A DNA stretch of 33,091 nt from Acidobacteriota bacterium. Its GTDB lineage: Bacteria > Acidobacteriota > Vicinamibacteria > Vicinamibacterales > JAKQTR01. The position numbers and the translations under genes were made by a program. Each line of letters opens with the position of its first letter. Position 1 is the stretch's first letter. Below the pieces are notes generated by a model. The model was given only the letters and a program-made list of their open reading frames with translations. It searched no databases and was not told the DNA's origin. Positions 1 to 33,091 of the stretch are shown here, piece by piece. The DNA lies in the NCBI GenBank assembly GCA_026393755.1, contig JAPKZO010000020.1, positions 1-33,091 of the forward strand. Reading direction: 5' to 3'.

Positions 1-1
1 C

Positions 2-52
2 GCGACCGAGGCCCAACGGCGTGCACTCGACCTGCTCAAAGCGATTGCGTAA
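2..52 (+). CDS. C-terminal tail of a truncated upstream gene
   Basis: An open frame enters from the left edge and ends at a TAA at 50-52. Only about 16 residues are visible (ATEAQRRALDLLKAIA), Ala/Leu-rich and helix-like with GC-rich codons, as expected for the end of a real protein. The family cannot be told from so little. A chance open frame of this length is quite possible. Confidence 0.35.
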   Translation, partial: ATEAQRRALDLLKAIA

Positions 53-273
53 CGGCGTGTAGACAGAATCGCATCCCCGGCGCAGCACGTATCTGCTTCA
101 CCGGACAGGAGATCAGGCGCACTCACCAATGGAACTTCAGGTTAGTGGTCGCCGGCCGATGCGGCCGGGCGGGCCTGCGGCCGGCGCGTCGGTCGTGTGT
201 ACGGGCCAGCTCTTGCGGGTGGTCGGATGGCGGCGACGCATCCCGGGCGTTAGAAGCGAGAGCGGTACGCGGG

Positions 274-636
274 CTATTGCGCCGGACACCAGTACTTGAA
301 GGTGGAACACTGCGCCAACACGGGCGAGGACTGGGTGCAGGCCGTCGTATTTGTTCCGGCGTAGCGGTAGAGCAGTGTGTGCGCCACGCCGGCCGCAACG
401 GTGAGCGAGCTGGATGTCGTGTTCGGGGCGACCGGGCTCAGGTTTAGTTTCACCCCGTCCCAAATGATGTCAAGCGAAGAACTCGAGAAGCGATTCTCAA
501 AAGTCACATCCGCGGTATTGTTCGTGACACACGCCGCGACCGGTGCCGGCGTGGGCGCAGTTGGGGTGCTGCTATTTCCGCCGCATCCGCCGGCCGTGAC
601 GCTGACAACAAGCAAGACGATTCCAGTCACACGCAT
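274..636 (-). CDS. small secreted lipoprotein, unknown function
   Basis: The product is 120 aa. I start it at the ATG at 634-636 because a GAGG lies about 8 nt upstream and because this start gives a clean lipoprotein signal: MRVTGIVLLVV, then a lipobox-like AGGC before Gly-Gly-Asn. After the acylated Cys comes a low-complexity Ser/Thr/Pro/Ala linker (NSSTPTAPTPAPV), then a Thr/Ser/Asn-rich domain of about 85 residues containing Cys residues near both ends (AACVTN, TTACTQ, AQCST, YWCPAQ) that could form disulfides. I do not recognise a family. The design (lipobox, Pro-rich linker, small beta-rich domain) is common among acidobacterial and myxobacterial surface lipoproteins. It is a monocistronic minus-strand gene in a gene-poor block. 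Confidence 0.7.
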   Translation of the reverse strand: MRVTGIVLLVVSVTAGGCGGNSSTPTAPTPAPVAACVTNNTADVTFENRFSSSSLDIIWDGVKLNLSPVAPNTTSSSLTVAAGVAHTLLYRYAGTNTTACTQSSPVLAQCSTFKYWCPAQ

Positions 637-1146
637 AGATACCTCTGGGCCATTGAATCCTGGCGACGCGGTCGAGGACGCAACTCGACGAAGCAGCGCT
701 CCATACAAAGTCTACCACAGACAAGACATCTGCCCAGGACGGGGCCATTGCACGGCGACCACGCGGATTGGATCGCAGTCAACCTGACGCGGAACACAAG
801 GCCCGGCAGTTACTGCCACGACTACTGCCAAGTTACTGCCACCGCCACGGGTTTCTTATAGAAACCCCCGTGGCACTCGGGATGGCAGTTCGAACGATTG
901 GAGGGCGTGACGTGAACGGCAAAGCGACCGGGCGGGTGATTTCGTGGCGTGGCCACACATCCACACGCGGTGATGCCTGCTCGACGCGCTACGCGGGGCG
1001 CTGGGCCGCTTTCCAGGCTGACCGGGTGGTCGAGAGGCCGTTGTGTCAGAAACCGAACGCACCGGGCGGGCACGAAGACAGAAAGCGCCCGGCCACCACA
1101 TGCGGATGACCAGGCGCTCACCGTTCCCGCGTTGACACGCGAGGGA
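637..1146. other. gene-free stretch with short repeats and a hairpin
   Basis: I find no convincing gene on either strand; open frames here have no start signal, no recognisable domain and atypical composition. It holds three copies of ACTGCCA at 812, 824 and 835, an inverted TGGCAGT at 883 and the hairpin at 844-874. It could be decayed phage DNA downstream of the head gene, which is read leftwards into it. Confidence 0.5.
844..874. repeat. strong inverted repeat / hairpin
   Basis: GCCACGGG-TTTC at 844-855 pairs with GAAA-(CC)-CCCGTGGC at 861-874, giving 12 base pairs with a 2-nt bulge and a 5-nt TTATA loop. Neither side is followed by a T-tract, so it is not a classical intrinsic terminator. 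It may be a protein-binding palindrome or a decayed terminator of the phage-like genes. Confidence 0.45.
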
Positions 1147-1257
1147 TTACTGTCGCAGACACGCCTCGCTGGTGCTGGGCAGGTCATCCGTGGCGATGAT
1201 GTAGGTGCACTGGGCGACCGGGAAGCCGAAAGAACCGCAATCATCGCGGGTGATCAT
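1147..1257 (-). CDS. 36-aa ORF translationally coupled to the phage head gene
   Basis: The stop codon of the phage head gene and this ATG overlap in the tetranucleotide ATGA, an arrangement typical of coupled translation. The 36-aa product starts MITRDDCGSFGFPVAQ and ends EACLRQ before TAA; it has three Cys residues (7, 17, 33) and no membrane segment. No family is recognised. Small conserved ORFs are common downstream of phage minor head genes, so a real gene is plausible, but at this length chance cannot be excluded. Confidence 0.4.
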   Translation of the reverse strand: MITRDDCGSFGFPVAQCTYIIATDDLPSTSEACLRQ

Positions 1258-2060
1258 TTCTTAGCGATCTCCTGGAGCGCAACGGTACACCTGCACTGCG
1301 GGTGGATGCCCTGGGGTTCCATATCTTGTCTGCCGTCTGGGAATGTCCACGGGTGGCCGATGGGCACCGTTGTGTGGTCCATCTCGCAGCAGATCGGACA
1401 GAGCCTATCGTCCTTCGTCGCAATCCAGATTTGCTCCATCCCTTGCAGGAGTCCAGCCGCCTTGCCCTGCTGCCAGATGAGGCGTTGGCCGGCATTCGAG
1501 GCCCGGAGGACTTCTGAACGCGCAATCACCTCGCTGCGATACTTCCGCAACGTCTCCGCGTAGCCTTGGGATTCCGCCAGCGCGTCGGCAGCAGAGACTC
1601 CTTGCTCAATGGCCTTGTCGTAAACGGCGTTGACGGCCTGCTCTTGCTTCGCGGTGAGACCCACGATCCCACGCACGTACTTCGCCACTTCCTGCAAGGT
1701 CAACTCGCCACGCATCGAGCGCACGACGGCCTGGCGCACCGCAGCCTGCGTCTCGGCGCTGATCTCGACGATTAGCCGGGCCGCGTTGTTGTTGGCCCAC
1801 GCCACCGCCATTTGGTTCGTGAGGTCGAAGCGGAGCTCTGTCCCAACGTGGGCGCCAAGCACCTCAGTCGCCACGATGCCCGCAACGCGTCTCCCTTCCG
1901 CTGCGCCCTTGACGAGTGGGTCAAGCGCCCAAGGGTCCGGCACGATGCCCGCAGCCACGTCTCGCTTCCACTGAGCCACGGCCGCGTCGCTGTAGTCGCC
2001 CGATTGGGCCGCGTCCGAATCGCCGGTGTCCCGCTCGCAGCGTCGTTTGGTCGATGCCAT
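1254..2060 (-). CDS. phage head morphogenesis protein (SPP1 gp7 / Mu gpF-like)
   Basis: The 268-aa product carries the C-terminal signature of the phage Mu F / SPP1 gp7 minor head proteins: ARSEVLRASNAG (a DNA-packaging-linked helix), then W-IATKDDRLCPICCEMD with Cys221, Cys224 and Cys225, and finally HPQCRC (His253, Cys256, Cys258). The clustered Cys/His suggest a metal-binding knuckle. In phages this protein sits inside the procapsid near the portal and helps head assembly and DNA delivery. It is at the short end for the family, so the N-terminus may be trimmed. The start ATG at 2058-2060 has GAGG 5-6 nt upstream. No portal, terminase, capsid or integrase gene is recognisable around it, so it looks like a prophage remnant or a domesticated gene. 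Confidence 0.8.
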   Translation of the reverse strand: MASTKRRCERDTGDSDAAQSGDYSDAAVAQWKRDVAAGIVPDPWALDPLVKGAAEGRRVAGIVATEVLGAHVGTELRFDLTNQMAVAWANNNAARLIVEISAETQAAVRQAVVRSMRGELTLQEVAKYVRGIVGLTAKQEQAVNAVYDKAIEQGVSAADALAESQGYAETLRKYRSEVIARSEVLRASNAGQRLIWQQGKAAGLLQGMEQIWIATKDDRLCPICCEMDHTTVPIGHPWTFPDGRQDMEPQGIHPQCRCTVALQEIAKK

Positions 2061-2250
2061 AATGCCTCGAGTGGTTGGAAAGCGGCGGTCCGCCGCAGGC
2101 GGCGGGATTCAGTCACTGTTGTATCGCGTGCCAGTAGCTTGTTGCGCGCCGGACCGTATGGCCCCGCTCCTCAAGGACGCGAAACAACTCGGAGACGATG
2201 TTCTTGGCCTGTTGCCGAAGCTTTTGGGCCTCTATCAACGAGCGGATCGG

Positions 2251-2351
2251 ATCGGTACCCGGTATGACCCTTTCCCGGCCCCGGACTCGACCGGGGGGGG
2301 GCCGTGGCCTGGTGCCGATTCTGTTTCTTCGTGCGGTGGGCCGTGTCGAGG
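2251..2351. repeat. ~100-bp dispersed direct repeat, copy A
   Basis: It matches copy B at 3696-3803 in the same orientation. The best-conserved blocks are 2281-2298 (CCGGACTCGACC then a run of G) and 2314-2337, identical to 3766-3789. Spacing between blocks differs by a few bases. Overall identity by eye is about 80 percent. Confidence 0.7.
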
Positions 2352-2476
2352 CGAGGGCGGCTTGCGCGGTCGTGATCGGGGTTCGTGTACCCACCGGGAT
2401 GCGGGCTTGTTCTGAGAGACTTCGCGTTTGACGTGTTCCCGGGCAAGGCGGCGTAGGGGCTCAGGCGTACACGACG

Positions 2477-2499
2477 AGGGCCACCGCGATGGTGGCCCT
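2477..2499 (-). terminator. terminator-like hairpin downstream of the DUF4440 lipoprotein gene
   Basis: AGGGCCACC at 2477-2485 and GGTGGCCCT at 2491-2499 form a perfect 9-bp stem with a 5-nt loop, about 25 nt past the stop of the minus-strand gene at 2523. A real T-tract is lacking (CTCGTCGTGT follows), so termination would be weak or factor-assisted. Confidence 0.45.
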
Positions 2500-2522
2500 T
2501 GACTCGGCTGACGGGGGTTGCA

Positions 2523-3374
2523 CTACTGCTTGATGGTGGTGCTCTGCTCGTTGACGACCTGCCACCGTCCGTCGCGCTTGATGAAGAAGTCGGTAATGCG
2601 GTAGTCCTTGGAGAAGGCTGTGCCCTTGTACGTACCTTTCACCGCTTGAGTCATGGTCGCGATGGCGGCATCCCCGAAGACATGAACCTTCAGGTTGCTC
2701 ACCGTATAGGATTCGATTTGATAGGCTCCGGCCTTGAACTCCGCCATCATCTTCATCACGTCATCGGCTTTGCCGTCAGCCACCGACGTGTACTCCTTCG
2801 CGACACTGCGCTCAATGACGGCGATATCTCGCTTCACCGACGCAGTGGCCAAGTCTCGTTCGACCTGCATCACCGCTTGTTCATCCGCACCGTCCGCCGT
2901 GGTTCCGGGCATGGGCAGATCGCTGTTGTAGATGTCCCAGAAGGCTTTCCAGGATCCGTCAGCCTGACGCTGAAAAGCCGTTACGAACTTGTCCTTGACT
3001 TGGGCGGACGAGCCACCGGCCTTCGGCGTGGCCCTGCCTTCATAGATTCCTTTCGCAACGGCCAAGTCCCCCGAGACTCGGACATCTTCCAGAATGCTGC
3101 GGCCCTCGTCGGTGTACTGATCGAAGTACTTCTGGGACGCTGCGCGGATCGCCTGCTGGCCCACGAGAGCGGGTTGATTCGGGTCCATTTTCGCCGCGTC
3201 GGCGGTATAGAACCCCGAGACCACGGCTTCGGCATTTGATCCACTCCACGCTTTGTCCCATGTGAGCGAGGCGTCTTTGATCGCCTGCACGTCGGCGGGG
3301 GCGTTCACCTTGGGCGCACAGGCAGGCAGTAGGAGCACAGCCGACACGAGCACAACGGAAGCGACAGTCTTCAT
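2523..3374 (-). CDS. lipoprotein with two tandem NTF2-like (DUF4440/SnoaL) domains
   Basis: The 283-aa product starts at the ATG at 3372-3374, which has AGGAG about 8 nt upstream and gives a lipoprotein signal (MKTVASVVLVSAVLLLPAC). After the lipid-modified Cys come two repeats of the NTF2-like cone fold. Domain 1 (about residues 28-145) has AIKDASLTWDKAWSGSN and ends WKAFWDIYNSDLP. Domain 2 (about 155-280) has VMQVERDLATASVKRD and ends RDGRWQVVNEQSTTIKQ. Each shows the DUF4440 pattern of an N-terminal helix, a 'W-x-A/T' segment and a final 'DG-W-V' strand. Such proteins sit in the periplasm or outer membrane and bind small ligands; no substrate can be assigned. The gene lies between direct repeats A and B. 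Confidence 0.8.
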   Translation of the reverse strand: MKTVASVVLVSAVLLLPACAPKVNAPADVQAIKDASLTWDKAWSGSNAEAVVSGFYTADAAKMDPNQPALVGQQAIRAASQKYFDQYTDEGRSILEDVRVSGDLAVAKGIYEGRATPKAGGSSAQVKDKFVTAFQRQADGSWKAFWDIYNSDLPMPGTTADGADEQAVMQVERDLATASVKRDIAVIERSVAKEYTSVADGKADDVMKMMAEFKAGAYQIESYTVSNLKVHVFGDAAIATMTQAVKGTYKGTAFSKDYRITDFFIKRDGRWQVVNEQSTTIKQ

Positions 3375-3695
3375 GGAGTCAACTCCTCTCGGGGGACTGC
3401 CGCGCATTGTCGCCGGAAGGCTGGGAGCGAGGCAAGAACCATCCCGCGAGGATATGGGCGGCTAGGTCGCTCCCGAACAGCGGCCCTCCATGCCGGGCGA
3501 CGCCGAGACGCTGCCCGCCGGGACACGATGACGTGTGGAAGACCGAGATCGCGGCTCCCGTGATGCGCGTGGCACAGAGCGTCCCGGCCCAGCTTAACGA
3601 TGACGACGGTGACCACGCTGGCCCATCTTGGCCTCGACATCTCCCCGCACCGAGGCTTAGAGGTCGCCCTATATCGGCCTCGTATAGAGAAGGCC

Positions 3696-3803
3696 ATCGG
3701 TACCGGATGTGGCCTTCGCTCCAGCCCGGACTCGACCGGGGGGCGGGGGTGTCCAGTGGCCCTGGGCCGATTCTGTTTCTTCGTGCGGTCGGTGGGGTCG
3801 AGG
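3696..3803. repeat. ~100-bp dispersed direct repeat, copy B
   Basis: It is the second copy of the element at 2251-2351, same orientation. Shared landmarks are ATCGGTACC at the left end, CCGGACTCGACC plus a G-run in the middle, an identical 24-nt block at 3766-3789, and GTCGAGG at the right end. Confidence 0.7.
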
Positions 3804-3885
3804 ACGTGGATGAGGCCGTTGAACCTCGGCGAGGACAGGCACGCGTCGAAAGATCTGGTATCCCTGTGGTATCCCGTACATGACA

Positions 3886-3909
3886 ACGCCCGACCACTTG
3901 ATCGGGCGT
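3886..3909 (-). terminator. hairpin downstream of tRNA-Phe
   Basis: ACGCCCGA (3886-3893) and TCGGGCGT (3902-3909) form a perfect 8-bp stem with an 8-nt loop, 33 nt past the 3' end of the tRNA. On the minus strand it is followed by TGTCATG, a poor T-tract, so it is a likely but weak terminator. Confidence 0.5.
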
Positions 3910-3942
3910 GTGCGACTATAGGCCGTCTTTATTGGCTTTGTC

Positions 3943-4018
3943 TGGTGCCGAGGCCCAGACTTGAACTGGGGACCCCTGCATTTTCAGTGCAGTGCTCTAC
4001 CAACTGAGCTACCTCGGC
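3943..4018 (-). tRNA. tRNA-Phe (anticodon GAA)
   Basis: The 76-nt gene folds as a full cloverleaf: 7-bp acceptor stem GCCGAGG/CCTCGGC, D arm with AGCTCAGTTGGTAGAGC, anticodon arm with loop ACTGAAAAT giving GAA, T arm with GTTCAAG, discriminator A and an encoded CCA. GAA reads UUU/UUC (Phe). It lies downstream of recA on the same strand and has its own likely promoter at 4048-4076. Confidence 0.95.
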
Positions 4019-4047
4019 ACGTGAGGTCTGCCGCCCGCGGGTTTTTC

Positions 4048-4076
4048 AATATAGCACGCAGATCGGGCGACGACAA
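4048..4076 (-). promoter_or_regulatory. sigma-70-type promoter for tRNA-Phe
   Basis: On the minus strand TTGTCG (4076-4071) and TATATT (4053-4048) are separated by exactly 17 bp. The predicted start near 4041 leaves a short 5' leader of about 23 nt before the tRNA at 4018. Confidence 0.5.
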
Positions 4077-4133
4077 CGCCCCCGCGTCTTTCGCCGCCGA
4101 ATCGGCATTCCGCACCGGCGCCACCCCGTCCCG

Positions 4134-5201
<1,068 letters not shown>

Positions 5202-5236
5202 GAACACTCCTTGGTGCGAGTTGACAGAAGGATCCT

Positions 5237-5265
5237 ATTCTAGAAACGTGCCACCGACATGTCAA
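5237..5265 (-). promoter_or_regulatory. consensus sigma-70 promoter of recA
   Basis: On the minus strand TTGACA (5265-5260) and TAGAAT (5242-5237) are separated by exactly 17 bp. The -35 is perfect and the -10 matches 5 of 6. Start of transcription near 5230 gives a leader of about 30 nt to the recA ATG. Confidence 0.75.
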
Positions 5266-5401
5266 GCGAAGATCGCGTCGGACATCGCGCGAGGGCCTTG
5301 ATAATCAATTAGTTACAGATATTGCGACTTTCGCCTGCGTTGCTCGCCGACGCAAATTCTGCGTACTTTCGGCCCGCAGGCAACTGCAGAAAATGCCATC
5401 G

Positions 5402-6247
5402 TTAGTACCGATAGAATCCCATCCCGCTCTTCCGGCCCAGCTGTCCGGCCATCACCATGCGGCGCAGCAGCGGGCAGGGACGGTACTTGGGGTCGCCGAG
5501 GCCGTCGTGCAACACCTCCATGATGGCCAGGCACACGTCGAGGCCAATGAAGTCGGCCAGCGTCAGCGGGCCCATCGGATGATTCATGCCCAGTTTCATC
5601 ACCGTGTCGATCGCCTCGGGTGTGCCCACTCCTTCCATCACCGCAAAGATGGCCTCGTTGATCATGGGCATCAGGATGCGGTTGGCGATGAAGCCGGGAT
5701 AGTCCGCCGCTTCGACAGGGGTCTTGCCCAGCTTCTGGCACAACCCGGAAGCCGTGGCCATCGCGTCAACGGAGGTGGTCTGGCCCTTGATCAGCTCGAC
5801 GAGCGTCATCAGCGGAACCGGATTCATGAAGTGCATGCCGAGCACCAGTTCCGGCCGCTTCGTGGCGGCCCCCAGCATCGTGATCGAAATCGACGATGTG
5901 TTGGATCCGAGGATGACGCCGGCGCGCGCGATTCGATCGAGATCGCCAAACAGCTTCAGCTTCAGATCGACACGTTCCGTGGCGGCCTCCACGATGAAGT
6001 CCGCCTTTGCCATCGCGTTCAGATCTGTGGTCGTGCTGAGGCGCGTCAGGGTTGCGTCCCGATCGGCCGCCGACAGTTTGCCTTTCTCCACGAACTTCGC
6101 GAGGCTCTTCTCGATGGTCGCACGCGCCTTCACGAGCGCGGGCTCCACGACGTCCTGCAGAATGACCTGGAATCCGCTCTGCGCGAATGTCTGCGCGATC
6201 CCGTTCCCCATCGTGCCGGCACCGACGACTCCGACTGTAGTGATCAT
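5402..6247 (-). CDS. 3-hydroxyacyl-CoA (3-hydroxybutyryl-CoA) dehydrogenase
   Basis: The 281-aa product is a stand-alone 3-hydroxyacyl-CoA dehydrogenase of the Hbd/PaaH type. The N-terminal Rossmann fold has GAGTMG (residues 9-14) for NAD binding. VEAATE, then NTSSISIT and GMHFMNPVP supply the catalytic Glu, Ser and His of the family, and the C-terminal helical dimer domain has [10 protein letters not shown] and [11 protein letters not shown]. It oxidises L-3-hydroxyacyl-CoA to 3-ketoacyl-CoA (or the reverse) in butyrate/polyhydroxybutyrate or fatty-acid metabolism in the cytoplasm. The ATG at 6245-6247 has AGGGAGAG about 7 nt upstream. No thiolase or crotonase is next to it, so the pathway is not fixed by context. 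The DUF721 gene lies 45 bp upstream on the same strand. Confidence 0.93.
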
Positions 6248-6292
6248 GGCGACTCTCCCTGAAGATGATGATGCTGCGCGTTCAGGTTCACT

Positions 6293-6622
6293 CTACCGAC
6301 TATGTGACTTCGGGGGGCGGCGACGATCGGACCGCGTGTTGGAGGGACAGGTCAAACCGATTCGGCGCACCTCGTCTTGTCCGAGCAGATCGCGCAGCCG
6401 TTCCAGGATCATGGGTGAGGAGCGCTCGAGTTCCCTCAGCCAGCGTGCGTCGGTGACGACCACGTCCAGCACGCCGTCGGGCCGGAGCGCCACGTGCGTC
6501 AGGCGGGCGAGGGCCTGACCAACCGCCACGCGCCACGCAAACATGACCTTCTCTGGCGAAAGCGGAGCACGGCGCACGATGCTGGCGATGCCGGACGCGA
6601 CGAGATTCTGAACAGATTCCAT
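6293..6622 (-). CDS. DUF721 (DciA-like) protein
   Basis: The 109-aa product matches the DUF721 pattern: an N-terminal helix, then WRVAVGQALARLTHV, a central beta segment RPDGVLDVVVTDARWLRELE, and IL-RLRDLLG. Family members include DciA, which loads the replicative helicase DnaB in bacteria lacking DnaC; some are shorter and uncharacterised. The C-terminal tail after residue 85 is basic (NTRSDRRRPPKSHSR), as often seen for nucleic-acid contact. It is divergent from maf; the 80-bp gap holds a perfect 20-bp palindrome. No good ribosome-binding site precedes the ATG at 6620-6622, so the start is less certain than the family. Confidence 0.75.
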   Translation of the reverse strand: MESVQNLVASGIASIVRRAPLSPEKVMFAWRVAVGQALARLTHVALRPDGVLDVVVTDARWLRELERSSPMILERLRDLLGQDEVRRIGLTCPSNTRSDRRRPPKSHSR

Positions 6623-6643
6623 GAGGTCGCATCAGATCCGGAT

Positions 6644-6663
6644 GGGCACGGCATGCCGTGCCC
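6644..6663. repeat. perfect 20-bp palindrome, copy 1
   Basis: GGGCACGGCATGCCGTGCCC is fully self-complementary and lies in the divergent gap between the DUF721 gene and maf. An identical copy is at 14351-14370, and flanking bases (ATG before, TAC shortly after) are also similar, so this is a dispersed element and not a one-off operator. Confidence 0.7.
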
Positions 6664-6702
6664 CTACCAGACGAGTACCAAACGTAGTGTAACATCCGTC
6701 TC

Positions 6703-7362
6703 GTGCGACTTGTACTGGCGTCCGCCTCCCCCCGCCGCGCCGAGTTGATGACGGCGGCGGGTTTCGTTTTCGATACGGTTCCGGCCGACGTCGACGAGCG
6801 CGTGCTGCCCGGCGAGCTCCCCGAGGACCACGTTCGACGGCTGGCGCTCGCCAAGGCCACCGCAATCGCCGACTGGTATCCGCACTGCGGTGCAGCCGCG
6901 GCAGACGCCGAGGTCGCACCGCCGGCGGTCGCCCATGACGCACCTGCGGAAGGCACGAAGGTCGCGGTCGCGGCGGACACGGCGGTGATCGTGGCAGCCG
7001 ACACGGTGGTGGTCATCGATGGGCTGATTCTGGGCAAGCCGGAAAATGACGAGGCCGCGGCCGGGATGTTGCGCCGGCTATCTGGTCGGAGCCACGACGT
7101 GCTCACCGGCCTGTGCGTGCGCTGCGGCTCGCGCGCCCGGCAAGCCGTGGAGCGCTCCACCGTGACGTTCGCGACGCTCCACGAGGACGAAATCCGGTCG
7201 TACGTGGCGAGTCGCGAACCTCGCGACAAAGCTGGCGCCTATGCCATTCAGGGCCTGGCTTCGAAGTTTGTCGTGGCGGTGGAGGGGTCCTACAGCAATG
7301 TCGTCGGTCTGCCGGTGTCCACCCTGTATCGCCTGCTGCTCGATCTGGGCCTGACGGTGTGA
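6703..7362 (+). CDS. maf: Maf-family nucleotide pyrophosphatase with an internal insertion
   Basis: The 219-aa product has the Maf/HAM1 hallmarks: LVLASASPRRAELM at residues 3-16 (phosphate binding), AADTVVVIDG at about 98-107 with the catalytic Asp100, LGKP, RLSGRSHDVLTG and, near the end, YAIQGLASKFVV and GSYSNVVGLPV. The last motifs resemble the YhdE/MafA branch, which hydrolyses dTTP/UTP and modified derivatives. About 35 Ala-rich residues (roughly 59-95) are inserted just before the catalytic segment and end in a near repeat, AADTAVIV-AADTVVVI. The start is a GTG at 6703; no ribosome-binding site is obvious. It is followed at 7373 by a promoter and the ccm operon. Confidence 0.92.
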   Translation: MRLVLASASPRRAELMTAAGFVFDTVPADVDERVLPGELPEDHVRRLALAKATAIADWYPHCGAAAADAEVAPPAVAHDAPAEGTKVAVAADTAVIVAADTVVVIDGLILGKPENDEAAAGMLRRLSGRSHDVLTGLCVRCGSRARQAVERSTVTFATLHEDEIRSYVASREPRDKAGAYAIQGLASKFVVAVEGSYSNVVGLPVSTLYRLLLDLGLTV

Positions 7363-7372
7363 GTTCTGCCGT

Positions 7373-7402
7373 TTGACCGGTCGGCTCCCAGGGCGGTATT
7401 CT
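7373..7402 (+). promoter_or_regulatory. putative sigma-70 promoter of the ccm operon
   Basis: TTGACC (7373-7378) and TATTCT (7397-7402) are separated by 18 bp, just after the maf stop codon. The predicted start near 7409 lies downstream of an in-frame GTG at 7404, which supports the ATG at 7434 as the ccmE start. Confidence 0.5.
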
Positions 7403-7433
7403 GGTGGACAGGAGTGTCGTTAAACCCCTGCCT

Positions 7434-7850
7434 ATGAATCAGAAAGTCGTCAAGATCGGCATAACGAGCGTGGTCCTGGTCCTGGCCCTGGCCGGCCTGC
7501 TCTATTCGACGTTGGGCGAGGGCACAGAATACTACAAGCACGTGGAAGAAGTGATGGTGAACCCCAGCGTGTGGCAGGGGAAGAACCTGCAGCTCCACGG
7601 GTTCGTGGTGAAGGATTCCATCCTGCGCAAGCGTGACTCCCTTGAGTACAAGTTCCAGGTTCAGAGTAAAGGCGCGGTCGTCAACGCCACCTATGTTGGA
7701 ATCGTGCCCGACACGTTCAAGGACGATTCGGAAGTGGTCCTCAAAGGTCGCCTGGAGTCGGACGGCTTCCACGTGATCCCGAACGGCGTCATGGCGAAAT
7801 GTCCTTCGAAATACGAACCGAAGAAGGGGTTGGGCAGCCCGGGCATGTAA
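7434..7850 (+). CDS. ccmE: cytochrome c maturation protein CcmE, Cys-type
   Basis: The 138-aa product has one N-terminal membrane anchor (about residues 8-25, VVLVLALAGLLY) and the periplasmic OB-fold of CcmE (LQLHGFVV, YKFQVQ, VNATYVGIVPDTFKDDSEVVLKGR, HVIPNGVMAKCPSKYEP). CcmE is the heme chaperone that takes heme from CcmC and hands it to CcmF. In most bacteria heme is bound covalently by the His of an HxxxY motif. Here the aligned position is Cys123 with Tyr127 (CPSKY), the variant known from Desulfovibrio and some archaea. The ATG at 7434 is chosen over a GTG at 7404 because the likely transcription start lies between them, but AGGAG at 7410 is far from it. First gene of the ccm operon. 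Confidence 0.92.
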   Translation: MNQKVVKIGITSVVLVLALAGLLYSTLGEGTEYYKHVEEVMVNPSVWQGKNLQLHGFVVKDSILRKRDSLEYKFQVQSKGAVVNATYVGIVPDTFKDDSEVVLKGRLESDGFHVIPNGVMAKCPSKYEPKKGLGSPGM

Positions 7851-7901
7851 GCGTCGCCCGCTCGCGTTCTCTTGCGATCCCCGAACGGTCCTCTGTATCA
7901 A

Positions 7902-7955
7902 CCTACCCGTCGGCGGGCCCCCGGTGGGGAGGCCTGCTGCCGGCCCCCTGGTAGG
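7902..7955 (+). other. GC-rich structured leader before ccmF
   Basis: CCTACC (7902-7907) can pair with GGTAGG (7950-7955), enclosing an inner GC-rich stem-loop with a GGCCCCC/GGGGAGGCC-like core at about 7915-7934. The right arm runs into the purine-rich segment (AGGTGAGAG) that probably serves as the ccmF ribosome-binding site. It might temper ccmF translation; it matches no riboswitch class I know. Confidence 0.25.
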
Positions 7956-7967
7956 TGAGAGCGAAAC

Positions 7968-10001
7968 ATGGCATCCCTCGGAACGTTTCTCCTGTTCGCG
8001 ACGTTTGTCGTCAGCGCGTACGCCATTGCCGCATCGCTGGCGGGCGCACGGCGCGGATCCCGCCGGCTGGTCGAAAGCGGCGTGGGTGCGTTTTATCTGG
8101 TCGCCGCAACCATGACGGTCGCCTCGGCCGTCATCACGCACGCGTTCGTCACCAACGACTACACCATCAAGTACGTCCAGCGCTATTCGGACCGCGTGCA
8201 GCCGCTGTTCTACAAGATCACGTCGTATTGGGGCGGCCTCGACGGCTCGATCATGTTCTGGGTGTTCCTGCTGTCCCTGTTCGGCGCGCTGGCGGTGTAC
8301 GTCAACCGCGATCGGCACCGGGAACTCGTCCCGTACGTGGTGGCGATCATCTCGGGCGTGCAGATGTTCTTTCTGTTCCTGATGGTCGTGCACAAGAACC
8401 CCTTCGACACCTACCTCGTGCAGACGCCCGCAGACGGTCAGGGGCTCAATCCGCTGCTGCAGAACATCTACATGGTCGTGCATCCGCCGAGCCTCTACGT
8501 CGGGTTCGTGGGGATGACGATTCCGTACGCCTTCGGCATGGCGGCTCTGATTACGGGGCATCTTGACGATTCGTGGCTGCGAGCCATCCGCCGCTGGACG
8601 ATGGTGAGTTGGCTGTTCCTGTCGCTGGGGCTGACGCTCGGCATGATCTGGGCGTACGAAGTGCTCGGATGGGGCGGCTACTGGGGCTGGGACCCGGTCG
8701 AAAACGCCGGCCTGCTGCCGTGGCTCACGGCCTCCGCCTTCCTCCACTCGGTGATCGTGCAGGAACGCCGCGGCATGCTGAAGGTGTGGAACGTGACGCT
8801 CGTGATCATCACGTTCTTCCTCACCATCTTCGGCACGTTCATGACGCGCTCCGGCGTCGTGCAGTCGGTGCATGCGTTTGGTGAAGACCGGGCGCTCGCC
8901 TGGATGTTCTCGGTGTTCATGATCGCGATCCTGCTGTTCAGCTTCGGCTGGGTGATTCGCCGGCTGCCGATGCTGCGGCCTCGGTACGACATGGACTCGT
9001 GGATTTCGCGCGAGGCCGCGTTCGTGGCGAACAACTGGATCCTGTTGATTGCGGCGGCGATTGTGCTCTTCGGGACGATGTTCCCGACGATGAGCGAGGC
9101 GTTGACGGGCAACCGCCTGACCGTCGGCCCGCTGTTTTTCAACAAGTGGATGATGCCGCTCGGCCTGGTGCTGCTGTGCCTGACCGGCATCGCGCCACTG
9201 CTGGCGTGGCGCCGTTCCACGCTGTCGAACCTGAGCGATTCGTTCGTCTGGCCGGTGACCTTCGCGCTGGTCGTGTCGGCCACTCTGGTGGCGCTTGGCG
9301 TCCGCGTCTGGTCGGCGGGCATCTGCTTCGGGCTCTGCGCGTTTGTGACGGCGACGATCGTCCAGGAATTCGTGCGCGGCGCGCGGGTGCGAAAGACCGC
9401 AACGGGAACGGATCTGCTGACGGCCACCATTGGCCTGGTGATGCGAGAACGACGCCGCTACGGCGGCTACATCGTGCACCTGGGCATCGTCCTGATGTTC
9501 CTCGGGTTTGCCGGGGAAGCCTTCAAGATGGATCGACAGGTCCTGCTGAAACAGGGAGAGGAGGCCACGCTGCGCCACTACACGGTGCGCAACATGGGCG
9601 TCAAGGTGACCGACGACGGCCAGAAGCAGATGGTGACCGGGCACGTCGCGGTGTCGGAGGATGGAAAATCGGTTGGGATGCTGTACCCGGCGCGATCGTT
9701 CTTCAGGAAGCACGAAGAGCAGCCGACTACCGACGTCGCTATCCGCCGCGCGCTCGACGAGGACTTGTATCTGATCATGCCGGCGTACGAGTTGAAGGAT
9801 CAGTCGATGAGTCTGCAGGTCGTGATCAACCCGCTGGTGAGCTGGGTGTGGATGGGGTTTGGCATTCTCGTGCTCGGGACTGGCATCGCGCTGCTGCCGG
9901 AACGGGCGTTCGAATTCGCGCTGGGACGGGCGCCGGCCGGGGCCGCGACGATGACGCTGGTGATGCTGGCGGCGGTGTCGCTGGTCACGCGGGCGGGTTA
10001 G
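7968..10001 (+). CDS. ccmF: heme lyase subunit CcmF
   Basis: The 677-aa polytopic membrane protein is a full-length CcmF. It carries the tryptophan-rich WWD heme-binding segment WGGYWGWDPVEN at about residue 235, conserved His-containing segments such as VVHPPSLYVGF at about residue 170, and the typical FMTRSGVVQSVHAFG loop. A periplasmic domain follows (FKMDRQVLLKQGEEATLR to LQVVINPLVSWVW), then a last membrane segment. CcmF accepts heme from CcmE and attaches it to the CxxCH cysteines of exported apocytochromes, normally with CcmH/CcmI. The C-terminus after the last expected helix is slightly extended. The ATG at 7968 follows a purine-rich AGGTGAGAG. It lies 117 bp after ccmE and 26 bp before the next gene. 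Confidence 0.97.
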   Translation: MASLGTFLLFATFVVSAYAIAASLAGARRGSRRLVESGVGAFYLVAATMTVASAVITHAFVTNDYTIKYVQRYSDRVQPLFYKITSYWGGLDGSIMFWVFLLSLFGALAVYVNRDRHRELVPYVVAIISGVQMFFLFLMVVHKNPFDTYLVQTPADGQGLNPLLQNIYMVVHPPSLYVGFVGMTIPYAFGMAALITGHLDDSWLRAIRRWTMVSWLFLSLGLTLGMIWAYEVLGWGGYWGWDPVENAGLLPWLTASAFLHSVIVQERRGMLKVWNVTLVIITFFLTIFGTFMTRSGVVQSVHAFGEDRALAWMFSVFMIAILLFSFGWVIRRLPMLRPRYDMDSWISREAAFVANNWILLIAAAIVLFGTMFPTMSEALTGNRLTVGPLFFNKWMMPLGLVLLCLTGIAPLLAWRRSTLSNLSDSFVWPVTFALVVSATLVALGVRVWSAGICFGLCAFVTATIVQEFVRGARVRKTATGTDLLTATIGLVMRERRRYGGYIVHLGIVLMFLGFAGEAFKMDRQVLLKQGEEATLRHYTVRNMGVKVTDDGQKQMVTGHVAVSEDGKSVGMLYPARSFFRKHEEQPTTDVAIRRALDEDLYLIMPAYELKDQSMSLQVVINPLVSWVWMGFGILVLGTGIALLPERAFEFALGRAPAGAATMTLVMLAAVSLVTRAG

Positions 10002-10027
10002 CGCTGCGCTACAGGAGCAACGACGAC

Positions 10028-10723
10028 ATGGCACGTAGGACGACGAAGACGGCCGGGCAGACCGGCGGCAGCCGGCGAGTGGGCGCGGCGGCACCCTCAC
10101 CGTCGGCGGTATCCGCCCGCCCCGAGGCCGGAGGCGTGCGGCCGTGGCACCTCCTGGTCCTCGGCGTGTTGATGGCGGCTGCGGCGGGCGCTGTGATGAC
10201 GAGCGACGGAGGAACGGTTCAGACCGTCGCGGTAATCGCCACGATCCTGACGGCTGGCCTGGTGGCCGCTGGCGTGGTCAGGACGCTCGCGCCGCTGGTG
10301 GCCGATGAGGCCGGCGAGGAGACCGAGATGCTGGGTGGACGGACCCGCGCGGCGCTCGAACGCGAGAAGATGCTCGTGCTGCGATCGATCAAGGAAGTCG
10401 AATTCGATCGTGCGATGCGCAAGATCTCGGACGCCGACTACAACGAGATCGTCCCGAGACTGCGCACGCGCGCCGTCGGCCTGATCCGGCAACTCGAAGG
10501 CGGAGGCGGCTATCGGGCGCTCATTGAACGCGACCTGGCGGCACTTGTCTCGGCCAACGCTCCGAGTGCCTCGGCGTCGGCTGCGCCCGACGCCGTCGAA
10601 CCGGGCGATCAGGCGGCTGCCGCGCCGGTGGCAGCCGGAACGTGCCCCGATTGCTCGACGATCAACGGCAGGGACGCCAGGTTCTGCAAGTCGTGCGGGA
10701 CGCGGCTGGCGGGGGGCGTATGA
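10028..10723 (+). CDS. membrane protein with CcmI-like helical segment and C-terminal zinc ribbon (ccm gene X)
   Basis: The 231-aa product has a basic, Ser/Ala/Pro-rich N-terminus, two predicted membrane helices (about 39-58 and 64-92), a charged cytoplasmic segment, a low-complexity Ala/Pro linker and a zinc ribbon with Cys206, Cys209, Cys220 and Cys223 (CPDC...CKSC). The charged segment, EREKMLVLRSIKEVEFDRAM then KISDADYNEIVPRLRTRA (about 111-149), resembles the helical hairpin that follows the membrane helices in CcmI. This is the place where CcmH/CcmI function would be expected. The ATG at 10028 has CAGGAG about 10 nt upstream, and its TGA overlaps the next ATG (ATGA). I assign no proven function; a scaffold or apocytochrome-handling role with CcmF is an inference from position. 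Confidence 0.85.
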   Translation: MARRTTKTAGQTGGSRRVGAAAPSPSAVSARPEAGGVRPWHLLVLGVLMAAAAGAVMTSDGGTVQTVAVIATILTAGLVAAGVVRTLAPLVADEAGEETEMLGGRTRAALEREKMLVLRSIKEVEFDRAMRKISDADYNEIVPRLRTRAVGLIRQLEGGGGYRALIERDLAALVSANAPSASASAAPDAVEPGDQAAAAPVAAGTCPDCSTINGRDARFCKSCGTRLAGGV

Positions 10724-11649
10724 CGGCGCGCCGCGTGTGGGTTCCGCGGGCGGTCGTGCTTGCGCTGGCTGCCATGCTCGTGATGGCGGCGACGGCCTCG
10801 AGGGCTCAGGTGCCGGGCGCTGCCGGCCAGATGCCTGGTGCTCGCCAGCCCGCGCCAGGCGCGGGAGACGTCGTGCTCGGCGGCGACAGCCGGATTCAGA
10901 TCGAATTCGACGACGACGCCCTGACGGTGTTCTACATTTTCGACATCGTGAACACGACGGCCGCGCCGGCGTCCCCGAAGACGGAGATCGCCTTCGACCT
11001 TCCTGCCGATGCCCAACAGCCGACCTTACTCGAAGGATCGTCTGCGCAGGCCACGCTGCGCGGGCGACACGTGTCGATTGTCGGTCCGTTCGCGACAGGA
11101 TCCACTCCCGTGCAACTGGCCTTCGGGCTGGAGCCGAGAGGATCCGAGCGCGTGATAGCGCAGGTCTTGCCCGTGGCCTGGGCGAGGGTGCAGGTGCTTG
11201 TGACCAAGCTTCCCGGACTCTCGATCACATCTCCGCAATTGTCATCGACCAACGAGATGCCGGGCGATACGCACAGCTTCATCGTGGGCACCGGCGGCGT
11301 GTTGGAGCCGGGAATGGAGTTGAACCTCGCGCTTGCGGGTCTGCCGTCGCGCAATCACGCTGGACGATTCGTGGCGATCGCGCTTGCCGTCCTCGTGTTG
11401 ATGGGTGGCGTGTGGGGAGCGGCGTCGGCCAAGGCCCGGACGGGGGATCTGGCGCGCAACGCGGAACTGGAACTGCGACGGAGCAAGCTGATGGCCGATT
11501 TGGTGAGACTCGAAGCTCAGCAGCGGACCGGTGCAGTCGACGCCGCCCGCTATGCCGGCCGGCGAAGCGATCTGTTTGATCAGCTCGAACGGGTGTACGG
11601 CGAGCTCGATCAACACGCGGCCGCGCCGGGTGAGGGATCGGTGGCGTGA
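10720..11649 (+). CDS. secreted-domain membrane protein with CcmI-like cytoplasmic hairpin (ccm gene Y)
   Basis: The 309-aa product begins with a signal peptide (MTARRVWVPRAVVLALAAML to SRA), followed by about 180 residues that look like beta-sandwich material (IQIEFDDDALTVFYIFDIVN, FDLPADAQQPTLLEGS, HVSIVGPFATGSTPVQLAFG), a membrane helix at about 216-236 and a cytoplasmic helical hairpin LELRRSKLMADLVRLEAQQR then TGAVDAARYAGRRSDLFDQL. That hairpin has the same plan as the one in gene X and in CcmI (Lys-start helix, Glu, small residue, Asp-x-x-x-Tyr, Arg/Leu helix). It starts at an ATG overlapping the stop of X (ATGA) and ends overlapping the GTG of ccmA (GTGA), so it is tightly coupled to the ccm operon. 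No standard family name is secure. A role as periplasmic partner of CcmF or CcmAB is inferred from context. Confidence 0.85.
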   Translation: MTARRVWVPRAVVLALAAMLVMAATASRAQVPGAAGQMPGARQPAPGAGDVVLGGDSRIQIEFDDDALTVFYIFDIVNTTAAPASPKTEIAFDLPADAQQPTLLEGSSAQATLRGRHVSIVGPFATGSTPVQLAFGLEPRGSERVIAQVLPVAWARVQVLVTKLPGLSITSPQLSSTNEMPGDTHSFIVGTGGVLEPGMELNLALAGLPSRNHAGRFVAIALAVLVLMGGVWGAASAKARTGDLARNAELELRRSKLMADLVRLEAQQRTGAVDAARYAGRRSDLFDQLERVYGELDQHAAAPGEGSVA

Positions 11650-12359
11650 CGTTCGACTTCGATCGTCTGGTCGTCGAAGACGTCTCGCGCAACTTCGGCC
11701 GTCGCCGCGCGTTGAGTCATATCAACCTGACGTGCCACGCCGGAGAGATTGTCGGCCTGCTGGGGCCGAATGGCGCCGGCAAATCCACGCTGCTTGCGAT
11801 TGTCTCGACGCTGCTGGCCGCGTCTTCGGGGGACGTCCGCTACGGCACGGCGACGGCACGGGCTATGGGGCCCGCGCTGCGCGCCCGGCTGGGGCTGCTG
11901 GGCCACGACCTGTATCTGTACCCCGAACTCACCGCTCGCGAGAATCTCGAGTTCTTCACCCGGCTGTACGGCTGCCCAAATGTGACGGCCGTCGTCGGCG
12001 ACGCACTCGGGCGCGCGGGGCTCGGAGAGCGCGCCGACGACCTCGTGTCGGGGTTCTCGAGGGGAATGCGGCAGCGGCTCGCGCTGGAGCGGGCGCTGCT
12101 GCATGATCCCCGCTTGCTGCTGCTCGATGAACCGTTTACCGGCCTCGACGATGCCTCTGGACAGGCCCTTGTCGCACGTCTGCGCGGCCTGCGCGAAGAC
12201 GGCCGCATCGTGCTGATCGCGACGCACGATCTCGATCTGGCAGAAGGCCTCTTCGACCGGGTCGCCGTGCTGCGCGACGGCCGGCTGCTGGTGGTCGACG
12301 AATCGTCAACGAGTCTGCGGGAGCGCTATCGCGGCGCGATCGCGGCGGCACGGCAATGA
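11646..12359 (+). CDS. ccmA: heme exporter ATPase CcmA
   Basis: The 237-aa ABC ATPase has Walker A GPNGAGKST, the Q-loop region GLLGHDLYLYPELTARENLEFF, the signature FSRGMRQRLALERALLHDP, Walker B LLLLDEPFTGLDD and the switch His in IATHDLD. Strong similarity to CcmA and its place before ccmB identify it. With CcmB and CcmC it forms the complex whose ATP hydrolysis releases holo-CcmE. The GTG start overlaps the stop of gene Y (GTGA) and its stop overlaps the ccmB start (ATGA), so translation is probably coupled through the whole run. Confidence 0.95.
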   Translation: MTFDFDRLVVEDVSRNFGRRRALSHINLTCHAGEIVGLLGPNGAGKSTLLAIVSTLLAASSGDVRYGTATARAMGPALRARLGLLGHDLYLYPELTARENLEFFTRLYGCPNVTAVVGDALGRAGLGERADDLVSGFSRGMRQRLALERALLHDPRLLLLDEPFTGLDDASGQALVARLRGLREDGRIVLIATHDLDLAEGLFDRVAVLRDGRLLVVDESSTSLRERYRGAIAAARQ

Positions 12360-13039
12360 AGCAGTTTCTGCGAGTCGCCTGGATCGTGATGCGGAAGGAC
12401 CTCACCGTCGAGGTGCGAAGCCGCGAGATTCTCTACACCACCGTGTTCTTCGCGGCGTCGTGCGTCCTGGTGTTCGCCTTCGCGCTCGTGCGGGAAGGCC
12501 GTCCCATGGAGGATGCGGCCGCAGGCATCCTGTGGATTGCCATCGCGTTTGCCGGCACGCTGGCCCTGGGACGCACATTTGAGCGGGAGCGGCAGACCGA
12601 GACCTTGCGCGCCCTGATGCTGGCGCCTTCCGATCGGCCCGCCATCTACGTCGGCAAGTTACTTGGCATCCTGATGTTGCTCGCTGTGGTCGAGATGGTG
12701 CTGGTTCCCCTGGTGGCGCTCCTGTTCAACGCCTCCTTCGGCGCCAGTCCGTTGTGGCTGGTGGCGCTGCTGGCGGCCGGTACCCTGGGCTTTGCGTCGG
12801 TGGGAACCCTGTTTGCTGCGATGCTGGTTCGGGCGCGCAGCCGGGACGTGCTGCTCCCCGTCCTCTTGTATCCGATCACGATTCCCATCATTATCGCTGG
12901 GGTACTGGGGACGGTCGCGTTGCTTCAGCCGGTCCCGGATGAGCCGATGGCGCGGTTCTGGCTGGCGCTGCTCGTGTTTTTCGACGCCGTCTTCGTCACC
13001 CTGGCGTTGTGGACGTTCGAACCGCTCATGACGGAGTAG
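12356..13039 (+). CDS. ccmB: heme exporter permease CcmB
   Basis: The 227-aa product has six predicted membrane helices, an amphipathic N-terminus (LRVAWIVMRKDLTVEVRSRE), and the CcmB landmarks FERERQTETLRALMLAPSDR (cytoplasmic coupling loop), LFAAMLVRARSRDVLLPVLLYP and LLQPV. CcmB is the permease partner of CcmA in the CcmABC release complex. ATG overlaps the ccmA stop by 4 bp and the TAG is 2 nt before the ccmC ATG. Confidence 0.95.
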   Translation: MKQFLRVAWIVMRKDLTVEVRSREILYTTVFFAASCVLVFAFALVREGRPMEDAAAGILWIAIAFAGTLALGRTFERERQTETLRALMLAPSDRPAIYVGKLLGILMLLAVVEMVLVPLVALLFNASFGASPLWLVALLAAGTLGFASVGTLFAAMLVRARSRDVLLPVLLYPITIPIIIAGVLGTVALLQPVPDEPMARFWLALLVFFDAVFVTLALWTFEPLMTE

Positions 13040-13041
13040 TG

Positions 13042-13698
13042 ATGGCCAAAGCGTATACGCCGCTGATTGTGCTCGCGATGATCCTGTTCGCGATCGCGCC
13101 GCTCTTTGTCGCCTCCGCACCGTCCGAACAGACGATGGGTCTGATCCAGCGGGTGTTCTACTACCACGTGCCATCGGCGATGATGCTGTTTCTCTCGGCG
13201 TTTGTCTGCGGCATCGCGAGCGCCGTCTTTCTGTTCAAACGGTCGGCGGCGGCGGACCGGCTCGCGGTGGCCGCGGGAGAGCTGACGGTCGTGTTCGGGT
13301 TGATCGTGCTGGTGACCGGGCCGATGTGGGCGCGAAAAGCGTGGGGCGTCTGGTGGCAGTGGGATGCCCGGCTGACCTCAGCGTTGCTGTTGTGGATGAT
13401 CTTCGTGGCGTATCTGCTGGTGCGGCGGTACGGCGGCGCCGGATCGGAGAAGCTGTCGGCGGCCATGGCCATCTTCGGCATGGCCAACGTCCCGTTCGTG
13501 TACGTGTCGGTCAATTTCTGGCGGACGATTCATCCGACGACCAATGTGGTGATGACACTTGGGCCCGGGATGCGGGGAACATTCTGGTTGTGCGTGGGGT
13601 CGTTCCTGCTGCTTTATGCGCTGCTGTTGAGGTTGCGGAAGAACCTCGAGGATCAGCGGGCAACCATCGAACGGCTCTATCTGGCGCTGGATGAGTAG
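13042..13698 (+). CDS. ccmC: heme transporter CcmC
   Basis: The 218-aa product is a six-helix protein of the heme-handling family with the WWD-type segment WGVWWQWDARLTSALLLW and flanking periplasmic His residues (VFYYHVPSAMM; RTIHP). CcmC presents heme to CcmE and promotes its attachment. The ATG at 13042 comes 2 nt after the ccmB stop. The C-terminus ends in a charged helix LRLRKNLEDQRATIERLYLALDE that is somewhat longer than in the Escherichia coli protein. Confidence 0.95.
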   Translation: MAKAYTPLIVLAMILFAIAPLFVASAPSEQTMGLIQRVFYYHVPSAMMLFLSAFVCGIASAVFLFKRSAAADRLAVAAGELTVVFGLIVLVTGPMWARKAWGVWWQWDARLTSALLLWMIFVAYLLVRRYGGAGSEKLSAAMAIFGMANVPFVYVSVNFWRTIHPTTNVVMTLGPGMRGTFWLCVGSFLLLYALLLRLRKNLEDQRATIERLYLALDE

Positions 13699-13708
13699 CA
13701 TGGCGGGG

Positions 13709-13730
13709 CATAGGGGGTCTGACCCCATCT
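13709..13730. repeat. REP-like palindrome (GGGGTCTGACCCC type), copy 1
   Basis: GGGGTC-T-GACCCC is a near-perfect palindrome between ccmC and ccmD. The reverse complement, GAAGATGGGGTCAGAC, matches the copy at 24851-24866 except for the central base. A degenerate form lies at 28871-28890. Confidence 0.55.
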
Positions 13731-13747
13731 TCTCTGAGGCGACTTCC

Positions 13748-14047
13748 ATGAAGCGACGTGTGACGACGACCATGGTCTTGACGGTTGTGACCGCTCTCTT
13801 GATGGTGGGGACCGCGGGCGCCCTGTGTGCGGCAAGCCAGCCCCCGCCGGGCACCCCAGGCCGGGGCGAGTTTGTGCCTATCACCACCCTGCCGCCGGTC
13901 GAGCAGTTGCCCGCCGCGCCGTTCCTGATCGGGGCGTACGTGGTTGTCTGGCTGGTACTGCTCGTCTACGTGTGGTCCATCTGGCGGCGCATGAAGAAGA
14001 TGGAGCGCGAACTGGCTGACCTGCAACGGCGAGTGCAGTCGCGGTAG
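13748..14047 (+). CDS. ccmD: CcmD-like small membrane protein with N-terminal signal-like extension
   Basis: The 99-aa product has a hydrophobic signal-like start (MKRRVTTTMVLTVVTALLMV to LCAASQ), a Pro-rich spacer, then the CcmD core: PFLIGAYVVVWLVLLVYVWS as the membrane helix and WRRMKKMERELADLQRRV as the charged cytoplasmic coiled helix. CcmD helps release CcmE from CcmABC. Usual CcmD proteins are about 50-70 aa and have only the second part, so the first 50 residues are an addition that places the Pro-rich segment in the periplasm. The ATG at 13748 has GAGG 9 nt upstream. It follows ccmC after a REP-like palindrome. Confidence 0.75.
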   Translation: MKRRVTTTMVLTVVTALLMVGTAGALCAASQPPPGTPGRGEFVPITTLPPVEQLPAAPFLIGAYVVVWLVLLVYVWSIWRRMKKMERELADLQRRVQSR

Positions 14048-14162
14048 CCCTTCGACTCAGTTGTGTTGAGCACGACCTCAGCCCAGCCCGCCCATCCATC
14101 GCGGTGGTTCTGAGCCAGTGGTGAACCCAACACACGTGAGCTCAGGGCATGGGAGAAGCCTG

Positions 14163-14330
14163 ATGGGCGCCGGTCACTTCCTCTACATTCCGGTGACGAT
14201 ACTCGTTGGCATCGTCATCGGCTGGATTCTGGGATCGCGCGCCGCCCGCGATGCGTTTGCCGTCGAACTGAAGCGCCGCGAAGAGAACGCGGCCCGCAAC
14301 GCCGCCAAAGCCGCCAAAGTCGCACCGTAG
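14163..14330 (+). CDS. 55-aa single-pass membrane protein at the end of the ccm operon
   Basis: The product is MGAGHFLYIPVTILVGIVIG then WILGSRAARDAFAVELKRRE and a Lys/Ala/Asn-rich tail. It has one membrane helix (about 8-25) and a basic, helical cytoplasmic tail. A GGGAGAAG lies about 6 nt before the ATG at 14163. No family is recognised. Position suggests membership in the ccm operon, though a gap of 115 bp separates it from ccmD. Confidence 0.65.
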   Translation: MGAGHFLYIPVTILVGIVIGWILGSRAARDAFAVELKRREENAARNAAKAAKVAP

Positions 14331-14350
14331 GCCGCGAAGGGCGCCACATG

Positions 14351-14370
14351 GGGCACGGCATGCCGTGCCC
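14351..14370. repeat. perfect 20-bp palindrome, copy 2
   Basis: It is identical to the palindrome at 6644-6663. It lies in the convergent gap between the 55-aa membrane protein and the metallophosphoesterase gene, where it could serve as a bidirectional transcription stop although no T-tract follows. Confidence 0.7.
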
Positions 14371-14413
14371 GTACAGCCAGATGAAGCACCTGTCGATTTA
14401 AGGCGACGCTTCG

Positions 14414-15151
14414 TTATCGGCCCAGGGCGAGGCGCTTGGCAAGGGCATCTGGCAATTCCGCATCGCGAATGGCGCGCTGGGCCGCCGCAACGTCGTACGG
14501 AACCCTGAAGAAACTCACTTCCTTCTTCTCATCATCGACGATGCCGTAGGCGGCTCTCGGGTCCCCGTCCCGGGGTTGTCCCACCGAGCCGACATTTACC
14601 AGGTAGTTCCACCCCGGTACCACCGGCAAGACAAATCCGTGCCGCGTTTGACGGTAGTTCAGGCCACCTCCAGCATGCAGGAAGGCCAGCGGCGCGTGAG
14701 TGTGGCCGAACAGGCAGAGCGGCTGTCCCGTCGCCCGCAGCGCGTTCAGGGCATCCAGCGTGTCGAGCACGTAGGCGTCCTCGTCGTACGGCGTGCCGTG
14801 GCAGATCTCAATCCAGTCGGTGGCGTTCACCGGGCCCTGTGGCAGGCTTCGGACAAACGCCACGTGGGCCTGCGTCAGCGCGTTTTGCGTCCATTCGGCA
14901 CATTGTTTCGCAATGGGGTTGAACTCCTCACCGCCATCCAGCCCGGCTGCGACCCTGTCGTGGTTGCCACGAATCGCGGCCGCAACGGGAGCGTTGGCCA
15001 GCCGGTCGAGCACGTCGTTGGGCTGCGCCCCGTACCCGACCAGATCACCGAGCAGCAGCATCTGATCAAAGCCCCGGCGCTCGCCGTCGGCCAGCACCGC
15101 CTCGAGAGCGGGGAGATTCGCGTGAATATCAGCCAGCACCAGGTATCGCAT
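14414..15151 (-). CDS. metallophosphoesterase, YfcE/MJ0936-like
   Basis: The 245-aa product shows the calcineurin-type phosphoesterase motifs in order: DIHAN (Asp8, His10), GDLVGYG, GNHD, CHGTP and GHTH, which hold two metal ions. It resembles small phosphodiesterases of the MJ0936/YfcE group, cytoplasmic and of unknown natural substrate. The ATG at 15149-15151 with GGAG 5 nt upstream is chosen; an ATG further upstream at 15178 would overlap aroK. It is the last gene of the aroA-aroK-phosphoesterase run. Confidence 0.88.
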   Translation of the reverse strand: MRYLVLADIHANLPALEAVLADGERRGFDQMLLLGDLVGYGAQPNDVLDRLANAPVAAAIRGNHDRVAAGLDGGEEFNPIAKQCAEWTQNALTQAHVAFVRSLPQGPVNATDWIEICHGTPYDEDAYVLDTLDALNALRATGQPLCLFGHTHAPLAFLHAGGGLNYRQTRHGFVLPVVPGWNYLVNVGSVGQPRDGDPRAAYGIVDDEKKEVSFFRVPYDVAAAQRAIRDAELPDALAKRLALGR

Positions 15152-15162
15152 CGGTCTCCGCG

Positions 15163-15663
15163 TTACTCCCCCAGCCATTCGATGATGGCATCCGCCAGTT
15201 CTCCGACTGACTGTCGCGCACCGTCCAGCCTGACGTGTGCCTGCGCGTAGGCGGGGAGGCGCAACAAATAGAGCTGTTCCAACTGCATCCGGCTGGGGGC
15301 CAGCGGGCGGCTTCCGTCGATGGGGATGCGATCGATCATGACTTGAAGCGGCACGTCCAGCCAGATCACCGCTCCGTCCGCCATGATGGCCGCGCGGTTG
15401 TCCGCGTCGACGAACGTGCCGCCGCCGGTGGCGACCACGGCGTGGCGCAGTGGCAGCAAGTCGCGGACGACCAGGCGCTCGATCATCCGAAAATGCGCCT
15501 CACCACTCTCAGTGAAGATCTCCCGAATCGTGCGTCGCTCGTGCACTTGGATGCGATCGTCGACGTCTTCAACCTTCCAGCCAAGCCTCCGCCCCACCTC
15601 GCGGGCAACTGACGACTTGCCTGCACCCATGAACCCGACCAGATACAGCTTGTCAGCTCTCAC
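15163..15663 (-). CDS. aroK: shikimate kinase
   Basis: The product of about 166 aa has the P-loop GFMGAGKS, the shikimate-binding DVDD and FRMIE segments, GGGTFV and the lid region RPLAP. It phosphorylates shikimate to shikimate 3-phosphate, the substrate pathway step just before AroA. I place the start at the GTG at 15663 because it overlaps the aroA stop as GTGA and has GAGGG 9 nt upstream; an in-frame GTG at 15669 is possible. Confidence 0.93.
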   Translation of the reverse strand: MRADKLYLVGFMGAGKSSVAREVGRRLGWKVEDVDDRIQVHERRTIREIFTESGEAHFRMIERLVVRDLLPLRHAVVATGGGTFVDADNRAAIMADGAVIWLDVPLQVMIDRIPIDGSRPLAPSRMQLEQLYLLRLPAYAQAHVRLDGARQSVGELADAIIEWLGE

Positions 15664-16967
15664 GTGCACATGCCCTCGAGCACATCGAAGAACCCAGGGT
15701 ACGAGACCGAGACGGCGTCGGCGCCGGCAATCGTAGTCGGTCCGGTCGCGCCCAGCGCGGCAATGGCGAAGGCCATCGCCAGCCGGTGATCGCCCGCCGC
15801 ATCGACCGCTCCGCCCCGGAGCCGTGAGGCGCCGTCGATGTGGAATCCGTCGGGGGCCTCTTCCACGTCAGCACCCATCGACCGAAGACCGCGCGCCAGC
15901 GCCGCGATCCGGTCGCTCTCCTTGACGCGCAGCTCGGCTGCGCCGGTCACCGTCAGGCGGCCACCGTAGGTCGCGAGTGCCGCAAGCGCCGGAAGTTCGT
16001 CGATGAGGCCGGGAACTTCTCCCGGCTCCACCACCACCGCACCCAGCGCGCGATGCGCCACACGAATCGTGCCTCTCGGTTCCGCGTCGGTCTCCGGCAA
16101 CTCCGTCACGGACACGATGGCACCGAACCGTTGGAGGATCTGGAGGAATCCGATCCGCGTGGGATTGAGGCCGACATCCCGGATGTCTATCGAGGACCCT
16201 GGTAGCGCCGCCGCGGCCACCGCCCAGAACGCCGCAGAGGAGGGATCGCCGGGGACACTGATTCTCGCGGCCGAGGGCCGCTGACCTCCTGTGATGGCCA
16301 CCCAGCCGGGGCCGGACTCAACAGCCACGCCAAATGTGCCGAAGGCCCGCTCGGTGTGGTCGCGGGTCGGACTCGGCTCACGGACGGTGGTGACGCCGTC
16401 AGCCGACAGCCCGGCCAGCAGGATCGCGCTCTTGACCTGCGCACTGGAGACCGGTGTCGAGTAGTCGATGCCACGGAGCGGAGCACCCGTGACCGTGGCG
16501 GGCAGTCGTCCATCGCTGGTGTCGATGCGCGCGCCCATCAGCGCCAGCGGCTCGACGACTCGTTGCATGGGCCGGCGCTGGAGCGAGGCGTCTCCCGAGA
16601 TGCGCGTGCGGAACGCACTTGCCGCCAGGACCCCCATCATCATGCGCGCGGTCGTACCGGAATTCTGCGCGTCGAGGCCATCGGGCGCCGGCCGGAATCC
16701 GGCCAGGCCGACGCCGTCAACCTGCCACAGGCGAACATCGCCCTCGCCGGGCGAGGCGGCGGCTGAGAAGCGGACACCCAGGCGCCGCAAGCAGTCGATC
16801 GTGGCGCGACAGTCATCGCCAGGCGCGAGGTTCACAATCTCCGAGCGGCCCGCGGCGAGGGCGCTGAGAATCAGGGCTCGATGGGAGATTGACTTGTCAC
16901 CCGGCACCCGGACGACGCCGCTGACGCCGCGTGCGGGCCTGACGGTGATGGAATGGCCAGCAGTCAC
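15660..16967 (-). CDS. aroA: 3-phosphoshikimate 1-carboxyvinyltransferase (EPSP synthase)
   Basis: The 435-aa product has the two-domain EPSP synthase plan: PGDKSISHRALIL near the N-terminus (Lys, Ser and Arg that bind phosphoenolpyruvate and shikimate 3-phosphate), NSGTTARMMMGVL, RPMQRVVEPL, GDPSSAAFW, KESDRI and DHRLAMAFAI. It adds the enolpyruvyl group in the shikimate pathway to aromatic amino acids. The GTG at 16965-16967 starts directly at the predicted transcription start (promoter 16974-17002), so the mRNA may be leaderless. It leads aroK by a 4-bp overlap. Confidence 0.96.
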   Translation of the reverse strand: MTAGHSITVRPARGVSGVVRVPGDKSISHRALILSALAAGRSEIVNLAPGDDCRATIDCLRRLGVRFSAAASPGEGDVRLWQVDGVGLAGFRPAPDGLDAQNSGTTARMMMGVLAASAFRTRISGDASLQRRPMQRVVEPLALMGARIDTSDGRLPATVTGAPLRGIDYSTPVSSAQVKSAILLAGLSADGVTTVREPSPTRDHTERAFGTFGVAVESGPGWVAITGGQRPSAARISVPGDPSSAAFWAVAAAALPGSSIDIRDVGLNPTRIGFLQILQRFGAIVSVTELPETDAEPRGTIRVAHRALGAVVVEPGEVPGLIDELPALAALATYGGRLTVTGAAELRVKESDRIAALARGLRSMGADVEEAPDGFHIDGASRLRGGAVDAAGDHRLAMAFAIAALGATGPTTIAGADAVSVSYPGFFDVLEGMCT

Positions 16968-16973
16968 TCTGGC

Positions 16974-17002
16974 ACTATAACAGCAGCGAAGTGCCGCCTC
17001 AA
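16974..17002 (-). promoter_or_regulatory. sigma-70 promoter of aroA giving a leaderless mRNA
   Basis: On the minus strand TTGAGG (17002-16997) and TATAGT (16979-16974) are separated by exactly 17 bp. Only 6 nt lie between the -10 and the aroA GTG, so transcription should begin at or next to the start codon. No ribosome-binding site can fit in between. Confidence 0.6.
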
Positions 17003-17113
17003 ATCATCGAGGCTTTGTCCCTGGCGCCCTGCGCCGGCGTGATCAGCCACGTGTGTCCTTCGGGAAGATGAAGTCCATGGAAACGGTCCACTTGGGCTAT
17101 GGTAGGGTAGCGG

Positions 17114-17596
17114 ATGCTGGCGTACGAACGACGGCCGAGCAAGGACATGACACTGCCTGCAACGGGATCCACGGTCCGGTTGCGCTTCAATAGCGCCTTT
17201 GAGATGCTCGACCTGGTCCAGCTGGTCAGCGACAGGATCGCCCGTCTGCTGGAGTTCGAAGATGATGCCCTCGTGTGGATGGAAGTGGCCGTGCGCGAGT
17301 CCGTCATCAATGCCATCAAGCACGGCAATCGGAGCGATCCCCGGAAACAGGTGTTTGTCGAGTTTACAACACGCCCGGAGATTGAGCCGGAGGAGTTGGT
17401 GGTATCGATTCGCGACCAGGGCGAGGGCTTCAATCCCGATGCGTTGCCCGACCCGCTCGCGCCGGAGAATCTCCTGAAATCGAGCGGTCGCGGCATCTTC
17501 TTCATGCGCAGTTTCATGGACGATGTACGCATCGAACCGGCGCGTGAGGGCGGCATGGAAGTGCGCCTCACCAAGAAACTGCCCGGACGCGGCTGA
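17114..17596 (+). CDS. RsbW-like anti-sigma/serine-kinase ATPase
   Basis: The 160-aa product is a compact GHKL ATPase of the RsbW/SpoIIAB type: N-box WMEVAVRESVINAIKHGN, G1-box RDQGEGFNPD and G2-box GRGIFFM. Such proteins bind a sigma factor or phosphorylate an anti-anti-sigma (STAS) protein. In Gram-negatives stand-alone copies often act in partner-switching modules with a PP2C phosphatase; none of those partners is in the window. The stop at 17594-17596 is in the same frame as the following gene. Start ATG at 17114 has only a weak GGGTAG upstream. Confidence 0.88.
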   Translation: MLAYERRPSKDMTLPATGSTVRLRFNSAFEMLDLVQLVSDRIARLLEFEDDALVWMEVAVRESVINAIKHGNRSDPRKQVFVEFTTRPEIEPEELVVSIRDQGEGFNPDALPDPLAPENLLKSSGRGIFFMRSFMDDVRIEPAREGGMEVRLTKKLPGRG

Positions 17597-17635
17597 GTTC
17601 CCCATGTCAACAACCGCTTCGGCGGGGCCTTCCGC

Positions 17636-18367
17636 GTGAAGATGAAAGGCGCAATCGACCTGGTGACCGAGGTCGACATCGAGGTCGAGCAGATGTGCCG
17701 GAGGGTGCTGGGAGAGCGGTTTCCTTCCCACGCCGTCCTCGCTGAGGAAGAGGGCGGACATCCCGCTGCCACGGCGGGGACGAGCGAATACTGCTGGATC
17801 TTCGACCCCATCGACGGCACGACCAATTACGCGCACGGGTTGCCGATCTTCTGTGCCTCACTCGCACTGGAGATCCGCGGACGCGTCGACGTGGCTGCCG
17901 TCTACGATCCGACGCGGCGCGAGTTGTTTACGGCGCAACGGGGGGTGGGGGCGTTTCTGAACGGATCGCGGATGGCGGTGTCGACGCCCGAACGCCTGCT
18001 GGATTCGGTCCTGGTCACGGGGTTTCCCTACGATATCCATCAGAATCCCGGCGATGTCCTGGGCCTGTTCGGCGCCTTCGTCACGCGAGCGCGCGCGGTG
18101 CGACGGCTCGGGTCGGCGGCGCTCGACCTGTGCTACGTCGCCGCCGGCCGCCTCGATGGCTTCTGGGAGGCGAATCTCCATCCGTGGGACGTGGCCGCCG
18201 GCGCCCTGCTCGTCGAGGAGGCGGGCGGGCAGGTGCGGGGCATGGACGGAACGCCATTTGACGCTCGTGCCCGGCACGTGGCGGCTGCCGGTCCAGCCCT
18301 GCTGCCGCGGATGCTCGAGGTCATCGCCGATTTCCAGGCCGGGCGTTCACTAATCCGGACGTCCTGA
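17636..18367 (+). CDS. inositol-monophosphatase-family protein, N-terminus shortened
   Basis: The 243-aa product has the IMPase metal-site motifs: AEEEGG, DPIDGTTNYAHGLP and HPWDVAAGALLVEEAGG, plus KGAIDLVTEVD near the N-terminus. These enzymes remove phosphate from inositol 1-phosphate, fructose 1,6-bisphosphate or related sugars with Mg2+. The family normally has about 35 residues before KGxxDLVT. Here the matching frame does continue upstream as HVNNRFGGAFRV, which looks like the end of that helix, but meets the RsbW-like stop codon at 17594-17596 with no ATG, GTG or TTG before the GTG at 17636. The catalytic centre is intact, but the first helix is missing or uses a nonstandard start. Confidence 0.88.
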   Translation: MKMKGAIDLVTEVDIEVEQMCRRVLGERFPSHAVLAEEEGGHPAATAGTSEYCWIFDPIDGTTNYAHGLPIFCASLALEIRGRVDVAAVYDPTRRELFTAQRGVGAFLNGSRMAVSTPERLLDSVLVTGFPYDIHQNPGDVLGLFGAFVTRARAVRRLGSAALDLCYVAAGRLDGFWEANLHPWDVAAGALLVEEAGGQVRGMDGTPFDARARHVAAAGPALLPRMLEVIADFQAGRSLIRTS

Positions 18368-18431
18368 CACCCCGCAAGGACAGCACCGGCGCCCGGCAGG
18401 CCGCGGATGGTGCGTAAACACCGCGCCGAGG

Positions 18432-18448
18432 TTGGCACCAATCGTGCT
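18432..18448 (+). promoter_or_regulatory. sigma-54 (-24/-12) promoter of the barrel gene
   Basis: TTGGCACCAATCGTGCT has GG (18434-18435) and GC (18446-18447) separated by exactly 10 nt, the invariant sigma-54 spacing, and TGGCAC matches the -24 consensus perfectly. Transcription would start near 18459, leaving a 24-nt leader with AGGGGG before the ATG at 18483. Confidence 0.65.
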
Positions 18449-18482
18449 GGTCCGACGTTGAACTCATTTTCCAGGGGGCTGC

Positions 18483-19181
18483 ATGTTGCGACACAAGACC
18501 AGCGTGGTGTTCCTCACTGTTTCAGTGCTCTTGCTGACGGCATCGATGGCGCGGGCCCAGCAGACTCTGAACTTCCAGTTCGGAGTATTCGTGCCCCGGG
18601 CGGAAGATGCGCGGATTGCCGGCGACGTGCTGGCGACCAATCGCCAGTACTTGTCGTTCACCATCGAGGACTTCAGGGCCTCCACAGGCGGCGTCGAGTG
18701 GCTTGCGGTCGTCGGCGACAAGCTCGAGGCCGGCCTCGGCGTCGGCTTCTATCAGCGTGGCGTGCCGTCAGTCTACGACGGGTGGGTCAACGCGGATGGC
18801 AGCGAGATCGCGCAGGAAATGAAGCTGCGTGTGGTGCCCGTGGTGGCGACGGTGAAGTTTCTGCCATTCGGGGCACGCGGCACGTTCCAGCCGTACGTGG
18901 GAGTCGGTCTGGCCGTGTACGTCTGGCGGTACACCGAAACCGGCGAGTTCGTCGACTTTGGCGACAACAACAGCATCTACAGCGCGAACTATGTCGGCAG
19001 CGGCACGTCGGTGGGACCGGTGGCGACATTCGGCGTGCGTGCGCGGATCTCTCGCATGGCCGCAGTCGGGGTCGAAGTGCGCGGGCAGTGGGGACACGGG
19101 AACCTGTCGAACGACTTCCTGAGCGACAAGATCGATCTGGGCGGCGTCAACGTCCTGGGGACGCTACAGATTCGCTTCTAG
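18483..19181 (+). CDS. outer-membrane beta-barrel protein, OmpW/OmpA-like
   Basis: The 232-aa product has a signal peptide ending SMARAQQ (cleavage near residue 25), then alternating hydrophobic strands (LNFQFGVFVP, LEAGLGVGFYQ, FQPYVGVGLAVYVWRY, VGPVATFGVRARI, AAVGVEVRGQW) and a C-terminal Phe (LGTLQIRF), the recognition signal for barrel assembly. Eight or so strands would fit. Its cargo is unknown. A sigma-54-type promoter and a good AGGGGG ribosome-binding site precede it. Its last 35 bp overlap the convergent membrane transferase gene. Confidence 0.85.
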   Translation: MLRHKTSVVFLTVSVLLLTASMARAQQTLNFQFGVFVPRAEDARIAGDVLATNRQYLSFTIEDFRASTGGVEWLAVVGDKLEAGLGVGFYQRGVPSVYDGWVNADGSEIAQEMKLRVVPVVATVKFLPFGARGTFQPYVGVGLAVYVWRYTETGEFVDFGDNNSIYSANYVGSGTSVGPVATFGVRARISRMAAVGVEVRGQWGHGNLSNDFLSDKIDLGGVNVLGTLQIRF

Positions 19182-20718
19182 AACGAGGGGGCCGGCGGCG
19201 GTAGAGAGCCGTTCCGCCGCCCTCGGCCACCTTGTCGTAGCCCGCCAGGAACGCGGGCCTCTGCCGAGCCAGGGCGGCGAGCATGTCGCCGCCCCTGGCA
19301 CTCTCCTCAATGAGAATCCATTCGACCATCGGATCCGGCTGAGCCAATGCGGCAAGCCAGATGTCCCCGTTCCCTTCGTGCAGAAAATCGCGAAGCCGGA
19401 AACCTGACCCCGAGAGCTCGTGCATGTAATGGGCGAGCGAGCCCATGCTGGCCATGATCGGCTCGCCGTCCCAGGTCCGGGCAAGATACGCAGTGATCTG
19501 CTGGCGGCCGACCCTCAGACCGGTGTCCCATTGGGCTTCGAGCGGCATCGCGGCCGACCGGTCGAACGGGCGTGGCCCGAGCGCGAGCGCCGCAAGCAGC
19601 ATCAGGGCGCCTGCCAGTAACCAGCGACGCCGCAGTCTCCCGACCAGCAGTCCGGCGCCGACGGCGACAGCCGGGAGCAGCGCCGTCATATAGCGGACGC
19701 GGAAGACGTGTCCCTGGTAGAACGCAAACCAGGGCAGCAAGGCTGCCGCGACCATTGACAACGGCAGCAAATCGAGCGCGCGGCGCCGATCACGCAGAGC
19801 GACGATCAGAGTCGTGGTCAGTCCAAGCACGCCGATCCACGCGAGCGACTCCGTGGTCAGTTGATTCAACCCGCGCCACACGGCCAGCGCGGAGCCGACC
19901 GGCTGGTCCAACGTATCCGGCTCGGGCACGAAGAAGCCCGTCCGCACGAACCACTCGCCGACGGTGGCGCGACTCAGCGCCAGGAACGCCAGCACGGCGA
20001 CGGCAGGGTAGACCGCGAGTCCTGCGACCTGCCGGATCGTCTGGCGCCATGGCGTGCCCTGCCTCAGCAGTGCCAGGGCACCGAAGGTGAGCAGCGCCGC
20101 GCAAATCGGCCAGGCTTCGTACCGCGTCAGAACCGCCGCCGCGGTGACCAGGCCGGCGCTGCGGATGGCGATCGGGGTGCCTGACGCCAGCGCGTCGCGC
20201 GAGAGCACAACCGACCAGCAGGCCAGGCCCCAGAGGAGCGGCTCCGTCATCGGCGTCGCCTGCAGATACAAGACGTTGGGATTGGCGGCGAAGGCGGCCG
20301 TTCCAAGCGCGGCAGCCGCCCTGGAGCCTGTGACTGTCAGAATCATCGTCGCAATCGCCCAGGCCGCAAGACCGAATGACGCGATCGAAACGGCAACCGC
20401 AAATGCGCCCGTTCGATAGAAGAAGTCGAATTGGATCGGCAGCAAGTTGATCAAGTGAGGCAGCGGCAGCCAGACCGCGCCGATCTGGAGCCATCCTGGC
20501 GTGATGCTGTCGACGATGCGACGGGTCACCACGAGGTGGCCCTTGGCATCGAAATGGGCCAGCGTCAAGCCCGCGTGAGCGTAGTAGACCGCGGCGGTCA
20601 GGCCCAAGGCCAACGCGACGAAACCGACCAGGCGAGGCGTGATGCGGGCCGGACGTCGCGTGTCGGGAAGAGCGTGGCCGGCAATTTCTGGAACGTGCTG
20701 GTGCTCGACAATAGTCAC
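19147..20718 (-). CDS. GT-C membrane glycosyltransferase (ArnT/GT39-like)
   Basis: The product of about 523 aa has roughly ten membrane helices. The first loop carries FDAKGHLVVTRRIVDSITPG then WLQIGAVWLPLPHL, with the acidic residue expected for catalysis in GT-C enzymes, which take a sugar from a polyprenyl-phosphate donor on the periplasmic side. After the last helix (about residue 370) comes a soluble domain of about 150 residues with IMASMGSLAHYMHELSGSGF. The GTG at 20718 is a guess: the frame stays open to 20862 but that extension is not protein-like and would run toward the divergent GT2 gene. The C-terminus overlaps the barrel gene on the other strand. Confidence 0.8.
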   Translation of the reverse strand: MTIVEHQHVPEIAGHALPDTRRPARITPRLVGFVALALGLTAAVYYAHAGLTLAHFDAKGHLVVTRRIVDSITPGWLQIGAVWLPLPHLINLLPIQFDFFYRTGAFAVAVSIASFGLAAWAIATMILTVTGSRAAAALGTAAFAANPNVLYLQATPMTEPLLWGLACWSVVLSRDALASGTPIAIRSAGLVTAAAVLTRYEAWPICAALLTFGALALLRQGTPWRQTIRQVAGLAVYPAVAVLAFLALSRATVGEWFVRTGFFVPEPDTLDQPVGSALAVWRGLNQLTTESLAWIGVLGLTTTLIVALRDRRRALDLLPLSMVAAALLPWFAFYQGHVFRVRYMTALLPAVAVGAGLLVGRLRRRWLLAGALMLLAALALGPRPFDRSAAMPLEAQWDTGLRVGRQQITAYLARTWDGEPIMASMGSLAHYMHELSGSGFRLRDFLHEGNGDIWLAALAQPDPMVEWILIEESARGGDMLAALARQRPAFLAGYDKVAEGGGTALYRRRPPRSRSESVASPGR

Positions 20719-20849
20719 GCGGGTAGTTGCCTGCTGTCCCTGGAGGTTGCCGGGACCGGCGGACCAGCGCCGGTCGAGCCACTGTACACCACATAGTGAG
20801 CGGGAACACCTGATGCCCGGCGTTCGACCGGGAGGCGCGGCCGGCGAGG

Positions 20850-20855
20850 TATAAT
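20850..20855 (+). promoter_or_regulatory. perfect -10 element before the GT2 gene
   Basis: TATAAT lies 12 nt before the GTG start at 20868, so the leader would be about 6 nt and the message nearly leaderless. No good -35 stands at 16-18 bp (TTCGAC at 20823 is 21 bp away), which lowers confidence. Confidence 0.4.
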
Positions 20856-20867
20856 CAACCACCCATC

Positions 20868-21824
20868 GTGAACGCGCCCTTCCTCTCCATTGTCGTGCCC
20901 ATTCACAATGAATCGGCCAGCATTCCAGAGCTGTTCGTGGAACTGGCGGCCGCGCTGCGGGTGTGGGGACGCCCGTACGAGGTGCTGGCGATCGACGACG
21001 GGAGCACCGATGACAGCTTCGAGAGGCTGGTCGCGGTCCAGCAGGCTGAGTCGCGCGTGCGCGTCGTGCGGTTCCGTCGCAATTTCGGCCAGACGGCGGC
21101 TTTTGCGGCAGGCTTTGCGCTGGCGCGCGGACAGGTCGTCGTGACGTGCGACGGCGATCTGCAGAACGATCCGCACGATATCCCGGCGCTGGTCGCGATG
21201 GTCGAGCAAGGTGCCGATATCGCCTGCGGCTGGCGTCAGGATCGCAAGGATCGCTTCTTCTCGCGCCGGATTCCGTCGATGGCGGCCAGTTGGATCATCT
21301 CGCGGGTGACCGGTGTCGAGCTCCACGACTACGGCTGTTCACTGAAGGCGTTCCGGGCGGAGGTTGTCAAGCCGCTGAGGCTCTACGGCGGCATGCATCG
21401 CCTGCTGCCGGCGATCGCGTCGGAGAACGGTGCCGCGATTGTCGAACGAGTCGTCAACCACCGTCGGCGGCGGTTCGGCCGGTCCAAGTATGGTCTCACC
21501 CGCATCTTCCCGGTCGTCCTCGATCTGATCACGGTGAAGTACTTCCTCAAGCATCCGGGCAGACCGATCAGGATGTTCGGCGCGATCGGGCTGGCCTCGG
21601 GGAGTCTCGGTCTGCTGATGCTGGGCTGGCTCGGCTGGCTGGCGGCGGTCAACGGGCAGTCGGTCGGGCATCGCGGTGCGCTGCTGGTTGGCGTGATGCT
21701 GGTGTTAGCTGGCGTCCAGTTTGTGATGATGGGTCTGCTGGCGGAGACACAGGCGCGGACCTACTACGAATCGCAGGACAAGCCCACCTACGTGATTAGC
21801 GAGATCAGGGAAGATCTGTCCTAG
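20868..21824 (+). CDS. GT2 polyprenyl-phosphate glycosyltransferase (ArnC/GtrB/DPM1-like)
   Basis: The 318-aa product has the GT-A fold start LSIVVPIHNESASIPEL, IDDGSTDDS, RRNFGQTAAFAAGF and the metal-binding TCDGDLQNDP, then DYGCSLKAFR and RFGRSKYG, followed by two C-terminal membrane helices (about 236-260 and 270-295). Relatives transfer a sugar from a nucleotide donor to undecaprenyl phosphate on the cytoplasmic face. It is divergent from the GT-C gene, which could use the product. The GTG at 20868 lies 12 nt after TATAAT. Its stop codon overlaps the stop of the convergent membrane protein in CTAG. Confidence 0.93.
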   Translation: MNAPFLSIVVPIHNESASIPELFVELAAALRVWGRPYEVLAIDDGSTDDSFERLVAVQQAESRVRVVRFRRNFGQTAAFAAGFALARGQVVVTCDGDLQNDPHDIPALVAMVEQGADIACGWRQDRKDRFFSRRIPSMAASWIISRVTGVELHDYGCSLKAFRAEVVKPLRLYGGMHRLLPAIASENGAAIVERVVNHRRRRFGRSKYGLTRIFPVVLDLITVKYFLKHPGRPIRMFGAIGLASGSLGLLMLGWLGWLAAVNGQSVGHRGALLVGVMLVLAGVQFVMMGLLAETQARTYYESQDKPTYVISEIREDLS

Positions 21825-22813
21825 CGAAGCGACCGCTTCGAGCCGCGCAGCAGGTAGGCGAGGGCGCCCGAGAGCGAGAAGAGCATCACCAGAGCCGCGC
21901 CCATCAGCGACAGCGCGAGCGCGGAGGCGGCTGACAATCCGATCTGGGCAAAGTAGAGTCTGAAGGTCGCCTCGCGGACCCCGAGGCCGTTCAGCGAGAC
22001 CGGCACCATCTGAATGACGAACGACACCGGCACGATCACCGCCAGGTCGACGATCGGCACGTCGATTCCCATGCTTCTGGCGACGGCAACATAGAACCCC
22101 ACCAGAACAGCCTGAACCATGATCGCGCCGCTGAAGCACATCAGGAGCGCACGCGGCTGAGTCCGGAAGCGTTCGAGTGTTCCGATCAGCCGGTTGATGC
22201 GCTCGCCAACCCATTCCTGATGAATCACCCGGAGCGGAGTGAGTAACCTGCCGACCCCTTTCGGCAGGAACACCACGGCACAGCCAATCGCCGACGCCAC
22301 GCCAAATGCCAGCCACAGCAGCGACGCCCAGACGGGAGCGTGCCCGCCGACTGCGGCCTCCATGGACGCCCCGACCGCGGCCACGAGAAACAGCCCCAGA
22401 AGGCCGATGCCCCTGTCCATGAGCACGACGGTGGTGGCGATCGTCGTGGACCCGGTGTGACCGGACGTGTCGCGAATGCGCACGACGTCGCCCCCGATGT
22501 TGCTCGGCAGGAAATTGTTGAAGAAGGTGGCAACCAGGTACGAATCGACGAGCCAGGCGCGGTCGATGACCAGTTGCTGGGCGTTGAGCAGCAGGTGCCA
22601 GCGCCACGCGCTGATGAGAATCATCACCAGGTACAACGCCAGAGCCGCGCCGAGCCATGGCAGCGACGCGCTGCGGAAGTGGCTCCACAGACTGGTGAGA
22701 TCCGTCTTCGCCAGCAGCAGCGCCATCAGCCCAACGCTCACGACGATCTTGCCGAGCAGGATCAGGATCCGACGGGTGACGCTGGGCGGCGGGTTGTCTG
22801 GCGTGTCGATCAT
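21821..22813 (-). CDS. UPF0104/LPG-synthase-type membrane protein (AglD/MprF-N-like)
   Basis: The 330-aa product has about eight membrane helices and the family marks SAWRWHLLLNAQ, FFNNFLPSNIGGDVVRI, DRGIGLLGLF, a long loop, and VPVSLNGLGVREATF. It matches the lysylphosphatidylglycerol-synthase membrane-region family without the transferase domain. Such proteins occur beside glycosyltransferases and are thought to flip or handle polyprenyl- or glyco-lipids. Only GC-rich weak ribosome-binding signals precede the ATG at 22811-22813; an upstream ATG at 22873 is in frame. It is convergent with GT2 and shares a 4-bp overlap of stop codons. Confidence 0.9.
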   Translation of the reverse strand: MIDTPDNPPPSVTRRILILLGKIVVSVGLMALLLAKTDLTSLWSHFRSASLPWLGAALALYLVMILISAWRWHLLLNAQQLVIDRAWLVDSYLVATFFNNFLPSNIGGDVVRIRDTSGHTGSTTIATTVVLMDRGIGLLGLFLVAAVGASMEAAVGGHAPVWASLLWLAFGVASAIGCAVVFLPKGVGRLLTPLRVIHQEWVGERINRLIGTLERFRTQPRALLMCFSGAIMVQAVLVGFYVAVARSMGIDVPIVDLAVIVPVSFVIQMVPVSLNGLGVREATFRLYFAQIGLSAASALALSLMGAALVMLFSLSGALAYLLRGSKRSLR

Positions 22814-22949
22814 AGGGCGATACGGCGCGGCGACAGGAACATGTGGCAACCCGAAAGGAGGGCATCGTACCATGGGCGCGAAACCGCGACAACGCCGCGT
22901 CGTTGACGGACCTGGCGCCAGCCCATACAATCGCGAGCGTCGGCAGAGG

Positions 22950-22974
22950 ATAATCAATCCGGGTGTGATTATCG
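22950..22974. repeat. 25-bp palindrome, copy 1 (imperfect)
   Basis: Left arm GATAATCAATCC, centre G, right arm GGTGTGATTATC with two mismatches. It lies 51 bp upstream (start to start) of a perfect copy, in the gap between the UPF0104 gene and GT4. It is AT-rich in a GC-rich setting. Confidence 0.65.
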
Positions 22975-23000
22975 CGAGACCGGCTGGACAGGCGCTTCCA

Positions 23001-23025
23001 GATAATCAATCCGGGATTGATTATC
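23001..23025. repeat. 25-bp palindrome, copy 2 (perfect), just upstream of GT4
   Basis: GATAATCAATCC, centre G, then the exact reverse complement GGATTGATTATC. It ends 10 nt before the GT4 ATG, where a bound protein would block transcription or translation start. The half-site GATAATCAAT also occurs at 5300-5309 between recA and the dehydrogenase gene. Confidence 0.7.
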
Positions 23026-23035
23026 TCAACCCATT

Positions 23036-24076
23036 ATGAAGATCGCGGTCATCACGTCGAATCCGCTGTTCGCCGAGGGCGGCCACGTTGTGCTGGCCCG
23101 TTCGCTGGTCGACGCGCTGCGCGAAGCGGGGCATGAAGTCGACCTGGTTCGAACGCCACAGAATCGGTTCGGGCGGCAGGGCGCCGCGTACCTGGCGACG
23201 TGGCTCACCGATGTCGGCGTCGCGTGCGATGAATCGCCGGTCGATCAGGTGATTTCGTTCCGCTATCCGAGCTACGCCGTACGGCATCCGAGGCATGTCT
23301 GCTGGCTGAACCACAGGATGCGCGAGTACTACGATCTGTGGGAGCGATTCATCGTGCCCCTCAGGTGGAAGGGGCTGCTGAAGGAGAAGGTCCGGCGGCG
23401 AATCATCCACACCGTCGATCGGTATTTGCTGACCCGGAACGTCACGAAGCTCTACACGATTTCGGCGACGATTCAGCAGCGGCTGCAGCGCTTCGGCGGT
23501 ATTCCTGCCGACGTGCTCTATCCGCCGGCGCCGCAACGGCCCTACCGCTGCGAGGGATACGGCGAGGAGTTCTTCGCGGTCTCCCGGCTCACGCCACTCA
23601 AACGGCTCGATCTGCTGATTCGCGCCTGTGCGGAGCCGCAGGCCCGGCACCTCAGGTGCGCGATCGCGGGCGATGGCGAGGACGCGCGGCGGCTCACGCA
23701 GTTGATCCACGATCTCGGCGTTGGGGACCGCGTACGCCTGGTCGGTTCGGTCACCCCGTCCCAGCTGGTGGACCATCTCGCCAGGTGCCGCGCTGTGGTG
23801 TTTCCGACGCTGTCCGAGGATTACGGGCTGGTGACCGTCGAGGCGTTCGCCTCACGCAAGGCGGTCGTCACGTGTACCGACAGCGGGGGCCCCGCCGAAC
23901 TGGTCCGCCACCGGCAGGAGGGGCTCCTGGCCGATCCCACGCCAGCCTCCATCGCGGATGCCATGGTGGAACTCGCCGAATCCCCGGCGCTCGCCGAGAA
24001 GATGGGGTCGGCGGCGGCGGCCGCCGGCGCCGCGCTCACCTGGCCCCGCACCCTCGACCGACTCCTCCTGCGATAA
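23036..24076 (+). CDS. GT4-family glycosyltransferase
   Basis: The 346-aa product has the GT-B two-domain fold of GT4: N-terminal GGHVVLARSLVDALREAGHEV, C-terminal AVSRLTPLKRLDLLIRA (Lys for the nucleotide phosphate), AGDGEDARRL, VRLVGSV and the conserved FPTLSEDYGLVTVEAFASRK Glu-x7-Glu motif. The acceptor is likely a cell-envelope glycan, by neighbours. The ATG at 23036 sits 10 nt after a perfect 25-bp palindrome with no Shine-Dalgarno. The N-terminal domain is short and has many Arg. It stops 12 nt before ttcA. Confidence 0.92.
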   Translation: MKIAVITSNPLFAEGGHVVLARSLVDALREAGHEVDLVRTPQNRFGRQGAAYLATWLTDVGVACDESPVDQVISFRYPSYAVRHPRHVCWLNHRMREYYDLWERFIVPLRWKGLLKEKVRRRIIHTVDRYLLTRNVTKLYTISATIQQRLQRFGGIPADVLYPPAPQRPYRCEGYGEEFFAVSRLTPLKRLDLLIRACAEPQARHLRCAIAGDGEDARRLTQLIHDLGVGDRVRLVGSVTPSQLVDHLARCRAVVFPTLSEDYGLVTVEAFASRKAVVTCTDSGGPAELVRHRQEGLLADPTPASIADAMVELAESPALAEKMGSAAAAAGAALTWPRTLDRLLLR

Positions 24077-24088
24077 GCTTGATCCCGA

Positions 24089-24865
24089 ATGTCGTATCGC
24101 AGCACGCTCGAAGCGCGACTGGCGCGCAAGGTCACGCGCGCCATCACGGAGTACGATCTGATTGGCGATGGCGACCGCGTGATGGTCGGCCTGTCGGGTG
24201 GCAAGGACAGCTGGGCGCTGATGCAGATTCTGGACGTGCTGCGCCAGCGCGCGCCGATCGCCTTCAGCCTCGTCGCGGTGACGGTTGATTCCGGGTACCC
24301 CGGCTTTCGGCACGAGGCCATCAGCCGCGCCTGCGCCGAACGGGGCTGGGAGCACCACGTTGAGCACACCAACATCGGCGAAACCATCGACGATCTGCTC
24401 GATCCGGCTGAGACCCCCTGCTCGCTGTGCGCGCGCTTCCGGCGTGGCGTGCTCTATCGACTGGCGGATCGATTCGGGGTGACCCGGATCGCGCTTGGTC
24501 ATCACAGTGACGATTTCATCGAGACGCTGCTGCTGAATCTACTGTTCGCGGGCGCACTGAAGAGCATGCCGGCGCGCCTGGTGTCCGACAAGGGACAGCA
24601 CGTGGTGGTGCGGCCGCTGGTGCTGGTCTGCGAGGATGATGCCCGCGCGTACGCCAGGGAATCCGGATTGCCGATTGTCGGCTGCGGCTGCCCCTCGTGC
24701 GGCAACCTGGGTCTTCAACGTCAACGCGTCAAGCGGATCATCTTCGACCTCGAGGGCGAACATCCGGGCGTCAAGTCGTCAATGCTTCGGGCGCTCTCGA
24801 ATGTGGTTTCGAGCCGGCTGCTCGACAAACGGCTGAACCGGTCCGCCAGCGAAGATGGGGTCTGA
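24089..24865 (+). CDS. ttcA: tRNA 2-thiocytidine synthetase TtcA-like PP-loop protein
   Basis: The 258-aa product has the PP-loop SGGKDS (residues 36-41), a CxxC pair (CSLC, Cys111 and Cys114), GHHSDDFIETLLLNL, and a later Cys cluster CGCPSC (Cys199, Cys201, Cys204). TtcA uses ATP and a [4Fe-4S] cluster to make 2-thiocytidine at tRNA position 32. The Cys-rich C-terminal motif resembles TtcA more than LarE, although larC lies two genes downstream. The last codons (SEDGV, TGA) run through a REP-like element, so its 3' end may have been extended by that insertion. Confidence 0.88.
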   Translation: MSYRSTLEARLARKVTRAITEYDLIGDGDRVMVGLSGGKDSWALMQILDVLRQRAPIAFSLVAVTVDSGYPGFRHEAISRACAERGWEHHVEHTNIGETIDDLLDPAETPCSLCARFRRGVLYRLADRFGVTRIALGHHSDDFIETLLLNLLFAGALKSMPARLVSDKGQHVVVRPLVLVCEDDARAYARESGLPIVGCGCPSCGNLGLQRQRVKRIIFDLEGEHPGVKSSMLRALSNVVSSRLLDKRLNRSASEDGV

Positions 24866-24891
24866 CGGTACGAAATTCCTTCGTACTGGGT
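24851..24891. repeat. REP-like element with adjoining hairpin, copy 2
   Basis: GAAGATGGGGTCTGAC (24851-24866) matches the complement of the palindrome at 13709-13730. Next to it, GTACGAA (24868-24874) and TTCGTAC (24880-24886) form a 7-bp hairpin with a 5-nt loop just past the ttcA stop, in position for a weak terminator. Confidence 0.5.
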
Positions 24892-25043
24892 TGACGGCCG
24901 ACGTCGCAGAAGTTAGCAGCGTCATTTCCAGCGCCGTTCTGACCATCCGTTCTCGGGGGCGCAACGCGCCCCATTTCACGGCGTTGACGGGCCCCCGGAG
25001 CGGGGAGGGGCGTTGTGATCGATTCTTGCACTGGATTGGCGGC

Positions 25044-25715
25044 GTGAGACACCTGTCGCCCCGCGATCGTCCCCGCGAACGGCTCGAACGGCTCGGCGCC
25101 ACGTCGCTTGGCGACAACGAACTGCTGGCCGTCATCCTGGGCTCCGGCACGAGCGACATGGACTCGCTGGCCATGGCCAACGCGATTCTCGAGACGGTGG
25201 GTGGCGTGCACGGTCTGATCAAGGCCACCCTTGACGATCTCTGCCGCGTGCAGGGAGTGGGTGTGGCGAGGGCCGCGCAGATGCTGGCGGCGCTGGAGTT
25301 CGGCCGGCGCACGCTGCTCAAGACCCCGCCCGTCAAGCTGCGACTGTCGACACCCAAGGACGTGGCCCTCCACCTGCTCCCCGAATTCGGCGCCCGCGCG
25401 GTTGAACAGTTCGGGATCGTGCTGGTCGATGCCCGGCATCAGCTGCTGCGCACCCGCATCCTGTCGGTCGGGACGGTCGATCGCAGTGTCGTCCATCCCC
25501 GCGACGTGTTTCGCGAAGCGGTGTCGGCCCGCGCAACCGGCATCGTTCTGTTCCATAATCATCCGTCTGGGGATCCCGCCCCGAGTGCGGACGACATGGC
25601 GCTGACGAAGCGTATGGTCGAGGCGGGCGAGTTGATGGGCATCGAGGTGGTCGATCATCTGATTCTGACGGAGACGCGGTACCTGAGCTTCAGAGAGCTC
25701 GGACGCCTCAGGTAG
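25044..25715 (+). CDS. radC: RadC / JAB-domain (MPN) protein
   Basis: The 223-aa product has the RadC layout: RPRERLERLGATSLGDNELL (start of the helix-hairpin-helix part), VQGVGVARAAQMLAALEFGRR (helix-hairpin-helix), then the JAB metalloprotease-like core with SVGTVDRSVVHPRDVFREAV and the metal motif HNHPSGDPAPSADD. Its role is unsettled; it is not needed for repair in several species, and some copies travel with mobile elements. The GTG at 25044 is chosen because the family N-terminus begins at RHLSPRDRPRERL. The frame is open to 24855, but that extension crosses the REP-like element. larC starts 11 nt later. Confidence 0.93.
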   Translation: MRHLSPRDRPRERLERLGATSLGDNELLAVILGSGTSDMDSLAMANAILETVGGVHGLIKATLDDLCRVQGVGVARAAQMLAALEFGRRTLLKTPPVKLRLSTPKDVALHLLPEFGARAVEQFGIVLVDARHQLLRTRILSVGTVDRSVVHPRDVFREAVSARATGIVLFHNHPSGDPAPSADDMALTKRMVEAGELMGIEVVDHLILTETRYLSFRELGRLR

Positions 25716-25726
25716 CAGGACGATTT

Positions 25727-26938
25727 ATGGGCACAGTGCTGTATCTGGATTGTTCGTCGGGCGCGTCGGGCGACATGCTGCTCGGCGCACTCATCGACAT
25801 GGGTCTGTCAATCGAGCGTCTCCAGGCCGCCCTCGCCGGCATTCTGCCGGCCGGGTGCGAACTGCAGGCCTCGCGCGTGCAGCGCTCAGGCATTTCCGCC
25901 ACGCGGTTCGCCGTGGTTGAGCCGGCCGATGCCGGACCTGAGGGCCATCACGCCCATCGCCACCTTTCGCAGATCGTGGCGCTCATAGAGGGAATGCCAT
26001 TGGCGGCATCGATCAGGCGCAAGGCGATCGACCTGTTCGGGCGGCTGGGCGCGGTGGAGGCCGACATTCACGGCATTCCTGTTGAGCACGTGCACTTCCA
26101 CGAAGTGGGCGCGCTTGATTCAATTGTCGACATCGTTGGTGCCGTGTGGGCGATCGAGCAACTCGGCGTGGGCCGCGTGGTGTCGTCGCCGCTGAACGTC
26201 GGTGCGGGCACCGTCGAAACCGCACATGGCCGCCTCCCCGTGCCCGCGCCCGCGACCTTACGACTGCTCGAGGGCGCGCCGATCTATTCGAGCGGAACGC
26301 CCATGGAACTGGTGACACCGACCGGCGCGTTGCTGGTGACGGGCCACGCGGCATCGTTCGGGCCGATGCCGGCGATGACGGTCAGACAGGCGGGTTACGG
26401 TGCGGGAAGCCGTGAGATCGAGGGTCATCCGAACGTGCTACGCGCCGTGATCGGCGAGACGCGCGAGTCGGACGCACAGTCGACGGTGGCCGTGCTCGAG
26501 TGCAATATTGACGACATGAATCCGCAGGTGTTCGGGTACCTGATGAAACGGCTCTACGATCTGGGTGCGCTCGACGTGTTCTATACGCCGGTGCAGATGA
26601 AGAAGAGCCGTCCGGGCACGCTGGTCACGGTAATCACGCCCGTGTCCCTGCGCGAAGCCGCCCTCGACATGCTGTTCGAGGAAACCACGACGATTGGCGT
26701 CCGCCACCAGGAGATGCTGCGCGAGTGTCTTCATCGGGAATGGACGACGGTCTCGACCCGGTACGGCGAGATCCGAATCAAGATCGCAAGACGCGGTGAG
26801 CGCGTCACCAACGCGGCGCCGGAGTTCGAAGACTGCGCGCGACTCGCCGCGGCACAGAAGGTCCCTGTCAAGGACGTGCACGCTGCTGCGACCCGGGCGT
26901 ATCTGGATCGCGCAGGGCGCGGGGCGAACGAGATGTAG
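25727..26938 (+). CDS. larC: LarC, nickel-insertion protein for the NPN cofactor
   Basis: The 403-aa product is full-length LarC: YLDCSSGASGDMLLGALIDM at the N-terminus, HAHRHLSQI (His-rich), EHVHFHEVGALDSIVDIVG, ELVTPTGALL, GYGAGSREIEGHPNVLR, then the C-terminal domain ECNIDDMNPQVFGYLMKRL, MKKSRPGTLVTV and FEETTTIGVRHQEM. LarC inserts nickel into pyridinium bisthiocarboxylic acid mononucleotide using CTP, giving the pincer cofactor of lactate racemase and related LarA-type epimerases. Here LarC1 and LarC2 parts are one continuous frame, so no frameshift is needed. LarB, LarE and LarA are not in the window. ATG at 25727 with GCAGGA upstream. Confidence 0.95.
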   Translation: MGTVLYLDCSSGASGDMLLGALIDMGLSIERLQAALAGILPAGCELQASRVQRSGISATRFAVVEPADAGPEGHHAHRHLSQIVALIEGMPLAASIRRKAIDLFGRLGAVEADIHGIPVEHVHFHEVGALDSIVDIVGAVWAIEQLGVGRVVSSPLNVGAGTVETAHGRLPVPAPATLRLLEGAPIYSSGTPMELVTPTGALLVTGHAASFGPMPAMTVRQAGYGAGSREIEGHPNVLRAVIGETRESDAQSTVAVLECNIDDMNPQVFGYLMKRLYDLGALDVFYTPVQMKKSRPGTLVTVITPVSLREAALDMLFEETTTIGVRHQEMLRECLHREWTTVSTRYGEIRIKIARRGERVTNAAPEFEDCARLAAAQKVPVKDVHAAATRAYLDRAGRGANEM

Positions 26939-26943
26939 CCGCC

Positions 26944-27723
26944 ATGATCGATTCCCATTGTCATCTGGCCGATGAGGCGTTTGTGGCGGACCTGCCGGAC
27001 GTGGTGGGGCGCGCCAGAACGGCGGGCGTCGAGGACGCTCTGTGCGTTCTCGAGGCCAGCGATGAGGCGGAATTCGCCAGAGCCCGTGTCGTCGGCGAGC
27101 AGTGGGACCGGATTCGCCTGGCCACCGGTGTGCATCCGCATCGAGCGGGAGCGTTTGCCGGACATGCCGGCAGGGCGGTCGACCTGGTGCGAGAGCGAAT
27201 CGCACGGGAGCCGCTGGTCCGCGCGATCGGCGAAATCGGCCTTGATTACCACTACACGTTCGCGCCGCGCGATGTTCAAATAGACGTGTTTTCGGCCCAG
27301 GTGGCGCTGGCGCGAGAGCTGGCGCTGCCGGTGATCATTCACACTCGCGAGGCCGACAGCGACACGATTCGCGTGCTCGACGACATCGGCCGGGGTGACG
27401 TCGGCGGGGTGTTCCACTGCTTCTCTGGCGATCGCGACCTGGCGCTGATGGCCGTGGCCATGGGTTTCTACGTGTCGTTCTCGGGCATCGTGACGTTTCG
27501 GAAGGCAGAGCGCGTCCAGGCGGCGGCGGCGGCGGTGCCTCTGGATCGGCTGCTCATTGAAACCGATTGTCCGTATCTCGCGCCGGCCCCTTATCGCGGC
27601 CAGCGCAATGAGCCGGCGTGGGTCGTTCGGGTGGGCGAATCGGTCGCAGGCATTCACCACATGACACCCGGCGACTTCTCGAGGGCGGTCACCCGAAACT
27701 ACCGGGATCTCTTCCGGCCGTAG
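26944..27723 (+). CDS. tatD: TatD-family metal-dependent hydrolase
   Basis: The 259-aa TIM-barrel protein has IDSHCHL (His5, His7), TGVHPHRA, IGEIGLDYHY, PVIIHTREAD, VFHCFSG and ETDCPYLAPAPYRGQRNEP, the full metal-binding set of TatD nucleases. These remove nucleotides from single-stranded DNA 3' ends and take part in DNA turnover or repair. The ATG comes 5 nt after the larC stop, so it is in the same operon. Confidence 0.95.
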   Translation: MIDSHCHLADEAFVADLPDVVGRARTAGVEDALCVLEASDEAEFARARVVGEQWDRIRLATGVHPHRAGAFAGHAGRAVDLVRERIAREPLVRAIGEIGLDYHYTFAPRDVQIDVFSAQVALARELALPVIIHTREADSDTIRVLDDIGRGDVGGVFHCFSGDRDLALMAVAMGFYVSFSGIVTFRKAERVQAAAAAVPLDRLLIETDCPYLAPAPYRGQRNEPAWVVRVGESVAGIHHMTPGDFSRAVTRNYRDLFRP

Positions 27724-27811
27724 ACCGACCTCACACCCCTCTGGATCCACCCTATGGAGGCCGAGTTCAGGTCCCGCCCGCGCGTTGACACTCTCCGGTG
27801 ATTGTGTTGAG

Positions 27812-30957
<3,146 letters not shown>

Positions 30958-30964
30958 CCGGGAG

Positions 30965-32332
30965 ATGAAATCACGCATTCTTGTCATCGACGACGAAGCG
31001 GCCATCCGCGATTCGCTGCGCATGATTCTCGAATACGAAGGGTTCGAGTTCGTGGGCGGAGCGACCGGGGAGGAGGGGATTGGCGTGGTCCAGAACGAGG
31101 CCGTCGATCTGGTCTTCCTCGACATCAAGATGCCCGGCATGGACGGCCTGGAGGTGCTGGGGCGCCTGAAGAGGGTGGCCGATTCGCTGCCGGTGGTCAT
31201 GATCTCTGGCCACGCCACGGTGGCAACGGCGGTTGAGGCCACCAAGATGGGCGCGTTCGACTTCATCGAGAAGCCGCTCACCACCGAGCGCGTGCTGTTG
31301 ACCATCCGGAACGCCCTGGGATTCACGCAACTTCGCGACGAGAACCGATCGCTGCAGCTCAAGTTCGAAGCGCGATCAGAGATGGTCGGGACGAGCGCCG
31401 CCCTCGACGGGGTGCTGGAGTCGGTCCGCCGGGCAGCGCCCACCACGGCGACCGTCCTCATCCGGGGTGAGAGCGGTTCGGGCAAGGAACTGGTCGCCCG
31501 CATGATTCACAAGAGCAGCCTGCGCAGTCGCGAGCGCTTCATCCAGGTGAACTGCGCCGCCATCCCGGACGATCTGATTGAGTCGGAGCTGTTCGGACAT
31601 GAGAAGGGATCGTTTACCGGCGCGACCGAGAAACAGATCGGCAAGTTCGAGCAGGCGGATCGGGGCACGATCTTCCTCGACGAAGTGGGCGACATGAGCC
31701 TGAAGACCCAGGCAAAGGTACTGCGCGTCCTGCAGGAAGGCGAGGTCGAGCGGCTGGGCTCCTCGCGGACGATGAAGGTGGACGTGCGTGTGATCGCCGC
31801 GACCAACAAAGACCTCGAGCAGGAAATCGAGAAAGGGACGTTCCGCGAAGATTTGTTCTTCAGGCTGAGCGTCATTCCCATCACCGTGCCGCCGCTGCGT
31901 GAGCGGACCGACGACATCCCGCTCCTGATCAAACACTTCGCGGACGCGTTCACGAGAGAGAACAACTTCCGGCCGAAACGGTTTTCGCCGGATGCGATGT
32001 TGCTGCTGCAGCGCTACCGGTGGAAGGGCAACGTCAGGGAACTGAAGAACACCGTCGAGCGGGTCCTGATCATGACGCCCGGTGATGTGATCGGCGAAGA
32101 CGACTTGCCAGAGACGGTCCGATCGGCGTCGCGCCAGCCAGCGCCGGACGCCGTGCCGGAACGCGCGGGCACGCTTCGCGAATTCAAGGAATCCGCGGAG
32201 CGGACATTCCTGGTGGAGAAACTGCGGGAGAACAACTGGAACATCTCGAGGACGGCCGAAGTCATCGGGACGCCGAGAAGTAACCTGTACAAGAAGCTGG
32301 AGCTGTACAATATCAAGCAGGAGGGAGACTAG
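30965..32332 (+). CDS. sigma-54-dependent response regulator, NtrX-like
   Basis: The 455-aa product has a receiver domain (LVIDDEAAIRDSLR, Asp53 in FLDIKMPG, Lys in FIEKPL), then an AAA+ domain with Walker A GESGSGKE (168-175), the sigma-54 contact loop GSFTGA (about 215-220, a variant of GAFTGA), Walker B GTIFLDEVGDM and arginine finger LFFRLSVIP, and a Fis-type helix-turn-helix ending WNISRTAEVIGTPRSNLYKK. It opens sigma-54 promoters when phosphorylated; NtrX types respond to redox or nitrogen. No histidine kinase is beside it, so it is an orphan here. It is probably co-transcribed with ligA. A sigma-54 promoter in this window, at 18432-18448, is a possible but unproven target. Confidence 0.95.
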   Translation: MKSRILVIDDEAAIRDSLRMILEYEGFEFVGGATGEEGIGVVQNEAVDLVFLDIKMPGMDGLEVLGRLKRVADSLPVVMISGHATVATAVEATKMGAFDFIEKPLTTERVLLTIRNALGFTQLRDENRSLQLKFEARSEMVGTSAALDGVLESVRRAAPTTATVLIRGESGSGKELVARMIHKSSLRSRERFIQVNCAAIPDDLIESELFGHEKGSFTGATEKQIGKFEQADRGTIFLDEVGDMSLKTQAKVLRVLQEGEVERLGSSRTMKVDVRVIAATNKDLEQEIEKGTFREDLFFRLSVIPITVPPLRERTDDIPLLIKHFADAFTRENNFRPKRFSPDAMLLLQRYRWKGNVRELKNTVERVLIMTPGDVIGEDDLPETVRSASRQPAPDAVPERAGTLREFKESAERTFLVEKLRENNWNISRTAEVIGTPRSNLYKKLELYNIKQEGD

Positions 32333-32368
32333 TGGGGACGGTTTCGTCGCCTGCGTACGGCGGCCTGC
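32331..32368. repeat. 38-bp direct repeat flanking rnpB, left copy
   Basis: Begins at the stop of the NtrX-like gene. It matches 33046-33083 at 30 of 38 positions without gaps, sharing TGGGGACG, TTTC, CCTGCGT and CGGCGG blocks. Its right end extends into GGCGGC/GCCGCC, a 6-bp hairpin. Confidence 0.55.
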
Positions 32369-32408
32369 GTGCGCCGCCAGAACGGGCGCTGGAACCGGTC
32401 AGCGTTTC

Positions 32409-33041
32409 GCCGCAGTGAGCCAGACGACCGCTGTTTCCGGAGTGCGGGCGGTACGGATGCCGTCGGCATCACCGGGAAGGGAGGAAAGTCCGAACTCCGC
32501 AGGGCAGTGCGCCGGGTAACGCCCGGTCAGGGTGACCTGAAGGAAAGTGGCACAGAAAATATACCGCCCGCGTCGTGGTCCGGTAGTGCCGGTTCGGGAG
32601 TGTCGCGCAGAGGATCACGCGCGACAACTCCTTCCAAGTGCGCCGAGCAAGCCACTTGGGTGAGGAGTGTCGCGCAGAGGATCGCGCGCGACAACTCCTT
32701 CCAAGTGCGCCGCTCCAGCAAAGTGGGGTACAGGAAGAAGGAGGGAGATCCCAACCGGCAATACCGGGCCACGGCGAGGGTAAGGGTGAAAAGGTGCGGT
32801 AATAGCGCACCGCGCCCGCGGCAACGCGGGTGGCAGGCAAAACCCCGCACGGAGCAAGACCAAATAGGGAGGCGCAACAGGGTGGCCCGCCCGATGCCTC
32901 CGGGTAGGTTGCTGGACCCCGTCAGCGATGGCGGGGCTAGAGGAATGGTCGTCACCCCGAGCGAGGCCTTCGGCGCTCGTACAGCACGGGCGCTCGGGCC
33001 GAGTCGAGGGGTACAGAATTCGGCTTACGGTTCGCTGCGGC
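32409..33041 (+). ncRNA. rnpB: RNase P RNA, type A, with enlarged P12
   Basis: All conserved regions of bacterial RNase P RNA are found in order: GAGGAAAGTCC (32481-32491), GGTAACGCC in a P8-like loop, ACAGAAA (32552), AAGGGTGAAAAGGTGCGGTA with AGCGCACC after it (32772-32802), CAAATAGGG, GGTAGGTTGCTGGA, AGAGGAATGGTCGTC and ACAGAATTCGGCTTAC (33013-33028). Pairing of 32410-32420 with 33030-33040 makes helix P1 and sets the ends. The RNA cleaves tRNA 5' leaders with RnpA. At about 633 nt it is far longer than the usual 350-420 nt: the P12 arm between 32568 and 32775 takes roughly 200 nt and contains a tandem duplication. One change in a conserved block is GGTAATAGCGC where most have GGTAAGAGCGC. 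Confidence 0.95.
32598..32731 (+). repeat. 67-nt tandem duplication inside the rnpB P12 arm
   Basis: Unit 1 (32598-32664) and unit 2 (32665-32731) share their first 48 nt at 47 of 48 positions; the tails have diverged. Each unit encodes a GC-rich hairpin in which GGAGTGTCGCGC pairs with GCGCGAC-AACTCC. Unit 1 also has a CCAAGTG/CACTTGG hairpin. A long helix at the base, 32566-32599 with 32749-32775, holds them on the P12 stem. Confidence 0.85.
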
Positions 33042-33045
33042 ACTT

Positions 33046-33083
33046 ACTGGGGACGATTTCAAGACCTGCGTGCGGCGGTCTGC
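33046..33083. repeat. 38-bp direct repeat flanking rnpB, right copy
   Basis: Directly follows rnpB and matches the left copy at 32331-32368 (30/38). The window ends 8 nt later, so what follows is unknown. Confidence 0.55.
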
Positions 33084-33091
33084 TTCTGGGC

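Follow-up and report, generated by a model that had tools for sequence, protein, structure and literature searches.

The rnpB gene of an Acidobacteriota bacterium of the order Vicinamibacterales carries a greatly expanded P12 arm, which we interpret, with a probability of roughly 0.68 and on the basis of sequence comparison and predicted folds, as a tolerated, old and order-specific expansion in which a hairpin module has been tandemly multiplied. The window, that is, the whole stretch of DNA analysed here, spans 33,091 nt (contig JAPKZO010000020.1 of assembly GCA_026393755.1, positions 1 to 33,091). The module consists of a GGAGU...ACUCC hairpin followed by a UUCCAAGUGC linker, lies inside a covarying arm, and occurs twice in the window (Table 1) as well as in the rnpB of eight other genomes of the order.

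Table 1. Coordinates of rnpB, its expanded P12 arm and the two tandem units in the window
Feature	Position	Strand	Evidence
rnpB, class A RNase P RNA, 631 nt	32412..33042	+	RF00010, 244.5 bits, model 1-367
Expanded P12 arm	32566..32781	+	Rfam alignment, insert between P12 strands; fold z -10.6
Closing helix, 5' strand	32566..32599	+	minimum-energy fold
Closing helix, 3' strand	32749..32781	+	minimum-energy fold; covariation of the corresponding helix in six other arms
Repeat unit 1, 67 nt	32597..32663	+	direct-copy search; R1 hit 32597-32647, 29.5 bits
Unit 1 conserved module	32597-32645	+	hairpin 32597-32631 and linker UUCCAAGUGCGCCG 32632-32645
Repeat unit 2, 67 nt	32664..32730	+	direct-copy search; R1 hit 32664-32714, 27.5 bits
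Unit 2 conserved module	32664-32712	+	hairpin 32664-32698 and linker 32699-32712

The initial annotation had named the gene rnpB with its universal core intact, and the full-length RF00010 match obtained with Rfam cmscan (E 1.2e-78, gathering threshold 100), which spans the model from end to end, bears this out: the RNase P RNA core looks intact, and no other RF00010 match at E ≤ 0.001 was found in the whole genome. The same covariance-model alignment places the insert between the two P12 strands, and so inside P12, as had been proposed, and not outside it. Further inserts appear in this alignment in the P3 loop (32431-32478) and near the 3' end (32951-33015); compared with the window and 400 kb of the genome, neither is repeated at E ≤ 0.01. 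A separate observation is that one repeat occurs on both flanks of rnpB (32333-32368 and 33048-33083, 29/36 identical), with a pair score equalled in none of 2000 single-letter shuffles. By eye, related copies lie around rnpB of the same-genus genome G001 but not around that of G002 or G003; in a comparison that covered the window and 400 kb of the genome, more partial copies were noted near 382.1-382.2 kb on contig C28.

The predicted fold of the arm reaches -137.4 kcal/mol, a value equalled by none of 200 shuffles. The long closing helix described earlier is present in the minimum-energy fold, with outer pairs 32566-32569/32778-32781 and 32571-32585/32762-32776 and inner pairs 32587-32594/32753-32760 and 32596-32599/32749-32752, the last three pairs taking the first bases of unit 1. 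In this unconstrained fold the two units pair with each other as a rod; folding each unit into a local hairpin costs 7.7 kcal/mol (-129.7 kcal/mol), and the fold of the window alone may fit either arrangement. Single units fold on their own to -19.5 and -19.9 kcal/mol, with the palindromic stem present. No known RNA family was recognized within the arm, where two microRNA matches fell far below threshold.

The window arm is extreme in length, though not alone. Among the 162 genomes of the order, rnpB scored above the cut-off in 131, and from the window and 130 fetched loci we extracted 130 arms (L214 yielded none), of which 129 were usable after L052, whose value was an artefact of an N run, had been dropped; L220, a truncated record, was kept. 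At 226 nt, a length that like all others in this comparison includes ~15 constant flanking bases, the arm region of the window is the second longest of the 129, against a median of 54 nt, and 32 of them measure at least 100 nt. The longest (271 nt) belongs to L051 of G040, where an unrelated 39-nt unit occurs in three copies (39, 39 and 38 of 39 identical) plus a partial fourth, so tandem growth of P12 has happened with another unit too.

A direct-copy search found the two units of the window at a spacing of 67, 89% identical over 64 nt, and a letter-by-letter comparison gave 58/67 identities in total. The tandem duplication with a 67-nt period that had been proposed is thus present, but near-identity is confined to the first 49 nt (48/49), the last 18 nt matching at only 10/18; the unevenness has p = 5e-5, with a boundary chosen after the data were seen. 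This near-identical stretch comprises a single hairpin (GGAGUGUCGCGC...GCGCGACAACUCC) and the linker. Tandem Repeats Finder reported no repeat at a score of at least 30, as expected because fewer than two full similar copies are present. The earlier suggestion of recent duplication or conversion fits the 49-nt hairpin-plus-linker and not the remaining 18 nt, and we infer that the 49-nt module was recently copied, is maintained by conversion, or is selected.

Searches of the window's whole genome led us to reject a dispersed-repeat origin of the unit. Of 14 matches to the 132-nt repeat region at E ≤ 10, the best besides the region itself covers 22 nt (E 0.15), which leaves it without a second copy there. 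Reading the arms of relatives by eye showed the hairpin and linker in several, and R1, a 42-position covariance model built from five of these with the window left out of training, matched only the two units at E ≤ 1. The search for the 48-nt core elsewhere in the genome, which had been put forward as a check, found no dispersed copies: the core pattern occurs at the two rnpB places and at two others, with one and two mismatches, and the one-mismatch place is without the linker. The unit is therefore not a mobile repeat of this genome, one of the possibilities raised earlier; it instead proved to be common to P12 arms of eight other genomes.

This emerged from a search of the 162 genomes of the order with R1, in which 40 first-look candidates were scored per listed genome. 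Scores of at least 27.5 bits were found at 12 places in nine genomes (G114, G015, G037, G020, G139 with three, G018, G091, G054 and the window's genome with two), and all 12 lie in rnpB, as located by Rfam for G114, G139 and G091 and by coordinates for the rest. The best score outside rnpB in the order was 25.4 bits, and four non-rnpB places that were checked (24.6-25.4 bits) have no RNase P RNA beside them. The module was thus found in 9/131 rnpB genes of the order, the eight genomes besides the window's belonging to three further families. Unit number, whose comparison had been put forward as a check, varies among related rnpB genes: G139, of another family than the window, has three tandem copies at 47-nt spacing, a second case of module multiplication. 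In this genome (L115), AGTCGGGAGGGGCTGACG-like units also form a short array in tandem just upstream of rnpB. Across the four families the base of the hairpin is conserved, and so is the linker in most copies; it is off consensus in G015, in G018 and in the third of the G139 copies.

R1 was also run on a phylum-wide sample of 396 genomes, with 16 candidates scored per listed genome. Five genomes outside the order had six places with 26.7-34.3 bits, none in RNase P RNA and all without the linker by eye, so the 29.5 and 27.5 bits of the window's units convince only together with position, matching linker and context. An exact pattern of hairpin ends plus linker was found at 8 stretches in 84,980 species genomes, where ~14 were expected by chance; in three of the 8, which belong to rnpB of Acidobacteria MAGs, the hairpin pairs on inspection by eye, and around the other five an exact rnpB core motif is absent within 200 nt. 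The linker pattern in loose form was rejected, being overall no better than chance: with up to 3 mismatches it gave 61 matches in 37 of 80 genomes versus 133 for a backwards control. At up to 2 mismatches seven matches remained, four in rnpB and three elsewhere (G023, G072, G007). A viral source of the module was likewise rejected, the single match lying on a contig without an Rfam hit and its hairpin being unpaired by eye, and a plasmid search returned no match.

Covariation indicates that the pairing of these arms has been retained. Across the six single-copy arms (of the nine, the window and G139 were left out for copy number and G054 for divergence), 41 consensus pairs had 91.7% of cells paired and 21 pairs showed a double change, with 34 double-change cells compared to 11.9 in shuffles (reached in 0/500) and 3 to 9 in slid controls. 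Most of this whole-arm covariation comes from the closing helix (14/19 pairs), and the distal hairpin is weaker, with 76% of cells paired. For the module hairpin itself, the 12 copies yielded 8 double-change cells versus 2.1 in shuffles (0/500) in an alignment fitted to R1, which five of the nine genomes also trained, whereas the number of pairs with a double change was 3/10 versus 1.6 in shuffles, 50 of 500 of which reached 3; five pairs are invariant. The many compensatory changes in the closing stem imply that its sequence drifted while pairing stayed, and we infer from them that the arm is probably old. Whole-arm similarity among the nine arms, expressed as z values against single-letter shuffles, runs from 0.7 to 14.4, with two pairs at only 0.7 and 1.7, and for the window arm against the other eight from 2.4 to 9.9. 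The low similarity of some strong members weighs against an old order-specific arm. Three weak candidates (G016, G033 and G055), which are not counted as module members, gave z of -0.6 to 8.2 against the nine strong arms (40 shuffles each).

The recurrence of the module in independently assembled genomes, where it pairs with compensatory changes, also bears on whether the arm could be an artefact of assembly or binning. The genome is in 42 contigs and an N run follows the end of the window, but rnpB stands after what we take, from its motifs, to be the sigma-54-type regulator that is also present in relatives (G016, G045 and G002 among them), and we regard an artefact as scarcely credible.

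Among close relatives, P12 turns over faster than the core: core stretches that are ~97-99.6% identical are found together with unrelated arms. Within one genus, the module arm of G114 is replaced in G113 by an arm of 159 nt that holds another palindrome and in G116 by one of 55 nt, although the core stretches of G113 and G116 are identical to those of G114 at 267/268 and 266/268 positions respectively. The window and the same-genus G001 share 259/267 positions in core stretches and have unrelated arms; the corresponding values are 259/268 for G018 versus G110 and 261/270 for G139 versus G141. The arm of G001 contains a pattern, CTTCGNCGGGCAGGCCC, that was matched 191 times across 65 of 80 genomes and never more than 10 times in one genome (control 95); it may be a dispersed palindrome of low copy number. 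When 129 rnpB cores stripped of the arm were placed on a tree by a quick method (of 125 inner branches, 18 are starred and 54 open, and some branches are long), the nine module arms required 8 changes. Vertical inheritance from an old arm would thus entail many losses, and arms may have been exchanged between lineages. A side observation on the same tree is that the rnpB core of L064 (G020) groups with the window and two genomes of the window's family (SH-aLRT 91) while its genome is placed in another family, a possible rnpB exchange between families.

Some arms are occupied by palindromes that are dispersed in their genomes. At E ≤ 0.001, and with counts that include the rnpB copy and often score both strands separately, the P12 palindrome of G113 has 80 matches in its own genome, 68 in the sister G116 (whose own short arm is without it), 13 in G114 and 1 in G046, and those of G036 and G021 have 84 and 62 in their own genomes; neither of the latter two matched the window's genome. 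Three such arms mark P12 as a landing place, though not for the window's unit today. The earlier idea of a mobile repeat in a tolerant loop thus fits P12 of these three relatives and not the window. That a dispersed palindrome landed in the window's P12 and was later duplicated would follow their example, but the unit has no other genomic copy, its relatives were found in rnpB only, and the closing stem is rich in compensatory changes; such an origin is largely refuted for the window's unit, and we give it a very small chance.

The same patchy presence among close relatives would suit an arm that behaves like the intervening sequences of 23S rRNA, RNase III cutting the closing helix to leave a two-piece RNase P RNA. 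The longest uninterrupted predicted stems of the nine module arms measure 15-23 bp, a kind that RNase III can cut, and reach at least 20 bp in 6/9 compared to 6/120 of the other arms, a contrast that is partly a length effect since a long arm has room for a long stem. In the window itself, however, no uninterrupted stem exceeds 15 bp, and we found no literature joining RNase P RNA with RNase III-fragmented intervening sequences; we consider this explanation very unlikely. A broader proposal, in which P12 would be an exchange site for cassettes (palindromes and the rnpB-only module), with lineages gaining, swapping and losing arms more quickly than the core evolves and with at least some arms cut by RNase III to give a two-piece ribozyme RNase P, also appears distinctly improbable.

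The linker is better conserved across families than an entirely neutral appendage would require, which tells against a merely tolerated arm. Alternatively, the arm could be a selected functional domain, with the hairpin and linker binding protein or RNA or docking on another part of RNase P. Two or three copies would then raise avidity, and the module has been multiplied in two lineages; moreover, the hairpin base and mostly the linker were kept in four families while the closing stem diverged with compensatory changes, and a passage of PMC4919922 describes binding of RPP38 to a P12 kink-turn. Yet same-genus relatives with a near-identical core do without the module, which so few rnpB genes of the order possess, the linker departs from consensus in three copies, and the arm contains no known RNA family. 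We therefore hold a selected domain to be unlikely.

We favour instead the tolerated, order-specific expansion. P12 is a peripheral stem of the specificity domain, variable between species, and the window has an order-specific form of its arm that looks old, in which a long closing helix encloses a hairpin of the GGAGUG...CACUCC type, the conserved linker (UUCCAAGUGCGCC) and additional stems. The hairpin-plus-linker module would have been duplicated in the window's lineage, probably via replication slippage at the palindrome, and the arm would have no catalytic part, serving as a structured, tolerated appendage and at most as a docking site. P12 is also where arms get lost, replaced or occupied by dispersed palindromes, as seen in relatives. 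An essential RNA with a conserved core thus has one stem that is wholly different between genomes with near-identical cores, and copies of dispersed palindromes sit within a ribozyme gene. These arms offer a natural series for studying the tolerance of an essential RNA, the retention of inserts in the mature molecule and the origin of tandem RNA modules, and they make total rnpB length or P12 a risky phylogenetic character in this group.

In a search of mainly non-subscription literature we found no report of this arm or of palindromes in bacterial P12, but several known systems resemble it in part. STRRs are heptamers dispersed in the genome. In some cyanobacteria they occur as tandem repeats within rnpB, and some members of the present group likewise have tandem repeats there, but the window has a 49-nt hairpin module with a 67-nt period and no dispersed copies. 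REP-like dispersed palindromes share with the window's unit its palindromic nature, and dispersed palindromes occupy P12 of three relatives, but the unit is present as two rnpB copies only and not as the many copies typical of that class. A remark in PMC2858038 that P12 is sometimes dispensable gives cyanobacteria as the example and cites the STRR work. In archaea and eukaryotes, ES5.1/ES5.2 (P12.1/P12.2) are expansions on the same stem, at the P12 tip, according to a portion of PMC12974513; P12 expansions of these groups are said there and in part of PMC4919922 to bind RNase P proteins, and the window arm resembles them in its position. The 23S rRNA intervening sequences, the subject of PMC4990558, are patchy long-stem inserts in an essential RNA, and the module arms are patchy too (nine arms, 8 changes), but the former are excised, whereas the window arm is known from its sequence and predicted fold. 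P12 expansion as such is already known, and the arm of the window is a variant of it.
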